NCBI RefSeq assembly: GCF_000719335.1 | Contig: NZ_JOGB01000009.1 | Location: forward strand, 62,001 to 126,000 | Length of the DNA stretch: 64,000 bases | Direction of reading: 5' to 3' | DNA from: Streptomyces sp. NRRL S-87 | GTDB lineage: Bacteria; Actinomycetota; Actinomycetes; Streptomycetales; Streptomycetaceae | Shown: in pieces, positions 1-64,000 of the stretch | How the letters are laid out: every line of letters begins with the position of its first letter | Numbering within the stretch: the stretch's first letter is position 1 | Notes under the pieces: model-generated | The model's database searches: none | What the model saw: only the letters and a program-made list of their open reading frames with translations | Told to the model about the DNA's origin: nothing | Made by a program: the position numbers and the translations under genes

Positions 1-845
1 CGAAGGAACGAGCCCGGGATGGCCCGGTCGGTGCTGGTGAACTTCGTGGTGTGGTTGACGCAGTAGCGCGGGCGCGCGGCGCTGCCGGGGTGGCCGACGA
101 GCCGGACCGAGCGGTGGGCGTACCCGGCGTGCGTCAGGAGCCGGTCGGCGCCGACGACGTCCTGGACGCGGCGGCCGTCGGTCCGCGGGCCGACCTCGAC
201 GAACGCGACGTCGAGGAAGGCGGCCCGGTCGGCGCCCTGGGTGCGGTACCGGGGGTCGATCCAGATGCGGTTGGCGGCGCCGGCGGTGCGGGCCACGGGG
301 AAGAGCCCGTACGGCTGCGGGTTGGCCTTGGTGTAGCGGGGCACGAAGGCCATCCGGGCGTCGCGGGTGGTGCCGCCGAGGCAGTGCGCGGCCGTGAGGA
401 CGAGGCTGCGGCGGGGCGAGGCGATGACGCTGGCGGTGCAGAAGTAGGCCCGGGTGCCCCGCGTCAGGTACATCCGGCCCACCTGGGGCAGCCCGTCGAA
501 GTCGCGGCCGACGCCGAGGAGGCCGGGCGCCGGCGTGGGCGTGGCGGCCGGCGTCGGCGTCGGGTCCGGGATGGCCGCGGACCCGGAGCCCGCACCCGGC
601 GCCGCACCGGGGCCCGCCGCGGCGTCGACCGGAATCGCCGACGCCATGCGCGCGGGCGTCCAGAACGCCGCCGCATCCGCCGCCGCGGCGGACCAGGCCG
701 GCACCTTGGCGCCCTGCCCCGGTGCCGGCGCGGGGACCTCGGCCCCGGCGGTGCCCGCACCGCCCGTCAGCAGGACGAGGGCGAGGGCACCACCGAGGGC
801 GGCGGTGCGCAGCGGACGCGGGGACGGGGTGGGGGCACGGCGCAC
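1..845 (-). CDS. Secreted trypsin-like serine protease, 3' end cut by the window edge
   Basis: A GTG start at 845 follows an AGGAG ribosome site nine bases away. Residues 1-35 form a secretion signal (Arg/Pro-rich start, then an Ala/Leu/Val core and an AGA-type cleavage region). Residues 36-110 are an Ala/Pro/Thr-rich linker. The chymotrypsin fold follows: the catalytic His is H154 in LTAAHC, with C136 and C155 placed for the usual disulfide, and D211 in the FLDVAF segment fits the catalytic Asp. The nucleophile motif GDSGGP would lie beyond base 1, so the Ser cannot be checked. The role is extracellular proteolysis; the substrate is unknown. It lies 31 bases after the GntR regulator on the same strand, so the two may be co-transcribed. 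Confidence 0.85.
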   Translation of the reverse strand, partial: MRRAPTPSPRPLRTAALGGALALVLLTGGAGTAGAEVPAPAPGQGAKVPAWSAAAADAAAFWTPARMASAIPVDAAAGPGAAPGAGSGSAAIPDPTPTPAATPTPAPGLLGVGRDFDGLPQVGRMYLTRGTRAYFCTASVIASPRRSLVLTAAHCLGGTTRDARMAFVPRYTKANPQPYGLFPVARTAGAANRIWIDPRYRTQGADRAAFLDVAFVEVGPRTDGRRVQDVVGADRLLTHAGYAHRSVRLVGHPGSAARPRYCVNHTTKFTSTDRAIPGSFL

Positions 846-876
846 GGGCGGGTTCTCCTGACGGTGGTTCAGTAGG

Positions 877-1677
877 TCAACTGCCCGGCCCGCGGCCCGC
901 GGTGCGGGCCGCGGTCACGCCGGGACCCTGGTATTCAAACACCAGCTCGTCCCAGACCGGGGTGAAGGAGAGGTCCGTCACCTCCAGGACCCGGCCGCGG
1001 CCGTCGCGCACCAGCCGCCGTACGGCCGGCCGGGCGGACCTGCGCGAGAGGGTGATCGACTCGCGCATGGCGGGCCGCAGCCCGGCCCGGTCCATCCAGT
1101 GGTAGAGCAGCCGCAGGTCCGGCTGGTGGCCGCGGAGCCGGGCGCGGTAGCGCCGCAGTTCGGGGATCTCGTCCACCGCAACGGGCGAGAAGTGGGTGAG
1201 CGCCTCCTGGAGCACCTCCCCCATCGCCCCGAACGTGCAGTGCCGGTGGGCGAGTACGGGTTCTCCGGGGTCGACCGCGAGCAGGTCCGCCAGCGCCGCG
1301 GGTGCGCCCGCCAGGTACAGCCTGGCGTCCGTGCGTGCGCCGCCGGCGCCCGCACCGCCGGGGAAGACCGGCAGGTGTGCGGGGCGTCGGCCGGCCGGCG
1401 GCGGGTGCTCCGCGTCCGCCACGAACGATCCGCGCTTGTCCGTCACCACCAGGCCCTCCTCGCGCAGCTGCTGGAGCGCGCTGCGCAGCGTCTGGCGGTT
1501 GACGTCGAAGCGGGCGGCCAGCATCCGCTCGGCGGGAAGTCTCGATCCGGGCGGGAGCAGGCCGGCGTCCATGTCCCGGCGGATCTCCTCGGCGATGCGC
1601 AGGTACGCCGGAACCTGCGGTCGCGGACCGGCGCGCTCTGCGGACGCACGGGCGGTGGACGGCAGTGAGCGGGACAC
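877..1677 (-). CDS. GntR/HutC-family transcriptional regulator with UTRA domain
   Basis: 266 residues from a GTG at 1677, chosen because GGAGGT stands seven bases upstream; an ATG at 1740 would add a non-conserved tail and overlap the operator. An N-terminal winged helix (about 20-90) has the family pattern AYLRIAEEIRRDMDAG, RLPAERMLAARF and RQTLRSALQQL. The C-terminal part (about 105-255) looks like a UTRA ligand-binding domain. HutC/DasR-type proteins bind small acids or sugar phosphates; the ligand here cannot be read. A DasR-like palindrome lies 62-77 bases upstream, so autoregulation or DasR control is plausible. The secreted protease gene follows on the same strand. Confidence 0.88.
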   Translation of the reverse strand: MSRSLPSTARASAERAGPRPQVPAYLRIAEEIRRDMDAGLLPPGSRLPAERMLAARFDVNRQTLRSALQQLREEGLVVTDKRGSFVADAEHPPPAGRRPAHLPVFPGGAGAGGARTDARLYLAGAPAALADLLAVDPGEPVLAHRHCTFGAMGEVLQEALTHFSPVAVDEIPELRRYRARLRGHQPDLRLLYHWMDRAGLRPAMRESITLSRRSARPAVRRLVRDGRGRVLEVTDLSFTPVWDELVFEYQGPGVTAARTAGRGPGS

Positions 1678-1738
1678 GACAGGACCTCCAAGCTCACCAA
1701 CGGTGACGGGATGTGCGGGATACGCGACCAAACCTAGC

Positions 1739-1754
1739 ATTGGTCTATACCTCT
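1739..1754. promoter_or_regulatory. dre-like GntR/HutC operator
   Basis: ATTGGTCTATACCTCT matches 13 of 16 positions of the DasR-responsive element ACTGGTCTAGACCACT, as I remember that consensus; its core GGTCTATACC differs from GGTCTAGACC at one base. A second inverted repeat overlaps it, GACCAA (1726-1731) and TTGGTC (1740-1745) with an eight-base spacer. Its place just upstream of a GntR/UTRA gene suggests autoregulation; DasR binding is the alternative. Confidence 0.5.
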
Positions 1755-2057
1755 CCAGAACCCCGGACCGGCATCTGTCCGAAACCCGTCACCTGCCGTT
1801 CACATCCACCCACACCCCCTTTGACCTGCGGTAACCCCCTCCACCCAGACGACGGACCCTCAGTCGGGACGAGCCCCGGGCGCAGGGCCGCACCCGACGA
1901 CACTGTGGGCACCGCCCCCGCGCACCCCGGGGACCGACGCGCCCCAGTGCCCCGAACGGCGGCCCCCGCCACGCGAACGCACGACCGCACCGCTCCGGTC
2001 GGCTCCGGTCCGGTCCGGTCCGCTCCACCGAGAACCCCGGACGCGCCCCCGGTACGC

Positions 2058-2093
2058 CGAAGGGCCCGGAAGCCGCAGCTCCCGAGCCCTTCG
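2058..2093. terminator. Terminator hairpin after uppP
   Basis: CGAAGGGC (2058-2065) pairs with GCCCTTCG (2086-2093), with further CGG/CCG pairing inside. It lies 14 bases past the uppP stop. Confidence 0.6.
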
Positions 2094-2106
2094 ATCGATC
2101 CGTGCC

Positions 2107-2943
2107 TCAGGCCGACAGGACGCCCGTACCCAGCAGCCCGAACAGCAACAGGCCGATGACGATGCGGTAGATCACGAAGGCGTTGAAGGAGTGGCGCGCG
2201 ACGAACTTCAGCAGCCAGGCGATGGAGGCGTACGCAACGACGAACGAGACGGCCGTGCCGACCAGGAGGGGAACGGGGTCGACCCCCGCACCCACCGCGT
2301 CCTTCAGCTCGTACAGGCCGGCCCCCGTCAGCGCCGGAATGCCCAGGAAGAAGGACAGCCGGGTGGCGGCGACCCGGTCCAGGTCCAGCATCAGCGCGGT
2401 GGACATCGTCGCACCCGACCGCGAGAAGCCGGGGAAGAGCAGGGCCAGGATCTGCGAGCAGCCGACCAGCATGGCGTCCTTGAAACCGGTGTCGTCCTCG
2501 CCGCGCTTGTGCCGGCCCATCTGGTCGGCCGCCCACATCACGCCGGAGCCGACGATCAACGATCCGGCCACCACCCACAGCGAGGCCAGCGGGCCCTCGA
2601 TCAGCGGCTTGGCCGCCAGCCCCACCACCACGATCGGGAGCGTGGCGAAGATGACCCACCACGCGAACTGGTAGTCGTGGTGGTAACGCTCCTCCTTGTC
2701 GGCCAGCCCGCGCACCCAGGCCCTGACGATCCGCACGATGTCCTTGAAGAAGTACACCAGCACCGCCGCGATCGCCCCGACCTGGATGACCGCCGTGAAG
2801 CCCACGACCGAGTCGTCGCCGACGGGGATGCCCATCAGCCCCTCGGTGATCTTGAGGTGGCCGGTGGAGGAGACCGGCAGGAACTCGGTCACGCCCTCCA
2901 CGACGCCGAGGATCACGGCCTGACCGACGCTGATTGCACTCAT
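2107..2943 (-). CDS. uppP: Undecaprenyl-diphosphatase UppP (BacA)
   Basis: 278 residues, the normal length for the family. This membrane enzyme removes a phosphate from undecaprenyl pyrophosphate so that the lipid carrier of peptidoglycan precursors can be reused; overproduction gives bacitracin resistance. Both family signatures are present: EGVTEFLPVSSTGHL near the N-terminus and LFPGFSRSGAT in the middle, with about eight hydrophobic helices. The start MSAISVGQ matches homologues; an ATG nine bases upstream (2952) is an alternative and neither has a strong ribosome site. It stands alone, followed by a terminator. Confidence 0.95.
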   Translation of the reverse strand: MSAISVGQAVILGVVEGVTEFLPVSSTGHLKITEGLMGIPVGDDSVVGFTAVIQVGAIAAVLVYFFKDIVRIVRAWVRGLADKEERYHHDYQFAWWVIFATLPIVVVGLAAKPLIEGPLASLWVVAGSLIVGSGVMWAADQMGRHKRGEDDTGFKDAMLVGCSQILALLFPGFSRSGATMSTALMLDLDRVAATRLSFFLGIPALTGAGLYELKDAVGAGVDPVPLLVGTAVSFVVAYASIAWLLKFVARHSFNAFVIYRIVIGLLLFGLLGTGVLSA

Positions 2944-3106
2944 GGGTTCCATCTCATGACACGCTCGGGAACGGGCACTGTACGCGCGCGCACTCTACAC
3001 AGCCGTCCGGGCGCCCCGTACGGCGTACGCCCGCCGGGCCGGCGCCGAGGCACACGCCGGCGCCGCGCCGACGGCGACCGGCGACCGACACCCGGGAGGG
3101 AAAGCG

Positions 3107-3799
3107 ATGTACGAGGCCTTCGAGGAGCTGTCCACGCCACTGGTGGCCGACGCGTGCGTGCGGCTGGGCGTCCCGCTGCGGGCTGCTCCGGCCGGGATCG
3201 GGGCCGTGGTCGAGGGCACCCGGCTGGCCGGCCGCGCCCTGCCCGCACGCCACTACGGCAGCGTGGACGTGTTCCTGGAGGCGTACGCGTCCGCCCGCCC
3301 GGGTGACGTCCTGGTGATCGACAACGGCGGCCGCACGGACGAGGCCTGCATCGGCGACCTGACCGTCCTGGAGGCCCGGGCGGCGGGCGTCGCGGGGCTG
3401 GTCGTGTGGGGGTTGCACCGGGACACCCCGGAACTGGTGGAGATCGGGCTGCCGGTGTTCAGCTACGGCGCCTGCCCGGCCGGTCCGGTACGGGTGGACC
3501 CGCGCGAGCCCGAGGCCCTGACCACGGCCCGCTTCGGCGGGCACGCGGTGGACGCGGCGGACGCCGTGTTCGCGGACGCGGACGGAGTGCTGTTCGTGGC
3601 CGCGGACCGGGTGCCGGAGGTCCTGGAGACCGCGCGGGGCATCCACCGCACCGAGCGCGAGCAGGCGCGACTGATCCGTGCCGGTCGCACGCTGCGCGAC
3701 CAGACGGACTTCACGGGCTACCTGGAGCGGCGGGCGGCGGACCCGTCCTACACCTTCCGCGCGCACCTGCGCCGGATCGGCGGCGCGATCGAGGAGTAG
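3107..3799 (+). CDS. RraA-family protein, probable class II pyruvate aldolase
   Basis: 230 residues, ATG behind GGAGG. The RraA/HMG-aldolase fold is evident from VIDNGGRTDEACIGD and the full G-D-x20-R-D signature (GD of ACIGDL, then exactly 20 residues to the RD of GLHRDTPE), which in the family binds the divalent metal and pyruvate and separates real aldolases (4-hydroxy-4-methyl-2-oxoglutarate/oxaloacetate type) from the RNase E inhibitor RraA. A metal-dependent aldolase or oxaloacetate decarboxylase is therefore more likely than RNase regulation. The C-terminal extension is long and helical. A single gene closed by a strong terminator. Confidence 0.82.
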   Translation: MYEAFEELSTPLVADACVRLGVPLRAAPAGIGAVVEGTRLAGRALPARHYGSVDVFLEAYASARPGDVLVIDNGGRTDEACIGDLTVLEARAAGVAGLVVWGLHRDTPELVEIGLPVFSYGACPAGPVRVDPREPEALTTARFGGHAVDAADAVFADADGVLFVAADRVPEVLETARGIHRTEREQARLIRAGRTLRDQTDFTGYLERRAADPSYTFRAHLRRIGGAIEE

Positions 3800-3806
3800 G
3801 CGGACG

Positions 3807-3855
3807 GCGGTCTCCCGTGTGGGCGGGCAGCGGTCTCCCCCACACGGGAGACCGC
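3807..3855. terminator. Strong terminator after the RraA-family gene
   Basis: GCGGTCTCCCGTGTGGG (3807-3823) is perfectly complementary to 3839-3855, a 17-base stem with a 15-base loop that itself repeats part of the arm (GCGGTCTCC). Confidence 0.88.
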
Positions 3856-3942
3856 TGCGGGCCCGAGACGGGGCGGTTTCACGCCAGGTACGGACATAAG
3901 TTACTTATCAGTATGTAGTGACTTCGCATGCCCTGGCGCGTA

Positions 3943-5624
<1,682 letters not shown>

Positions 5625-5663
5625 GGCGCACGCACCACCGCCGCCGCGCATGACGGCACGGAC

Positions 5664-5701
5664 GGGGCCGACCGGTGCGACCGGTGCGGCCGGTCGGCCC
5701 C
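5664..5701. terminator. Bidirectional terminator
   Basis: GGGGCCGACCGG (5664-5675) pairs perfectly with CCGGTCGGCCCC (5690-5701). It lies between the convergent cholesterol oxidase and AhpD-like genes. Confidence 0.8.
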
Positions 5702-5709
5702 GGTCCGCG

Positions 5710-6189
5710 TCAGTGCGTGGGCAGGACGCACACGGAGTCGAGCCCCAGCACGTGGTTGAGCCGCCCGAACGCCAGCCACGAGCCGATGCTCATGCTCAGC
5801 TCGACGATCTCGACCTGGCTGTAGTGGGCGGTCATCCGCTCCCAGAACCCCTCGTCGAGGTTGTGGTGGTCGAGCGCGTACCGCTCGGCGTACTCGGCGG
5901 CCAGCCGGGTGCGCTCGTCGAAGCGGTCGGTCGTGCGCCATTCGGTGACGGCGCCGGCGAACTCCTCCTCGACCTTCTCCCCGTCGCGCTCGGTGCGCCA
6001 GTCGAGGCAGAAGTGGCAGCCGTTGATCTGCGCGATGCGCAGCCGGGCGGCCTCGAACTCGCGCAGTCCCAGGGTGGTGTGGGCGTACACGGACAGCGAG
6101 AAGTTGGCGGCGGCCATGCCGATGCCGGGGACCATGTCGCCCCAGACGTAGCCGATGGGCTCCTGGCCCTCGGGGATGTCGATGATCAT
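5710..6189 (-). CDS. Carboxymuconolactone decarboxylase/AhpD-like protein
   Basis: 159 residues from an ATG at 6189, with GGAAGG upstream. The fold is all helical and carries the redox pair CHFC with the following acidic and aromatic residues (NGCHFCLDW), as in AhpD-like alkylhydroperoxidases. Such proteins reduce peroxides through the Cys pair or act on small acids; the substrate is unknown. The ATG overlaps the stop of the upstream reductase as ATGA, so translation is coupled and the two probably work together. Confidence 0.85.
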   Translation of the reverse strand: MIIDIPEGQEPIGYVWGDMVPGIGMAAANFSLSVYAHTTLGLREFEAARLRIAQINGCHFCLDWRTERDGEKVEEEFAGAVTEWRTTDRFDERTRLAAEYAERYALDHHNLDEGFWERMTAHYSQVEIVELSMSIGSWLAFGRLNHVLGLDSVCVLPTH

Positions 6190-7268
6190 GTCCGTTCGGT
6201 CCTTCCGAGTTTGCCGACGGCGGGGCGCAGCGGGACGTCGAGGGCGTCGTAGAGGCCCGGTTCGGCGTCGACGAGCCAGTCGATGGCGTTGACCAGGCGG
6301 CCCACGGCGGTGGCGTTGCCGCCCGCGGAGCGGTTCTCGCCCTCGTCGGACGCCTCGACGGTGACCTCGATGCGCGGGCGGCCCTCGATGATCACGCGGT
6401 GGGCGCCGGAGCCGTCCGGCGGCTGCGGCCAGTCGGGGGCGCAGGAGGGGTGGATGCGCGTGACGTGCTCGATGACGATGCGGGGCTCCCCCGCGACGAT
6501 GCCCTGGACCTCGAAGCGGACGGCCCCCTGGGTGCCGGCCTCGAACCCGCCCATGGTCCGGGTGGTGACGGTGCGCTCCAGCGGGCGCCGCTCCAGGGTC
6601 TCGCGTATGTCGTCGAGTTCGACGCCCAGGGCCCGGGCCATCATGCGGATCTGGCCGCCCCACACCATCGTGGGGACGGAGGGGAAGAGCATGGGCGGCT
6701 CGTAGTCCATGGGGTGGCCCATGCCGACGAGGTGGCGTACGGAGTCGGGCTGGTCGTACGTGGAGTAGTCGAAGACCTCCTGGCAGCGGACGGCCTCGAC
6801 GGTGGAGCCGAGTCCGCTCACCAGGAGCGGCAGGACGTCGTTGCCCCAGCCGGGGTCGACGCCGGAGGAGAACAGCGAGCCGCCGCCCTCGGCCACCGCG
6901 GCCGCCACCGGGTCGCGGAACTCCGGCGGCGCGCCCCGGTGGTCGTAGAGCGGGTAGAGGGCGGGGGTGACGACGACGGCCCCGGCGGCGACCGCCCGGA
7001 CCACGTCGGCCAGGGCCTCGTCGGGGCGGATGTCACCCGAGGCGGCGTACACCACGGCCCGGGGCCGGGCGTCGAGCACGGTGCCGACGTCGTCGGTGGC
7101 GGCCACGCCCAGGGCGCGGTCGAGGCCGGCGAGGGCGCCGGCGTCCCGGCCGACCTTGGCGGGATCGTGGACGAGGACTGCGGTGAGCTGCAGGGCCGGA
7201 TGGGCCTCGACGGCACGGATGGCCGCGCGGCCGACGTTGCCGGTGCCCCAGACAACCGTGGGAATCAT
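6186..7268 (-). CDS. DapB-like NAD(P)-dependent oxidoreductase
   Basis: 360 residues from an ATG at 7268. The N-terminal Rossmann loop is WGTGNVGRAAI. The layout fits the dihydrodipicolinate-reductase-like group that includes 2,4-diaminopentanoate dehydrogenase and related amine or imine dehydrogenases, not true DapB, which is about 270 residues. Typical features are ASGDIRPDEAL, SSGVDPGWGNDVLPLL and the catalytic-domain segment GMGHPMDYEPP. The reaction is inferred only as NAD(P)-dependent. It is coupled (ATGA) to the AhpD-like gene. The ribosome site is weak. Confidence 0.8.
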   Translation of the reverse strand: MIPTVVWGTGNVGRAAIRAVEAHPALQLTAVLVHDPAKVGRDAGALAGLDRALGVAATDDVGTVLDARPRAVVYAASGDIRPDEALADVVRAVAAGAVVVTPALYPLYDHRGAPPEFRDPVAAAVAEGGGSLFSSGVDPGWGNDVLPLLVSGLGSTVEAVRCQEVFDYSTYDQPDSVRHLVGMGHPMDYEPPMLFPSVPTMVWGGQIRMMARALGVELDDIRETLERRPLERTVTTRTMGGFEAGTQGAVRFEVQGIVAGEPRIVIEHVTRIHPSCAPDWPQPPDGSGAHRVIIEGRPRIEVTVEASDEGENRSAGGNATAVGRLVNAIDWLVDAEPGLYDALDVPLRPAVGKLGRTERT

Positions 7269-7340
7269 GCGCGGAGGGTAGCCACCGCCCCTGCAGGAGC
7301 CCAGTGCCGTGAACGATGATTTTCGGCTACCCGCCGGTTC

Positions 7341-7370
7341 GGGGACGGGAGGGGACGGGAGGGGACGGGA
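7341..7370. repeat. Three exact 10-base tandem repeats
   Basis: GGGGACGGGA occurs three times in a row, in the gap between the divergent DapB-like and FG-GAP genes. Simple-sequence origin is likely; it could affect promoter spacing. Confidence 0.6.
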
Positions 7371-7502
7371 CGGGCGCGCATCGCCACCCGCACCCCAACT
7401 GCCCTGGCGGGAAAGAGGGGTGACGGTAGGGTGCACGGGACGTGCGGGGGCGCGACACACGTGCTGTCCGGGCTCCCGCGAAGCTCTCGCAGGGGGAGAC
7501 CT

Positions 7503-9293
7503 TTGTTCCACAGACCCGTCACGGAAACCATCACGCGCACCGGCCTGCTCGCGGCCGGCACGGCCCTCGCACTCTCCGCCGGCCTGCTCCTCGCGGGCCC
7601 CGGCGCGGCCGCCGCCACCGCGCCGGCCCGAACCGCCCTCGCCACGCCGACCGGGCCCGCGGCGAGCGCCGCGCGGCCGCACGGCCCCGGCGGCAGACTC
7701 TTCGAGCACGCCTTCGGACCGGCCGTGCGGCCCCAGGACTCCCACGCCGCCGCCAGGGCGAGGGCCAAGCCGCTTCACGACATCGACCTCGACGGGGTCA
7801 GCGACCTCATATCCCAGGAGAACGACGGCTCGACCTGGGCGTGGCCGACCCGCACGGGCAGCGAGCCCAAGCCGTTCACCGTCAAGTCCACCGACCCGGC
7901 CGAGCAGTTCGTCGACTTCATCCCGGTCGGCAACCTGGGCGCCGAGCTCTTCCCCGAGTTCCTCACCCTGTCCTCCGACGGCCGGCTCTCGCTGTACTCG
8001 GCCATCCCCGACCGCACGACGACGCCGTACTGGGTGGGACGCGGCTGGCAGGCCTACAACAAGGTCGTCGCGCCGGGCGACCTCACCAAGGACGGCAAGC
8101 CCGACCTGCTGGCCCGCACCTTCTCGGGCGACCTCTACCTCTACAAGGGCACGGGCAGCCTGACCGGCACCCCGTTCGCCCCGCGCGTCAGGGTCGGCAC
8201 CGGTTGGGGAGCGTACGACCAGCTCATCGGGGCCAACGACGTGGACGGCGACGGCGTCGGCGACGTGCTGGCCCGGTCGCTGGACGGCACGCTCTGGTTC
8301 TTCAAGGGCACCGGCTCCGCCACCGCACCGCTGCGCACCCGGACGAAGGTCGGCACGGGCTGGAACACGTACAACCAGATCGTCGCCGCCGACGACCAGA
8401 ACGGCGACGGCCTCGCCGACCTGTACGCGCGCAAGCGCAACGGCTACGTCTACACGTACGACGCCAAGGGCGGCGGCACGTTCGCCGCTCCGCGGCGCGG
8501 CGGCAGCGGCTGGGACGGCACCTGCTTCCTCATCGGGGCCGGCACCACGCAGGTGTACGGACGCAGCCAGGCGCTCGCCGTCCGTGCGGCGGACCGGAGC
8601 TGGTGGAAGCTGGAGAACACGGCGAACGGCCGGTTCGACGACCCGGACGAGATCGACTGGGACCCGGGCACGAAGCCCGCGGCCGGCGGCCGCTTCGCGT
8701 ACGCCACCGCGCTGCACCACCGCAACCACGCCAGCTTCGTCACCCAGTACGGCAGCAAGCTGACCATCGCCGGCCGCGTCGCCAGCACGTCCTGGACGTA
8801 CGACACCACGGTCGGCCCCGGCGACCTGACCGGCGACGGCAAGGGCGACCTGCTCGCCCTCGGCGCCGACGGGATCCTGTGGCTCTACCCGGGCGACGGG
8901 GCGTACCAGACCCGCCTCGGCGCCCGGATCAAGGTCGGCGGCGGCTGGGGCCCGTACCGCCACGCGCTGTTCGGCGCGGGCGACTACAGCGGGGACGGCC
9001 GGGCCGACCTGTTCGCCCGCGGCGCCGCCGGGCTCTTCCTCTACAAGGGGACGGGCTCCGCGGCCCGTCCCTTCGAGCGCCCGGTGAAGGTCGCCGGCCC
9101 TCGCGACTGGAGCGGCTACAACGCGGTCGTGACCCCTGGTGACCTCGACGGCGACGGCCGCAGCGACCTGGTCGCCCGCGACGCCGCGGGCGACGTCTGG
9201 CGCTACAGCTCCACGGGCCGCTCGGGTACCGCCACGCTCCGGCCCCGCGTGAAGATCGCGTCCGGCTGGAACGTGTACGGCCTCTTCTTCTAG
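7503..9293 (+). CDS. Secreted FG-GAP/VCBS repeat protein
   Basis: 596 residues if translation starts at the TTG at 7503, which has GGGGGAGA six bases upstream; an ATG at 7431 would put 24 odd residues before the signal peptide. The signal runs to about GAAAATAPA. The rest is roughly ten blade-like repeats in which calcium-binding loops of the type DxDxDGxxD occur (DIDLDGVSDL, DVDGDGVGDVL, DQNGDGLADL, GDLDGDGRSDL), each followed by a strand ending in LYKGTG or similar. This gives an extracellular beta-propeller. No catalytic domain is visible; adhesion or ligand binding is the usual guess. Confidence 0.82.
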   Translation: MFHRPVTETITRTGLLAAGTALALSAGLLLAGPGAAAATAPARTALATPTGPAASAARPHGPGGRLFEHAFGPAVRPQDSHAAARARAKPLHDIDLDGVSDLISQENDGSTWAWPTRTGSEPKPFTVKSTDPAEQFVDFIPVGNLGAELFPEFLTLSSDGRLSLYSAIPDRTTTPYWVGRGWQAYNKVVAPGDLTKDGKPDLLARTFSGDLYLYKGTGSLTGTPFAPRVRVGTGWGAYDQLIGANDVDGDGVGDVLARSLDGTLWFFKGTGSATAPLRTRTKVGTGWNTYNQIVAADDQNGDGLADLYARKRNGYVYTYDAKGGGTFAAPRRGGSGWDGTCFLIGAGTTQVYGRSQALAVRAADRSWWKLENTANGRFDDPDEIDWDPGTKPAAGGRFAYATALHHRNHASFVTQYGSKLTIAGRVASTSWTYDTTVGPGDLTGDGKGDLLALGADGILWLYPGDGAYQTRLGARIKVGGGWGPYRHALFGAGDYSGDGRADLFARGAAGLFLYKGTGSAARPFERPVKVAGPRDWSGYNAVVTPGDLDGDGRSDLVARDAAGDVWRYSSTGRSGTATLRPRVKIASGWNVYGLFF

Positions 9294-9315
9294 GGACGCA
9301 CGGGTCCGGGGCCGG

Positions 9316-10569
9316 TCACGGCCGGTCCCGGACGGCCCGGGGCGCCCCGGACGGCTCCTCGGCCAGGACGGCCCGGGGCGCCCCGGACGGCTCCTCGGCC
9401 AGGACGGCCCGGGACGCCCCGGACGGCTCCTCGGCCACGCGTTCGACGGCGACCAGGGCCGCGTCGTCGCCCAGGCGGCCGCCCACGTGGGCCAGCAGGT
9501 CGGCGCACAGGTGGTCGAGCAGGGCCCGGGGCGCGTGGCCGGGCGCTGCCGCCACCCGCTCGGCGAGCGGGTAGAAGCGGCCGTGCGCGTCGCGGGCCTC
9601 GACCACGCCGTCGGTGTAGAGCAGCAGCAGGTCGCCCGGCTCGAAGGCGAAGGTCTGCGGGTCGAGGGTGGCGGGGACGAACTCGGTGAGCCCGAGCGGC
9701 GGGGCCGGGTCCGCGACCTCCAGCTGCTGGACGCGGCCCGCCCGCAGCAGCAGGGGCGGTGGGTGGCCGCAGTTGAGGATGCGCAGCACCCGTTCCTCGT
9801 CGGGTACGTCGATGACGGCGGCGGTGGTGAACGCCTCGACGCGCTCGCCTGGGTCGTCGCCCGGGTCCGGGCCGGCGTCCCGGTCGGCCGTGATCGCGTC
9901 CTCGCGGTCCGCGGAGACCGTGCCCTCGACGTAGGCGACCAGGCCGGGCAGGTCGGTCTCCTGGTGGGCCGCGGCCCGGAAGGCGCCGAGCACCAGCGCC
10001 GCGTCGCCGACCGCCTCCAGCCCCTTGCCCCGTACGTCGCCGATGATCAGGCGGGTGCCGTGCGCGGTGCGGGCGCAGGCGTACAGGTCGCCGCCGATCT
10101 CCGCCTCGGCCTCGGCGGCGAGGTAGACGGAGGCCAGTCGCAGCGGTCCGACCTGGTCGCGCAGCGGCCGCAGCACCACCCGCTGGGCCGCCTCCGCCAC
10201 CGTGCGCAGCTGGGTGAGTTCGCGCTCGCGGACCTCGCGGAGGTGGGCGAAGCCGGTCACGAAGGCCGAGATCAGGACCAGCGCGACGAGCTGCAGGGTG
10301 TGGTTGAGGTCGCTGACCGTGGTGCGGGACGCCGCGACGGTGGCCTGGGCCAGCACGGCGATCAGCCCGACCAGGGCGGTGGCGCGGGGGCCGCGGAAGG
10401 AGGCGGTCAGGGCCGGGGCGGCGGCCAGGAACGGCCCCAGGTGCACGTCCGGCGGGGACAGCACGTCCCCCACGGTCACGACCACGATGAGTGCGATCGG
10501 TACCGCCAGCAGCGCGTTCCGCCCCCTGGGGGACGGGTGCCGGCTCGCCGCCAATGACCGGAGGTCCAT
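9316..10569 (-). CDS. Membrane SpoIIE-type serine/threonine phosphatase
   Basis: 417 residues, ATG at 10569 behind AGGAGG. Four or so N-terminal membrane helices (about 18-108) lead through a short coiled linker (REVRERELTQLRTVAEAAQ) to a PP2C/SpoIIE domain. Metal-binding and core motifs are EIGGDLYA, GDVRGKG, ILNCGHPPPLLL, LLLYTDGVVEAR and GDDAALV. Such proteins dephosphorylate anti-anti-sigma factors in partner-switching cascades; no partner gene is nearby. The C-terminus carries three copies of a 12-residue repeat (AVLAEEPSGAPR type), encoded by a 36-base tandem repeat, absent from the catalytic fold and likely variable between strains. Confidence 0.9.
   Translation of the reverse strand: MDLRSLAASRHPSPRGRNALLAVPIALIVVVTVGDVLSPPDVHLGPFLAAAPALTASFRGPRATALVGLIAVLAQATVAASRTTVSDLNHTLQLVALVLISAFVTGFAHLREVRERELTQLRTVAEAAQRVVLRPLRDQVGPLRLASVYLAAEAEAEIGGDLYACARTAHGTRLIIGDVRGKGLEAVGDAALVLGAFRAAAHQETDLPGLVAYVEGTVSADREDAITADRDAGPDPGDDPGERVEAFTTAAVIDVPDEERVLRILNCGHPPPLLLRAGRVQQLEVADPAPPLGLTEFVPATLDPQTFAFEPGDLLLLYTDGVVEARDAHGRFYPLAERVAAAPGHAPRALLDHLCADLLAHVGGRLGDDAALVAVERVAEEPSGASRAVLAEEPSGAPRAVLAEEPSGAPRAVRDRP
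9330..9437. repeat. Three tandem 36-base units at the 3' end of the phosphatase gene
   Basis: Units at 9330-9365, 9366-9401 and 9402-9437; the first two are identical and the third differs by one base. The unit is a multiple of three, so copy number changes only the length of the protein tail. Confidence 0.9.
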
Positions 10570-10638
10570 CCCTCCTGGATACACGCTCCCGGCGCGGCCC
10601 GCCCCGAGGCGGGCCGGTACCGGAGCGGAAGGCACCCG

Positions 10639-10863
10639 CTAGTGGGGGTGCCCGGCGCGCCAGGAGTGGCAGGGGTGGAAGCCGCCGAGCCGGGGCCGGT
10701 CCCAGTGGGCCCGGCCGGATCGCCGGTGGCGGGCCGGGTGGGCGGCGTCGCCGCTCCGCGCGAGCAGCGTGACGGCCAGCAGCAGCGCGGCCAGTTCCAG
10801 CTCGTCGGGCATGCCGCGCACCACGCGCAGGTGGGGGTCCGGGAGCCGGTGGTGCCCTATCAC
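10639..10863 (-). CDS. Small hypothetical protein, coupled to its upstream neighbour
   Basis: 74 residues, GTG start behind a GAGGGGG run. A hydrophobic stretch ELELAALLLAVTLLA is followed by a His/Arg/Trp-rich tail. Nearly every codon ends in G or C, as in real genes here. The GTG overlaps the stop of the 10860-11084 gene as GTGA, the usual sign of coupling. Not recognised as any family; it could be a small membrane-associated peptide. Confidence 0.45.
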   Translation of the reverse strand: MIGHHRLPDPHLRVVRGMPDELELAALLLAVTLLARSGDAAHPARHRRSGRAHWDRPRLGGFHPCHSWRAGHPH

Positions 10864-11084
10864 CGCGCCCCCCTCAGGGGAACGGCGGCGCGCCGCGATT
10901 CCCCTTCTGCGCCGCGGGCGTCACCCGTACGGCGGACCGCGGCTCGTCGATCCGTGCCGCCGGCCCGTGGGGCTCCGGGCCGGAGGGCGGACCCCCGGTC
11001 CGGGCCCTTGGCGAAGCCTTCACGCACGGTGTCGGCGCGGGGCTGGGGCGCCGGACCCCGCCCCTGGGTCGTTGTCAGCGTCAT
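10860..11084 (-). CDS. Small basic hypothetical protein, divergent from rppA
   Basis: 74 residues, ATG at 11084 with a textbook GAGGAGG seven bases upstream. The product is Arg-, Gly- and Ala-rich with no hydrophobic helix and no recognisable domain, so it is probably disordered. It is first of a two-gene unit with the gene at 10639-10863 (GTGA overlap). The start faces rppA across about 200 bases, so the two may share a control region. Confidence 0.45.
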   Translation of the reverse strand: MTLTTTQGRGPAPQPRADTVREGFAKGPDRGSALRPGAPRAGGTDRRAAVRRTGDARGAEGESRRAAVPLRGAR

Positions 11085-11281
11085 CGGGTCCTCCTCGTGC
11101 CGTCCGGGTCGCCCGGACGAGCGCCTTTGAGCATGTCACCGGGCCCGCCGGGCGGCTCGCCGGTTCCGCCGGGCGGGTGACGGGCCGGATCGCCGCCGGT
11201 GAGCGCCGCCGTCCACTCGACGAGCGGGACGGGGAGGCGTCGGTGAGCCTGTGCGAAGGAGCGAGAGAAAGGCGCACCCTC

Positions 11282-12421
11282 ATGGCCACTCTGTGTAGAC
11301 CCGCGGTGTCCGTACCCGAGCACGTGATCACGATGGAGCAGACTCTCGAACTGGCCCGGTCCGTCCACAAGGACCACCCCCAGCTTCAACTGGCCCTGCG
11401 GCTGATCCGGAACACGGGCGTACAGAAACGGCACATCCTCCAGCCCATCGAGGAGACCCTGCGCCATCCCGGGCTCGACGCCCGCAACGCGACGTACGAG
11501 GCGGCGGCCAAGGAGCGCGTGCCCGCGGTGATCCGGGAGGCACTGGCCTCGGCCGAACTCGGGCCGGAAGACATAGATGTGATCATCTACGTGTCCTGCA
11601 CGGGCTTCATGATGCCGTCGCTGACCGCCTGGCTGATCAACACCATGGGGTTCCGCACGGACGCCCGCCAGGTCCCGATCGCGCAGCTCGGCTGCGCGGC
11701 CGGCGGTGCCGCCATCAACCGGGCGCACGACTTCTGCACGGCCTACCCGGGGTCGAACGCGCTGATCGTGGCCTGCGAGTTCTGCTCGCTGTGCTACCAG
11801 CCCACCGACCTCAGCGTCGGCAACCTGCTCTCCAACGGCCTCTTCGGCGACGGCGTCGCGGCCGCAGTGGTCCGCGGCGAGGGTGGGACGGGCGTCCAGC
11901 TGGAGCGCAACGGCTCCTACCTGGTCCCGAACACGGAGGACTGGATCGCGTACGACGTCCGCTCGACCGGCTTCCACTTCAAGCTCGACAAGCGCGTGCC
12001 CGGCACGATGGAGCCGCTCGCGCCCGCGCTGAAGGAGCTGGCCGGCCAGCACGGCTGGAGCGCCGACGCGCTGGACTTCTACATCATCCACGCGGGCGGC
12101 CCCCGGATCCTGGACGACCTCAGCAAGTACCTCGGCGTCCCCCCTGAGGCCTTCCGGTTCAGCCGGGCCACCCTGACGGAGTACGGCAACATCGCCAGTG
12201 CCGTCGTACTCGACGCCCTGCGGCGGATGTTCGACGAGGGCGGCACCGCGCCCGCGGCCCGCGGGCTGATGGCGGGCTTCGGCCCGGGCATCACGGCCGA
12301 GATGGTGCTGGGCCGCTGGACCACCTCCCACTCCCCCGGCTCGCCCGCCGCCTCCGCGGCACCGGTGACCGCCGGCGGTGTGGGAGCGACCCGCCCGGCC
12401 TTCGTGTCCAGGAGGAAGTGA
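11282..12421 (+). CDS. rppA: Type III polyketide synthase, 1,3,6,8-tetrahydroxynaphthalene synthase
   Basis: 379 residues. It condenses five malonyl-CoA into THN, the precursor of flaviolin and of the HPQ melanin of Streptomyces. The catalytic triad falls at C138 (IAQLGCAAGG), H270 (YIIHAGG) and N303 (TEYGN), the same numbers as in the S. griseus enzyme; C106 (VSCTGFM), important for starter choice and cyclisation in this group, is also kept. ATG at 11282, with GAAAGG upstream. The 3' end reaches within two bases of the P450 start, and the third gene overlaps the second, so this is a three-gene operon. Confidence 0.97.
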   Translation: MATLCRPAVSVPEHVITMEQTLELARSVHKDHPQLQLALRLIRNTGVQKRHILQPIEETLRHPGLDARNATYEAAAKERVPAVIREALASAELGPEDIDVIIYVSCTGFMMPSLTAWLINTMGFRTDARQVPIAQLGCAAGGAAINRAHDFCTAYPGSNALIVACEFCSLCYQPTDLSVGNLLSNGLFGDGVAAAVVRGEGGTGVQLERNGSYLVPNTEDWIAYDVRSTGFHFKLDKRVPGTMEPLAPALKELAGQHGWSADALDFYIIHAGGPRILDDLSKYLGVPPEAFRFSRATLTEYGNIASAVVLDALRRMFDEGGTAPAARGLMAGFGPGITAEMVLGRWTTSHSPGSPAASAAPVTAGGVGATRPAFVSRRK

Positions 12422-12423
12422 CC

Positions 12424-13641
12424 ATGCTGGAGGCGACCGCCCCTTCGGACGAACTGCGGCCGATCCGCGAATGGCCCGCCCAGCACCTGTCGGGGACCGA
12501 CTTCGACCCGGTGCTGGCGGACCTGATGCGCGAAGGCCCGGTGACCAGGATCAGACTGGACAACGGCAGCGGCTGGGCCTGGCTGTTCACCCGCTACGAG
12601 GACGTCCGGCTGATCACCAACGATCCGCGCTTCAGCCGCAAGGCCGTGGTCGCGGCCGATGTCACCCGGCTGGCGCCGCACTTCATCCCGGTGCCCGGGG
12701 CCGTCGGGTTCGAGGACCCGCCCGACCACACCCGGCTGCGCAGGGCGGTCGCCCCCGCCTTCACCACCCGCGGGGTGGACTCCCTGCGCGAGAAGGCGCG
12801 GGGCATGCTCGACGAGCTGGTGGACGGGCTGCTCGCGGACGGCCCACCGGCGGACCTGACGGAGCGGCTGCTCGCACCCTTCCCGCTCGCCGTCGTGTGC
12901 GAGCTGATGGGCGTTCCGGCCGAGGACCGCGGCAGGGTCCACGAGTGGACGGCCCTGATCCTCTCCTCCACCGCCGGCGTCGAGCGCAGCGAGGAGGCCA
13001 AGCAGCGGATGTGCGGCTACTTCGAGGCCGCGCTGCGCGAGCGCGGCAGCGCGGGCGGTGAGGGCGTCATCGGGCTGCTGAGCCAGGCGGTGGCCGCCGG
13101 CGAGGTCGCCGAGGCGGAGGCGGTGGGCGTGGCCCTCCTGCTCCAGATCGGCGGTGAGGCCGTCACCAACAACACCGGCAACATGCTCTACCTGCTGCTG
13201 AGCCGGCCCGGCCTGTGGGAGCGGCTGCGCGCCGAGCCCGCACTGCGCCCGACCGCCATCGACGAGCTGCTGCGCTACATCCCGCACCGCAATTCGGTGG
13301 GGCTGTCGCGCATCGCGATGGAGGACATGACCATCGCCGGCCAGCACATCCGCGCGGGTGAGGCGGTGTACGTCTCCTACCTCGCGGCCAACCGGGACCC
13401 CGAGGTGTTCCCCGACCCCGACGAGCTGCACCTGGACCGCAGCCCCAACCCGCACGTCGCGTTCGGGTACGGGCCGCACTTCTGCCCCGGCAACCTGCTG
13501 GCCCGGCTCGAACAGGAGCTGATGGTCGGGGCGTTGCTGGAGCGGATGCCAGATCTGCGGCTGGCGGTCGCGGAGGACGAGCTGAGTTGGCGGCCAGGGG
13601 CGCTGATCCGCGGCCCCGAGGCGCTGCCGGTGGTGTGGTGA
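12424..13641 (+). CDS. Cytochrome P450, CYP158A type (flaviolin/THN coupling)
   Basis: 405 residues; ATG at 12424 has AGGAGG seven bases upstream, inside the end of rppA. The haem loop is FGYGPHFCPGN with ligand C354; the ExxR is ELLR in the K helix. The I helix reads LLLQIGGEAVTNN, lacking the usual acid-alcohol pair, a known feature of the CYP158A enzymes that oxidatively couple flaviolin or THN. Its place between rppA and a cupin oxidase fits polymer-pigment formation. P450-mel of S. griseus and CYP158A2 of S. coelicolor are the expected relatives. Confidence 0.93.
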   Translation: MLEATAPSDELRPIREWPAQHLSGTDFDPVLADLMREGPVTRIRLDNGSGWAWLFTRYEDVRLITNDPRFSRKAVVAADVTRLAPHFIPVPGAVGFEDPPDHTRLRRAVAPAFTTRGVDSLREKARGMLDELVDGLLADGPPADLTERLLAPFPLAVVCELMGVPAEDRGRVHEWTALILSSTAGVERSEEAKQRMCGYFEAALRERGSAGGEGVIGLLSQAVAAGEVAEAEAVGVALLLQIGGEAVTNNTGNMLYLLLSRPGLWERLRAEPALRPTAIDELLRYIPHRNSVGLSRIAMEDMTIAGQHIRAGEAVYVSYLAANRDPEVFPDPDELHLDRSPNPHVAFGYGPHFCPGNLLARLEQELMVGALLERMPDLRLAVAEDELSWRPGALIRGPEALPVVW

Positions 13642-14156
13642 GCGGCCTGCTCGTGCCGCCGGGGCACGGCCGCAACCTGCGCTCGACGGCGCACCACGTC
13701 ACCTTCAAGGTGACCGGCGAGCACTCACGGGTGTCGTCGAGCTTCGAGGTGGTGGTGCCGCCCGGGTTCGACGTCGGCGCCCACGTCCACACGCGCAGCG
13801 AGGAGTTGTTCTACGTCCTGGACGGCGAGCTGGAGGTGATGGCGTTCGAGCCGCGGGTGCGCGAGGGCGGCGACTGGCGGCTGTGGGACTCGCGCGACGG
13901 CCGGCGGCCGGTGCGGGCGGAGCCGGGCACGGTGATCGTGGTTCCGCCGGGCTGTCCGCACGCCTTCGCCAACCGCTCGGACACACCGGCGCGGATGTTC
14001 TTCCAGGCATCGCCGCCGCCCGACCACGAGCGCTATTTCGAGGAGCTGTTCGAGATCCTGGAGGCGCCGGGGCAGATCGACCACGAGGCGATCGAGTCCC
14101 TGCGGCGGCGCTACGACATCGAGCAGCTGACGCCGATGCGCCACCACCGGGCCTGA
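13638..14156 (+). CDS. Cupin quinone-forming monooxygenase (MomA-like), THN to flaviolin
   Basis: 172 residues; its GTG overlaps the P450 stop (GTGA), so it is coupled. Both cupin motifs are intact: GAHVHTRSEELFYVLDG (H49, H51, E55) and GTVIVVPPGCPHAFAN (H108). Small cupins next to rppA are known to oxidise THN to flaviolin, so the operon order gives a plausible route THN, flaviolin, coupled pigment. The assignment rests on position and the cupin fold. The final 40 residues are a helical extension. Confidence 0.82.
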   Translation: MSGLLVPPGHGRNLRSTAHHVTFKVTGEHSRVSSSFEVVVPPGFDVGAHVHTRSEELFYVLDGELEVMAFEPRVREGGDWRLWDSRDGRRPVRAEPGTVIVVPPGCPHAFANRSDTPARMFFQASPPPDHERYFEELFEILEAPGQIDHEAIESLRRRYDIEQLTPMRHHRA

Positions 14157-14203
14157 GGCGGGGCCGGTCGTACGGCGACCGTCGCGCCCTTCCCGCCTCC
14201 GAC

Positions 14204-14232
14204 GCCCCGCCCTGCCTCCCGCCGGGCGGGGC
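14204..14232. terminator. Terminator after the melanin operon
   Basis: GCCCCGCCC (14204-14212) pairs with GGGCGGGGC (14224-14232). A GGGTC-type simple repeat follows at about 14276-14330. Confidence 0.65.
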
Positions 14233-14331
14233 GCGGTGCTGCGGGGCCGGCCGCGCGACCGCGGCGTCCGGGTCAGGGCGGGTCGCGTCGGGTCGGGTCG
14301 CGTCGGGTTGGGTCAGGTCAGGTCGGCGGGT

Positions 14332-14721
14332 TCAGCGGCGGCGGCCCGGGACGCCGGAGCTCACGAGGAGGGCGTCGCCGACCAGGCGGACGCCGCGGGC
14401 GAGCCGGCCCAGCTGCTCCAGCTCGACGGCGTACATGCGGATGGTGTTCTCGATGACGGCGTCCACGACGCCCAGGGCGGGCAGCTCCACGCGGCTGGTC
14501 TCCAGGGCCACCCGGATCGCCCGCATCTCGTGCTGGAGCTGGAGCTGGGCGTGGCGGGCGAGGAGCACGTGGTGGCGGGTGAGGGTCGAGTAGCCGGCGT
14601 ACCGGGCGGGCAGCAGGTCCCGCAGCCAGCGGGTCGCCGTGCGCTCCCAGTCGTGGGTGCCCGGGGCCTTGACCTGACACGGCCAGTCCGGGCTGAGCGA
14701 GGTGAGGACCATCTGAGGCAT
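14332..14721 (-). CDS. Hypothetical helical protein
   Basis: 129 residues from an ATG at 14721, with GGAAG upstream. No family recognised. It is mostly helical, with Arg-, Leu- and His-rich segments (TLTRHHVLLARHAQLQL, then AIRVALETSRVELPALGV), no signal peptide and no membrane helix. It converges on the melanin operon. The start lies 332 bases from the RpiR gene and an AT-rich promoter-like stretch lies in between. Confidence 0.65.
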   Translation of the reverse strand: MPQMVLTSLSPDWPCQVKAPGTHDWERTATRWLRDLLPARYAGYSTLTRHHVLLARHAQLQLQHEMRAIRVALETSRVELPALGVVDAVIENTIRMYAVELEQLGRLARGVRLVGDALLVSSGVPGRRR

Positions 14722-15053
14722 TCGCGTAGCTTCCAAGAGGGGTGCCGAACTCTGATCGAGAGGGGGCGGCGGCCCCGACCCAGGGGTCGGTCGGGGCCAC
14801 CGATGAGCGCTCTGCCGGATGCGGGAGCCGGATGGAACGCCGCGCGGACGGCGCGAGGAGGGAGCGTCGCCGTGGGGCGTTCCGGAGGCCGATAGGGGGC
14901 GGCCTCCTGGCATCGGATGATCCGAGCGCCGATGAGCAGTAAATATATATACCGTCGAGTACGCAAGAGTATGAAAAATTTCATGCACATCTCGGACATG
15001 AAAATACGCCCGCGCCGCCAGGGTCCGGCAGGGCGAATCCGGCCTTTCAGGGC
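14722..15053. other. 332-base gap with an unusually AT-rich patch
   Basis: The part nearest the hypothetical gene is ordinary GC-rich leader. At 14938-15005 the sequence turns strongly AT-rich (ATATATAT, GAAAAATTTC), rare in this window, and holds the palindrome listed at 14971-14984. A TATATA at the centre could be a -10 box for the minus-strand gene. A 28-codon frame starts at 14971 without a ribosome site. Confidence 0.5.
14971..14984. promoter_or_regulatory. ATGAAA/TTTCAT palindrome, possible RpiR operator
   Basis: ATGAAA-AA-TTTCAT, with a further ATGAAA half-site at 14998-15003. The neighbouring regulator is RpiR-type; whether it binds here is inference. Confidence 0.35.
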
Positions 15054-15971
15054 CTAGAGGAAGAAGTTGTGCTGGTCAGCGACCTGCTCGTAGCTTTCCA
15101 GCCGAGCCTGCGTCCGCTCGGGGTCGGCGTCCACCATCGCCTGCAGCAGGGCCGCGGCGAGCATGCCGGGGGCCGCGTACGAGTCGAAGACCAGCCGGGA
15201 ACCGGTGCCGGCGGTCAGCACCGCGTCCGCCTCGTCGACCAGCGGCCCGAGGGTGAGGTCGGTGATCAGCGCGACCTTGAGCCCGGTGCGGCGGGCCGCG
15301 CGCAGGGCAGCCAGGGTCTCGTGCGCGTGCCGGGGCATGGCGAAGGCCAGCACCCAGGTCCCCCCGGCGGAGCGGGACTGCAGCAGGGCGTCGTAGGCGA
15401 CGCTGCCGCCGCGGGTGACGACGCGGACGTCGGGATGGATGCGGCGGGCGGCGTACGCGAAGTACTCGGCGAGCGAGACCGAGATGCGCAGGCCCAGCAC
15501 GGTCAGGGGCTTCGAGCGGGCCAGCTCGCGGCCGATGTCGAGCACCTGGTCGGTGTCGGCCAGTACCCGGCGCAGGTTCTCCAGGTTGTCGATCTCGGCG
15601 TCGACGGCCGCCTGGAGCTCGTTGCGGCGGAGCTCCTCGCGGGTCTCGGGCGTGCCGGCCACGGCACTGAGGGCCATCGGCTGGAGCACCTCGCGCAGGG
15701 CGGGGTAGCCGCTGAAACCGAGGGCGGTGGCGAACCGGGTCACGGACGGCTGGCTGACCCCGACGCGCTCGGCGAGCTCGGTGATGGAGAGGAACGCGGC
15801 CTCGGTGAGGTGGTCGATGAGGTACTGCGCGATACGCCGCTGACCCGGCGAAAGGCTGTGCCCGTCGAACAACGCACGCACGCGGTCGGCAGGGGCGCGC
15901 TCGTGTTCCGGCGGATCCCCGCCGGGCGTGATCGCGGCCGCCTGTGCGCGTGCCTGCTGATCGGTTGGCAC
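15054..15971 (-). CDS. MurR/RpiR-family regulator with SIS domain
   Basis: 305 residues, GTG at 15971 with GGAGG seven bases upstream. An N-terminal RpiR helix-turn-helix (about 30-105) contains SITELAERVGVSQPSVTRFATALGFSG. The C-terminal SIS domain (about 125-260) starts VLDIGRELARSKPLTVLGL and has the sugar-phosphate site region AFAMPRHAHETLAALRAARR. Such proteins sense phosphorylated amino sugars or sugars. No sugar gene is adjacent, so the regulon is unclear; the AT-rich palindrome past its 3' end is one candidate target. Confidence 0.9.
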   Translation of the reverse strand: MPTDQQARAQAAAITPGGDPPEHERAPADRVRALFDGHSLSPGQRRIAQYLIDHLTEAAFLSITELAERVGVSQPSVTRFATALGFSGYPALREVLQPMALSAVAGTPETREELRRNELQAAVDAEIDNLENLRRVLADTDQVLDIGRELARSKPLTVLGLRISVSLAEYFAYAARRIHPDVRVVTRGGSVAYDALLQSRSAGGTWVLAFAMPRHAHETLAALRAARRTGLKVALITDLTLGPLVDEADAVLTAGTGSRLVFDSYAAPGMLAAALLQAMVDADPERTQARLESYEQVADQHNFFL

Positions 15972-16300
15972 CGGTGGGCCTCCTTCTCATCCCCGCGCGC
16001 TCGCGTTCAAACATAGCTCACGACCTGCGGAAGAACGCGGCCCGACGGCCCGGTTCGCGCGCAGCTGAGGGGTGGGGCGCACGTGCCTTCAGGGGTGGTA
16101 GTGGCCAGGGGTACGGGTCGCGAACGAAGATCACTCAATTGGGTTGTTATCGGGCCGCGTCAAAGGGGAAGGGCATTCGACCCTGCCATGATCGACCGGC
16201 CGACACGCGCCCCTCGGCGCCCCCCGCGCACCACCCCTCCCCCCGAGCGGGCGCTCCGCGCTGCCCGCCGCCCGGGGATCCCCCCGCACCAAGGAGCACC
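15972..16300. other. 329-base gap between divergent RpiR and channel genes
   Basis: It must hold two promoters. The stretch AATTGGGTTGTTATCGGG near 16137-16155 is the most AT-rich part and may be the channel promoter. No gene, no clear repeat. Confidence 0.5.
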
Positions 16301-17218
16301 ATGACGGTCCCGAAGCCGGCCGGCCTCGGCCGCACGCGACTGGCCGCCCGCTGCCGCACGATCACCGAGGACCCGGCCTTCGGCGCCGTCGTCTTCACCG
16401 TGATCCTCTTCAACGCCGCCCTGCTGGGGGCGGAGACGTACAGCGGACTCGTCACGGCGTACGAGCCGGCGCTGCGGGCGGCCGAACGGTGCTGCCTGGC
16501 GGTCTTCGCACTGGAGATGCTGGTGCGCATGGGCGCCCACGCCGACCGGCCAAAAGCTTTCTTCCGGGACCCGTGGAACCTGTTCGACCTGGCGGTGGTG
16601 CTGTCCGCGTTCGTGCCGCTGATCCGCGAGAACACCACCGTGCTGCGACTGCTGCGGCTCGCCCGCGTGCTGCGCACGGCGCGGTTCCTGCCGCAGCTGC
16701 GGGTGCTGTTGATCGCGGTGGGGCGCAGCCTGCCGGGCACGCTGAGCTTCCTCTTCGTGGGCGCGCTGGTGCTGTACGTGTACGCGATGGTCGGCTGGGT
16801 CTGCTTCGCCGGACCCGACCCGGCGCACTACGGGTCCATCGGCCGGGCCGCCCTGACGCTGTTTCTGCTCACCACGCTCGACGGTCTGGGCGACGCGGTG
16901 CACGCCGGGCTGGAGATCTCGCGGCTGTCCCTCTTCTACTACGCGTCCTTCGTGCTGCTGGCGTCCTTCGTGCTGGTGAACGTCCTCATCGGCGTCGTAC
17001 TCAACTCCCTCGACGAAGCACGGGAGTTGGAGGCGGAGGCGAACCGGGCCGAGGAGGCGCGGCGGCGGGGCGCGGCGGCCGTGGCGGACCCCGACGAACT
17101 GCACGCCCGCATCGCGGCGGCCCGCCGCACCCTCGACGACCTCGAGGCGGCCCTCGCCTCCACGCCCGCCTCCCCGCCGGCGGCCCGCCCCCTGGAGACC
17201 TCGGGAGCCCGGGGCTGA
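16301..17218 (+). CDS. Single-domain voltage-gated cation channel (NaChBac type)
   Basis: 305 residues, ATG behind AAGGAG. Six helices: S1 near 28-45, S2 60-76, S3 92-108, S4 113-130, S5 145-168, S6 210-235. S4 has arginines at every third place (R116, R119, R122, R125, R128 in VLRLLRLARVLRTARFL). The pore filter sits at TTLDGLGD (191-198) where NaChBac has TLESWAS: Asp replaces Glu, the Trp is missing and a second Asp follows, so ion selectivity may differ. The C-terminal coiled coil (about 238-285) suits a tetramer bundle. Confidence 0.87.
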   Translation: MTVPKPAGLGRTRLAARCRTITEDPAFGAVVFTVILFNAALLGAETYSGLVTAYEPALRAAERCCLAVFALEMLVRMGAHADRPKAFFRDPWNLFDLAVVLSAFVPLIRENTTVLRLLRLARVLRTARFLPQLRVLLIAVGRSLPGTLSFLFVGALVLYVYAMVGWVCFAGPDPAHYGSIGRAALTLFLLTTLDGLGDAVHAGLEISRLSLFYYASFVLLASFVLVNVLIGVVLNSLDEARELEAEANRAEEARRRGAAAVADPDELHARIAAARRTLDDLEAALASTPASPPAARPLETSGARG

Positions 17219-17426
17219 CGCCCCCTCACCTGCAGCCGGACGCCGGCGAGGCGCGTTCTTCGGACGGAGCGGGTTCCGTGCCCGGTCGCGGCGCCTTGCG
17301 CGGCCGAGGCGGTCGCTCCCTGCCGGTGACGCGCAGCACAAGATCATGCGGCCCGGAACCCGGGGGCCGTTGCGGACGTCTTGCAGGTCGCACGAGTGTG
17401 GGACGGCGAACGAGGCGGCGCGAGAG

Positions 17427-19544
17427 ATGACGGCGGTACCGGTCAAGGGTGGCAGGCCCGACACCCCGGAGGACGAGAACGGGACGACCACCGGACCGGA
17501 GCCCGCCGACCGCGGGGCCGCCGGGGACCGGGAGGCCCCCTCGCCGGACTCCCCCGCCGGGGCGTCGACCCCGACTGCCGGCACCGACCCGGAGGCCGCT
17601 GACCGGACGGGCTCCGAGCCCGAGGCCGCCGCCGAGGCGCACTCGGACGCCTCGCCCGAGGCCGAGCACGGGCCCGAGCCCGAGCCCGAGCCGGCCGCGG
17701 CGGCGGACGCCACGCCGGCCGGCACCGCGCCGGAAGCCGACGACGAGCCCCCGGGCGACGCGCCCCCGACCCCTTCCTGGGCCCGGAAGGCCGGGGGCGG
17801 GGCGGTTGCGGACGCCACGACCGCAACCGTCGCGGACACCCCGCGCGACGCCGTGGACGCTGGTACCGACACCGACACCGACACCGACGCCGGTGCCGAC
17901 GCCGGTGCCGACGCCAGGACCGACACGGACACCGATGCCGGTACCGCCACCGCTATCAGTGCCGACGGCGGTGCCGAGGCCGACCCCGGTGCCGACACCG
18001 ACGCCGGTACCAAGACCGACACCGACGCAGGTGCCGACACCGGTACCGACGCTGCCGCTGACGCTGTCGGCACCGGGAAGGCCGGTACCGGTGCCGTCGA
18101 GCGGGACGTCGAGCGGACCAGCACGCTCGTCCCGCTCCGGCCGCTGGACGACACGGGTCGTCCGGCCGTCGGGCGCGCGCCCGCGTCGCGGGAGCCCGTC
18201 GCCGCCGCCGTGCCGGAGGCCACGACGGAGCAGCCGCTGCCACCGCTGGACCTGCTGGCGCAGCTGACGAACACCCCGCCGCCCGCCGAGACCACCACCC
18301 GCACCCTCGTCCGGCGCGTCAAGGTCTGGACCCCGCTCCTCGCCCTCCTCGTCGGCGTCTTCGCGGTCGTACAGGCGGTGCGCCCGCTGCCCGACCCCCA
18401 CCTGACGACGGACGGCGCGGCGTCCTCCGTCACGCTCGACGGCCGCTTCGACGTGCCCTGGCCGAAGGCCGGCCAGGGCGCGGTGCGCGTCCAGGGCTCC
18501 GGCACCATCGGCACCTTCGGCGCGCAGAAGCCGGTCCCGACCGCCAGCGTGGCCAAGGTGATGACGGCGTACGTCATCCTCAGGAACCACCCCCTCAAGA
18601 AGAACGAGGAGGGGCCGCAGATCGAGGTCGACGCCAAGGCCGTCCAGGACGGCACGGCGGAGCACGAGTCCCGGATCGTGGGCCTCGAGGCCGGCTCCGA
18701 GTTCAGCGAGCAGGACATGCTCAAGATGCTGATGATCCCCTCGGCCAACAACGTCGCGCGGCTGCTGGCGCGTTGGGACACCGGCAGCGACGACGTGACG
18801 GCGTTCGTGGCCAAGATGAACGCGGCCGCCGAGGAGCTGGGGATGACCGGCACCACGTACACCGACCCGAGCGGCCTCGACTCCACCACCGTGAGCACGG
18901 CGACCGACCAGCTCAAGCTGGCCCGGGCCGTCATGGAGTTCGACGTGTTCCGGCAGATCGTGGCGATGCCGAGCGCCAGGATCAAGGGCCTGGCGGAGCC
19001 GATCATCAACAACAACGGCGACCTGCTGCTGGCCGGACTCAGCATCAAGGGCATCAAGACCGGGTCGAGCACGCCGGCCGGCGGCGCCCTGATGTGGGCG
19101 GCGTACAAGACGGTGGGCGACAGGACGCCGCTGATCCTCGGCACCCTGATGGACCAGCACGTCTCGGGCCCGGACCCGAACGGCGGCAACAGCCTCACCC
19201 TGGTCAAGGACAACAGCAAGAAGATCATCGAGGCGGTGCGCGGGGCGCTGGCCTCGGCCGTGGTCGTCAAGAAGGGGCAGGTCGTCGGCTACCTGGACGA
19301 CCGACTCGGGGGCCGGACGCCGCTGGTGGCGACCCGGGACGCCACCGTGATCGGCGTCCCGGGCCAGAAGCTGGCCCTCACCCTCGGTACGGGCGGCAAG
19401 GGCCTCCCGCACGAGGCGAAGGCCGGCACGGTCGTCGGCAGCCTCACGGTCGGCCCGGCCGGCGACGCGACCGTCGTACCGGTGGCCGTGCGGACCGACC
19501 TGGTCGCGCCGTCCTTCGGCACGAAGCTGACCCGCACCGGCTGA
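17427..19544 (+). CDS. D-alanyl-D-alanine carboxypeptidase (PBP5-like) with acidic cytoplasmic tail
   Basis: 705 residues from an ATG at 17427; an in-frame ATG at 17346 is possible. Residues 1-290 are a low-complexity Asp/Ala/Thr/Gly/Glu region with many DTDTDAGADAG-type repeats. One membrane helix near 300-320 (LLALLVGVFAVVQAV) follows, then the penicillin-binding domain with SxxK at S374-K377 (SVAK), SxN at S439-N441 (SANN) and KTG at K544. It trims the stem peptide of peptidoglycan outside the membrane. The tail should be cytoplasmic; its function is unknown. Confidence 0.88.
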   Translation: MTAVPVKGGRPDTPEDENGTTTGPEPADRGAAGDREAPSPDSPAGASTPTAGTDPEAADRTGSEPEAAAEAHSDASPEAEHGPEPEPEPAAAADATPAGTAPEADDEPPGDAPPTPSWARKAGGGAVADATTATVADTPRDAVDAGTDTDTDTDAGADAGADARTDTDTDAGTATAISADGGAEADPGADTDAGTKTDTDAGADTGTDAAADAVGTGKAGTGAVERDVERTSTLVPLRPLDDTGRPAVGRAPASREPVAAAVPEATTEQPLPPLDLLAQLTNTPPPAETTTRTLVRRVKVWTPLLALLVGVFAVVQAVRPLPDPHLTTDGAASSVTLDGRFDVPWPKAGQGAVRVQGSGTIGTFGAQKPVPTASVAKVMTAYVILRNHPLKKNEEGPQIEVDAKAVQDGTAEHESRIVGLEAGSEFSEQDMLKMLMIPSANNVARLLARWDTGSDDVTAFVAKMNAAAEELGMTGTTYTDPSGLDSTTVSTATDQLKLARAVMEFDVFRQIVAMPSARIKGLAEPIINNNGDLLLAGLSIKGIKTGSSTPAGGALMWAAYKTVGDRTPLILGTLMDQHVSGPDPNGGNSLTLVKDNSKKIIEAVRGALASAVVVKKGQVVGYLDDRLGGRTPLVATRDATVIGVPGQKLALTLGTGGKGLPHEAKAGTVVGSLTVGPAGDATVVPVAVRTDLVAPSFGTKLTRTG

Positions 19545-19567
19545 CGGCCGGGACGGCCGGGGTCCGC

Positions 19568-20476
19568 TCAGGCGGCGCGGACCTCGGCCAGCACCGCCCG
19601 GACGACGTGCCGCGCGTTGGCCGCCATGGTCGGGTTCGTCGTGCGGTAGTACGGCAGGGCGATCAGCGCCTGCGAGAGGGTGCGCCCCCGGCCCCGGCGC
19701 CAGGTGGCCTCGTCCGCGCCCACGGCCTCGCGGAACACCGCCCGGGCGCCGGGCGGCAGCAGGTTCCACGCCGGGAACAGGTCGCAGGCGGGGTCGCCGG
19801 CGCCGACGCACCCGAAGTCGATGACGGCGCGGAGCCGGCCGTCCGCCACCAGCAGGTTGCCCGGCATGAGGTCGGCGTGCAGCCACACGGGCGGTCCGTC
19901 CCCGCCGGGGGCCCGCAGTGCGTCCTCCCAGACCGCGGTGACGGCGTCGCCGTCCACGCCCTCCTCCGGGATCCGGCGCAACTCCTCGATCGCGGCCCGC
20001 GTCGCCGCGTCCAGGAGGGCCAGGCGACCGCCCCGGTGGGCCACGGGAGCACCCGGCAGGGTCAGCCCGCGCATCGCCACCACGAAGGCGGCCAGGTCGG
20101 CGGCCAGCGCCTCGGGCCGGGTCAGCGCGCCCGCGACGGGGTTCTCCCCGGTCCGCCACCGGTAGACCGACCACGGCCAGGGGTAGCCCGCGGCCGGCCG
20201 GCCCTCCCCCAGCACCTCGGGGACCTCCGTGGGGAGCAGCGGAGCGAGGCGGGGCAGCCATTCCCGTTCCAGCACCACGTCCCCCGCGCCGCCTTCGAGC
20301 AGCGGCAGGCGTACGACCATGTCGCCGCCCAGTCGGAACATTGCGTTGACCGTGCCGCCGGAAGCGATCCGGGTCACCGGCAGTGCGGCCCAGCGGGGGA
20401 ACTGTCCGGCCACCAGCTGCCGCACCAGGTCCTCGTCGACGGGGTACTGACCGGGGTGCATCTGTCCTGTGCTCAC
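19568..20476 (-). CDS. Aminoglycoside phosphotransferase-family kinase
   Basis: 302 residues, GTG at 20476. The APH/choline-kinase fold shows the catalytic Brenner motif VWLHADLMPGNLLV and the metal-binding VIDFGCVGAGDPACDL. The N-lobe has the Gly-rich IASGGTVNAMFRLGGDMVVRLP. These housekeeping-type relatives phosphorylate small alcohols or unknown compounds; resistance to an aminoglycoside is not implied. It converges on the carboxypeptidase gene and stands alone. The ribosome site is weak. Confidence 0.85.
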   Translation of the reverse strand: MSTGQMHPGQYPVDEDLVRQLVAGQFPRWAALPVTRIASGGTVNAMFRLGGDMVVRLPLLEGGAGDVVLEREWLPRLAPLLPTEVPEVLGEGRPAAGYPWPWSVYRWRTGENPVAGALTRPEALAADLAAFVVAMRGLTLPGAPVAHRGGRLALLDAATRAAIEELRRIPEEGVDGDAVTAVWEDALRAPGGDGPPVWLHADLMPGNLLVADGRLRAVIDFGCVGAGDPACDLFPAWNLLPPGARAVFREAVGADEATWRRGRGRTLSQALIALPYYRTTNPTMAANARHVVRAVLAEVRAA

Positions 20477-20564
20477 GGGTGCCCATCCGATCCCGGCCGC
20501 CGGCGGCGGTCAAACGCTTTTCCCGGCCGGTCGGACCGCGGCCCGCCGTGGGTACGCTCCGTTC

Positions 20565-20786
20565 ATGGACGCGGAGATGAGCATGGTGGGCCTGACCGGA
20601 CGGGTGACCGGGACCGTCGGGCCGGGGTTGGTGGGCGAGGTGATCGTACGGATCCGGGGCGGGGCGGAGCACTTCCTCGCCTACCCGGCGTTGGGGAGCG
20701 AGCGCATCGAGGTGGGCACGGTCGTGACGATCGTGGAGTACCTGCCGCCGCGGACGGTGTACGTGAGCGCCGCGTACGGGATCTGA
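20565..20786 (+). CDS. Small beta-rich NfeD-like protein upstream of flotillin
   Basis: 73 residues from an ATG at 20565; an ATG at 20583 has the better ribosome site (GGAG, six bases) and would give 67 residues. The sequence MVGLTGRVTGTVGPGLVGEVIVRIRGG followed by strand-rich segments ending in TVVTIVEYLPPRTVYV looks like the OB-fold part of NfeD proteins, which pair with flotillins. It is about 200 bases upstream of a flotillin gene on the same strand, supporting the pairing. Confidence 0.65.
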   Translation: MDAEMSMVGLTGRVTGTVGPGLVGEVIVRIRGGAEHFLAYPALGSERIEVGTVVTIVEYLPPRTVYVSAAYGI

Positions 20787-20988
20787 GCGGTCCGTCCTCC
20801 GCCGCGGGCCGGCCCACCACCCGACCGCGGCCGCCGACCGCCGACCGCGCCGACCGCGCCGACCGCGCCGACCTGTATGTATCAAGATTGCGCTAAAGAT
20901 CGCGCGGCCCCTTCACCCCGCCCCCGCCGAGGAGCACACTCCCCTCTCACCGGTGCCGAACGGGCACCGCACTAAGGGGGCGTTGCCG

Positions 20989-22497
20989 ATGGTCGTCGGC
21001 GTCGTGGCGGGCATGGTGCTCGCCGCACTACTGGTTCTGATCGGCCTGTTCAAGCTCATGTGGCGGGTGGCCGAGCCGAACGAGGCACTCGTCATCTCCG
21101 GTTCGGCCCACAAGACCGAAGGACTGGGCGAGGGCATGGGGTTCCGGATCGTCACCGGACGCGGAACCCTGGTCATCCCGGGCGTGCAGGCGGTCCGCAA
21201 GCTGTCGCTGGACCTCAACGAGACCCAGCTGTCGGTGGACTGCGTGACCCAGCAGGGCATTCCGCTGCGGGTCAAGGGCGTGGTCATCTTCAAGGTCGGC
21301 GACGACTACGTGTCGATCGCGAACGCCGCGCGCCGCTTCCTCGACCAGCAGAAGATGATGCCGGAGCGGGTGCACATCGTCTTCGCCGGTCATCTCCGGT
21401 CCATCGTGGGCGGGTTGACGGTCGAGGACATGATCCGCGACCGCGAGAAGCTGACCGGTCAGACCCGGGCGGCCTGCGGCACGGAGATGGAGAAGCTCGG
21501 CCTGATCGTCGACTCGCTGCAGATCCACGAGATCGAGGACCCGACCGGCTACATCAAGAACCTCGCGATGCCGCACGCCGCGGCCGTCCAGCGGGACGCG
21601 CGGATCGCGCAGGCCGAGGCGAACCGGCTGGCGACGGAGGCCGAGCAGACCGCGCAGGCGCGGATGGCCGAGGCGACCCGGGACAGCGAGATCCTGCAGG
21701 CCGGCTACCAGGCGGAGCGGGACAAGGCCGCCGCGGCCGCGCGGCAGGCCGGCCCGCTGGCCGAGGCGGCGGCCCGCCAGGAGGTCGTGGTCCAGGAGAC
21801 GCGGGTGGCCGAGCTGGAGGCGCACCGGCGCGAGCAGCAGCTCCAGGCCGACGTACGCAAGCCCGCCGACGCCAAGGCGTACGAGAAGCGGACCCTGGCC
21901 GAGGCGGAGCGCGACGCGCGCATCTCCGGAGCGCAGGCCAAGGCGCGGGAGACCGAGCTGGCGGCGGCGGCCGAGGCGACGCGGGTGAAGGCGGCCGCGG
22001 CGGCCGAGGCCCAGGCGACGGAGGCGCGCGGACTGGCCGCCGCGACGGCGACCCGGGCCACCGGTGAGGCAGAGGCCGCGGCCACGCAGGCCAAGGGTCT
22101 GGCGGTGGCGGAGTCGGCGCGGGCGAAGGGCCTCGCCGAGGCCGAGGCGATCAAGGCCCGGGCGTCGGCGCTGGCGGAGAACCAGGAGGCCGTGGTCGCG
22201 CAGCAGCTGGCGGAGAACTGGCCCAAGATCGTGGAGGCGGGGGCCTCGGCCTTCGGCAACGTGGAGCACATGGTGCTGCTCAACGGCGCCGAGGGCATGT
22301 CGGAGCTGTTCGCCAAGGCGCTGACGATGGGGGGCACGGGGCTGGGGCTGGCGCGCCAGCTGCTGGCCACGATGAACCAGGGCGGGGCCGACCAGGTTCC
22401 CGAGGCGCGGCGGGCGAACGGGACCCGCCCGGCCGCCGCGGAGGCCACCGCCCGTACCCCGATTCCCGTCGAGGACGGGGGCCCGGGCCCGGCCTGA
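20989..22497 (+). CDS. Flotillin-family SPFH-domain membrane protein
   Basis: 502 residues from an ATG at 20989, chosen because AAGGGGG lies eight bases upstream; a GTG at 20953 would add 12 residues. A single N-terminal membrane helix (GVVAGMVLAALLVLIGLFKL) leads to an SPFH/band-7 domain (about 25-200). An Ala/Glu-rich coiled coil follows (about 200-420), with the EA repeats typical of flotillins. The C-terminus has the flotillin segment AENWPKIVEAGASAFGNVEHMVLLNG. It is expected to scaffold membrane microdomains. The small NfeD-like protein upstream is the likely partner. Confidence 0.9.
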   Translation: MVVGVVAGMVLAALLVLIGLFKLMWRVAEPNEALVISGSAHKTEGLGEGMGFRIVTGRGTLVIPGVQAVRKLSLDLNETQLSVDCVTQQGIPLRVKGVVIFKVGDDYVSIANAARRFLDQQKMMPERVHIVFAGHLRSIVGGLTVEDMIRDREKLTGQTRAACGTEMEKLGLIVDSLQIHEIEDPTGYIKNLAMPHAAAVQRDARIAQAEANRLATEAEQTAQARMAEATRDSEILQAGYQAERDKAAAAARQAGPLAEAAARQEVVVQETRVAELEAHRREQQLQADVRKPADAKAYEKRTLAEAERDARISGAQAKARETELAAAAEATRVKAAAAAEAQATEARGLAAATATRATGEAEAAATQAKGLAVAESARAKGLAEAEAIKARASALAENQEAVVAQQLAENWPKIVEAGASAFGNVEHMVLLNGAEGMSELFAKALTMGGTGLGLARQLLATMNQGGADQVPEARRANGTRPAAAEATARTPIPVEDGGPGPA

Positions 22498-22572
22498 CCC
22501 CCCTGACGGCGGTCCGGTCCCCGAGGTCCCGCACGGGTCACGGCGGGCCCGGACCGTCCGACCGGAACGCGG

Positions 22573-22608
22573 CGGAGCCGGTACCCCCTCGAGGGGGTAC
22601 CGGCTCCG
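22573..22608. terminator. Perfect 36-base palindromic terminator
   Basis: The arms CGGAGCCGGTACCCCCTC (22573-22590) and its complement (22591-22608) form an 18-base stem between the convergent flotillin and M64 peptidase genes. Confidence 0.85.
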
Positions 22609-22639
22609 TGTCGTCGTCACCTCGGTCCGGCGGACCGGA

Positions 22640-23998
22640 TCAGAGGCGGACCTTCCAGTTCACCGAGGTGCGCAGGGTCTTGGCGACCTTCGGGTCGCGC
22701 ACCGACGGGGTGCGGTCCTCGACGCGCACGGTCAGCTTGTGCACGGCGCGGTCGGCCAGCTCGGCCTTGACGTCCGTGACCTTGACCGCGGTGCGGCCGG
22801 CGAGGCGGGTGACCTCCTTGCCGTCGACGAACCAGCGGACCTTCAGCTTGCGGCCGTTGGCGGTGTAGATCGTCGGCACGGTGACCTTGGCGGTGGCACC
22901 CGTGCGCAGCGTGAGGTCGGTGCGGGTCCCCGGGGTCGCGATGCGGGCGTGGCGGTAGAAGCCGCCGATCATCGACTCGACGCCCGGCAGGTTGAAGGGC
23001 ACGCCGAGGATGCGCATCAGCGAGTTGTCCGTGGGCCGGTACAGGCCGTGGACGTAGTAGCCCGCGCCCTCGAAGGAGCCGACCCTGCCGCCGTCGGGCG
23101 ACTTCTCGCCGATCCAGCGGTACCACTTGGCGCGGTTGGCCTTCAGCTGGGCGGCGGTCAGCTTGGAGATGTTGCTGTCGCCGGGCTCGGGGCCGGTGTA
23201 GCGGTCGTACGGGTAGTCGTACTCGTCGGCGAGCTTGCCCAGGGAGTGGCCGGTCTCGTGGATGGCGACCTGGCCGGACTGCTCGTTGCCCGCGGAGGCG
23301 GTGGAGATGCCCTCGTAGCCGTAGCGGGCGCTGCGCTGGTTGTAGCCCGCGCCGCCGTACTTCTTGCTGTTGGAGAGGACGATCACCAGGTCGGCGTCGG
23401 GGGCCTTGGCGACGTACTTGTCGACCTTGGTCTGGTCGACGCACAGCAGCCGCTCGATGTCGTCGCACCAGAAGTACGAGCCGAGGGCGGTGTTGCGGTG
23501 GACGCCCTTGCTCGGGTCGCCGCTGACGCCCGAGTCGTGCGAGACGGCGTCGACGGTCCAGACGTTGAAGAGGTTCTTGTACGTCTTGTACGGCTCGACG
23601 GCGGTGATGTTCGCCCACTTGGCCTTGGCCTGCGTGTGGAACGTGCCGAGCTGGGAGGCCGTGTAGCCGTCGCCGATGATGACGACGTCCAGGCGGTCGG
23701 AGGTGCGGCCGTGGTTGATCAGCTTGGTGACCGTGCCGTCCAGGGCCGCCGCGGCCGGCGAGAGGGGCGCGGCGGGCTTGGTGTCGGTCGAGCCGGCCGG
23801 GACCTCGGTGTGGCCGGAGCCGGCGGTCTTGCCGAACTCCGGGCCCGGGATCTCGACCTCGACGGTCGGCGTGCCCGGGGCCTTGGCGCCGGACTCCTCC
23901 GGGCGGGCGCTGGCGGCGCCCGGAGTGGCGGCGAGCAGGGCGGCCGTGGTCGCGGCCACACCGGCGGCGGCAATGGCTCTGCGCAGGTTTGCGCGCAT
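22640..23998 (-). CDS. Secreted M64-family zinc metallopeptidase
   Basis: 452 residues, ATG at 23998 with AAAGGAA just upstream. The signal peptide ends near GAASARP. A Pro/Gly linker is followed by the M64 (IgA-peptidase-type) domain. It opens DRLDVVIIGDGYTA and includes FNVWTVDAVSHDSGVS and the zinc site HETGHSLGKLADEY (H247, E248, H251, with a later acidic residue as third ligand). A C-terminal beta domain, about 110 residues, resembles an Ig-like accessory module. It is divergent from an XRE regulator across a nested palindrome, which suggests direct control. Confidence 0.9.
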   Translation of the reverse strand: MRANLRRAIAAAGVAATTAALLAATPGAASARPEESGAKAPGTPTVEVEIPGPEFGKTAGSGHTEVPAGSTDTKPAAPLSPAAAALDGTVTKLINHGRTSDRLDVVIIGDGYTASQLGTFHTQAKAKWANITAVEPYKTYKNLFNVWTVDAVSHDSGVSGDPSKGVHRNTALGSYFWCDDIERLLCVDQTKVDKYVAKAPDADLVIVLSNSKKYGGAGYNQRSARYGYEGISTASAGNEQSGQVAIHETGHSLGKLADEYDYPYDRYTGPEPGDSNISKLTAAQLKANRAKWYRWIGEKSPDGGRVGSFEGAGYYVHGLYRPTDNSLMRILGVPFNLPGVESMIGGFYRHARIATPGTRTDLTLRTGATAKVTVPTIYTANGRKLKVRWFVDGKEVTRLAGRTAVKVTDVKAELADRAVHKLTVRVEDRTPSVRDPKVAKTLRTSVNWKVRL

Positions 23999-24020
23999 GT
24001 GTTCCTTTCCCCGTACTGCA

Positions 24021-24060
24021 GTTAAGTCATTTGATAAGTTCAATGAACCGGTGGCTTAAC
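24021..24060. promoter_or_regulatory. Nested palindrome in the divergent M64/XRE promoter region
   Basis: GTTAAG (24021-24026) mirrors CTTAAC (24055-24060), and inside it TCATT (24027-24031) mirrors AATGA (24042-24046). The stretch is AT-rich against its surroundings and sits between the divergent starts, so it is a likely operator-promoter for both. Confidence 0.45.
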
Positions 24061-24149
24061 CTAGGGGGCACAGAAGCCCTGCGCAATGGTCTACTTTCCG
24101 TCACCAACCGGACGCGGACGGGGAGTTGGGGAGCGAAGGGGCAAGCGCC

Positions 24150-25496
24150 GTGGACGAAACCACCGAAATAGGACGTCGCGTACAGCGGCTTCGGGCCGAA
24201 CGCGGCCTGACGCAACGCCAGTTGGCGCACCCCGAGTACACCCCGGCGTACATCTCCACCCTGGAGTCCGGCAGGGTCCGCCCCTCCGAGGCGGCACTGC
24301 GCTTCCTCGCCCGGCGGCTGGGCGTCTCCTACGAGGAACTGGCCACCGGCCGCCCCGACCGGCTCGGCACCGAACTGCGCCTCGCCCTCACCGACGCGCA
24401 GCGGGAGCTCACCACCGGAGCCGCCGACGACGCCGCGGTGCGCTACCGGCGCGCCCTGACCGACGCCGAGCACCTGGGCCTGGCGGCCGAACAGGCCGAG
24501 GCGCTCCTCGGCCTCGGCGACTGCGCCCTGGAGACCGGCGAACTCTCCGACGCCCGGCGCCACTTCGAGTCCGCCGAGCACCTGCTGGTGACGGCCGGCC
24601 AGCCGCTGCCGCGGCGGGCCCGGGCCGTCCGCGGCCGGGCCGTCGCCCACCTGCTGGCCGGTGAACTGCGGTACGCCTGCTACCTGCTCGAGTCCGCCAT
24701 CGACGAGCTGACCGAGAGCGGACTGGCCGACCCCGAGGCCCTGGTCCTGCTCTACGCGGCCGTCATCGGCCCGTACATGGACATGGGCGCCCACGCCCGC
24801 GCCGCACACGCGGCCGAACTGGCCCTGGCGCTCGCCCCCCAGGTCGCCGACCCGGCGCTGGTGGCCGGGATGCACCGGCAGGTGGCCCGTACGTTCCTGG
24901 CCGAGGGCCGGGTCGCGGAGGCGGACGCCTCACTGGCCAAGGCCCAGGAGATCTACGGGCAGCTGCGGCTGCGCACCGATCTGGCCCACTGCCACTGGAT
25001 GCGCGGCTACGTCCACGCCCAGCACGGCGAGCTCGAGTCCGCCGAGCGCGAGCTGCGCACCGCCCGGGAGATGCTGACCGCCAAGCGGGCGGTGCTGTTC
25101 GCCGCCCAGGTGGAGGTGGAACTGGCCGACGTGCTGAGGCGGCTGGGGCGCCACGAGGAGGCGTCCGGCCTCCTGTCGGCGCTGCTGGACCTGGACGCCG
25201 GTCACGGCGCGGTGCACGCCGGGGGCGCCCACCGCCTGCTCGGCCTGATCCACGAGGAGCGGGGGGACACCGAGGGCGCCGAGGAGCACTACGTGCAGGC
25301 GCTCGCGCTCCTGGAGCGCAGCGGGGCGACCGGGGACCTCGCGGACCTGTGCCGGCTGCTGGGCGACCTGCTGCGGCGCTCGGGCCGGATCGAGGCGGCC
25401 CTCGACGCCTACCGCACCGGCCTCGGCCACCGGGCGGCCCCCGGCACCACCACGCTCGGCCCGGCGCCCGCGGGGCCGCGGCTGCCGGCCGCCTGA
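24150..25496 (+). CDS. XRE-family regulator with TPR repeats
   Basis: 448 residues; GTG at 24150 with GAAGGGGC upstream. An N-terminal helix-turn-helix (about 5-65) reads GRRVQRLRAERGLTQRQLA, then TPAYISTLESGRVRPSEAAL. The remaining 370 residues are helical TPR repeats, as in Streptomyces transcriptional regulators that bind peptides or proteins. A Pro/Gly tail ends the protein. Its start faces the M64 peptidase, so this peptidase is the first target to consider. Confidence 0.87.
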   Translation: MDETTEIGRRVQRLRAERGLTQRQLAHPEYTPAYISTLESGRVRPSEAALRFLARRLGVSYEELATGRPDRLGTELRLALTDAQRELTTGAADDAAVRYRRALTDAEHLGLAAEQAEALLGLGDCALETGELSDARRHFESAEHLLVTAGQPLPRRARAVRGRAVAHLLAGELRYACYLLESAIDELTESGLADPEALVLLYAAVIGPYMDMGAHARAAHAAELALALAPQVADPALVAGMHRQVARTFLAEGRVAEADASLAKAQEIYGQLRLRTDLAHCHWMRGYVHAQHGELESAERELRTAREMLTAKRAVLFAAQVEVELADVLRRLGRHEEASGLLSALLDLDAGHGAVHAGGAHRLLGLIHEERGDTEGAEEHYVQALALLERSGATGDLADLCRLLGDLLRRSGRIEAALDAYRTGLGHRAAPGTTTLGPAPAGPRLPAA

Positions 25497-25529
25497 CCCC
25501 GGCCTCCACCGGGCGGGCCCGCCGGGCGT

Positions 25530-26117
25530 TCAGCGGGTCAGGGCGGTCGCCATCTGCGGATAGTCGAGCACCAGGCCGTGCTCGTCGACCTCCAGATCGC
25601 TGCGGAAGGTGCCGGACTCGATGCGGATCCGCGCCCCGTGCTCGGCGCGCGCCAGGTGCGTGTACGTCTGGACGGGCGACCGCACCGTGAGCTCCGGCAC
25701 CGACACCCAGGCCGTCGTGAACCGCCTCGGCCCCTCCCCCGATCCCCGGTGCAGGCCGTGCCGGAGCACCGGCATGGTGTTGGTCAGCGGGCTCATCCCG
25801 AGGTCGCAGTCGAGCGCGCCGGCGAGCTCCGGGCGCGGCCGGCCGTCCGCCGTCCACCGGCCTTCCGTGTCGCGCCGCAGGTCCAGAGTGCGCACCGCCG
25901 ACGCCGTCTCGATCGTCACCGCCAGCCGCCGGGTGACGAACCCGGGGCCGGTCTCGAGCTCGTACGCGACCCAGTACGGCTCGGGCGCGAGCCCGACGGC
26001 CCTGCCCCGGGCGCTCAGGCCCGTCTCCCCGAGGTCGATCCACGCCGTCTCGTAACCGCGGCTGGGCAGGATCTCCCAGGTCCGGACGAACGGGTCGACA
26101 GTGGACTTCTCGGTCAT
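25530..26117 (-). CDS. Putative glycolipid-binding domain protein (PF06475-like)
   Basis: 195 residues from an ATG at 26117. The pattern of short strands (YETAWIDLGETGLSARGRAVG, then PYWVAYELETGPGFVTRRLAVTI with the break kept short here) fits the putative glycolipid-binding family known from Pseudomonas structures, a beta-sheet lipid-binding fold. No signal peptide. Biological role unknown. The last residues form DYPQMATALTR. It is monocistronic; recognition is by overall pattern. Confidence 0.6.
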   Translation of the reverse strand: MTEKSTVDPFVRTWEILPSRGYETAWIDLGETGLSARGRAVGLAPEPYWVAYELETGPGFVTRRLAVTIETASAVRTLDLRRDTEGRWTADGRPRPELAGALDCDLGMSPLTNTMPVLRHGLHRGSGEGPRRFTTAWVSVPELTVRSPVQTYTHLARAEHGARIRIESGTFRSDLEVDEHGLVLDYPQMATALTR

Positions 26118-26361
26118 ACACGGCAGCGTAGCCCTTCGGGCACCGACCGATGGGTTCCGGGCCGTCGGACGGTCATCACCGCGTCCGATCCGGCGGGCCC
26201 ACCCGGGGGCCGCCGGCGACCCGCCGCACCCGGAGGAGCACGCCATGACGGCCGGCGGACGAGCGCTCCCGCAGGGCCATCGCGTTCCTGCTCGGCCGGC
26301 GCAACAGGGCCTCATGGCCGAGGGGCTGGTCGGCGGACTGCGGATGTGCACCTTCCCGGTC

Positions 26362-27072
26362 TCAGAGGGTGACCGTCACGAACTCGTCCGGGTCCGGGCC
26401 GGCCTGCGCGACCAGCGCGCCGCCCGGTGCCCAGGCGCCCGACCCGCCCGAGGTCACCGGGTAGGTGCCGCTCGGCCCGGCGCTGGCGGCCAGCAGCCCC
26501 CACACCCCGTGGGCGGCGGCCGCGTCCCGCACCTGGCTGTCGCGTCGCGCCAGGGCCTCGGGGGCGGCGCCGTACAGCGCGCTGGCGAGGTAGGCGTCGA
26601 CACCGAGCTCCGCGGTGGCCGCCGCGTGCCCGGGGACGGAGGCGTCCGCGCAGATCGCCAGCCCGATGCGGCGGCCGCCGACCTCCAGCACGCTCGGACG
26701 CGAACCCGGGGTGAAGCGGTCGGCCTCGGCCCCGTGCAGGTGCATCTTGCGGTGCACGACCCGGACGTCCGTACCGTCCAGGGCCAGCAGCGCCAGCGAC
26801 TCGACGCCCCCGGGCTCGGCCAGCGCGACGCACACCAGCGCGGTCGAACCCGTCTCGCGGCAGGCTCCGGCCAGCGGGGCCAGCCTCGGGTCGTCGGTGG
26901 TGACCGCCTCGCCGGCCAGGTCGTAGCCGGTCAGGGAAAGCTCGGGGAACACCGTGAGCCGTGCGCCGGCGGTGCGCAGCAGCTCCGCGTGCCGACGGGC
27001 GTTGGCGGTGATGTCCGGCCCGGGGCAGGCGGGTTGGACGAGGGCGACGGTCAGCGGTGCGGTGGCGGACAT
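26362..27072 (-). CDS. Carbon-nitrogen hydrolase (nitrilase family)
   Basis: 236 residues; ATG at 27072 with CGGGAG upstream. The catalytic Glu-Lys-Cys set is E44 (VFPELSLTGY), K109 (HRKMHL) and C141 (GLAICADAS). It hydrolyses an amide or nitrile bond; the short length and the ending are typical of the amidase/omega-amidase-like branch. The substrate is unknown. The gene is divergent from the GNAT/ATP-grasp fusion, with 169 bases between the starts, and the two may share a regulator. Confidence 0.88.
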   Translation of the reverse strand: MSATAPLTVALVQPACPGPDITANARRHAELLRTAGARLTVFPELSLTGYDLAGEAVTTDDPRLAPLAGACRETGSTALVCVALAEPGGVESLALLALDGTDVRVVHRKMHLHGAEADRFTPGSRPSVLEVGGRRIGLAICADASVPGHAAATAELGVDAYLASALYGAAPEALARRDSQVRDAAAAHGVWGLLAASAGPSGTYPVTSGGSGAWAPGGALVAQAGPDPDEFVTVTL

Positions 27073-27241
27073 GCGGCTCCCGTGGACGGGCGCCCGGCGC
27101 ACGGGTGACGCTCCGGGCGGTCGGCTGGCGTGGGTCACGAGCCTAGTCAGCGCCCCTCGACGGGGCGCGAGAGGGCCGGACGGCTGCCTGCGGGCCGGTG
27201 ACGTCCGCCCCGGTCCACGTCAACTCCCGTACGCTGCAGGG

Positions 27242-29122
27242 ATGATCGAGCCCACGGTGCGGATCCGGGCGGCCCGGGAGGCCGAGGCGGCGGAGCTGAG
27301 CGACCTGGCCCTGCGCTCCAAGGGGTACTGGGGCTACGACCCCGCCTTCCTGGCCGCCTGCGCGGAGGAGCTGCGGATCCGGCCGGGCGACGTGGCGGCC
27401 CGACGGGTGCGGGTGGCGGAGGACGGGCGCGGCGTGCTCGGGCTGGCCTCGCTGGAGGACGAGCCGGGGGGCGAACGGGGGGACGAACGGTACGAGCCCC
27501 TGCGGGGGACGGAGGGGCTGCCGGAAGGAACGCCGGACGGGCCGCCGGAAGCCCCCGGACCGGCCACCACGGGCGGGGCCCGGGACGGCCGCGCCGTCCG
27601 GACCGCGCGCCTCGGGCTGCTGTTCGTCGCCCCGGAGGCGATCCGGCGCGGGGTGGGGCGGGCCCTGTACCGGGACGTCCTGGCCCGGGCCCGGGAGCTC
27701 GGGTTCGGGCGCCTGCGCATCGCCTCCGACCCGCACGCCGCCCCGTTCTACGCGGCGATGGGCGCCCGCCCGGCCGGACGCGACGGCGCGCTGCCCCGCT
27801 TCGAGGTGGAGCTGCGGCCGGAGCCCGCCTGGGTGGGCGCCTGGACGGGGGGCCGGCGCGGCGCCCACATCGGCAACGTGGCCGAGTACAACGCCCAGTT
27901 CGCGACGGCCTGGCCGCGCCGCGGCGGCCGCGGCCCCGACCACCGGGAGCGGGCCGCCCACCACTACGCCGGTCTCGCCGCCTTCCACTCCCCGCACCCG
28001 GCCGCCCTGCTGCTGCCGCTGACCGTGCCGCGGGACTGGCTGCGGATGGTGTCCGAGGCGCTCGAGTGGGAGGGGGTCGAGCTGTACGACGGCCTCGCCC
28101 AGGACGGCCGCGGCCCGTCCGCCGCGCTCACCGGCCACCCGCGTCTGGCCGCGCACCTGCGGGACGCGGGCCTGCCGCTGCTCCCGTGGGGCCGCACCGG
28201 GCCCGGCGCGGCCCTGCGGTACGAGTCCAAGTCGGCCGCCGGCGCCCTGTTCCACCGGCTCGCGGCCGACGGCTCCCACCCCGGCGTCCGGGTGCCGCGC
28301 CAGTGGTACGCCCCGACCCGCCGCGCCGCGGCCCTTTTGCTGCGGGCCCGGGCCCGCTCGGGGGCCGACAGCGTCCTCAAGTCCGAGCACGGGGTGGGTG
28401 GTTCGGGCACGGTGGTGGTGCCGGCCGAGCTGGTGCGCGCCCCCGGCGGGGTCCGCCGGGCGGTGGGCGTGCTGCCGCGGGGTCCGCTGCTCGTCGAGGA
28501 GTTCGTACCCGGGTGGGGCGAAGGGGCGGACCTGACCTGGGACGGGTTCGTGGCCGAGGACGGCCGGGTGCACGCGGTGGGGACGGCCGTCATGGACGTG
28601 GCGGGCACGGCGTACCGGGGGGCGACGGTGGGACCGGGCGCGGTTCCCCGGGCCCAGTCGGAGGCGGCGGCCGGCTTCGGCACGGCGGTCGGGCGGGAGC
28701 TGGCCGCGGACGGCTACCGGGGCTGGTTCGACGTGGACTTCGTCGCCGGGTCGGACGGGCTGCTGGCGCCGACGGAGACGAACCTGCGGCTCACCGGCCC
28801 GTCGGTGGCGTTCATGGTCAAGGCGCGGCTCGACGCGCTGCGGGGCGGGGACCACCTGGTACGGATCATGGACCAGGTGCCCCTGGGGGCACGGCTGCCC
28901 GAGGCCGACCTGATGGCCCACCTCGGCGCGCTGGCCCGGGGCTGCGAGGGCCTGGGGGTGGTCGCCGTCCCCGCGATCGCGACGGCCGCCTTCGAGCCGT
29001 CGCCCTTCCTGGGGATGCTGCTGGCCGCCCGTACGTGGCGGGACCTCGAGGCGGCCGACGACCTGGTCCGGGCGGAGTCGGCGGCGCTGCGCGGCATGTT
29101 CGGCGAGCCCGAGCTGCGCTGA
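27242..29122 (+). CDS. GNAT acetyltransferase fused to ATP-grasp ligase
   Basis: 626 residues from an ATG at 27242. Residues 1-190 are a GNAT domain with the acetyl-CoA loop RRGVGRAL (135-142), interrupted by an acidic Pro/Gly loop (about 72-118). Residues 205-626 form an ATP-grasp-like enzyme: GAHIGNVAEYNAQF opens it, the ATP-binding loop is VLKSEHGVGGSGTV (about 378), LLVEEFVPGWGEG follows near 416, and the metal-binding end is APTETNLRLTG near 508. ATP-grasp enzymes join a carboxylate to an amine; a fused acetyltransferase suggests making an acylated peptide-like product. Function is inference. The stop lies one base before a shared terminator. Confidence 0.8.
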   Translation: MIEPTVRIRAAREAEAAELSDLALRSKGYWGYDPAFLAACAEELRIRPGDVAARRVRVAEDGRGVLGLASLEDEPGGERGDERYEPLRGTEGLPEGTPDGPPEAPGPATTGGARDGRAVRTARLGLLFVAPEAIRRGVGRALYRDVLARARELGFGRLRIASDPHAAPFYAAMGARPAGRDGALPRFEVELRPEPAWVGAWTGGRRGAHIGNVAEYNAQFATAWPRRGGRGPDHRERAAHHYAGLAAFHSPHPAALLLPLTVPRDWLRMVSEALEWEGVELYDGLAQDGRGPSAALTGHPRLAAHLRDAGLPLLPWGRTGPGAALRYESKSAAGALFHRLAADGSHPGVRVPRQWYAPTRRAAALLLRARARSGADSVLKSEHGVGGSGTVVVPAELVRAPGGVRRAVGVLPRGPLLVEEFVPGWGEGADLTWDGFVAEDGRVHAVGTAVMDVAGTAYRGATVGPGAVPRAQSEAAAGFGTAVGRELAADGYRGWFDVDFVAGSDGLLAPTETNLRLTGPSVAFMVKARLDALRGGDHLVRIMDQVPLGARLPEADLMAHLGALARGCEGLGVVAVPAIATAAFEPSPFLGMLLAARTWRDLEAADDLVRAESAALRGMFGEPELR

Positions 29123-29150
29123 GGGCCCGGGGGCGCGCACCCCCGGGCCC
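29123..29150. terminator. Bidirectional terminator
   Basis: GGGCCCGGGGG (29123-29133), loop CGCGCA, CCCCCGGGCCC (29140-29150). It fills the gap between the convergent ATP-grasp and adenylation-domain genes. Confidence 0.85.
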
Positions 29151-29155
29151 CGTCG

Positions 29156-31219
29156 TCAAGCGTCGAACCGGTCCTCGTACCCGCCCACGGGCGGGCTGGT
29201 GGCCCAGACCGCGACCACCGCGGCCGCGATCATCAGCGGGACGTTGAACGTGTAGACGAGTGCGGCCTGCTGGGGCCAGTCGTTCTTGGCGGCCAGCCGG
29301 TAGAAGTTGTCCTGCGGCCACCACGAGGCCAGCAGCCACACCAGCGCCAGGTGCGCGGCCGTGGTGAGCCGCCGGGGGCGCCCGGTGCGCAGCATCCGCG
29401 ACCGGCCGGTGAAGAGGAAGAGCAGGCCCGTGGTGAAGGCGAGGCACTCGAAGGCGTACAGGCCGCGGAACAGGACGGCGTAGTGCCAGGGCACGTAGGT
29501 CAGGTCGGTGGAGCCGGGCCAGAACACGTCGGTCAGTTGGGCGATCAGGACGACGAAGGCGACGAAGGCGCAGCCCACCAGGCAGCCACGGGAGGTGCGT
29601 TCGCCGGTGCGGGCGGTGTACGTGCCGCTGTCCACGCTCCCGTACTTGCCCCCGGTGGAGCCCACTTGGCTCGCGGGCGGCTGCGGGAGCGCGCCCCGGT
29701 CCACCTGTCCCGCCCGGTTGCGGGGCAGTTCGCGCACGTGCACGACCGCCTTCGGGACGTCCTCCTCGGGTACCTGGCCGTCGAGGTGGGCGCGGAGCCG
29801 CTTGAGGTCGGGCGGGCCGATCCAGTGGATGCCCGGAGGCCCGGCCGGGGCGATGTACGCCGTCAGCCTCTTGGCGAGGACCCCTTCGTCCGTGGTCGTG
29901 ACGACCACGTCGCCGACTCCGTGGTGCCCGCGGATCGCGGACTCCACCCGGTAGGTGTCCACGGTGCGGCGGCCCGCGCGGATCCGGTCGCGGTCGCGGC
30001 CGCGGTACTCCAGCAGGCCGTCCCCGCGGAGCGTGGCGTGGTCGCCGGTGGGTATCGCGTCGCCGCCGTCGGGCGGGGCGAGGCGGAGCAGGCCGTCGGC
30101 GGTGTCGGCCGTCCAGCCCGGGAAGGGCGTGCCGAGCAGGCTGAGGCGTTCCGGGTCGGCGACCGGGCCGGCCAGCTGGCCGAGTTCGAACCGGGTGCCC
30201 ACGCCCGCCGTCTCGGCGGTTCCGTACACGTTCAGCAGCCGTACGCCGGGGTGGAGGCCGCGCTGGAGGGCGGCCTGCTGGTCGAGGAAGAGGCGGTCGC
30301 CGGTGACGGTGACCACGCGCAGCGGCCACAGCGCGGGATCCGGGCCGCCCCCGGACCCCCGGGTGAACAGCAGGCGGGCGGCCTCCGGGTCGGTGTGCAG
30401 GAGGGTGACCTCCTCGTCCGCGACGAGGCGGCGCAGCGGGCCCGCGGCGTCGGCGCCCCTGTCCGCCCGACCGGCCCGGTCGAAGGCGCGGTCGTCCGAC
30501 GGCACGACGAGGGCGCCGCCCGTGCACAGCGCCCGCGTCCAGCCGGCGGCGAAGGGGACGACGTCGGCCGGGGCGGTGATGAGGTGGCGGTCCTCGGGGG
30601 TGAGCCGGCAGACCTCGGCCCAGCCCTCGTGGGCGGCCAGCAGGCGGGCGTGGGTGACCGTGACGGCCCGGGTGCCCCCGTCCGCCGGGAACAGCACCGC
30701 GGCGGGGTCCGACGCGACGGCGGCCGGCACGTCCGGCGCGTGCGCCGGGTGGGCGGCGACGGCCCCGGCCTCCGCGTCGAGGGCCACGACGCGGAGGCCG
30801 CCGCCGGTCGCGGCCCGGTCGCCGGTCGCGGCCCCGTCCTCGAGGCGGATGCGGTGCCGGCCGGTCGTCACCAGGGTGTGCGGACGGGCGGCCGCCAGAC
30901 GGCCCGTCGCGGTGCGCGGGGAATCTGGGTCGAGCACCGTGTAGGCGGCGCCGGCCTCGAGGGCGCCCAGCAGTGCCGTGAGCAGGTCGGCGGGGCGGGT
31001 GAGCGCCACGGCGACGGTGCCGCCGGCGGGCAGGCCTCCGGCGCGCAGGTGGTGGGCCAGCCGGTTGGCCCGCCGGGCGAGTTCTCCGTAGCTCAGCCGG
31101 GCTCCGGGGGTGATGAGGGCGGGGGCGTCGGGGGTGTCCCGGGCCCAGCGCTCGAAGAGCCGGGTGACGGTGTCGATGGACCGGGGACCGGGACGGTACG
31201 ACTCGGTTTCCTGCGTCAT
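29156..31219 (-). CDS. Degenerate adenylation (AMP-binding) domain fused to a membrane domain
   Basis: 687 residues. Residues 1-525 have the ANL adenylation fold: LSYGELARRANRLAHHL, AGAAYTVLDPDSP, NVYGTAETAG (A5), IPTGDHATLRGDGLLEYRG (A7-A8) and YRVESAIRGHHGV. Two key sites are altered: the phosphate loop is LFPADGGTRAVTVTH instead of TSGTTGxPK, and the catalytic Lys of GKVDR is Gln (AGQVDRGAL). Residues 545-687 hold four membrane helices. It may be a non-catalytic or acyl-handling membrane protein. It converges on the GNAT/ATP-grasp gene. No carrier-protein domain is present. Confidence 0.75.
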   Translation of the reverse strand: MTQETESYRPGPRSIDTVTRLFERWARDTPDAPALITPGARLSYGELARRANRLAHHLRAGGLPAGGTVAVALTRPADLLTALLGALEAGAAYTVLDPDSPRTATGRLAAARPHTLVTTGRHRIRLEDGAATGDRAATGGGLRVVALDAEAGAVAAHPAHAPDVPAAVASDPAAVLFPADGGTRAVTVTHARLLAAHEGWAEVCRLTPEDRHLITAPADVVPFAAGWTRALCTGGALVVPSDDRAFDRAGRADRGADAAGPLRRLVADEEVTLLHTDPEAARLLFTRGSGGGPDPALWPLRVVTVTGDRLFLDQQAALQRGLHPGVRLLNVYGTAETAGVGTRFELGQLAGPVADPERLSLLGTPFPGWTADTADGLLRLAPPDGGDAIPTGDHATLRGDGLLEYRGRDRDRIRAGRRTVDTYRVESAIRGHHGVGDVVVTTTDEGVLAKRLTAYIAPAGPPGIHWIGPPDLKRLRAHLDGQVPEEDVPKAVVHVRELPRNRAGQVDRGALPQPPASQVGSTGGKYGSVDSGTYTARTGERTSRGCLVGCAFVAFVVLIAQLTDVFWPGSTDLTYVPWHYAVLFRGLYAFECLAFTTGLLFLFTGRSRMLRTGRPRRLTTAAHLALVWLLASWWPQDNFYRLAAKNDWPQQAALVYTFNVPLMIAAAVVAVWATSPPVGGYEDRFDA

Positions 31220-31346
31220 TCCCCGATGATGGCACCGGCCTCCGGCGCTGCGACCTTCAGTGACAGAACATCAACACACTTGTGGCACGGTCCTGTTGTG
31301 CCCTGACACAGGTGGCACTGCGCGGTGCCGGCGTGCTCCCGGGGGC

Positions 31347-31565
31347 TCAGCGGCCGCCGGCGACGCGCAGCACCGTGCCCGTCGTGTACGAAGCCTCCGC
31401 CGACAGCAGCCATGCGACCGCGGCCGCCACCTCGTCGGGCGCGCCGGGGCGGCGCAGCGGGATGCCGCCGAGCGCCAGGTCGTGTCCGGCGTCGGCCAGG
31501 CGGAGGCAGGTGGCGGCGCCGATGCCGCGGCTTCCGCCGGTGACGACGGTGACCCTGTGGTCCAT
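31347..31565 (-). pseudogene. Internally deleted short-chain dehydrogenase
   Basis: 72 residues, ATG behind GAGGGGAG. The first 34 residues are the normal SDR start with the cofactor loop TGGSRGIG; they run straight into the normal SDR end (IPLRRPGAPDEVAAAVAWLL, then YTTGTVLRVAGG). About 170 residues holding NNAG, Ser and the YxxxK active site are missing, without a frame break. A deletion relic that may still be translated. It lies upstream of the adenylation gene on the same strand. Confidence 0.8.
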
Positions 31566-31807
31566 GGGGCTCCCCTCGGTCGGGCGGGCGGGGCCGCCCG
31601 CGGGCCGGGGTCGCGCCGCCCCGCCCGCTCATGATCGCCACGGTACTCCTGCGCACCGGGCGGCGGCCGGGGAGGGCGTCGTCGAAGGGGAGGCTCCCCA
31701 TTCCCTTGTGAAGGGGTCGAATACGGATCGAACGGAACGGGAGTCGTGTGGTGGGGTGTGTGCGGTACCCGACTCGTCATGCCCGCTTTTTTCGGAAGGA
31801 ACGCACC

Positions 31808-32779
31808 GTGACCGCCTCCTTCGCACGACGCGGCCTCCTGGGGGCCGCCGCCGCCCTCGCAGGTTCCGCCGCCCTCGGCGGCCCGCTCGCCCCGGGCGCG
31901 GCCGCGGCCGGTCCGCCGCCGGCCGGGCGCGGCCCGACCTCGGCGCCGCTCTCCCTCACCACCCCGGCCGGCTTCCAGCCGGAGGGCATTGCGGTGTCGC
32001 CGTCCGGGACCGCGTACACCGGCTCGATCATCGAGGGCTCCATCTACCGTGCCGACCTGGCCACGGGCACCGGCAGGATCATCACCGCGGGCACCGGGGC
32101 GCGGTCGGTGGGCCTGAAGCTGGACCCGTTCGGGCGGCTGCTGGTGGCCGGCGGCGACAGCGGGGAGATCCGGGTGGTGCACGCCGGCACCGGGAAGGTG
32201 CTGGCCGTGCACCAGGCGGCGACGGGCAGCACGTTCGTCAACGACGTCGTCGTGGCCTGCGGCGGGGCCTGGTTCACGGATTCGTTCAACGACGCCCTCT
32301 ACCACCTGCCGCTCGCCCCGGGGGCCCGGCCGACCCGGCTCGCCCTCGGGGGCGAGTGGGCGCCCGTCCCGCCCGGTGGCGAGTACTGGGGCTCGAACGG
32401 CATCGAGCGGACCCCCGACGGCAAGGCCCTGCTCGTGGTCCACGACACCGCCGAGGCGCTCTACCGGGTCGATCCCCGGACGGGGCGCGCGACGCGCACG
32501 ATGCTGGAGGGCGCCGGGTCGGTCTCCAACGGGGACGGGCTCGTGGTCCGGGGCCGCACGCTGTACGTCGTGCGGAACTGGTCCTACGCCGTGGACGTGT
32601 TCGCACTCAGCGGTGACGGGCGGCGGGCCGTGTTCCTGAAGCGGATCACCGACCCGCGGTTCGACGAGCCGACCACGGCCGCCGTGCACGGGGGCAGGCT
32701 GTACGTGGTCAACGCCGCCTTCGACGCCGACTGGAGCGACCCGGCGATGACGTCGACGATCGTGGCCGTACCGCTGTAG
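31808..32779 (+). CDS. Secreted SMP-30/gluconolactonase-like beta-propeller protein
   Basis: 323 residues, GTG at 31808 with GGAAGGAA upstream. A Tat-like signal begins SFARRGLLGA. The mature part is a six-bladed propeller of SMP-30 type: GFQPEGIAVSPSGTAYTG, GLKLDPFGRLLVAGG, NDVVVACGGAWFTDS and GSNGIERTPDGKALLVV. Such proteins are lactonases or bind small molecules outside the cell; metal ligands cannot be assigned with certainty. It ends before a long hairpin shared with the solute-binding protein gene. Confidence 0.83.
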   Translation: MTASFARRGLLGAAAALAGSAALGGPLAPGAAAAGPPPAGRGPTSAPLSLTTPAGFQPEGIAVSPSGTAYTGSIIEGSIYRADLATGTGRIITAGTGARSVGLKLDPFGRLLVAGGDSGEIRVVHAGTGKVLAVHQAATGSTFVNDVVVACGGAWFTDSFNDALYHLPLAPGARPTRLALGGEWAPVPPGGEYWGSNGIERTPDGKALLVVHDTAEALYRVDPRTGRATRTMLEGAGSVSNGDGLVVRGRTLYVVRNWSYAVDVFALSGDGRRAVFLKRITDPRFDEPTTAAVHGGRLYVVNAAFDADWSDPAMTSTIVAVPL

Positions 32780-32875
32780 GCCCCGGGCGGGGACGTACCG
32801 GGGACGGGGCGCGCGGTCCGTCCACGAGGACGCGGCGCGCGGCCCGCACGGCCGTGCGCCCCGTCGCTCCGGAAG

Positions 32876-32954
32876 CACGGCCGCCGGCCAGGCCGTCTCG
32901 TTCGGAACCTGCGGTCGGGCAGGATCCGGAAGGGACGGCCTGGCGGCGGCCGTG
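32876..32954. terminator. Long imperfect hairpin between convergent genes
   Basis: CACGGCCGCCG-CCAGGCCGTC arms pair 32876-32897 with 32934-32954, with one bulged G. The inside pairs again (TTCGGA with TCCGGAA, CCTG with CAGG). It ends two bases from the stop of the solute-binding protein gene. Confidence 0.8.
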
Positions 32955-32956
32955 GC

Positions 32957-33781
32957 TCACTTGCCCTCGGTGATCTCCGGGGCGGGCTCGCTCCTGTAGT
33001 GGGCGGCGCCGAAGTTGTTCTGCACGAAGCGGGCCCAGGAGCCGTCCTCGACCATCTTGCGCAGGGCTGCGTTGATCTTGGTCTGGAGCTCCGTGTTGCC
33101 CTTGCGGATGCCGATGCCGTAGTACTCGTCGCTCAGCTGCAGGCCCGCGAGCTTGAACTTGCCCCGGTTCTGCTCCTGGGCGGCGTAGCCGGCGAGGATG
33201 GAGTTGTCCGTGGTCATGGCGTCGAGGACGTCGTCCTGGAGGGCGACCACGCACTCCGAGTAGCCGCCGAGCTCCAGCAGGCTGGCCTTGGGGGCCAGCT
33301 TGTCCTTGACGTTCTGCGCGGAGGTCGAGCCGGTCACCGAGCAGAGCCGCTTGCGGTTGAGGTCGGACGCCTTGGCGATGTCCTTCTCGTCGGCGCGGAT
33401 CAGCAGGTCCTGGTGCGCCTTGAAGTACGGGCCCGCGAAGTCGACCTTGGCCTTGCGCTTGTCGTTGATCGAGTAGCTCGCGGCGACGAAGTCGACCTCG
33501 TTGTACTGGAGCATGAGCTCGCGGTCCGAGCTGTAGACCTGCTTGAACTCGATCTGGTCCGGTCCGTAGCCGAGCTGCTTGGCGATGTACGTCGCGACGT
33601 CCACGTCGAAGCCGGAGTACTTGCCGCCCTCGGCCCGCAGGCCCAGACCGGGCTGGTCGAACTTGACGCCGATCGAGATGGTCTCCTTCTCGTCGCCCCC
33701 GCCGATCACGCTGCACGCACTGGCGGACAGGGTCAGGGTGACCACCGCGACGACGGCTCCGGCAGCCTTGGAAACCTTCAT
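32957..33781 (-). CDS. Glutamate-type ABC transporter solute-binding lipoprotein, orphan
   Basis: 274 residues; ATG at 33781 has GGAGGA eight bases upstream, whereas the ATG at 33790 touches the ribosome site. A lipobox LSASAC puts lipid on C23. The family 3 solute-binding fold follows (SGFDVDVATYIAKQLG, VDFVAASYSINDKRKAKVDF, GPYFKAHQDLLIR), closest in pattern to glutamate-binding GluB. Two Cys (in LCSVTG and SECVVAL) may bridge. No permease or ATPase gene is adjacent, so it must share a transporter elsewhere. Confidence 0.88.
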   Translation of the reverse strand: MKVSKAAGAVVAVVTLTLSASACSVIGGGDEKETISIGVKFDQPGLGLRAEGGKYSGFDVDVATYIAKQLGYGPDQIEFKQVYSSDRELMLQYNEVDFVAASYSINDKRKAKVDFAGPYFKAHQDLLIRADEKDIAKASDLNRKRLCSVTGSTSAQNVKDKLAPKASLLELGGYSECVVALQDDVLDAMTTDNSILAGYAAQEQNRGKFKLAGLQLSDEYYGIGIRKGNTELQTKINAALRKMVEDGSWARFVQNNFGAAHYRSEPAPEITEGK

Positions 33782-34146
33782 GCTCAACATCCTCCGAGGA
33801 AACGATCTTGACGCGGGCGTCGGTGGTGCATGGAGCTACGAAGGAGGTCCTTGGCACGGTTCACGGTTCGCTGCGCAGGACGCGATGAGGGCGCCCCGCA
33901 GGAAGCTAAGAGCATCTCGGCATGCGGTCACTAGATCTGAGGAAAATTTGAGGATAACGATCCGGCCGCGCCGAAAGATCTTCAGTGCTTCACGATCTTC
34001 ACCGGAGATCCACAGCCGCCGTGCACCGAATGTGCGAAACAGGGTGCCTCCGGCGTGTTTTGCCCCTAGGGTGCGCCCGTAACCCGAGCCCGGACCCCGA
34101 CCGCGCGGCCGGGGCCCGTCGGGCAGCGCCTACCACAGGGGGGTTC
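33782..34146. other. 365-base divergent promoter region
   Basis: It lies between the solute-binding protein and LamG-protein genes. An AT-rich stretch (33935-34010) holds GAGGAAAATTTGAGGATAAC and two GATCTTCA direct repeats. No gene seen; likely promoters for both directions. Confidence 0.5.
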
Positions 34147-36921
34147 ATGCAGAACGTGCACGGATTGCGTAGAGCACGGAGAATGCCCGGATTGCCGGGC
34201 GGGCGTGGGGTCAAGGGTCTGGCCGCGGCAGGGCTGGCCGTCGCCCTGGCCGCCGCCGGGGTCGGCACGGGCCTCGTACCGCGGGCCGCCGCGATCACCC
34301 CGCCCGTCGCCTTCACCGCCGACGACCTCCCCACCTGGCAGACGAACGGCGTGGTGTGGGCGCTGGCCGAGGCCGGCGGGACGGTGTTCGTCGGCGGCAC
34401 CTTCTCCACCGTGCGGCCCCCGGCCGGCGCAGCCGGCTCCGAGCAGTCCGCCGTGAACTTCGTCGCCCTCGACGCCGCGACCGGGGCACCCACCTCCTGC
34501 AAGCTGTCCTTCACGGTGCCCTCGGGCACCGCCACGGTCCGGGCCCTGACCCTCTCCCCCGACAAGTCGACCCTGTACGCCGGCGGCTACTTCGGCGCCG
34601 TCAACGGCCTCCCGGTCAACAGCATGGCGGCGATCGACGTCGCCACCTGCACCCCGAAGCCCGGCTTCCGGCCCAGCTTCCCCGCCACCGTACGGGCCGT
34701 CGCGGCGACCGCCGACACGCTGTGGGTGGGCGGTGACTTCCCGACCGTGGCCGGCCAGCCCCGGCAGCGCTTCGCCTCGATCGACGCGGCCACCGGGGCC
34801 CTCAAGCCCTTCACCGCCGACGCCGACGAGCCCGGCCGGGCGATCGAGCTGACCCCGGACGGCAGGAACGCGATCCTGGGCGGCGACTTCTTCCGCGTCA
34901 ACGGCGCCGACAGCCACGCCCTCGCCGTGGTCGACGCGGTCACCGGAGCCGTGGTCAAGAACTACCCGCTGGGCTTCATCCAGTCGCAGTCGGTGGTCAA
35001 GGACCTCACCTCCGACGCGACCGGCTTCTTCACGGCCAACGAGGGCACCGGCGGCTTCGACGGCCGGATCGCGCTCAACCTCAGCGACTTCAACCAGCGC
35101 TGGCGCGACACCTGCCTGGGCGCCACCCAGGCCGTACTGGACTACCAGGGCGTGCTCTACAGCGCCTCCCACGCGCACGACTGCTCCTCCGTCGGGGAGT
35201 ACCCCGACGGCCAGCGCCACCACCTGCTCGCCCAGCCCGTCACCGGCACCGGCAAGCTGGGCTGGGCCCCCGACACCAACGACGGCATCGGCGAGGGCAT
35301 CGGCCCGCGCGTGATGACCGTGGCCCCCAAGGGCGGAGTGCAGTACCTGTGGGTGGGCGGCGAGTACACCACCGTCAACGGAAAGGCGCAGCAGGGCCTG
35401 ACCCGGTTCGCCTCCGCCAACGACACCGGCGCGCCCACCACCCCGGTGGCCAGCGCCTCCGCCGTACGGCCCGACGCGGTGCAGGTGCGCTGGCGCACCA
35501 GCCTCGACCTGGACGACAGCCGGCTGACCTACCGGATCTACCGCAACGGCGGGGCGAGCCCGGTCCGCACGATGACCGCGGACTCTCTGTTCTTCCTCCG
35601 GCCCCAGGCCTCCTGGACCGACACCGCGGTCACCGCCGGCCAGACGTACACCTACCGGGTGACCGCCACCGACGCCGCCGGCAACACCAGCGCCCTGTCG
35701 GCCACCGCGAGCGTGACCGTCCCCACCAGCGTGCAGTCCTACCCCGACCGGGTCCGGTCCGACGGCGCCCGCCTGTACTGGCGCTACGACGACACGGTGC
35801 AGCCGTACGCCGCCGACTCCTCGGTCTCGGGCGACACCAGCGGCGTCTTCCTCAACAACCCGGCGCTGCGGCAGGGACCCGGCGCGATCACCGGGGCGAG
35901 CACCGCGGTCGGCTTCGACGGCGCGATCCAGCAGGTCTACAGCGACCGGCGGGAGACCGTCACCGGGCCCTACAGCCTGGAGACGTGGTTCCGCACGAAC
36001 ACCGTCCGCGGCGGCAAGCTGCTCGGCTTCGGAAACAACCAGGCCCGCAACAGCGGCTCCTACGACAAGCACATCTACATGACGAACGACGGCCGGATCG
36101 TCTTCGGCATCTACAACGGCGCCACCCGGACCATCACCACGCCGGACGCGTTGAACGACAACAAGTGGCACCACGTCGTCGCCGCCCAGGGACCGGGCGG
36201 GATGGTCCTGTACGTCGACGGCCAGAACAAGGGCACCCTGCCGCACACCACCAACCAGAACATCGCCGGCTACTGGCACGTGGGCGGCGACAACCTCAAC
36301 AACTGGCCCAACCGGCCCACCAGCAACTACTTCGCAGGTCAGATCGACGAGACCGCGGTGTACCCGTCGGTGCTCACCGCGGCGCAGGTGCAGAACCACT
36401 TCACCCTCGCCAAGGCCCCCTCGGACTCGGTGGCGACGGTGCAGGCGAGCGAGGACACGTACGTCAACTCGGCCGCGCCCGGGACCGTCTTCGGGAGCTC
36501 CGGCTCGCTGGCCGTCGGCGGCGGGCTCTACCAGGCGTACCTGCGCTTCGGCCTGCCGGCCGCCCCGGCGGGCACGGTCCTCAAGTCAGCCGTCCTGAGG
36601 GTCAAGACGAACACGCTGGGCGGTGCCGGCACGGCGGACACCGTCTCGGTGGTGCCGGTCACCGGCGCGTGGACCGAGGCGGGGACGACGTACACCAGCC
36701 GCCCGGCGCTGGGCGGTCCGGCCCTCGGCTCGGTCTCCGGCGTCCCGGACGGCTCGGCGGTGGCCTCGATCCCGCTGGACACCGCTGCCGTGGCGGGTGT
36801 GCTCGGCAGCAGCTACGCCGTGGCGCTGACCGGTTCGGGCAGTGACGCGCTCTGGCTGTGGGCCCGGGAGGCGGGGGCCAACGAGGGCACTCCGGAACTG
36901 GTGCTGACCTTCGGCCCGTAG
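34147..36921 (+). CDS. Large secreted protein: propeller, FN3, LamG and DNRLRE domains
   Basis: 924 residues, ATG with AGGGGGG upstream. The signal peptide ends near PRAAA. About 50-430 are delta-60-like propeller repeats (FVGGTFSTV, LYAGGYFGAVNG, LWVGGDFPTVAG, AILGGDFFRVNG, LWVGGEYTTVNG). A fibronectin type III module follows (about 440-530). A LamG domain comes next (about 575-755, SLETWFRTN to AGQIDETAVYPSVL). The last 165 residues are a DNRLRE-type domain (SEDTYVNSAAPGTVFG, YLRFGLP). It is probably an extracellular binding or structural protein; no enzyme active site is seen. Confidence 0.85.
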   Translation: MQNVHGLRRARRMPGLPGGRGVKGLAAAGLAVALAAAGVGTGLVPRAAAITPPVAFTADDLPTWQTNGVVWALAEAGGTVFVGGTFSTVRPPAGAAGSEQSAVNFVALDAATGAPTSCKLSFTVPSGTATVRALTLSPDKSTLYAGGYFGAVNGLPVNSMAAIDVATCTPKPGFRPSFPATVRAVAATADTLWVGGDFPTVAGQPRQRFASIDAATGALKPFTADADEPGRAIELTPDGRNAILGGDFFRVNGADSHALAVVDAVTGAVVKNYPLGFIQSQSVVKDLTSDATGFFTANEGTGGFDGRIALNLSDFNQRWRDTCLGATQAVLDYQGVLYSASHAHDCSSVGEYPDGQRHHLLAQPVTGTGKLGWAPDTNDGIGEGIGPRVMTVAPKGGVQYLWVGGEYTTVNGKAQQGLTRFASANDTGAPTTPVASASAVRPDAVQVRWRTSLDLDDSRLTYRIYRNGGASPVRTMTADSLFFLRPQASWTDTAVTAGQTYTYRVTATDAAGNTSALSATASVTVPTSVQSYPDRVRSDGARLYWRYDDTVQPYAADSSVSGDTSGVFLNNPALRQGPGAITGASTAVGFDGAIQQVYSDRRETVTGPYSLETWFRTNTVRGGKLLGFGNNQARNSGSYDKHIYMTNDGRIVFGIYNGATRTITTPDALNDNKWHHVVAAQGPGGMVLYVDGQNKGTLPHTTNQNIAGYWHVGGDNLNNWPNRPTSNYFAGQIDETAVYPSVLTAAQVQNHFTLAKAPSDSVATVQASEDTYVNSAAPGTVFGSSGSLAVGGGLYQAYLRFGLPAAPAGTVLKSAVLRVKTNTLGGAGTADTVSVVPVTGAWTEAGTTYTSRPALGGPALGSVSGVPDGSAVASIPLDTAAVAGVLGSSYAVALTGSGSDALWLWAREAGANEGTPELVLTFGP

Positions 36922-36936
36922 CGGGGACCGGGACAT

Positions 36937-36977
36937 GAGGGGCGGGGTGCGGGCCGGTGGTCCGCACCCCGCCCCTC
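36937..36977. terminator. Strong bidirectional terminator
   Basis: GAGGGGCGGGGTGCGG (36937-36952) is perfectly complementary to 36962-36977, nine-base loop. It separates the LamG-protein gene from the convergent aldo-keto reductase gene. Confidence 0.87.
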
Positions 36978-36990
36978 CGTGCGTCGGGGG

Positions 36991-37926
36991 TCAGCGCGGC
37001 GCGGCGGCGTCGATCTCGGCCAGCAGCTCGGCGTCCGGGAGCCGGTCGGCGGCGGCCGCGTTGGCCCGGACCTGCTCGGGCGAGGTGGCGCCGGCGATAA
37101 CGGAGGCGCAGCCGGGCTGCGCGGACAGCCAGCCGACGGCCACCTCCAGCAGCGTGCGTCCGTGCTTCTCGGCGAGGGCGGCCAGCGCCTCGACGCGGTC
37201 GATGCGCCGTTCGACGTACTCGGTGCGGCCGGCCAGTCGGGCGCCCTCGGGTACGGGGGCGCCGCGCCGGATCTTGCCGGTCAGCAGGCCGTTGGCGAGG
37301 GGGAAGTACGGCAGGACGCCGACACCGTAGTGACGGGCGGCCGGCACCAGCTCGTCCTCGGCGCCCCGGTCCAGCAGCGACCAGTGGTTCTGGGCGGAGA
37401 CGAACGGCTGCGCACCCAGCTCGCGGGCCACGTGGGCGGCCTCGGCGAGCTGCCAGCCGGTGAAGTTGGAGTGGCCGATATAGCGGACCTTGCCCTCGGC
37501 GACGAGCTCGGAGAGGGCGGCCAGGGTCTCGGCGACGGGGGTGGCCGGATCGGGGCTGTGCAGCTGGTAGAGGTCGATGTGGTCGGTACCGAGACGGCTC
37601 AGCGAGGCCTCCACGGCCCGCCGGACGTAGGCCCGGCCGCCGCGGGCGCCGGCGGCGGGCCCGTACCCCATGTCGGCGGTCGCGCCGAACTTGGTGGCGA
37701 GGACGACCCGGTCGCGGCGGCCTTTGAGGGCCTGGCCGAGGTACTCCTCGGATCCGCCGCGGTTGCCGTAGATGTCGGCGGTGTCGAGCAGGGTGATGCC
37801 GGCGTCGAGGGCCGCGTCGACGACGTCGCGGGTACGGCGGGCGTCGAGGCGCCCGCCGAAGTTGTTGCAGCCGAGGCCGACCGCCGAGACGAGCAGGCCG
37901 GACGTGCCGAGGGGGAGGTAGCGCAT
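36991..37926 (-). CDS. Aldo/keto reductase
   Basis: 311 residues. NADPH-dependent carbonyl reductase fold. The catalytic four are D48, Y53 (DTADIYG), K79 (ATKFG) and H123 (YQLHSPD). Cofactor-site end IAGATSPEQVRAN is intact. It resembles the AKR groups annotated as L-glyceraldehyde-3-phosphate or general aldehyde reductases (Mg chloride-type start MRYLPLGTSGLLVSAVGLG). Substrate unknown. It is a single gene. Confidence 0.92.
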   Translation of the reverse strand: MRYLPLGTSGLLVSAVGLGCNNFGGRLDARRTRDVVDAALDAGITLLDTADIYGNRGGSEEYLGQALKGRRDRVVLATKFGATADMGYGPAAGARGGRAYVRRAVEASLSRLGTDHIDLYQLHSPDPATPVAETLAALSELVAEGKVRYIGHSNFTGWQLAEAAHVARELGAQPFVSAQNHWSLLDRGAEDELVPAARHYGVGVLPYFPLANGLLTGKIRRGAPVPEGARLAGRTEYVERRIDRVEALAALAEKHGRTLLEVAVGWLSAQPGCASVIAGATSPEQVRANAAAADRLPDAELLAEIDAAAPR

Positions 37927-38029
37927 GTGCCGTGGACTCCGTTCGCTAGCGGACCGCCTCGGTGATCCTAGGGTCCGGCGGGCCCTCGGCGCGGTGCGTG
38001 TTTCGGCCGTAGCGCACCCCCGGCGGACG

Positions 38030-38055
38030 GGGCGCTGACCGCGCGGTCGGCGCCC
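38030..38055. terminator. Hairpin after the GH16 gene
   Basis: GGGCGCTGACC (38030-38040) pairs with GGTCGGCGCCC (38045-38055) apart from one T-G wobble. It lies 12 bases past the GH16 stop on the minus strand. Confidence 0.55.
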
Positions 38056-38067
38056 TCCCCGCGGGGC

Positions 38068-38877
38068 TCAGCGCGCGGGTCCGAACACCTGGAGGTGGGC
38101 CACCTCGTAGGACATCTCGGTGACGCCGGGTTCGGGGGCCGGGTGGTAGCGGCCCGCGCAGACCGAGAGGTTGACGATCAGGTACGCGCGCCAGCGGCGG
38201 CCCACCCCGCGGCCGTCGGAGAAGACCCGTCGGCCGTTGACCCACCAGGTGACCGAGCGGGACCCGAACTCCACCCGCAGGTCCACCCACTGGCCCGGGC
38301 CGATGGCCGGATCCCGGTGGTAGGCCTGGCCGCCGCGCACGTGGTTGGTGAGCTCGAGCAGGTCGGGGTTGTCCGGGTGGTACTCGAACACGTCGACCTC
38401 GGAGCCGCCCTCGTACCAGGTCCAGATCGCCGGCCAGGCGCCCAGCTCGGAGGGCAGCCTCACCTGCGCCTCCAGGACGTCCCCGGTGCGGACCATGAAG
38501 CCCTCCGCGCTGCCCTCGGTGGTCAGCAGGCCGGTGCTCCAGTCCCCGTCGGTGCGACGGGTGGCGAGGAAGGTGCCGGACCGGCTGTAGGCGGGGTCGG
38601 CGACGAGGTGGTCGAGCTTGTTGTCGCCGTGGTTCGTGGGTCCGCCGTCGGGATAGGCCCAGGAGCGGCCGGCCACCCACTGCGTCGTGGAGGCGAAGTC
38701 GGCGGTGAAGCGGGGGACGGCGCCGCCGGGGCGTTCGGGCCCGTCGCCCGGTGTCTGGGGGCCGCCGCCCGGTCGGTCGGGGCCGGGGCGCGGGCGGCGG
38801 CGCGGGCCCGGCACCCGCAGCAGCCGCCGCAGTCGCTCGATCAGGTCCGGGGGCGGGTCCATGGGCGTCTTGGGCAT
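38068..38877 (-). CDS. Glycoside hydrolase family 16 protein without signal peptide
   Basis: 269 residues, ATG with GAGGAG eight bases upstream. The GH16 active site EVDVFE gives nucleophile E160, D162 and acid/base E165. The jelly-roll strands around it are intact (AQVRLPSELGAWPAIWTWYEGGS, QWVDLRVEFGSRSVTWWVNG). GH16 enzymes cut beta-1,3/1,4-glucans or galactans, usually outside the cell, but this N-terminus (about 1-55) is Pro/Arg/Gly-rich with no hydrophobic core, so export by Sec or Tat is not supported. It may be cytosolic or leave by another route. Confidence 0.83.
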   Translation of the reverse strand: MPKTPMDPPPDLIERLRRLLRVPGPRRRPRPGPDRPGGGPQTPGDGPERPGGAVPRFTADFASTTQWVAGRSWAYPDGGPTNHGDNKLDHLVADPAYSRSGTFLATRRTDGDWSTGLLTTEGSAEGFMVRTGDVLEAQVRLPSELGAWPAIWTWYEGGSEVDVFEYHPDNPDLLELTNHVRGGQAYHRDPAIGPGQWVDLRVEFGSRSVTWWVNGRRVFSDGRGVGRRWRAYLIVNLSVCAGRYHPAPEPGVTEMSYEVAHLQVFGPAR

Positions 38878-39028
38878 TCCCACTCCTCGTGTGTCGACGG
38901 GACCGGAACCGAACGGTCCGTGCCCGGTATCCACGCGGCATATGCCGATGCGTCACATGACGTGATCGATCCGTTACCCATTGCGATGTCCGTTGGCCAC
39001 ACGCGCCCCTGACGGCCACCCTGGTCCC

Positions 39029-40495
39029 ATGGCGGAGGACGTACGGCTGGGCACGGCCCGCGGCCGGTGGGTGTTGCTGGCCACCGTGCTGGGCTCGTCG
39101 ATGGCCCTGCTCGACTCGACGGTCGTCAACGTCGCGCTGCCCACCATCGGCCGCGACCTCGACGCCGAACTCGCCGGTCTGCAGTGGACCGTCAACGCCT
39201 ATCTGGTGACCCTGGCCGGCCTCATCCTGGTCGGCGGCGCGCTCGGCGACCGGTACGGCAGACGCCGGGTGTTCGTGCTGGGCGTGGTGTGGTTCGCGGC
39301 GGGCTCGCTGCTGTGCGGTCTGGCGCCCTCGATCGGCGTCCTCGTCGCGGCCCGGGCCCTGCAGGGCGTCGGGGGCGCGTTGCTGACCCCGGGGTCCCTG
39401 GCCCTGATCCAGGCCTCGCTGCACCGCGACGACCGGGCGCGGGCCGTGGGGTTGTGGTCGGGCTTCGGCGGGGTCGGCGCCGCGGTGGGGCCGTTCCTCG
39501 GCGGCTGGCTGGTGGACGGTCCGGGCTGGCGCTGGGTGTTCCTGATCAACGTGCCGGTGGCGGCGCTGTGCACGGCCGTGTCGGTGCGGCACGTTCCCGA
39601 GTCGCGGGACCCGGCGGCGCACGGCCGGTTCGACGTGCTGGGCGCTGCCCTCGGGGCGGTCTCGCTGGCGCTGCTGACGTACGCGCTGATCGAGGCGGCG
39701 CAGGCGACCGCGGCCGTGGTGGCGGCGGGGGCGGCGGGGCTGGGCTCGGCGGTGGCGTTCTGGTGGGTGGAACGGCGTCGGCCGAACGCGATGCTGCCGC
39801 CGGACATCTTCGCGTCCCGGCAGTTCACCGCCGTGAACCTGGTGACGCTGTGCGTGTACGCGGCGTTCGGCGGGTTCTTCTTCCTGGCCGTGCTCCAGCT
39901 CCAGGTGGTCGTGGGCTACTCGGCGCTGGGGGCGGGAGCGGCCCTGTTGCCCACGACCGCGCTGATGCTGCTGTTCTCGTCGCGGGCGGGGGCGCTGGGC
40001 GAGCGGATCGGCCCGCGGCTGCCGCTCACGGTGGGGCCGCTGCTGTGCGCCGCGGGGATGCTGCTGATGGTGCGGACCGGGCCGGGCGCCTCGTACGCGC
40101 AGGACGTGCTGCCCGCGATGCTGACGCTGGGGCTCGGCATGGTGACGCTGGTGGCGCCGCTGACGGCGACGGTGCTGGCGTCCGTCGATCCGGGGCGGGC
40201 AGGGCTGGCGAGCGGGATCAACAACGCGGCCGCCCGCGCCGCGGGGCTGATCGCGGTGGCGGCGCTGCCGCTGCTGGCCGGGATGGGACCGGAGGCCTAC
40301 CGGTCGGCGACCGCGTTCGACGCGGCGTTCGGACGGGCGATGGCGTGGTGCGCGGGGCTGCTGGTGGTGGGCGCGGTGACGGCCTGGACGACCGTGCGGA
40401 CCGCGCCGGAGCACCGCTGCCACCCGGAGTGCCGGGTGCACGGCTCGGTGGCGGTGCCGCCGCTGGAGTCGCCGCGGGAGGGGGACGCCGGGTGA
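39029..40495 (+). CDS. MFS drug exporter, DHA2 (14-helix) type
   Basis: 488 residues. The start ATG at 39029 has no ribosome site, so a leaderless transcript is possible. Motif D1 (MALLDSTVVNVALP), motif A (GDRYGRRRVF), the antiporter motif C (GFGGVGAAVGPFLGG) and 14 helices mark an EmrB/QacA-like proton antiporter. A hydrophilic tail with CHPEC ends the protein. The substrate is unknown. It converges on the phosphoribosyltransferase gene, with 33 bases between. Confidence 0.9.
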   Translation: MAEDVRLGTARGRWVLLATVLGSSMALLDSTVVNVALPTIGRDLDAELAGLQWTVNAYLVTLAGLILVGGALGDRYGRRRVFVLGVVWFAAGSLLCGLAPSIGVLVAARALQGVGGALLTPGSLALIQASLHRDDRARAVGLWSGFGGVGAAVGPFLGGWLVDGPGWRWVFLINVPVAALCTAVSVRHVPESRDPAAHGRFDVLGAALGAVSLALLTYALIEAAQATAAVVAAGAAGLGSAVAFWWVERRRPNAMLPPDIFASRQFTAVNLVTLCVYAAFGGFFFLAVLQLQVVVGYSALGAGAALLPTTALMLLFSSRAGALGERIGPRLPLTVGPLLCAAGMLLMVRTGPGASYAQDVLPAMLTLGLGMVTLVAPLTATVLASVDPGRAGLASGINNAAARAAGLIAVAALPLLAGMGPEAYRSATAFDAAFGRAMAWCAGLLVVGAVTAWTTVRTAPEHRCHPECRVHGSVAVPPLESPREGDAG

Positions 40496-40528
40496 GCCGG
40501 AGCGCGGTCGCGGGGCGGGCGCGCCCGG

Positions 40529-41188
40529 TCAGTGGGGCACGGCCTGCCGGTGCAGGATGTCGATGACCTCGCGGTCGGTGGTCTGCTCGAAGTCGCCGTA
40601 CCAGAGGCCGACGGCGGTGAAGCCGGCCGGGCTGCGCAGGCAGATCAGCTCGTCGCACTCGGAGCGCAGTCCGGCGACCGACTCGGGGGCGCCGACGGGC
40701 ACGGCGAGCACGAGCCGGTCGGCGTGGCGCCCGCGCAGGTGGCGCAGGGCGGCGCGGGCGGTGACCCCGGTGGCCAGGCCGTCGTCGACGAGGACGACCG
40801 TGCGGCCGTGCGGATCGGGCGCGTCGCGGCCCTCGCGGTAGAGGGTCTCGCGGCGGTGCAGCTCCGCGCGCTCGCGCGCCACGTCCTCGGCGAGCTCGTC
40901 CTCGGTGAGGCCGAGGTACTCCAGGGCGTGCCGGTCGAAGAGCGGCGGGCCGTCGCCGACCAGGGCACCGATGCCGACCTCGGGGCGGCCCGGCACGCCG
41001 ATCTTGCGGACGACGAGGACGTCGAGGGGGGCGCCCAGGGCCTCGGCGACGGGCCCGGCGACCGGGACCCCGCCGCGCGGCAGGCCGAGGACGAGGGGGT
41101 GCTTCCAGTGCTGTGCGGCGGCCAGCTCGGCCACCCGGTCGCCGAGCAGGCGGCCGGCCTCGTGCCGGTTGGTGAACCGTGTGGTCAT
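40529..41188 (-). CDS. Phosphoribosyltransferase-domain protein
   Basis: 219 residues; ATG with AGGAGG upstream. Type I PRTase fold with the PRPP loop VVLVDDGLATGVT and the early segment PLVLGLPRGGVPVAGPVAEAL. Proteins of this group are stand-alone PRTases of unknown base, often next to dienelactone-hydrolase-like genes in actinobacteria, as here. The ATG overlaps the stop of the downstream-located hydrolase frame (ATGA), meaning the hydrolase is upstream on this strand and both are co-translated. Confidence 0.87.
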   Translation of the reverse strand: MTTRFTNRHEAGRLLGDRVAELAAAQHWKHPLVLGLPRGGVPVAGPVAEALGAPLDVLVVRKIGVPGRPEVGIGALVGDGPPLFDRHALEYLGLTEDELAEDVARERAELHRRETLYREGRDAPDPHGRTVVLVDDGLATGVTARAALRHLRGRHADRLVLAVPVGAPESVAGLRSECDELICLRSPAGFTAVGLWYGDFEQTTDREVIDILHRQAVPH

Positions 41189-41880
41189 GGTGTCCTCCTG
41201 GGCCGCTCCTCCGCCGCCGTGCCGCCCGGTCGCAGGAACCACGCGCGGGCCGCGTCCGCCACCCGCTCCAGGGCTCCCGGCTCCGGGAAGAGGTGGGTGG
41301 CTCCCGGCACCACGGTCACGGTGTGCGGGGCGGTGAGGCGGCCGGCCGCGGCCCGGTTGAGCCGCAGCACCTCGGTGTCGAGGCCGCCGACGAGCAGCAG
41401 GACGGGGGCCCGGACCCGCTCCAGTGCCTCGTCGCCGGCCAGGTCGGGCCGGCCGCCGCGGGAGACGACGGCCCGGATCCGGTCGGGCCGGTCGGCCGCC
41501 GCCCGGAGGGCCGCTGCCGCTCCCGTACTGGCCCCGAACAGCCCGACGGACAGGTCGGCGAGGCCGGGCCGGGCCGCCAGCCAGTCGACCGCGGCCACCA
41601 GCCGCCCGGCCAGCAGCGGGATGTCGAAGCGGTGCTCGGCGGTCAGGTCGTCCACGGCCTCCTCGCCCGGGGTGAGCAGGTCGAGCAGCAGCGTCCCCAG
41701 CGGCGCGGTGCGCAGGGCGGCCGCGACGGCGCGGTTGCGGGGGCTGTGCCGGGAGCTGCCGCTGCCGTGCGCGAAGACGACCACGAGGCGGGCGCCGGGA
41801 GGCAGGGCCAGGTCCCCGTCGACGGCGAGGCCGCCGCCGATGGGGATGCCGACCTGCTGTTCCGCTCGTTCCGTGGCCAC
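41185..41880 (-). CDS. Dienelactone-hydrolase-like alpha/beta hydrolase
   Basis: 231 residues; GTG at 41880 with GGGAGG seven bases upstream. The nucleophile elbow is GLFGASTG; the acid is in LLLVGGLDTEV and the His in PGATHLF. The N-terminus has GARLVVVFAHGSGSSRHSPRNR, the oxyanion side. It is coupled to the PRTase gene by ATGA. Similar pairs, sometimes fused, are common in actinobacteria; the joint function is unknown. Confidence 0.87.
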   Translation of the reverse strand: MATERAEQQVGIPIGGGLAVDGDLALPPGARLVVVFAHGSGSSRHSPRNRAVAAALRTAPLGTLLLDLLTPGEEAVDDLTAEHRFDIPLLAGRLVAAVDWLAARPGLADLSVGLFGASTGAAAALRAAADRPDRIRAVVSRGGRPDLAGDEALERVRAPVLLLVGGLDTEVLRLNRAAAGRLTAPHTVTVVPGATHLFPEPGALERVADAARAWFLRPGGTAAEERPRRTP

Positions 41881-42014
41881 GACCGGGCCTCCCAGGCGGG
41901 TCTCGGGAGCCGGGTGCGCCGGTGCCGTCCGGCGCCGGTGGGGGCGCCCCGCGGGTACCGTGGCCACCGCGGGCGGGGCCTGCCGCGCCGGGGCCGCCCC
42001 GGTCGGCGGTCCCG

Positions 42015-42935
42015 TCAGGGCGCCGTGGGGGCCTCCGTCCCTCCAGTGTGCCCCTCCTGGACCCCGGCGAGCTTGTCGGGGTTGACCTGGAGGCGCAGGT
42101 TCTGGATGCGGCCGTCGGCGAGGTCGAAGGTGACCGCGCCGATGACGGCGTCGCCGACGTACCAGAGCAGGCCGAGCTCGCCGTTGATCTGTGCGAGCCG
42201 GGCGTGGGCGTCCGCGGACACGGGTTTGGCCAGCACGCCGAGCAGCCAGCGGGCCACGTGGTCGGGGCCGTGCAGCGGGCGGCGGGCCGCCGAGACCTTG
42301 CCGCCGCCGTCGGACCAGGCCGTGACGTCGGGGGCGAGCATCTCCATGACGGCGTTCAGGTCCCCGCCGCCGCAGGCGGCCAGGAAGCGTTCCGTGATCT
42401 CGCGCCGTTCCTCGGCGTCGGTGTCGAAGCGGGGCCGGCGGGCCTGGACGTGCCCGCGCGCCCGGTGCGCGGTCTGGCGCACGCTCGCCTCGGCGCGGTC
42501 GAGGACGTCCGCGATCTCGGCGTACGAGTATCCGAAGACCTCGCGCAGCAGGAACACGGCCCGCTCCAGCGGGCTGAGGCTCTCCAGCACCACGAGCATC
42601 GCGGTGGAGACGGTGTCGGCCAACTCCGCCTCCTCGGCGACGTCGGGTTCGGTGAGCAGGGGCTCGGGGAGCCAGGGCCCGACGTACGCCTCGCGGATGG
42701 CCCGGGCCGACGTGAGCCGGTTCAGGGCGAGGTTGGTGACCGTGCGGACGAGGTAGGCGCGCGGGTTCTGGACCGAACCGCGGTCCGCCTGGGCCCATTT
42801 GAGCCAGGCGTCCTGGAGGATGTCCTCGGCGTCGGCGACGCTGCCGAGCATGCGGTAGGCGGTGGCGAACAGCAGGCGGCGGTGCTCGGTGAAGGGGGCG
42901 AGGACGTCCGGCTCGGCGGATGGCTTGTTGATCAT
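42015..42935 (-). CDS. ECF41-type sigma factor with SnoaL-like C-terminal domain
   Basis: 306 residues. Regions sigma-2 (about 10-80) and sigma-4 (about 110-165) precede a C-terminal SnoaL-like domain (about 175-290) that replaces an anti-sigma factor in this group. All three ECF41 hallmarks are there: WLPEP (88-92), DGGGK (209-213) and NPDKL (285-289). It follows an epimerase gene by five bases; ECF41 genes are typically linked to an oxidoreductase, epimerase or carboxymuconolactone decarboxylase that they control. See the candidate promoter at 43953-43979. Confidence 0.93.
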   Translation of the reverse strand: MINKPSAEPDVLAPFTEHRRLLFATAYRMLGSVADAEDILQDAWLKWAQADRGSVQNPRAYLVRTVTNLALNRLTSARAIREAYVGPWLPEPLLTEPDVAEEAELADTVSTAMLVVLESLSPLERAVFLLREVFGYSYAEIADVLDRAEASVRQTAHRARGHVQARRPRFDTDAEERREITERFLAACGGGDLNAVMEMLAPDVTAWSDGGGKVSAARRPLHGPDHVARWLLGVLAKPVSADAHARLAQINGELGLLWYVGDAVIGAVTFDLADGRIQNLRLQVNPDKLAGVQEGHTGGTEAPTAP

Positions 42936-42940
42936 TCTGG

Positions 42941-43864
42941 TCAGCGTGGCAGCGGGGTCGCGCCCGCCGCAAGGGCCCTCAGGCCGTCGGCGGTGCTGCG
43001 GTGGGTGGGGGTCCAGTCGAGCTCCCGCCGGGCCCGGGCGTTCGACATGCGCAGGTTGGTGGTCATCAGGGCGCGGGCCAGCGGCGCGGCGCGGAGCAGC
43101 CACTGCGGTACGGTCCGCGGGGCGGGGGTCCCGAAGGCCTCGGCGGCGGTCCGGATGTGCTCGCCCCAGGCGAGCGGGTGGTCGTCGCAGACGTTGTACG
43201 CCCGGCCGGGGCGGCCGAGTTCGACGGCGGCGACCACCGCGCGGGCGGCGTCGCCCACCTCCACCCACGACAGGGCCCGGCCGCGGTCGGGGACCACGGG
43301 CAGGGCGCGCTTGCGCAGCATCGGCAGGAGGGTGGTGTCGGTGACGCCGGCGCCGTAGAAGAGGCCGAAGCGCAGGCTGACGCCGTCCAGGCCCCCGGTG
43401 GTGAAGGTCAGCTCCTCCTTGCGGCGCATGGCGCCGACGTGCTCCTCCAGGTGGCGGTCGGCCCCGGGCGGGCCGAACGGGGCGCGGTCCTCCTCGACGG
43501 TCCGGTCGCCGTGGTCGCCGTACCCGTAGCCGAACATCATCGACTCGGCGACGAAGCGGCGGGCGCCGGTCTCGAGGGCGGCGGCGACGAGGTTCTCGGT
43601 GCCCTTGGTGCGCAGCACGTTGGTGCCGGCCATGTCCCGGTGGCGCAGCATGGCCTTGCCGTTCAGGGCGGTGGCCGCGTGGACCACCGCGTCGAAGGCC
43701 CGGCCGTCGACCGCGCGCAGGACGGCGTCGCGGTCCAGGAGGTCGGCGCGGAGGGCGTTGGCCGGACCCCGGCCGAGACCGATGACCTCGTGGCCGGCGG
43801 TGGTCAGCTCCCGCACCGCCCGCTGCCCCAGTACGCCGCTGGCTCCCGCAAACAGAATCCTCAT
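42941..43864 (-). CDS. NAD-dependent epimerase/dehydratase family protein
   Basis: 307 residues; ATG at 43864 with GAGGAG upstream. Extended-SDR fold with the cofactor loop GASGVLGQRAV (8-18). An atypical active site, with SMMFGYGYG in the Ser/Tyr region and no plain YxxxK, resembles the atypical NmrA-like or epimerase-like members. It is the first gene of a two-gene operon with the ECF41 sigma factor (five-base gap), so it is probably the sigma target and may act in stress or redox defence. Confidence 0.87.
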   Translation of the reverse strand: MRILFAGASGVLGQRAVRELTTAGHEVIGLGRGPANALRADLLDRDAVLRAVDGRAFDAVVHAATALNGKAMLRHRDMAGTNVLRTKGTENLVAAALETGARRFVAESMMFGYGYGDHGDRTVEEDRAPFGPPGADRHLEEHVGAMRRKEELTFTTGGLDGVSLRFGLFYGAGVTDTTLLPMLRKRALPVVPDRGRALSWVEVGDAARAVVAAVELGRPGRAYNVCDDHPLAWGEHIRTAAEAFGTPAPRTVPQWLLRAAPLARALMTTNLRMSNARARRELDWTPTHRSTADGLRALAAGATPLPR

Positions 43865-43952
43865 GGCCCCTGCTCCTCTCCGTCGTCGCCTCGTGGTCTT
43901 CCGTCGGTTCCGGCGGGTGCGTTCCCTTCGCTTCCGTCGGTGCCGTAGAGGG

Positions 43953-43979
43953 GACAGGCGGGCGGTGCGGGACGTGACA
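43953..43979 (-). promoter_or_regulatory. Candidate ECF41 promoter upstream of the epimerase-sigma operon
   Basis: On the minus strand, TGTCACG, 16 bases, then TGTC. The ECF41 consensus as I recall it is TGTCACA, about 16 bases, CGTC: nine of eleven box bases agree. It lies 89 bases before the epimerase start. Autoregulation is expected for the family. Confidence 0.5.
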
Positions 43980-44063
43980 TCGGGGTGCGTGGCCTGCGTC
44001 ACAAGGACGTGGGCCGGCTCGTTCGGGGCCGCGTCGGCCCGTGGCACGACCGTCAGGTCGGCT

Positions 44064-44747
44064 TCAAGGACGGTGCAGCGTCTCGATGATCTTCGTCGTG
44101 ACGGCCTTGGTGGAAAACGGGTTCTGCCCGGTCACGAGCCTGCCGTCGGCGGTGGCGAAGGGGGTCATCGGGATGGCGCCGCGGACGTAGCGCGCGCCCC
44201 GCCTGCGGAGTTCGTCCTCCAGTAGGAACGGCACCCGCTTCTTGACCAGGGCGACCCGCTCCTCCGCGGTGGAGAACCCGGTGACCGTTCGGCCGTCGAC
44301 GAGCAGGGAGCCGTCGGAGAGCGTGATGTTCAGCAGCGCGCTGGCGCCGTGGCAGACCGAGGAGACCACGCCGCCGTTCTCGTAGATCCGGCGCGCGGCC
44401 CGCTGGAGCGCGGCGCTGGACGGGAAGTCCCACATCACGCCGTGCCCGCCGGTGTAGAAGATCGCGGCATAGCGGTCCGGGTCAACGTCTGCCGCGGCGT
44501 CCGTGCTGTCCAGGGCGGACATGAAGGCGCGGTCGTCCAGGTAGCCGCGCACCTCCTTGTCGACCCATCTGGTGCTGCGCGGGTCCAGCGGCACCCGGCC
44601 CCCTGCCGGGCTGACGATGTCGACCTCGAAGCCGGCCCGGCGGGCCCCCGCGTGGAAGTGCACGAGCTCCGCGATCCACAGTCCGGTCCGGTGGGGGTCC
44701 GGTCCGTAGGTCGCCTGGTTGGTGACGACGGCGAGGATCCTGCTCAT
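44064..44747 (-). CDS. DJ-1/PfpI family protein, Hsp31-like
   Basis: 227 residues; ATG with GGGAGACC upstream. The nucleophile elbow is SSVCHGASALL (C132, H133), with the acidic partner E27. The layout (GLWIAELVHFHAGARRAGFEVDI broken by short loops, IFYTGGHGVMWDFP) is that of Hsp31/glyoxalase III-type members, which break down methylglyoxal or act as holdases. A VOC gene, a second DJ-1 protein and an ECF41 operon are near, suggesting a role in electrophile stress. Confidence 0.88.
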   Translation of the reverse strand: MSRILAVVTNQATYGPDPHRTGLWIAELVHFHAGARRAGFEVDIVSPAGGRVPLDPRSTRWVDKEVRGYLDDRAFMSALDSTDAAADVDPDRYAAIFYTGGHGVMWDFPSSAALQRAARRIYENGGVVSSVCHGASALLNITLSDGSLLVDGRTVTGFSTAEERVALVKKRVPFLLEDELRRRGARYVRGAIPMTPFATADGRLVTGQNPFSTKAVTTKIIETLHRP

Positions 44748-44879
44748 CTGTGGTCTCCCGGTGGTGAGGCGGTGGGCCGGCGGCCGCCCCCCGCGGTCCA
44801 CCGCCAGGATCCACCCGGGTCCTGCCGCCCGCCCATCGGCGACGACGGACGACCGGTCTCCTCGCGGTGACCGCGAAGA

Positions 44880-44921
44880 CCGGCGCCCCGACCTCCATGG
44901 CGCGGGAGGTCGGGGCGCCGG
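44880..44921. terminator. Strong terminator after the VOC gene
   Basis: CCGGCGCCCCGACCTCC (44880-44896) is perfectly complementary to 44905-44921; eight-base loop. It lies nine bases past the VOC stop. Confidence 0.88.
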
Positions 44922-44930
44922 GTCTGGTCG

Positions 44931-45344
44931 TCAGGCGCTGGCGGGCCGGTCCTGGGCCGGGAAGCCGCCGTACGGCACGGTGATGATCTCCATGCCGTGT
45001 CCGGAGGGGTCCCGGAAGTACAGTCCGCGACCGCCGTCGTTGCGGTTGATCTCGCCGGGGTGCCGGCCGTGCGGGTCGGCCCAGTACGTGAGGCCGAGCT
45101 CGCGGATGCGCCCGAAGGCGGCGTCGAACTCCGTCTCCGAGATCAGGAAGGCGTAGTGCTGCGGCGTCACCTCGACGCCGTCGGGGACGGTCGCGAAGTC
45201 CAGCGTGACGCCGTTGGCGGTGGCGACCGGGACGAAGGGGCCCCACTCCGCGCCGACCTCGAGTCCGAGGATCCGCGCGAGGAACGCGGCGGCGGCGTGG
45301 TTGTCGTGGGCGTGGATGATCGTGTGGTTCAGCTCGACTGACAT
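44931..45344 (-). CDS. VOC-family protein (glyoxalase/bleomycin-resistance fold)
   Basis: 137 residues, ATG at 45344. Two beta-alpha-beta-beta-beta units: LNHTIIHAHDNHAAAAFLARILG opens the first (split by a short turn) and FRDPSGHGMEIITVPYGG closes the second. Possible metal ligands are the N-terminal His, H in TPQHYAFLI and the late Glu. It is the length of a single-domain dioxygenase or lyase; the reaction is unknown. The second DJ-1 gene is upstream, same strand. Confidence 0.85.
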   Translation of the reverse strand: MSVELNHTIIHAHDNHAAAAFLARILGLEVGAEWGPFVPVATANGVTLDFATVPDGVEVTPQHYAFLISETEFDAAFGRIRELGLTYWADPHGRHPGEINRNDGGRGLYFRDPSGHGMEIITVPYGGFPAQDRPASA

Positions 45345-45481
45345 GTGTGGAGTGCTCCAGAGGGCAATCTCACGGGCACCTCCATGCCTCACCCGGTCGG
45401 TGACCGACACGCGATGCCGTAAGTCGATCATATGCACGCCACGGCCCGCCGCCGCCACCCTCTTTCCGGTCGCCGGGCCGC

Positions 45482-46048
45482 TCAGGCGAGCGGCGCCTTG
45501 CTGCGGAGCACGGTGAGGAACTCCCGCATCCAGGCCGAGTGGTCCGGCCAGGCGCGGGCCGACACGAGCGTGCCGTCGACGACCGCCTCGGAGTCCTCGT
45601 AGGCGGCGCCGGCCGTGCGCATGTCGGTCTCCAGGGCCGGGTAGGCCGTCACGCGGCGCCCGCCGAGGGCCCCGATCGCGGCGGTGATCAGGGGCCCGTG
45701 GCAGATCTGCGCCACCGGCCGGTCGGAGTCCGTGAAGGCCGCGAGGATGCGCCGCACTTCGGGGTCGTTGCGCAGGTACTCGGGCGCCCGGCCGCCGGGC
45801 AGCACGAGCGCCGCGTACTGCGCCGGGTCGACCTCGGTGAAGGCGAGGTCGGCGGGCCAGGTGTAGCCGGGCTTCTCGGTGTAGGTGTCGAAGCCCTCCT
45901 CGAAGTCGTGGACGACGAAGCGGAGCTTCTTGCGCGAGGGGGCGGCGATGTGGACCTCGTACCCCTCCTCGCGGAGCCGCTGGTAGGGGTAGAGGACTTC
46001 GAGCGACTCCGCCGCGTCGCCGGTGACGATGAGGACCTTCGCTGCCAT
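45482..46048 (-). CDS. DJ-1/PfpI family protein (type 1 glutamine-amidotransferase-like)
   Basis: 188 residues; ATG with GGAGCAG upstream. The nucleophile is C116 in AQICHGPL, the partners are E14 and H117. This is the YhbO/PfpI-like short form, different from the Hsp31-like copy at 44064. Such proteins are stress-linked deglycase/glyoxalase-like enzymes or peptidases; the true activity is debated. It is in the same block as the VOC gene. Confidence 0.9.
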   Translation of the reverse strand: MAAKVLIVTGDAAESLEVLYPYQRLREEGYEVHIAAPSRKKLRFVVHDFEEGFDTYTEKPGYTWPADLAFTEVDPAQYAALVLPGGRAPEYLRNDPEVRRILAAFTDSDRPVAQICHGPLITAAIGALGGRRVTAYPALETDMRTAGAAYEDSEAVVDGTLVSARAWPDHSAWMREFLTVLRSKAPLA

Positions 46049-46240
46049 GGGCTGCTCCCGTCGCAGTGCTGCCGGTTCCGGTGTCGGTCAGCCCAACCGT
46101 GCCCGGATCGGGGGCACTTGCCAAGACGGCCCCGCCGACCTCCACCCGGACGAGTGGGCCGGCGCGGGCCCGGGGCCCGCTCGCCGTCGCGTAGGTGCTC
46201 GAATGTCCGGGACACGACCGCACGAGTGCAGGGAGCGAGC

Positions 46241-47005
46241 ATGACCGACCGCGTACGAGGCGTCCTCGTCACCCCCGAGGGGCGCCTGCTCTTCATCCGC
46301 CGCACGCGCCCCGGCGTCGACCCGTACCTCGTCTTCGTCGGGGGCGGGGTCGAGGACACCGATCCCGGTCCGCGCGCCGCCCTGCTGCGGGAGATCCACG
46401 AGGAGATCGCCGGTCACGGCGTCCGGATCCACGGGTTGCTGCACACCGAGCCGACCCGCGAGGGCGGCCGGCACGACTTCTACGTGTGCACCGTCGCCGG
46501 CTGGGACTGGGACGCCAGGAGCGGAGCGGAGTTCGCCCGAACCGACCGCGGCACGTACGAGCTCGTCGAGGTACCGCTCGTCCCGGAAGCCCTGGACGGC
46601 GTCGAGCTCCTCCCGCCCGGCGCGGCCGGCGCCCTGCGTACGGCGATCGCGTCCGGCTCGCTTGCGGCACTGACGCGCCGGCCCTGGAGCACGATCGCCG
46701 CCCTGGCCGACCGTTTCGACGCCGCCGACGAGGCGCAGGGGATGCGGGCCGAGGAGAGCCACGTCCTCCAAGTACTCAAGATCGGCGAGGAGTTCGGCGA
46801 GGCGGCGCAGGCGGTGATCGGCGCCAAGGGGACCAACCCCCGCAAGGGGCACTCGCACACCTGGGAGGACGTGCACGCCGAGGTGGCCGACGTGGTGATC
46901 ACCGGCATGGTGGCGCTCGCCCGGATGCGGCCGGACGCCGCCGCGTACCTGGAGGCCCAACTGGAGCTCAAGGCGGCCAAGTTCCTCCCCGGCGACGCCG
47001 GCTGA
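46241..47005 (+). CDS. NUDIX hydrolase fused to MazG-like pyrophosphohydrolase
   Basis: 254 residues; ATG with GGGAGCG upstream. The N-terminal half (1-145) is NUDIX, with GGGVEDTDPGPRAALLREIH continuing into EE (R50, E51, E54, E55). The C-terminal half (about 165-250) is MazG-like, with paired acidic motifs E183-E184-E187 (KIGEEFGE) and E214-D217 (HAEVADVV). Both folds clip pyrophosphate from nucleotide-type substrates, so the protein looks like a double sanitiser of abnormal NTPs. It is a single gene, divergent from the DJ-1 gene. Confidence 0.87.
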   Translation: MTDRVRGVLVTPEGRLLFIRRTRPGVDPYLVFVGGGVEDTDPGPRAALLREIHEEIAGHGVRIHGLLHTEPTREGGRHDFYVCTVAGWDWDARSGAEFARTDRGTYELVEVPLVPEALDGVELLPPGAAGALRTAIASGSLAALTRRPWSTIAALADRFDAADEAQGMRAEESHVLQVLKIGEEFGEAAQAVIGAKGTNPRKGHSHTWEDVHAEVADVVITGMVALARMRPDAAAYLEAQLELKAAKFLPGDAG

Positions 47006-47134
47006 CGATGCCGGGCGGTCCCCGGGGGGTCAGGGGGGCGGGACCCCCGGTCAGCCGGCCGAGCGGTCCGCCGGCCAGCCGGCCGGGACCCCCGGTCAGC
47101 GGGCCGGCCTGGGCGTGCACGGGCCGGGGCGGGG

Positions 47135-47473
47135 TCAGCCCGTCAGGCGGGAGCGGCGAGGGTTGCTGACGGAGGGGCGGGGGGCGGGGAGGGCCTCGGT
47201 ACCGGTCAGGAGCTCGGGCTGGCGCATGCCGAGCCGTCGGCGGAGGTCCGCGAGCGCGGTGTGGACCGGCGCCAGCACGGCCTCGGCCTCCCGGTGCATC
47301 CCGCCGAGGGCGAGCACGATGGTCTCGACGGCCTCGACCGCGTCCTCGGCCGCCTCGTGGCTCCAGGGTCCGGCGCCCACCGCGTCGTGCAGGTGGCAGG
47401 CGGCCTCCGCGAGCTCGGCGGCCCGGTTCCCCACGCCGGGAGCGCCCTTGAGGGGCAGTGCGTCCATACCCAT
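47135..47473 (-). CDS. Hypothetical helical protein
   Basis: 112 residues. The start is uncertain: GTATGGGTATGG offers two ATGs six bases apart, with a GGGACGG nearby. An Ala/Glu/His-rich helical core (LAEAACHLHDAVGAGPW, AAEDAVEAVETIVLALGG) is followed by a Pro/Ser-rich tail. No family recognised. Codon third positions look coding. The same strand carries no close neighbour. Confidence 0.55.
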   Translation of the reverse strand: MGMDALPLKGAPGVGNRAAELAEAACHLHDAVGAGPWSHEAAEDAVEAVETIVLALGGMHREAEAVLAPVHTALADLRRRLGMRQPELLTGTEALPAPRPSVSNPRRSRLTG

Positions 47474-47662
47474 ACCGTCCCAACGACGCTCCCCCGGCCT
47501 GGGGAACGCCCCGCACCACCGCCGCTCAGGGGGCAGCGCCGCCCAATCGCACCTGCACCCCGAGGTTTCCCTGACCAGGCCCCGACCCGGGCAACCTTGG
47601 AAGTCCGGGGCGACGTCGTCCCTCCGTACGATCCGGACGCGGCCGCGGCGGCCGTAGCGTAC

Positions 47663-47710
47663 GCATCACATCCACACGGCATCACATCCACCCGGCATCA
47701 CAGCAACGCG
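47663..47710. repeat. Three 16-base direct repeats upstream of the MDR gene
   Basis: GCATCACATCCACACG, GCATCACATCCACCCG and GCATCACAGCAACGCG follow each other without gaps, ending 41 bases before the ATG. Iteron-like; they may bind a regulator of the reductase gene. Confidence 0.6.
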
Positions 47711-47751
47711 GGCGACGGCGGGCAGCCGGGCAAAGAGGGGAGCGCGGCCTC

Positions 47752-48738
47752 ATGCAGGCGATCGTGCAGGACCGCTACGGACCGGCCGAGGTGCTCGCGC
47801 TGGCGGACGTCCCGGTACCGGTGCCCGGCCCCCGCGAGGTGCTGGTCCGGGTACGGGCGGCCGGAGTGCACATCGGGGACTGGCACGTCATGACCGGGCT
47901 GCCGTCGGTGGCGCGGCTGGGGCTCGGGCTGCGAAGACCGCGGGCGCGGGTGCGCGGGCTGGAGTTCGCGGGGCGGGTCGAGGCGGCGGGGGCGCGGGTG
48001 ACCGGGTTCCGGCCCGGGGACGAGGTGTTCGGCGTCTGCGCGGGGGCCTTCGCCGAGTTCGCGTGCGCCCGCGAGGACCGGATCGCCGCCCGGCCGGCCG
48101 ATGTCGGCTGGGCTCAGGCGGCGGCGCTCCCGGTGTCCGGGCAGACCGCACTGCAGGCACTGCGACTGGGCGGGCCGCCGCGGCCCGGCCGCCGGGTGCT
48201 GGTGATCGGCGCGGGCGGGGCGGTGGGCTCGTACGCCGTCCAGCTCGCCAAGGCCGGTGGCGCAGAGGTGACCGGGGTGTGCAGCACCGGCAAGGCGGAG
48301 CTCGTCCGCACCCTGGGCGCGGACCGCGTGGTGGACTACACGCGGGAGGACTTCGCGGCCGTCGGCACCGGCCACGACCTCGTCCTGGACATGGCGGGCA
48401 GCCGGCCGCTCCCGGAACTGCGCCGTGCGCTCGCCGCGGACGGCACGCTGGTGGTGGTCGGAGGTGAGGGCGGCGGCCACGTGTTCGGCACCCTGCACCG
48501 GCAGCTGCGCGCCTCGCTGCCGTCCTTCTCCGGCGGTCGGCTGCGGCCGCTGGTGGCCGTGGACCGGGCGTCGGACCTGCGCGAACTCGCCGCCCTGGCC
48601 GCGTCGGGCACGATCCGCCCGGTCATCGACCGCGCGTACGGCCTGGCCGAGGTCCCCGAGGCGCTGCGCCGCCTGGGCGAGGGGCACAACCGCGGGAAGG
48701 CGGTGGTGACGATCGCGGGCGACGGGCCCGGGGCGTGA
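47752..48738 (+). CDS. Zinc-independent MDR oxidoreductase (quinone reductase-like)
   Basis: 328 residues. The ATG is preceded by GAGCGCGG. The medium-chain dehydrogenase fold lacks the structural zinc Cys cluster, as in quinone reductases. It begins MQAIVQDRYGPAEVLAL; the cofactor loop is VLVIGAGGAVGSYAVQLAK, and STGKAELVRTLGADRVVDY sets the NADPH site. It acts on quinones or enones; the exact substrate is unknown. Three 16-base repeats lie just upstream. Confidence 0.9.
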   Translation: MQAIVQDRYGPAEVLALADVPVPVPGPREVLVRVRAAGVHIGDWHVMTGLPSVARLGLGLRRPRARVRGLEFAGRVEAAGARVTGFRPGDEVFGVCAGAFAEFACAREDRIAARPADVGWAQAAALPVSGQTALQALRLGGPPRPGRRVLVIGAGGAVGSYAVQLAKAGGAEVTGVCSTGKAELVRTLGADRVVDYTREDFAAVGTGHDLVLDMAGSRPLPELRRALAADGTLVVVGGEGGGHVFGTLHRQLRASLPSFSGGRLRPLVAVDRASDLRELAALAASGTIRPVIDRAYGLAEVPEALRRLGEGHNRGKAVVTIAGDGPGA

Positions 48739-48832
48739 GCCGCGGCGCCGGCCGGCGTCCCCGCCACCGCGCCGGTCGAGGGGCGGGTTATTCGGTCGCC
48801 GCGGGGAAGGTCGTTACGTAGGGTGACATGCC

Positions 48833-50797
48833 ATGCGTACGCACTATCCCCGGACCCCTCACCTGCCCTGGTCCCCCGGCGCCACCTCGGACGACGTGCG
48901 GGCGGGCGCGGAGCTCGGCGGGCTGGTCGGGCGCGAGGTCGTGGTCACGGAGAAGCTCGACGGCGAGAACACCACGCTCTACGCGGACGGGCTGCACGCC
49001 CGTTCGCTGGACTCCGGGCACCATCCCTCGCGCGCCTGGGTCAAGGCCCTCCAGGGGCGCGTCGGCGCGGGGATCCCGGCCGGCTGGCGGGTGTGCGGCG
49101 AGAACATGTACGCCCGGCACTCGCTCGCCTACGACGACCTGGACAGCTGGTTCTACGGGTTCTCCGTCTGGGACGACACCGGGCACTGCCTCGACTGGGA
49201 CCGGACCGTGCGCTTCCTGCGGCGGCTCGGCGTGCCCGTACCGCGCGTGCTGTGGCGCGGCACGTTCGACGAGCGCGCGCTGCGCCGGCTGCGGATCGAC
49301 ACCGCCCGGCACGAGGGGTACGTGGTGCGCACCGTCGACGGCTTCCCGCAGGCCGAGTTCGGGCGGCGGGTGGCCAAGTGGGTGCGCGCCGGGCACGTGC
49401 GGACGGACACGCACTGGATGCACGCCGCCGTCGTGGAGAACGGGCTCGGGCCGGCCGCGCCCCTGTGGGCCGTCCGCTCCGGCGCCGCACCCGACGTCCC
49501 GGCGCTGCTGGCCGCCCTCGGCACCGGCGGACCGCGGGGCGGGGAGGTCGGCGGGCCCGCCGTGACGGGAAGGGGGGCCGGCGGACCGTCCGTGCCGGGG
49601 AGGGGAGTCGGCCCGCTGTCCGCATCGGAGCAGGAGGCCGCCGAGGCGGGGGCGCGGGAGGCGGCCGGGCGGCTCGACGTGCTCGGGCGCACCGGGGACG
49701 CCCGGCTCGTCGGCGTGCTCGCGGCGGCCCTGCACCGGCTCCCCCGCGGCGCGCTGCTGGCGCGGCTCGCCGCCGGGCCCCTCGGGCTGCCGCTCGGGCG
49801 GCGCGTGGCCGACCTCGTCGGGCTGCACCCGCTGCTGCACCTCCCCTTCCCCGACGCCGACCGGCGCTGCGGGCTGCTCCGCCTGGCGGCCGCGGCCGAC
49901 CTCGGTGTGCTGCACGCCGTGGCCGCCGCGGTCCCGGCGGGTCGTTCCGGGGAGGGCCGTGAGCAGGTGGAGTGGTCCGCGCTGTACGCGGAGGACGCGG
50001 GCCTGCTGGTCGAGGACCCGCTCGCGCCCCTGCGCACGGGGCTGCGCACCGCCCTGGCCGCGGCCGGGGTCACGGGCGCGGCCGCGGACCGGTGCTGGGC
50101 CCAGGCCCGGGAGGCGTACGCGGCGGGCCGGATCGCGACCCCCGAGGAGGCGGTGGCGGCCACGTGGCGGTGGCGGGACGGCGCCTTCCCCCGGCTGGTG
50201 CAGCTGGTCGGGCCCGCCGGCAGCGGCAAGAGCACCGTCGCGGCCGCGCTGGCCCGGGCGGTTCCCGGTGCGGTGTGCGTGTCCCTGGACGACCTGCGCA
50301 CCGCGCGCGGCGACCGGACGGACCAGTCCGAGAACGCGGCGGTGCTCCGCGCCGGCCTCGACCGGCTGGACGCGGCCCTGGCCGCCGGCGGGACGGTGGT
50401 GTGGGACGCGACCTCGCTCACCGAACGGCAGCGGCTGCCCGTGCTCGACGCGGCGCGACGCAGGGACGCGCTGGTCACGCAGGTCGTGACCGTGGTGGAC
50501 GAGGACGAACTGGTGCGACGCAACGGCAGCCGCCCGCATCCGGTACCGGCCGCGGTCCTGGACCGGCAGCTGCGCCGCTACGCCCCGCCCTACCCGGGCC
50601 GGGCGCACCGCACCTGGTACGTCGGACCGGGCGGGACGGTCGCGGACCGGGCCGGCGGCATCGACGGGGACGTCCCGGGCGCGTGGAACGCGGGGGAACG
50701 CGGTGACGTGCGGGGCGAGGGGAACGAAGAGCGCCGGCGGGCCGGCCGGGGCGCCGGGGCGACCGAGGACCCCGGTACCGAATGGGACGGGGTGTGA
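48833..50797 (+). CDS. RNA ligase fused to polynucleotide kinase
   Basis: 654 residues. Residues 1-220 are a nucleotidyltransferase-type RNA ligase: motif I EKLDGEN with the AMP-accepting lysine K41, motif III CGENMYARHSLAY, motif IV HEGYVVRT and motif V VAKWVR. A Gly/Pro-rich linker (about 235-265) and a helical region (280-450) follow. From about 455 a P-loop kinase has LVGPAGSGKST (Walker A), CVSLDDLR and VVWDATSLTERQR, as in T4-type 5' kinases. It would phosphorylate 5'-OH ends and join RNA. Seven bases separate it from the next gene, which supplies the other end-processing activities. Confidence 0.88.
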   Translation: MRTHYPRTPHLPWSPGATSDDVRAGAELGGLVGREVVVTEKLDGENTTLYADGLHARSLDSGHHPSRAWVKALQGRVGAGIPAGWRVCGENMYARHSLAYDDLDSWFYGFSVWDDTGHCLDWDRTVRFLRRLGVPVPRVLWRGTFDERALRRLRIDTARHEGYVVRTVDGFPQAEFGRRVAKWVRAGHVRTDTHWMHAAVVENGLGPAAPLWAVRSGAAPDVPALLAALGTGGPRGGEVGGPAVTGRGAGGPSVPGRGVGPLSASEQEAAEAGAREAAGRLDVLGRTGDARLVGVLAAALHRLPRGALLARLAAGPLGLPLGRRVADLVGLHPLLHLPFPDADRRCGLLRLAAAADLGVLHAVAAAVPAGRSGEGREQVEWSALYAEDAGLLVEDPLAPLRTGLRTALAAAGVTGAAADRCWAQAREAYAAGRIATPEEAVAATWRWRDGAFPRLVQLVGPAGSGKSTVAAALARAVPGAVCVSLDDLRTARGDRTDQSENAAVLRAGLDRLDAALAAGGTVVWDATSLTERQRLPVLDAARRRDALVTQVVTVVDEDELVRRNGSRPHPVPAAVLDRQLRRYAPPYPGRAHRTWYVGPGGTVADRAGGIDGDVPGAWNAGERGDVRGEGNEERRRAGRGAGATEDPGTEWDGV

Positions 50798-50804
50798 GGG
50801 ACGG

Positions 50805-53792
50805 ATGCGTACCAGCGAGGAGATCTACCACCAGGTGCGGTGGGATCCGCGCTTCGATCCGGCGCGGTTCGTGCTCGGACTGCTCCAGCGCGGGGCGCCG
50901 CCGAAGCGCGTGCCGCTGCCGTCGTTCGTACCCGGGGGCGACATCCCCTGGCACCGGGTGCTGTTCGTGGAGGCGGACGGCGAGCTGGTGTGGGACCGGG
51001 CGAGCGGGTTGGACGTGGTGGGGCGCTCGGCGGCCGGGCGGGTGCGCGAGCCGCGGCGGCTGCGGGCGCCGTTCTTCACGGCGCGCACCCCGTACGCCTG
51101 GCGGGAGGGGCGCTGGCAGCCGGTGCCGGAGGCCGGGCCGGCCGGGTCCGACCGGGGCGCGGCGGCCGCCGGGGCGGCCACGGCGGCGGGGTCCGCGGCC
51201 CGGGTGCGCCTGCTGACGTGGAACACCCTGTGGGACCGGTACGACGCCGACCGCATCGACACCGCGCGCCGCCGGCCCCGGCTGCTGGCCGCACTCGCGG
51301 CCGCGGACGCCGACGTGATCGCCCTCCAGGAGGTCGAACCGGCCCTGGTGGAGCTGCTGTCGGCGGCCCCCTGGGTGCGCGAGGGGTACGTGCTGGGCGC
51401 CGACCCGGCCGGCCGGGACGCCGCCGACAGCGGACTGCTGCTGCTCAGCCGGCTGCCCGTCCGCGAGGCGGGCGTGCACGCACTCGGCCCGCACAAGGCC
51501 GTGTCCGCCGTCGTGGTGGACACGGCGGCCGGCTACCCGCTGACGGTGGCGGCCACCCACCTGTCCAGCGACCACTCGGCGGGCGCGACGGACCGGCGGA
51601 CGGCCGAACTGGCCCGCATCGCCGAGGGGCTGGCCGGCGTGGACGGCGAGATCGCGCTGCTCGGCGACTTCAACGACGGGCGTTCCTCCCCCGAAGGGCC
51701 GGCCGCCGTACTGGGGATGCGCGACGCGTGGGAGGAGGCGTACGGTCCGGGCGACAGCACCCCGACCTTCGACCCGGCCGTCAACCCGCTGGCCGCGGTC
51801 TCCTCGCTCACCGGCCGGGCCTCGCGCCTGGACCGGATCCTGGTGCGGGGCGCGGCCGCCGTGGCGGGGGCGGCCCTGCTGGGTGACGCGCCGGGGCCGG
51901 ACGGGCTGTTCGTCTCCGACCACTACGGCGTACGGGCCGACCTCCGGTACGCCCCGGCGGGGGCGCAGGACGGGCCGGCCGGCCCGGACGGCGCGGACGT
52001 GCTGGACGCGGCCCCTTCGGTCCGGACGGCGCTGGCCTGGCTGCCGCCCGCGGAACTGCTGCCGGCGGTGGACGGTTTGAGGGAGTCGTACGACCCGCAG
52101 GTCCGGCGCTGGCCCGCGCACGTGAACCTGCTCTTCGGCTTCGCGCCGGAGCACGAGTTCGAGCGGGCCGCGGCCCTGGTCGGCGAAGTCGCGGCGCGGA
52201 CCGAGCCGTTCCCGGTGCGGGTGGCGGGGGTGTACACGTTCGGGCACCGCGAGGACGCCACGGTGTGGCTCGACCCGGCGGCCGACGGCGACGGGCCGTG
52301 GCAGCACCTGCGCGCCGCGCTCGCCGAGCGCTTCCCGGCCTGCCGGGGGCGGGCCGACGGCTTCACCCCGCACCTCACCCTCGGGCGCACCCGGGAGCCG
52401 CACCGCGTCGCGGCCGTCTGCGAGCAGCGGCTCGCCGGCGCGCCGACGGCGGCGCTGGTGGGCGAACTGGCCCTCCTGTCCCGGCGGGGCGAGGAGCCGA
52501 TGCGGGTGCGGGCCCTCGTGGAGCTCGGCACCGGGGCCGTCACGTGGCTGCCGGAGCTGCCGGAGTCCCCCGCGCCCGCGGTGCGGGCGGAGCAGTCTCG
52601 TCCGGACGCCGCCCTGGACGCGGGCCCGGACGAGGACGGGGTGGCCCGGGACGTGTCCGCGCGGGTGGCGGAGGCGCTCGGCGAGGGGGTCGTGCGGACC
52701 GTCGGTTCGCGGGCCATGGGCTGTGCCCTGCCCGGCGCGGACCTGGACCTCGTGGCCGTCCTTCCGGGAACGCCCGATCCCGCGGAGGCGGAGGCCCGGA
52801 TCGCGGCCGCGTTCCCGGAGGCGGGGGCGCTGCGCCGGGTGGTGGGCGCACGGGTGCCGGGACTGCGGTTCTCGGTCGGCACGCTGGGGGTGGACCTGGT
52901 GGTCGTGGGCGCGGGAGCGCTCGACCCGGCCGTGGCCACGCGGCGCCGGTCCGAACTGGGCGAGGCGGCGGCCGTCGCCCTGAGCGCGGTGAGCGACGCG
53001 GAGGCCGTGCGGTCCGCCGTGGCCGGCCGCGAGCCCGAGTTCACGCGCCTCGCCCGCCGCGTCAAGGCCTGGGCGGGGGCCCGCGGCCTGGACTCCGGCC
53101 CGTTCGGCGGCCTTCCCGGCCTGGCCTGGACCGTCCTGGCGGCGCACACGGTCGCGACCGCGGCCACCCCCACGACCGCGCGCACGGGAGCCGGGGACGA
53201 GGCCCTGCTGCGGGACTTCTTCGCGACGTGGGCGGCCTGGGACTGGCACGAACCGGTCGCCCTCGACGCGGGCGCGGGACCGTCCGTACCCGCCGCCGTG
53301 GGAGCGCCGGGAGGGGCGGCGCTGACCGTGCTCACCCCCTCCGCCCCGGTCCGGAGCTGTACCGCGCAGGTGTCACCGGGCTTCCGGGACCTGGTCACCC
53401 AGGAGCTCTACCGGGCCTGGGAGTTGCTGGAGGCCGACCCCCGCGGCTGGACGGACGTCACGGCACCGCCTCCGCTGCACCGCCGCCATGCCGCGTGGGC
53501 CGTGGTGACCGTACGGGCGCACGGATCCGCCGGGTTCGAGGAGTCGATGGGCCGCGTGCGGGGTCGGCTGCGCGCGCTGCTCGGGGCCCTGGAGGAGGCC
53601 GGCGCGCCGGACGCCCACGCCTGGCCGCGGCCGCTGCGCCCGGGTGCGCTGCGGGCCCGGCTCGTGATCGGGCTGGGCCGGACGCCGCCGGACGCGGAAC
53701 GGCTGGCCGGGCTGGCCCGGGCCTGGGGCCGGGACCTGGACGGGGTGGACGTGACCCGGGTCGAGGGAGGCTCCCTCCCGACCCTCGCCTGA
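50805..53792 (+). CDS. Four-domain RNA end-processing protein: MJ1316, EEP, 2H, poly(A)-polymerase-like
   Basis: 995 residues; ATG at 50805 with GAGGGA upstream. (1) Residues 1-75, MJ1316/DUF504 RNA cyclic-group end-recognition domain. (2) About 133-382, endonuclease-exonuclease-phosphatase domain with N140 (LTWNTLWD), E176 (LQEVE), D288 (GDFND) and SDH 371-373. (3) About 405-585, 2H phosphoesterase with H439 (HVNLLFG; Asn where Ser/Thr is usual) and HLTLG at 523-527. (4) About 615-995, nucleotidyltransferase of poly(A)-polymerase type with GS (634-635) and D646, D648 (PGADLDL). Together with the upstream ligase-kinase this fits a repair path opening 2',3'-cyclic ends, removing or adding nucleotides and sealing. 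Confidence 0.87.
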   Translation: MRTSEEIYHQVRWDPRFDPARFVLGLLQRGAPPKRVPLPSFVPGGDIPWHRVLFVEADGELVWDRASGLDVVGRSAAGRVREPRRLRAPFFTARTPYAWREGRWQPVPEAGPAGSDRGAAAAGAATAAGSAARVRLLTWNTLWDRYDADRIDTARRRPRLLAALAAADADVIALQEVEPALVELLSAAPWVREGYVLGADPAGRDAADSGLLLLSRLPVREAGVHALGPHKAVSAVVVDTAAGYPLTVAATHLSSDHSAGATDRRTAELARIAEGLAGVDGEIALLGDFNDGRSSPEGPAAVLGMRDAWEEAYGPGDSTPTFDPAVNPLAAVSSLTGRASRLDRILVRGAAAVAGAALLGDAPGPDGLFVSDHYGVRADLRYAPAGAQDGPAGPDGADVLDAAPSVRTALAWLPPAELLPAVDGLRESYDPQVRRWPAHVNLLFGFAPEHEFERAAALVGEVAARTEPFPVRVAGVYTFGHREDATVWLDPAADGDGPWQHLRAALAERFPACRGRADGFTPHLTLGRTREPHRVAAVCEQRLAGAPTAALVGELALLSRRGEEPMRVRALVELGTGAVTWLPELPESPAPAVRAEQSRPDAALDAGPDEDGVARDVSARVAEALGEGVVRTVGSRAMGCALPGADLDLVAVLPGTPDPAEAEARIAAAFPEAGALRRVVGARVPGLRFSVGTLGVDLVVVGAGALDPAVATRRRSELGEAAAVALSAVSDAEAVRSAVAGREPEFTRLARRVKAWAGARGLDSGPFGGLPGLAWTVLAAHTVATAATPTTARTGAGDEALLRDFFATWAAWDWHEPVALDAGAGPSVPAAVGAPGGAALTVLTPSAPVRSCTAQVSPGFRDLVTQELYRAWELLEADPRGWTDVTAPPPLHRRHAAWAVVTVRAHGSAGFEESMGRVRGRLRALLGALEEAGAPDAHAWPRPLRPGALRARLVIGLGRTPPDAERLAGLARAWGRDLDGVDVTRVEGGSLPTLA

Positions 53793-53832
53793 CCCGCGCC
53801 CCGGAGGCGCCGCCCGGCCCCGTCGGGAGTCT

Positions 53833-54780
53833 TCAGGCCCGGCGTTCGGATCGGCCCCCGGGCGCCGGGTCGCCGGGCGCGCCGTCCGCCGGCCGCCCCG
53901 CGCCCCCGGAGCCGCCGCGCAGGGCCCCGAGGTATACCCCGAGCAGGATCAGCGGCGTGCCCAACAGCAGGGAGGCGCTGAGGGGTTCGGCGTCGAGCCG
54001 GGCGGAGAGCAGGATCGTGACGGGTGGGATGACCACGAACACGTACGCGGCCCGCGAGGCACCCCAGTGATCGATGACCACGAGGTAGAGCACGAACGTC
54101 AGGACCGACCCGGCGAGGACCATGTAGGCGACGGCCCACCACGTCGCGGCCCGCTCCGGCAGCTCCCACCGGTCCCCGGCGGCCCGCGAACCGGCGAACA
54201 GCAGCAGCGTGGCGGCCGACATCCCGACGGCGTTCATGGCCACGGGGTGCACGTGCGGGAACCGGCGGACGAGGACCGCCGCCTGGGCGAAGCACAGGAC
54301 CGCGCCGAAGACCGCCAGCAGCGACGCAACCGGTACGTCCGCCTGGAGCGGCGCCCGCGAGACCAGCGCGACGCCCGTGGCGGCGAGGAGCGTGCCGAAC
54401 ACGGCGGACGCGCGGAAGCGTTCCTGCCGCTGGGCCGCCGCCAGCAGCAGCGTGACCAGGGGTACCAGCGCCAGGACGGTCTGGCCGAGTCCGGCGTGGA
54501 TGTGGACCAGGGCGTAGTAGGCGAGCGCGGAGGTGACGCCGAAGTTCAGGGTGCCGAAGAGCGCGGCCCCCGCCAGGGCCCGGCCGCGCGGGAACCCCAC
54601 GCGCAACACGGCCATGAGCAGGAGCAGGACCAGCGAGGCGCCGCCGAAGCGCAGGGCGGCACCCCACAGGGGGTCGAGCTCACGGTTGCTGAACCGCACG
54701 CCCACCGCGTTCCCGCCACCGAGCAGGGCGCACCCGAGGAACGAGCCCAGCGCCACCCGATCCACGCCACCACGCAGCAC
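53833..54780 (-). CDS. EamA/DMT-family membrane transporter
   Basis: 315 residues with ten hydrophobic helices in two EamA repeats. The repeats are seen in VALGSFLGCALLGGGNAVGV and later AVAYMVLAGSVLTFVLYLVV. The start is uncertain: GTG at 54780 is used, but GTG 54765 is possible, and ribosome sites are weak. Such transporters export metabolites or amino-acid-like compounds. The C-terminal 30 residues are Gly/Pro/Arg-rich. It converges on the RNA-repair operon. Confidence 0.87.
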   Translation of the reverse strand: MLRGGVDRVALGSFLGCALLGGGNAVGVRFSNRELDPLWGAALRFGGASLVLLLLMAVLRVGFPRGRALAGAALFGTLNFGVTSALAYYALVHIHAGLGQTVLALVPLVTLLLAAAQRQERFRASAVFGTLLAATGVALVSRAPLQADVPVASLLAVFGAVLCFAQAAVLVRRFPHVHPVAMNAVGMSAATLLLFAGSRAAGDRWELPERAATWWAVAYMVLAGSVLTFVLYLVVIDHWGASRAAYVFVVIPPVTILLSARLDAEPLSASLLLGTPLILLGVYLGALRGGSGGAGRPADGAPGDPAPGGRSERRA

Positions 54781-54991
54781 CGGCCCACCGTAAGCCGCGT
54801 GCCGCGCCGGCACGGCCGCGACACACGCCGGTGAGGACACGCGCCGTACGGGTGCGGAGCGGGCCGCGGGGCCGGGGGGACCGCCGCCGGGACGCAGCGG
54901 CGCCCGGCAGGGGCGGAGCGCACCCGCCGGGCAAAAGAAAAGCGGCAAGGGGGAAACCCACTCCTTGCCACTCTCAACGTATAGCGCACGG

Positions 54992-55012
54992 GGGGCCTTG
55001 CGGCAAGGCCCC
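54992..55012. promoter_or_regulatory. Rifamycin-associated element (RAE)
   Basis: The core GGGCCTTGCGGCAAGGCCC (54993-55011), flanked by one more G and C, is a near-perfect inverted repeat matching the 19-base RAE (GGGGCTTGCGGCAAGGCCC as I recall it), differing by one inserted C. In actinobacteria the RAE precedes rifamycin-inactivating genes and helR. It lies about 100 bases before the helR start. Confidence 0.85.
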
Positions 55013-55048
55013 GGTCCTGGCGCACAATCACTGGCCTCTGCCAGGACC
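55013..55048. promoter_or_regulatory. Hairpin in the helR leader
   Basis: GGTCCTGG (55013-55020) pairs with CCAGGACC (55041-55048). It directly follows the RAE and may shape the 5' leader of the message. Confidence 0.5.
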
Positions 55049-55113
55049 TGCGGAAATCGGAGATTCACGGAGTGCATGCGCATGTGTCGGTTCGTGCGGA
55101 CGGAGCCGATGAG

Positions 55114-57429
55114 ATGACCTGCCCGACCACCATGAGCGCGTTCGACCTTCCCGACCGCCTCTCCCCCAAGGCCGATCCGACGCTGATCGCCGACGACGAG
55201 CGGCACTTCACCGCCGTCGCCGAGAGCCTGGGGCGGACGATCACCGAGCTGTCCGACCAGTTGGCCGCCGTGCTCAGGGCGCCCGGCGGCGCCGGCCGCG
55301 CGGCCATGGAACGCGACGCGGAGGTCCACCGGCTGACCGGGCGGCTGCGCGCGCTGCGCCGCTTCGGCCTGGACCTGTGCCTGGGGCGCATCGTCCCCGC
55401 GGACGGCACCGGGCCCCTCTACGTCGGCCGGCTCGGCCTCACCGACAGCACCGGGCGCCGGCTGCTGGTCGACTGGCGCTCCCCTGCGGCGGAACCCTTC
55501 TTCGCCGCGACCCACGCCCACCCGATGGGCCTGACCAGCCGTCGCAGGTACCGCTGGACCGACGGCCGGGTGAGCGACTACTGGGACGAGGTGTTCACCC
55601 CCGACGGGCTGGAGGGGCACGCCGCGCTCGACGACCAGTCGGCGTTCATCGCCAGTCTGGGCAGCAGCCGCTCGCCCCGGATGCGGGACGTGCTGGCGAC
55701 GATCCAGGCGGACCAGGACGCGATCATCCGGGCGGGGTCCCGGGGAGCGCTCGTCGTCGACGGCGGTCCGGGTACCGGCAAGACGGTCGTCGCGCTGCAC
55801 CGATCCGCCTACCTCGTCCACTCCGACCCGCGCCTCGCCCACCGTCGCGGCGGCGTGCTGTTCGTCGGGCCGCACCAGCCGTACCTGGACTACGTAGCCG
55901 ACGTCCTGCCCCGGCTGGGCGAGGAGGGCGTCCAGACGTGCACCCTGCGGGACCTGGTCGCCGAGGGCGCCGGCGCGGGCCCCGACACCGACCCGGAGGC
56001 GGCCCGGCTGAAGTCGTCGGCGGCCATGGTGGGGGCGGTCGAGACGGCCGTCCGCTTCTACGAGGAGCCGCCCACCGAGGCGCTGGTGCTCTCGACCCCG
56101 TGGGCGGACGTGCGGCTGACCGCCGACGACTGGGCCGAGGCGTTCCGGGTACCCGGCCCGGGCGCACCGCACAACGAGGCGCGCGACCGGATCCTGGAGG
56201 AGCTGGTCTCGATCCTGGTCGACAAGGCGACGGGCACCGACGACGGCCTCGGCTACCGCGGTGGTGAGGACGAGCCCGACGCGTACGACGTCTACGACCA
56301 CCGGGACCGCGACGACCACGACCACCGGGGCGGGGACGGGGACGGCGACGACGACGTCCCGGCCGGCCCGCTGCGCGCGTGGCTGCTGAAGGACCGGGAG
56401 CTGGCCGGGGCCCTCGACCGTGCCTGGCCCCTGCTCGACGCGGCCGACCTGGTCGGGGACCTGTGGTCGGTGCCCGCGTACCTGCGGATGTGCGCTCCCT
56501 GGCTCACCCGCGAGGAGGTGCGCACGCTCCAGCGCGAGGACCCGCGGGCCTGGACGGTGCCGGACCTGCCGCTGCTGGACGCGGCACGGCAGCGGCTCGG
56601 CGACCCGGCGGCGTCGCTGCGCCGGCGCCGCCGGGAGTCCGCCGCCGCGGCCGAACGCGAGCGCCTGGCCGGTGTGATCGAGGACGTGCTCGCGGCGGAC
56701 CAGGACGGGGAGGGGGCGGTGACCATGCTGCGCGGACGCGACCTGCGGGACAGCCTCGTCGACGGGACGGCGCTGCCCGACGCGGCCGGCCGGGACCTGC
56801 TGGCCGGGCCGTTCGCGCACGTCGTCGTGGACGAGGCGCAGGAGCTGACCGACGCGGAGTGGCAGATGCTCCTGCTGCGCTGCCCGTCGCGCAGCTTCAC
56901 CGTCGTCGGCGACCGCGCGCAGGCCCGGCACGGGTTCACCGAGTCCTGGCGGGAGCGGCTGGAGCGCATCGGGCTCGACCGGATCGAGGTGGCCTCGCTG
57001 AGCGTCAACTACCGCACGCCGGAGGAGGTGATGGCGGAGGCCGAGCCGGTCATCCGGGCGGTGCTGCCGGACGCCAACGTGCCGGCCTCCGTCCGCAGCT
57101 CCGGGGTGCCCGTCGGCCGCGGGACGGTGGCTGACCTGGACGCGGTGCTGGAGGCCTGGCTCGCCGAGCACGCCGAGGGGACGGCCTGTGTCATCGGCGG
57201 GCCGCCGGCCGGGTTCCGGGAGACCTCCCGGGTCCGCGCGCTGACGCCCCGGCTGTCGAAGGGGCTCGAGTTCGACCTGGTCGTCCTCATCGACCCGGAC
57301 CGCTTCGGGAGCGGGACCGAGGGGGCGGTGGACCGGTACGTGGCGATGACGCGGGCGACGCGCCGGCTGGTCGTCCTCACCACCCCTGAGCCCGGCGGGC
57401 ACCCCCTGAGCCCGGCGGGCACCCCCTGA
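55114..57429 (+). CDS. helR: RNA polymerase recycling motor ATPase HelR
   Basis: 771 residues from an ATG at 55114 with GGAG eight bases upstream. It is a UvrD-like two-domain motor protein: Walker A GGPGTGKT near 217, Walker B VVVDEAQEL, SVNYRTPEEV and the last motif SKGLEFDLVVLID. The N-terminal coiled region (KADPTLIADDERHFTAVAES) fits the secondary-channel arm of HelD/HelR. An Asp/His/Gly-rich insertion (about 388-412) may be the acidic primary-channel loop. HelR frees RNA polymerase from stalled complexes and expels rifamycin. An upstream RAE supports that it is the rifamycin-inducible HelR and not housekeeping HelD. The 3' end lies in a 20-base tandem repeat. Confidence 0.9.
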   Translation: MTCPTTMSAFDLPDRLSPKADPTLIADDERHFTAVAESLGRTITELSDQLAAVLRAPGGAGRAAMERDAEVHRLTGRLRALRRFGLDLCLGRIVPADGTGPLYVGRLGLTDSTGRRLLVDWRSPAAEPFFAATHAHPMGLTSRRRYRWTDGRVSDYWDEVFTPDGLEGHAALDDQSAFIASLGSSRSPRMRDVLATIQADQDAIIRAGSRGALVVDGGPGTGKTVVALHRSAYLVHSDPRLAHRRGGVLFVGPHQPYLDYVADVLPRLGEEGVQTCTLRDLVAEGAGAGPDTDPEAARLKSSAAMVGAVETAVRFYEEPPTEALVLSTPWADVRLTADDWAEAFRVPGPGAPHNEARDRILEELVSILVDKATGTDDGLGYRGGEDEPDAYDVYDHRDRDDHDHRGGDGDGDDDVPAGPLRAWLLKDRELAGALDRAWPLLDAADLVGDLWSVPAYLRMCAPWLTREEVRTLQREDPRAWTVPDLPLLDAARQRLGDPAASLRRRRRESAAAAERERLAGVIEDVLAADQDGEGAVTMLRGRDLRDSLVDGTALPDAAGRDLLAGPFAHVVVDEAQELTDAEWQMLLLRCPSRSFTVVGDRAQARHGFTESWRERLERIGLDRIEVASLSVNYRTPEEVMAEAEPVIRAVLPDANVPASVRSSGVPVGRGTVADLDAVLEAWLAEHAEGTACVIGGPPAGFRETSRVRALTPRLSKGLEFDLVVLIDPDRFGSGTEGAVDRYVAMTRATRRLVVLTTPEPGGHPLSPAGTP

Positions 57430-57460
57430 GCCCGGCGGGCACCCCCTGAGCCCGGCGGCC
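57381..57460. repeat. Four 20-base tandem repeats across the helR stop codon
   Basis: Unit ACCCCCTGAGCCCGGCGGGC; copies at 57381 (first base C), 57401, 57421 and 57441 (one change at the end). Twenty is not a multiple of three, so copy number changes the C-terminal residues of HelR; the stop TGA comes from the repeat itself. Confidence 0.9.
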
Positions 57461-57483
57461 GCCCGCGGAGCTCGCGGGCGGCC
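57457..57483. terminator. Bidirectional terminator
   Basis: GGCCGCCCGCG (57457-57467), loop GAGCT, CGCGGGCGGCC (57473-57483). It lies between the convergent helR and DHFR-like genes. Confidence 0.8.
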
Positions 57484-57494
57484 CGGCCGGCGGG

Positions 57495-58061
57495 TCAGAC
57501 GTGCTCGTGGCGGAGCACCACCACGCCGTTGCCGAAGGTGCGGGTCCCGGTGAGGCGGAGCGGGCGGGGCGACATCCGCTCCCCGGACGGGAAGAGCGGC
57601 CGGCCGGCGCCGATCAGCACCGGGTGGACGGAGATCTCGTACGCGTCGATCAGGTCGTGGCGCGCGAAGCTGCGCGCGAGGTCGGGTCCGCCGACGACCA
57701 GGTCGCCGCCGGGCCGGGCCTTGAGCGCCCGGATCCGGTCGGGGTCGACCTCGCGCTCGATGGTGGTGTTCCAGCCCGCCTCGGCCAGGGTCCGGGAGTA
57801 CACCGTCTTCGGCATGTCCCGCCAGATGCCGGCGAACTCCGCCATCGGCCCGGCGTTCGCGGGATCGGAGTCGGCGGTCGGCCAGAAGTCCGCCATCAGC
57901 TGGTAGGTGACCCGGCCGTGGATGAACCCGCCCATGGTCCGCAGCCGGTCGTTGAAGTACGTGTGGACCTCGTCGTCGACCAGGTGCCAGTCGATCTCGC
58001 GGTCCGGGCCCTCGAAGAACCCGTCGAGCGAGACGGAAATCATCAGGATGATCTTCCTCAC
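57495..58061 (-). CDS. Dihydrofolate-reductase-like (RibD C-terminal) protein
   Basis: 188 residues, GTG at 58061. It begins RKIILMISVSLDGFFEGP, the usual start of the DHFR/RibD-C group, with GGFIHGRVTYQLMADFW, VVGGPDLARSFARHDL and HPVLIGAGRPLF typical of the NADPH-binding core. These stand-alone members reduce unknown pyrimidine- or pteridine-like compounds. It converges on helR and is divergent from the helicase gene. Confidence 0.9.
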   Translation of the reverse strand: MRKIILMISVSLDGFFEGPDREIDWHLVDDEVHTYFNDRLRTMGGFIHGRVTYQLMADFWPTADSDPANAGPMAEFAGIWRDMPKTVYSRTLAEAGWNTTIEREVDPDRIRALKARPGGDLVVGGPDLARSFARHDLIDAYEISVHPVLIGAGRPLFPSGERMSPRPLRLTGTRTFGNGVVVLRHEHV

Positions 58062-58185
58062 CCGGGCAGCCTACGTCCGCCGGACCGCACGGCCCCGCCG
58101 ACGGGCCGTGCTGCCCCCGGGACGGTCCGGGCCGGTGGGCCAGAATGGGGACGGCGGACGACGACACGTGGACGAGGGCGAGGGC

Positions 58186-60786
58186 ATGGGCAGGCAGGAG
58201 CTGCGCGCGCACCAGCGGGAGGCCGTCGACGCCGTGCTGCGCGCCCTGGAGCCGGGGCCCGGCGGGCGGCTGCCGGCCGGCGGACTGCGCACGCAGGTGG
58301 TGATGGCCACCGGCTCGGGCAAGACGTTCGTGGCCGCCCGCTGCGCCGAGGAACTGCGGGCCGACCGGACCCTGGTGCTGGTCCCCAGCCTCGACCTGCT
58401 CACCCAGTCGGTGGCGGCCTGGCGTGCGGCGGGGCGGCGCGGGACCGTCCTCGGCGTCTCGTCGCTGCGGGAGCGCGACGCGGGGTTCCCCAACACCACG
58501 TCCGGCGAAGAGCTGGCCGCGTGGTGCCGGAGGGCCGGGACCGCGAAGGTCACGGTGTTCGCCACGTACGCCTCGCTCGGCCTGGGCACCGTCGAGCGCG
58601 CCCACCGGGCCGGACTGGCGGCCTGGGACCTCGTCGTGGTGGACGAGGCGCACCGCACGTCCGGGCGGATCGGCAAGGCGTGGGCGGTGGTCCACGACAA
58701 CTCCCGCATCCCGGCCGACCGGCGGCTGTACATGACGGCCACCCCGCGCCTGTGGCAGGCCGGCGGGGACGAGGAGGAGCCGGGCGGGGGCGCCGGGCTG
58801 GTGGCGTCCATGGAGGACGACCCCGACGGGCCGTTCGGCGCGGTGTGCCACCGGCTCACGCTGTCGGAGGCGATCGACCGCGGCATCGTGGCCCCGTACC
58901 AGGTGGTGTGCGTGGACGTCAGCGACGCCCGGTTCCGGGCGGCCCGCCTGCTGGGACCGGACGCCAGGTCCGACGCGGTGCGCGGGGCCCGGCTCGCCGC
59001 CCTGCAGACCGCGGCGGTGAAGACGGCGGTGGAGCAGGGGCTGGAGCGGACGCTGGTCTTCCACCACTTGACGAAGGAGGCCGAGGCGTTCGCGGCCGGG
59101 CTCCCGGCGGTGGCGGCCCGGCTGCGCGTCGACCCGGTCTGGGCCGACTGGCTGTGCGGTGAGCACAAGCCGCTGCACCGCCGGCGCGTGCTGGAGGCGT
59201 TCGAGCGGGCCCGGCCCGCGTTCCTGAGCTCGGTACGGGTGCTCGGCGAGGGCGTCGACACCCGCGCGTGCGACTCCGTCTTCTGGGCCGACCTGCGCGG
59301 TGCGATGCCCGACCTGGTCCAGGCGGTCGGTCGGGCACTGCGCATCCGGCCCGGCGAGGGGAAGGTGGCCTCGCTCGTCGTGCCCGTGCTGCTCGGGCCG
59401 GGCGAGACCCCGGACTCCATGCTCACCTCCCGCGCGTACGACGACCTGGCCCGGCTCCTGGAGGCCCTGCGGGCCCACGACACCCGGGTGGTGGAGGCGC
59501 TGGCGCAGCCGCAGGCGCCGGGCGCGTACCAGCCGACCGGGCGGGGCGCGGGGGCCGGTGGCCGGGGCGGGATCAGCGGGCCCGCCCGGGAGCTGCTCAG
59601 GTTCTCGACCCCGCGGGACCCCGTCGCCCTGGCGGAGTTCATCCGCCTGCGGATCCTCGACCCGGAGACCTCGCACTGGAGGCGGGGTCTGCAGGCGGCC
59701 CGCCGGTACGCCGAGCTGACCGGGGACCTGCGCGTGCCGTTCGGGTACCGGATGCCGGGCGGGACGGCGGAGGTCGGACCGGGGGCGGCGGAAGCCGGGC
59801 CCGAGACGGCGGAGGTCGGACCGGCGGGTGCGGAGGGCGGACCGGGGAGGACGGAGGTCGGGCCCCGGAGGACGGAGGTCGGGCCCGGGACGGCCGGTTT
59901 CCCGCTCGGCCAGTGGATCGCCGACGCCCGGCGGGCCCGCAGACGGGGCGCGCTGTCGGCGGAGCGGATCGCGCACCTGGACGCCCTCGGGATGGTGTGG
60001 TCGCACGTCGACGTGGCGTACGAGGAGGGGCTCGCGGCCGCGCGCGGCTGGGCGGCCGAACACGGCCACCTGCTCGCCTCGTTCGACGCGACCTGGCGCG
60101 ACTACCCGCTGGGCGTGTGGCTGAAGAACAACCGGGCCGCGGCCCGGCGGCCCGAGGGGACGCCGGGGGCCCTGACCGCGGAGCGCCGGGAGGCGCTGGA
60201 CGAGATCGATCCGGCCTGGTGCCCCACCTGGCCGGTGTCCTGGCAGCGCTGCTTCCGGCTGGCCCGACTGCACGTCGAGGGCGGCGGGCGGATCCCGGCC
60301 GGTCCGGGCGAACTCGTGGTCCAGGGCGAGGACCTCGGCCGCTGGCTGCTGCGGCAGCGGCTGGACTGGGACCGGCGGTCCATGGCCCAGCGGTGGATGC
60401 TGGAGCACGTCCTCGGCGTGCGCGCGGCCGGGGCGGCGGAGCGGCCCCGCGAGCGCACCCCGCAGGCGGACAAGTGGGCGGCCCACCTGGCGGCGGCCCG
60501 GCAGTTCCACCGCCGCGAGCGGCACCTGAACGTGCCGCGGCCGCACGTCGAGACGGTCGCCGGGTTCCCGTACCGGCTGGGTGCGTGGGTGTCCAACGCC
60601 CGCAGCCGCGCGGACCGCCTGTCGCCGGAGCGGGTGGCCCAGTTGACCGCCCTGGACATGCGCTGGTCGGGGCGCGCGGCACCCGTGAGGGAGCGGACCG
60701 CGCCGGAGCGGACCGCGGCCCGCGACCGGGCGGGCTCCGCGGCGGACCGGGACTCCGGTCAGGTGAGGGCGAGCACCTCCACGTAG
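58186..60786 (+). CDS. Superfamily 2 helicase with helicase-associated (HA) repeats
   Basis: 866 residues; ATG at 58186 with GAGGG upstream, a GTG at 58168 being possible. Helicase motifs: MATGSGKT (40-47), VVDEAHRT (DEAH 153-156), YMTATPR and QAVGRALRIRPG. The C-terminal half holds several HA-type repeats (for example GQWIADARRARRRGALS, GVWLKNNRAAARR, GAWVSNARSRADRLS), which are small helical nucleic-acid-binding modules. A run of EVGP/EAGP-type repeats (about 527-565) interrupts this part. The role in DNA metabolism is unknown. Its last 28 bases overlap the VOC gene on the opposite strand. Confidence 0.86.
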   Translation: MGRQELRAHQREAVDAVLRALEPGPGGRLPAGGLRTQVVMATGSGKTFVAARCAEELRADRTLVLVPSLDLLTQSVAAWRAAGRRGTVLGVSSLRERDAGFPNTTSGEELAAWCRRAGTAKVTVFATYASLGLGTVERAHRAGLAAWDLVVVDEAHRTSGRIGKAWAVVHDNSRIPADRRLYMTATPRLWQAGGDEEEPGGGAGLVASMEDDPDGPFGAVCHRLTLSEAIDRGIVAPYQVVCVDVSDARFRAARLLGPDARSDAVRGARLAALQTAAVKTAVEQGLERTLVFHHLTKEAEAFAAGLPAVAARLRVDPVWADWLCGEHKPLHRRRVLEAFERARPAFLSSVRVLGEGVDTRACDSVFWADLRGAMPDLVQAVGRALRIRPGEGKVASLVVPVLLGPGETPDSMLTSRAYDDLARLLEALRAHDTRVVEALAQPQAPGAYQPTGRGAGAGGRGGISGPARELLRFSTPRDPVALAEFIRLRILDPETSHWRRGLQAARRYAELTGDLRVPFGYRMPGGTAEVGPGAAEAGPETAEVGPAGAEGGPGRTEVGPRRTEVGPGTAGFPLGQWIADARRARRRGALSAERIAHLDALGMVWSHVDVAYEEGLAAARGWAAEHGHLLASFDATWRDYPLGVWLKNNRAAARRPEGTPGALTAERREALDEIDPAWCPTWPVSWQRCFRLARLHVEGGGRIPAGPGELVVQGEDLGRWLLRQRLDWDRRSMAQRWMLEHVLGVRAAGAAERPRERTPQADKWAAHLAAARQFHRRERHLNVPRPHVETVAGFPYRLGAWVSNARSRADRLSPERVAQLTALDMRWSGRAAPVRERTAPERTAARDRAGSAADRDSGQVRASTST

Positions 60787-61151
60787 TGCGGGTTGCTCAT
60801 CACGCCCAGGATGTTGCCGAAGGGGTCGGTGACCGAGGCGGTCACGAAGCCGTGGCCGCGGTCGGTGACGGGCTGGTACTCCCGGGCGCCCCGGGCGAGC
60901 AGCGCCCCGACGGTGTCGGCGACGTCGTCCACGTGCCAGTACACGATCGCCCCGCCCGGGGTCTCGCGGGCGCCCGGGGGCGCGAACCGCGCGTCGATCA
61001 GGCCGAGTTCGTGCTGGTAGTCCCCGATGCGGAACTCGGCGTACCCGGGGCGCTCGAAGTACGGCTCGACGCCCAGGAAGTCGGTGTACCAGTCCTTGGC
61101 GGCGGCCAGGTCGGCGGCCCAGAAGCTCACGGTGGCGAGTCCTCGCAGCAT
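60759..61151 (-). CDS. VOC-family protein
   Basis: 130 residues, ATG at 61151 with GGGGGAC upstream. The fold starts LATVSFWAADLAAAKDWYTDF and ends DPFGNILGVMSNPHY. The pattern (YFERPGYAEFRIGDYQHEL broken by turns, IVYWHVDDVADTVGALLARG) is that of short extradiol-dioxygenase or glyoxalase relatives. The reaction is unknown. The 3' end overlaps the helicase gene tail to tail. Confidence 0.87.
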   Translation of the reverse strand: MLRGLATVSFWAADLAAAKDWYTDFLGVEPYFERPGYAEFRIGDYQHELGLIDARFAPPGARETPGGAIVYWHVDDVADTVGALLARGAREYQPVTDRGHGFVTASVTDPFGNILGVMSNPHYVEVLALT

Positions 61152-61265
61152 GACGGTGTCCCCCTCGGGGTCGTGGCGCCCGGTGGGGCCCCGGCGCCTG
61201 GGTCGACCGTAGGGGCGAACCAGGTCAGTTTCCGTCCTCATTGCTCCGCCGCCGGCCGTGTCGCC

Positions 61266-61514
61266 TCACGAAGCGAGCGGTTCGGGCAGCGGCAGGCGCT
61301 CGGCGAGCCGGAACGCGCCGTCCTCGCGGTGCACGTAACCCTCGTGGATGAGGGTGCGCAGCAGGTGGTACGTCGTGGGCAACGGGATCCCGGTCAGGCG
61401 GGAGAGGCGCTTGGCCGTGACGGAGCCCTCGGCGTGGATGGCCTCGACGAGGCGCAGCGCGCGCTGGACGGATCCGATGAGGGTGCCGTCCTTGGCTGCG
61501 TGGGCGGTGTCCAT
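61266..61514 (-). CDS. IclR-type helix-turn-helix protein without effector domain
   Basis: 82 residues; ATG with GGGGGAG eight bases upstream. It holds only the winged helix of IclR regulators (SVQRALRLVEAIHAEGS, VTAKRLSRLTGIPLPTTYHL, GYVHREDGAFRLAE) and stops where the usual 170-residue ligand domain would begin. No remnant of that domain is seen downstream, so this looks like a stable short form and not a fresh truncation. It may act as a constitutive repressor or dimerise with a full-length partner. Confidence 0.8.
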   Translation of the reverse strand: MDTAHAAKDGTLIGSVQRALRLVEAIHAEGSVTAKRLSRLTGIPLPTTYHLLRTLIHEGYVHREDGAFRLAERLPLPEPLAS

Positions 61515-61716
61515 GATGTGCTCCCCCAGATCGTGTGCGACAGGGACCCGACCGTCCGACTGCCGGAAGCGGCGGGATCTTGGCCGGGATCATGCCGCTC
61601 CCGAGGGCCGTCGAGACACGGAATCCGCCCAATGTCACTCTCTGATACAGGACCGATACACAGAGTGCCCGATCCCGGACCGGGTGTCGCTGAGCGCGGA
61701 CACCGGTCCGTCCGGC

Positions 61717-63627
61717 TCAGGGGCGGGCCGATTCCAGCAGGTAGGGCACGTCGATGACGGTCACGCCGGGCGTGAAGAGCAGCCTGGCCTTCAGGCGCAG
61801 CGCGTTCTGGTTGTGCAGCGGCTGCTCCCACCAGTGACCGACGACGTACTCCGGAATGACGACGGACACCACGCCCCCGGGGTCCTCGGCCGCCATCTCC
61901 TGCACGTGCGCGACGATCGGTCCGACCACTTCCCGGTACGGCGAGTGCAGGATCCGCAGCGGCACCCCGAGGTCGTGCGACTCCCACTTCCGGCGCAGCG
62001 CCTCCGCGTCCTCGTCGGCGGCCGCGGTCAGGGCGGTGAGCGTGGTCGGCCGCAGCCCCTGGGCGAAGCCCAGCGCCTTCAGCGTGGGCGCGTGCACGTT
62101 CGAGACGAGGACCACCATGTGGTAGCGCAGCGGCTCCCGGGGCTTCACCTCGGCGGGGACCGCCACCTGCTGCCTGACCCGGTCGTAGTGGCGCCGCACC
62201 CCCTTCATGCCCAGGAAGAGCAGAGGCATGGCGATGACGACGAGCCACGCCCCATGGGTGAACTTGGTGATGAGGACGATGACCAGGACCAGGGCCGTCA
62301 TGGCGGCGCCCACGGCGTTGATGGCCATGCGGCGGTGGATGTGGACCCGCTCGGCCGCCGGCGTGGTGGGGCGCGCCAGTTCACGCCGCCAGTGCCGGAC
62401 CATGCCCGCCTGGGAGAGCGTGAAGGAGACGAACACGCCGATGATGTAGAGCTGGATGAGGCGGGTCAGCTCCGCGTCGAAGGCGACGATCAGGGTGATG
62501 GCGGTGAGGGCGAGCAGCACGACGCCGTTGGAGTACACCAGCCGGTCGCCCCGGTTGTAGAGCTGGACGGGCGCGTACCGGTCCTTGGCGAGGATCGAGG
62601 CGAGCATCGGGAAGCCGTTGAAGGCGGTGTTGGCGGCCAGGACGAGGACGCCCGCGGTGACCGCCTGGAGCAGGTAGAACAGCACGTGCCAGTCGCCGAA
62701 CGTGGCCCTGCCGATCTGGGCGAGGGCGGTGGAGGTGGGGGTGTCGGCGGGGAGGCCGAGCTCGGTGGGGCTCGCGGCCACGTGCACCTCGTAGACCATC
62801 GCGAGGGTGGTGATGCCGGCGAACATGGTGGCGGACAGCAGGCCCATCACGGCGAGGGTGTTGGCCGCGTTCCTGCTCTTGGGCCTGCGGAAGGCCGGGA
62901 CGCCGTTGCTGATGGCCTCGACACCGGTCAGGGCCGTGCACCCGGAGGCGAAGGCGCGCAGCGCCAGCAGTACCAGCCCGATGCCGGTGTAGGTACCGAC
63001 GGCGTGGAGGGGCAGGTCGGCGGATTCGGCGCGGATCGTGCTCCCGGTGGCCATGCGGACCGCGGCCACGGCGAACATGACGTAGATGACGAGGACGAAG
63101 CCGTAGGTGGGGATGGCGAAGACGCGGCCCGATTCGCGCACGCCGCGCAGGTTCATGACGGTCAGGACCACCACGAAGGCCACCGACATCACCACCTGGT
63201 GGTCGCTCAGCGAGGGGACCGCGGACGTGATGGCCGCGACGCCGGAGACGACGGAGACGGCGACGGTCAGGACGTAGTCGACGAGCAGGGCGCTCGCCGC
63301 CGTCAGGGCGGCCGTCCGGCCCAGGTTCTCGGAGCTGACGACGTACGCGCCGCCCCCGCCCGGATAGGCGTGGCAGGTCTGGCGGTACGAGGCCACGACG
63401 ACGAGCAGGAAGACGATGGCGGCCGCGGCGTACCAGGTGAGGTGCAGGAGGGTGACGCCGCCGAGGGCCAGGATCAGGAGGATCTCCTCGGTGGCGTAGG
63501 CCACCGAGGAGAGCGGGTCGCTGCAGAAGATCGGCAGGGCGAGTCGCTTGGGCAGCAGGGTCTCGCCCAGCCGGGCGGTGTCCAGCGGCTCACCGACCAG
63601 CACGCGTTTCGGAGTGATACGCCTCAT
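61717..63627 (-). CDS. APC-superfamily permease, KimA-like potassium transporter
   Basis: 636 residues from an ATG at 63627; no clear ribosome site. Twelve membrane helices are followed by a cytosolic C-terminal domain of about 150 residues. Segments LPIFCSDPLSSVAYATEEIL, SYRQTCHAYPGGGGAYVVS, TALTGVEAISNGVPAF and LAANTAFNGFPMLASILA closely follow Bacillus KimA (YdaO), the high-affinity potassium importer inhibited by cyclic di-AMP. Potassium uptake is therefore likely, though the family also contains amino-acid permeases. It is a single gene. Confidence 0.85.
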   Translation of the reverse strand: MRRITPKRVLVGEPLDTARLGETLLPKRLALPIFCSDPLSSVAYATEEILLILALGGVTLLHLTWYAAAAIVFLLVVVASYRQTCHAYPGGGGAYVVSSENLGRTAALTAASALLVDYVLTVAVSVVSGVAAITSAVPSLSDHQVVMSVAFVVVLTVMNLRGVRESGRVFAIPTYGFVLVIYVMFAVAAVRMATGSTIRAESADLPLHAVGTYTGIGLVLLALRAFASGCTALTGVEAISNGVPAFRRPKSRNAANTLAVMGLLSATMFAGITTLAMVYEVHVAASPTELGLPADTPTSTALAQIGRATFGDWHVLFYLLQAVTAGVLVLAANTAFNGFPMLASILAKDRYAPVQLYNRGDRLVYSNGVVLLALTAITLIVAFDAELTRLIQLYIIGVFVSFTLSQAGMVRHWRRELARPTTPAAERVHIHRRMAINAVGAAMTALVLVIVLITKFTHGAWLVVIAMPLLFLGMKGVRRHYDRVRQQVAVPAEVKPREPLRYHMVVLVSNVHAPTLKALGFAQGLRPTTLTALTAAADEDAEALRRKWESHDLGVPLRILHSPYREVVGPIVAHVQEMAAEDPGGVVSVVIPEYVVGHWWEQPLHNQNALRLKARLLFTPGVTVIDVPYLLESARP

Positions 63628-63716
63628 GCGGGCATGATCCGCGCACGGGTCCGCGCCGGGGCGTGTGACACACGCTGCGGAGCACGGGGCCGCCGCCGGG
63701 ACGCGGCGCGACGGGG

Positions 63717-64000
63717 TCAGGCTCCGGCGAGGGCCTCTGCGCGGTGGGCGAGCCACAGGTCGTGGCGGGCGCTCGGCGACTGCAGGAGGGAGCGCTCCAG
63801 CAGGGCCTCCAGCCGGGTCAGCCGCTTGCGCGCGCCGGGGACGGAGATGCCCAGGGCCGCGGCGGTGGGCACGAGTTGGGTGTCGTGGCGCAGCCAGGCG
63901 CCCAGCGTCTCGCGGGCGCCGGGCGGGGCCCCCGGGGCGGTGAGCGGGGCGAGGTGGCCCGCGGCCCAGCGGACGACGTCGGGGTGGGCGAGCACCTCGT
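63717..64000 (-). CDS. PucR-type regulator, C-terminal helix-turn-helix; 5' end cut by the window edge
   Basis: Only the last 94 or so codons are inside the window; the frame runs on past base 64000. LGAWLRHDTQLVPTAAALG followed by ISVPGARKRLTRLEALL is the conserved C-terminal helix-turn-helix of PucR/CdaR-like activators, which sits just before the stop. The sensory part is off the edge, so the ligand cannot be guessed. It reads on the same strand as the KimA-like gene, 90 bases upstream. Confidence 0.8.
   Translation of the reverse strand, partial: EVLAHPDVVRWAAGHLAPLTAPGAPPGARETLGAWLRHDTQLVPTAAALGISVPGARKRLTRLEALLERSLLQSPSARHDLWLAHRAEALAGA

Follow-up and report, generated by a model that had tools for sequence, protein, structure and literature searches.

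Organisation of the locus

The locus lies in a window of 64,000 nucleotides, by which we mean the whole stretch of Streptomyces sp. NRRL S-87 DNA that was analysed, and consists of two genes on the forward strand. The original prediction, made from the letters alone, had placed both reading frames and the seven bases between them, and these are borne out. The features are given below by position in the window, strand and content.

48833..50797, + strand: gene 1, a fusion of RNA ligase, degenerate HD domain and 5′-OH polynucleotide kinase, 654 aa (reading frame)
48932..49384, + strand: ATP-type RNA ligase (nucleotidyltransferase) domain, residues 34-184, with K41 at 48953-48955 (Pfam PF09414, 4.7e-34)
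49622..50161, + strand: helical domain assigned as a degenerate HD phosphohydrolase, residues about 264-443 (hhalign, BLASTP, model helices)
50195..50590, + strand: P-loop 5′-OH polynucleotide kinase domain, residues 455-586
50798..50804, + strand: intergenic gap of 7 bases, stop to start
50805..53792, + strand: gene 2, comprising MJ1316, EEP, 2H and a canonical poly(A) polymerase module, 995 aa (ATG at 50805)
50805..50999, + strand: MJ1316 domain, residues 1-65 (Pfam PF04457, 2.9e-17, 63.6 bits against a cut-off of 26.3)
51213..51923, + strand: EEP phosphoesterase domain, residues 137-373
52044..52493, + strand: 2H phosphoesterase domain, residues 414-563, with motifs HVN (439-441) and HLT (523-525) (Pfam PF13563, 2.1e-33)
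52596..53789, + strand: canonical poly(A) polymerase module, residues 598-995, with catalytic D646, D648 and D697
53091..53099, + strand: altered nucleotide-pocket positions, residues 763-765 (D-S-G), aligned with Y224-A225-N226 of yeast poly(A) polymerase (PAP)

Gene 1 joins a ligase to a kinase, as predicted (Pfam RNA_ligase, 4.7e-34; AAA_33, 6.4e-24), and gene 2 joins MJ1316 (2.9e-17) to an EEP domain (Exo_endo_phos, 6.7e-21) and a 2H domain (2_5_RNA_ligase2, 2.1e-33), all above the curated cut-offs. The transferase of gene 2 is recognised through PAP_central (4.6e-7, above its curated cut-off), with the catalytic NTP_transf_2 part below cut-off (E 0.02). Each of the families named at the outset, namely ligase, kinase, MJ1316, EEP, 2H and polymerase, was found by the domain searches.

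At E ≤ 1e-3 the two proteins have 1257 and 1277 homologues (7995 candidates scored for each), and the 120 relatives listed per protein share its main Pfam domains. In 41 of the 51 genome loci retrieved, the eight domain regions of the two genes are all matched next to one another; together with the numbers of homologues, this argues that the pairing of domains is not due to chance. Existing annotations of the homologues read poly(A) polymerase, RNA repair domain-containing protein or RNA ligase family protein. The closest relative of gene 2 (91% identity) is from Streptomyces sp. NPDC093225, and the genome under study has a single MJ1316 gene. Such systems are recognisable already from genome data, and the pair represents a variation on bacterial RNA repair systems already known. 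No experimental study of the gene pair was found among literature titles; Burroughs and Aravind 2016 (doi 10.1093/nar/gkw722) possibly describes the architecture, and is credited with the MJ1316 prediction in PMC6514570 (this and the other articles cited by PMC number were available in part).

A degenerate HD-like domain between ligase and kinase

In the ligase domain, K41, D43, G44, E90, E161 and K182 are invariant in 120/120 listed relatives (aligned columns), and we take these residues to be the KxDG lysine and motifs III, IV and V of the ligase. The catalytic residues are legible and agree with their earlier assignment. Over residues 1-205 the ligase domain is 58.5% identical to DRB0100 of Deinococcus radiodurans. 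Further downstream, the kinase part has both features of T4 Pnk and Pnkp kinases, a P-loop and the arginine required for kinase activity; the NCBIfam equivalog bacter_Pnkp scores 35.3 bits against a cut-off of 750. The structure model of gene 1 has a pLDDT of 80.5 and a pTM of 0.85, and the matches listed in its fold search are filled by the kinase. Gene 1 also matches 32 phage records, none of them covering 80%, and the best 20 of the 32 align with the ligase only (about residues 1-215, 41-52% identity). The ligase domain is present in large phages such as Xanthomonas phage XacN1.

The middle of gene 1 had been missed in the earlier reading. Aligned with the HD part of nine HD-kinases by hhalign, it gives a probability of 96.4 (E 1.2e-9, 160 columns), and BLASTP extends the match to the D. 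radiodurans HD-kinase over residues 325-595, on through the kinase, at 36% identity (1e-24). Helices run across residues 264-443 of the gene 1 model. By the sequence comparisons, an HD-fold domain stands directly ahead of the kinase. Pfam HD is not among the 25 families listed, out of 26, for 43 gene 1 members.

We infer that this HD domain has no working metal site. Residues H43, H51, H81, D82, H107, H139 and D173 (D. radiodurans numbers) are present in 9/9 HD-kinases, as is the motif HD[ILVY][GAS]K, which occurs in 0/120 gene 1 relatives. The HD dipeptide, the histidine of QH.xRG and the last aspartate, retained in the same nine proteins, are gone in 120/120 gene 1 relatives. The D82 column holds a gap in 119 relatives and S in 1, the H107 column is a gap in 120/120, and the D173 column holds V, A, T, L or S and never D; the H81 column is still H in 98/120 and the H139 column in 39/120. 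These motif-residue counts are taken from aligned columns, some sequence patterns missing many rows, and the last aspartate is likewise scored by column, the pattern AD..G matching 119/120 relatives elsewhere in the chain. The degenerate HD domain is probably structural.

Gene 2 combines end-processing domains with a canonical poly(A) polymerase fold

The N-terminal MJ1316 domain has low pLDDT in the gene 2 model. In the EEP domain that follows, the catalytic residues N, E, H, D, N, D and H are each conserved in 120/120 relatives of the actinobacterial set, save the last H (119/120). The closest solved structures to this domain by profile are TDP2 chains (1.7e-12), followed at lower scores by other EEP-type chains, bacterial sphingomyelinase-type (1.6e-6) and the CCR4-family CNOT6L (5e-4). 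ANGEL2 is not among the structure matches listed for gene 2.

The first motif of the 2H domain had been read as HVN in place of HxT/S, and the departure is real: relatives carry HxN in 116/120 cases and HxS in 4/120. The second motif is HxT/S in 118/120 actinobacterial relatives. The domain therefore lacks the pair of HxT/S motifs by which 2H proteins are defined, while both histidines are present and the Pfam family is matched. Among 120 cyanobacterial rows, the first motif ends in N in 68 and T in 46, with a gap in 6. Since HxN is found in 116/120 actinobacterial and 68/114 ungapped cyanobacterial relatives, HVN is an ordinary trait of the family.

The transferase has the complete fold of a canonical poly(A) polymerase, as in the yeast and human enzymes, with all three parts and the catalytic aspartate triad. 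The last, RRM-like part of gene 2, which completes this fold, had escaped the earlier reading, and the suggestion that the transferase rebuilds CCA ends is unsupported: fold and sequence indicate a canonical poly(A) polymerase, and CCA-adding enzymes are absent among the matches listed. The nucleotide pocket is changed in actinobacteria. Across 120 actinobacterial rows, the column of yeast Y224 is D in 120/120 and that of N226 is A in 119 and G in 1; in the yeast enzyme, both residues presumably contact ATP. Cyanobacterial relatives mostly retain Tyr or His and Asn at this pocket.

Distribution, linkage and loss

The gene pair occurs widely among actinomycetes, and cyanobacteria too have gene 2. 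MJ1316 is present in 3/396 sampled Actinomycetota genomes, the genome under study included, all three being Streptomyces, and in 41/150 sampled Streptomyces genomes, again with this one included. Gene 1 adjoins gene 2 in 30 of these 41 genomes. Nine of the 41 have only a short MJ1316-2H gene, one (G451) has an MJ1316-EEP gene of 402 aa without gene 1, and one (G477) has a long gene 2 without gene 1; one of the thirty (G518) carries the short MJ1316-2H form in addition to the operon. Gene 1 was not found in the whole genomes of the nine short-form strains, G477 or G451, nor in 20/20 genomes searched of the 109 MJ1316-negative Streptomyces. Several gene-1-negative genomes gave weak matches to the kinase only, the best at 1.7e-8.

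In one Streptomyces genome (G407) the kinase part alone adjoins gene 2, gene 1 being split between opposite strands (C1:8841836-8842948, minus; C1:6010958-6011710, plus). The arrangement looks as if a large inversion had passed through gene 1, or as if the assembly were in error.

Within the operon, the domains of gene 2 are not equally constant. Of the 30 ligase-linked copies, 29 are readable (that of G476 is cut); EEP is retained in 29/29 and 2H in 24/29, the copies without 2H being those of G484, G462, G534, G504 and G467. Pfam confirms the missing 2H in the G467 copy (locus L117) and in locus L035. On a tree of 67 gene 1 proteins (L112 left out), five 2H-less rows fall by parsimony on three branches, two of them forced by well-supported branches, and 2H has been lost on at least two branches. 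The original prediction had made 2H the opener of cyclic ends; as a required step this is unsupported, 2H being missing in 5/29 readable linked copies and EEP in none.

In the survey of 51 loci, gene 1 runs off the end of the retrieved sequence in three (L006, L010, L038), is matched over the ligase only in L031, and is absent beside a short MJ1316-2H gene in two (L048, L050). Three further loci (L037, L040, L047) look decayed or incomplete. In two of these (L037, L047), from Nonomuraea, the operon is reduced to small remains, which hints that certain lineages are losing it.

Relation to the Deinococcus operon and other systems

In Deinococcus, the ligase and the kinase are separate genes with the ligase upstream, and the kinase protein carries an HD domain at its start (Pfam values for two of the proteins, 3.9e-13 and 1e-8). 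An annotated RNA ligase also lies upstream of the HD-kinase on Bosea and P. aeruginosa plasmids, and on a Variovorax plasmid, where a single small gene separates the two; no annotated ligase accompanies the HD-kinases of Miltoncostaea and Vibrio. A gene 2 relative was not found in the Deinococcus records of the plasmid collection, and Deinobacterium chartae, one of 14 control genomes, has an RNA_ligase match and no MJ1316 match. The HD-Pnk proteins of the Runella slithyformis type also place HD before kinase. Gene 1 shares this order but lacks the HD catalytic residues and has a ligase fused in front.

The D. radiodurans operon is the closest point of comparison with published work. A PARG gene lies between its ligase and HD-kinase genes, and DR_RS15960, 15955 and 15950 match DRB0100, DRB0099 and DRB0098, which fits the description in the papers and the primer and residue numbers of PMC1997131. 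This series of ligase, PARG and HD-kinase is like the window pair in order, and its HD-kinase shows homology to the remainder of gene 1; it differs in that the genes are separate, the HD domain is intact and PARG is inserted. According to the available part of PMC1997131, DRB0100 forms an AMP adduct at K40 but joined no DNA or RNA ends, and combining all three proteins of the operon did not lead to DNA ligation. DRB0098 is a 5′-OH kinase that requires R371, and its HD-motif mutants retained a phosphatase activity whose source the authors left unassigned (PMC1997131), so that the role of HD is unproven in Deinococcus. DRB0099 is a PARG, and ADP-ribosylated RNA ends are substrates of bacterial PARG (PMC11833690).

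Three other systems share parts of the design. The Pnkp1-Rnl-Hen1 complex is alike in outline chemistry, end healing and ligation being carried out by partner proteins (PMC4411300), whereas Pfam finds neither a methyltransferase nor a metallophosphoesterase in the window proteins. Cyanobacterial proteins annotated as poly(A) polymerase have the full MJ1316-EEP-2H-PAP architecture of gene 2, but mostly keep the Tyr or His and the Asn of the pocket. Compared with the eukaryotic canonical poly(A) polymerase, the gene 2 module is fused to end-processing domains, and in actinobacteria the equivalents of Y224 and N226 are replaced.

A proposed heal-and-seal system

On balance, we lean towards reading the pair as a two-protein system that would heal and seal RNA breaks, with a hand-over of the phosphatase step from HD to EEP; we hold this reading as a whole with slightly better than even confidence. 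Two-protein healing and sealing of RNA ends, as first proposed, is supported by the domain content, by active sites that are conserved and by the two genes occurring together; the CCA and 2H-opener parts of that proposal lack support. From the domain content we infer the following chemical steps and substrates. Gene 2 would serve the 3′ side: MJ1316 would recognise the RNA end, EEP, aided by 2H where present, would convert a 2′,3′-cyclic or phosphorylated end to 3′-OH, and the poly(A) polymerase module could add lost nucleotides. Gene 1 would serve the 5′ side and sealing, its kinase phosphorylating the 5′-OH and its ligase, adenylylated at K41, joining the ends. Kinases, phosphoesterases, 2H proteins, ligases and nucleotidyltransferases are the elements of RNA repair logic (PMC7824862, PMC9503650).

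The ancestry of gene 1 may lie in a ligase and HD-kinase pair of the Deinococcus kind that became fused in actinomycetes. The HD phosphatase would then have lost its metal site, and the EEP of gene 2 would have taken over its step, a take-over suggested by a dead HD domain, an EEP in every readable linked copy and a dispensable 2H. A bolder version, which we put forward only tentatively, is that an actinomycete lineage swapped the HD end-phosphatase of an older ligase-HD-kinase module for a separate protein with a whole eukaryote-type PAP fold and a remodelled nucleotide pocket, and that the polymerase fills in 3′ ends before sealing and does no tailing. The hand-over from HD to EEP, if true, would show one RNA repair lineage exchanging its end-cleaning enzyme, and would give a bacterial setting for the canonical poly(A) polymerase fold. 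It would also be a reason to revisit the radiation-induced, so far inactive DRB0100 on broken RNA with its partners.

The main rival to RNA repair is tailing for decay, whereby gene 2 would clean the 3′ end and add a tail that feeds 3′ exonucleases, the ligase protein being separate and optional. The distribution of gene 2 speaks for it. A cyanobacterial query drew 197 homologues; of the 120 listed, 114 have the complete set of four Pfam parts, and the named organisms among these 120 are all cyanobacterial save one Acidobacteria bin. A Calothrix plasmid protein is 29.1% identical to gene 2 over 82%, with no gene 1 match on that plasmid (in a search without its own positive control). The occurrence of gene 2 by itself there and in G477 keeps decay tailing alive as a rival, and there is precedent for an end-cleaning enzyme that works before a poly(A) polymerase, the CCR4-family ANGEL2 stripping 3′ phosphates ahead of polyadenylation, and cyclic phosphates in vitro (PMC9525292). 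However, gene 1 is adjacent in 29 of the 31 Streptomyces genomes with a readable EEP-bearing gene 2, and two poly(A) polymerase residues are lost from the actinobacterial pocket. We consider decay tailing unlikely.

The profile match of EEP to TDP2 raises the further alternative that EEP removes adducts from 5′ ends as a TDP2-like unblocker, leaving the 3′ end to 2H and host enzymes. Likeness to TDP2 inside the EEP superfamily tells little of the substrate, however, and with 2H missing in 5/29 linked copies the operon would then have no candidate 3′ phosphatase unless it were EEP. This alternative seems to us improbable, a little more so than decay tailing.

A role in DNA repair, as proposed for the Deinococcus operon, would accord with the strong induction of DRB0098-DRB0100 by irradiation, their classification under DNA repair (PMC1274311, PMC1978522) and the prediction that the operon serves double-strand break repair (PMC1274311). 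Against it, the MJ1316, 2H and poly(A) polymerase domains belong to RNA families, knocking out DRB0100 leaves radiation resistance complete (PMC1978522) and the protein itself did not ligate DNA in the available part of PMC1997131, making such a role very improbable. Repair of tRNA with rebuilding of the CCA end, the original version, would be served by the template-independent transferase and by the frequent cleavage of tRNA in bacterial conflicts (PMC7824862), but is equally remote given that the best matches of the transferase are canonical poly(A) polymerases, with no CCA-adding enzyme among those listed.

Genomic surroundings

Several further associations were considered and rejected. Neighbouring frames of at least 100 aa were clustered across 94 loci including the window, with flanks of differing length and some loci short, and apart from antisense or overlapping frames of the pair, no third gene was common to more than 15 loci. 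A defence system was rejected on finding no convincing PADLOC match, gene 2 giving none and gene 1 weak P-loop matches (best E 0.02). Phage origin was likewise rejected, a gene 2 relative being absent from phage records and from viral contigs, the latter searched by alignment and two patterns. For a non-coding RNA partner, there was no Rfam match in 45000-56000 and no tRNA in the window. A promoter scan found none, a result that says little for Streptomyces. Downstream, at 55072-57429 of the window, lies a gene for a UvrD-like helicase, which we take to be HelD-like; no link to the operon was found.

The genome under study has a second strong RNA_ligase match, on contig C15 (L106:3026-4093, minus strand), whose product shares 40% identity with DR_RS15930, an RNA ligase of D. 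radiodurans that is presumably DRB0094 (DraRnl). By this resemblance, the genome and D. radiodurans hold the same two ligase types.

Patterns of ribosomal protein or elongation factor genes lie near the operon or the short form in 22 of 93 loci examined. In eight of these loci (L017, L024, L030, L031, L099, L102, L117, L123), the operon or its short form stands between S10 and EF-Tu patterns. Two of the eight (L099, L102) have the short MJ1316-2H gene in the same slot as the full operon, a hint that one form arose from the other by deletion or replacement.
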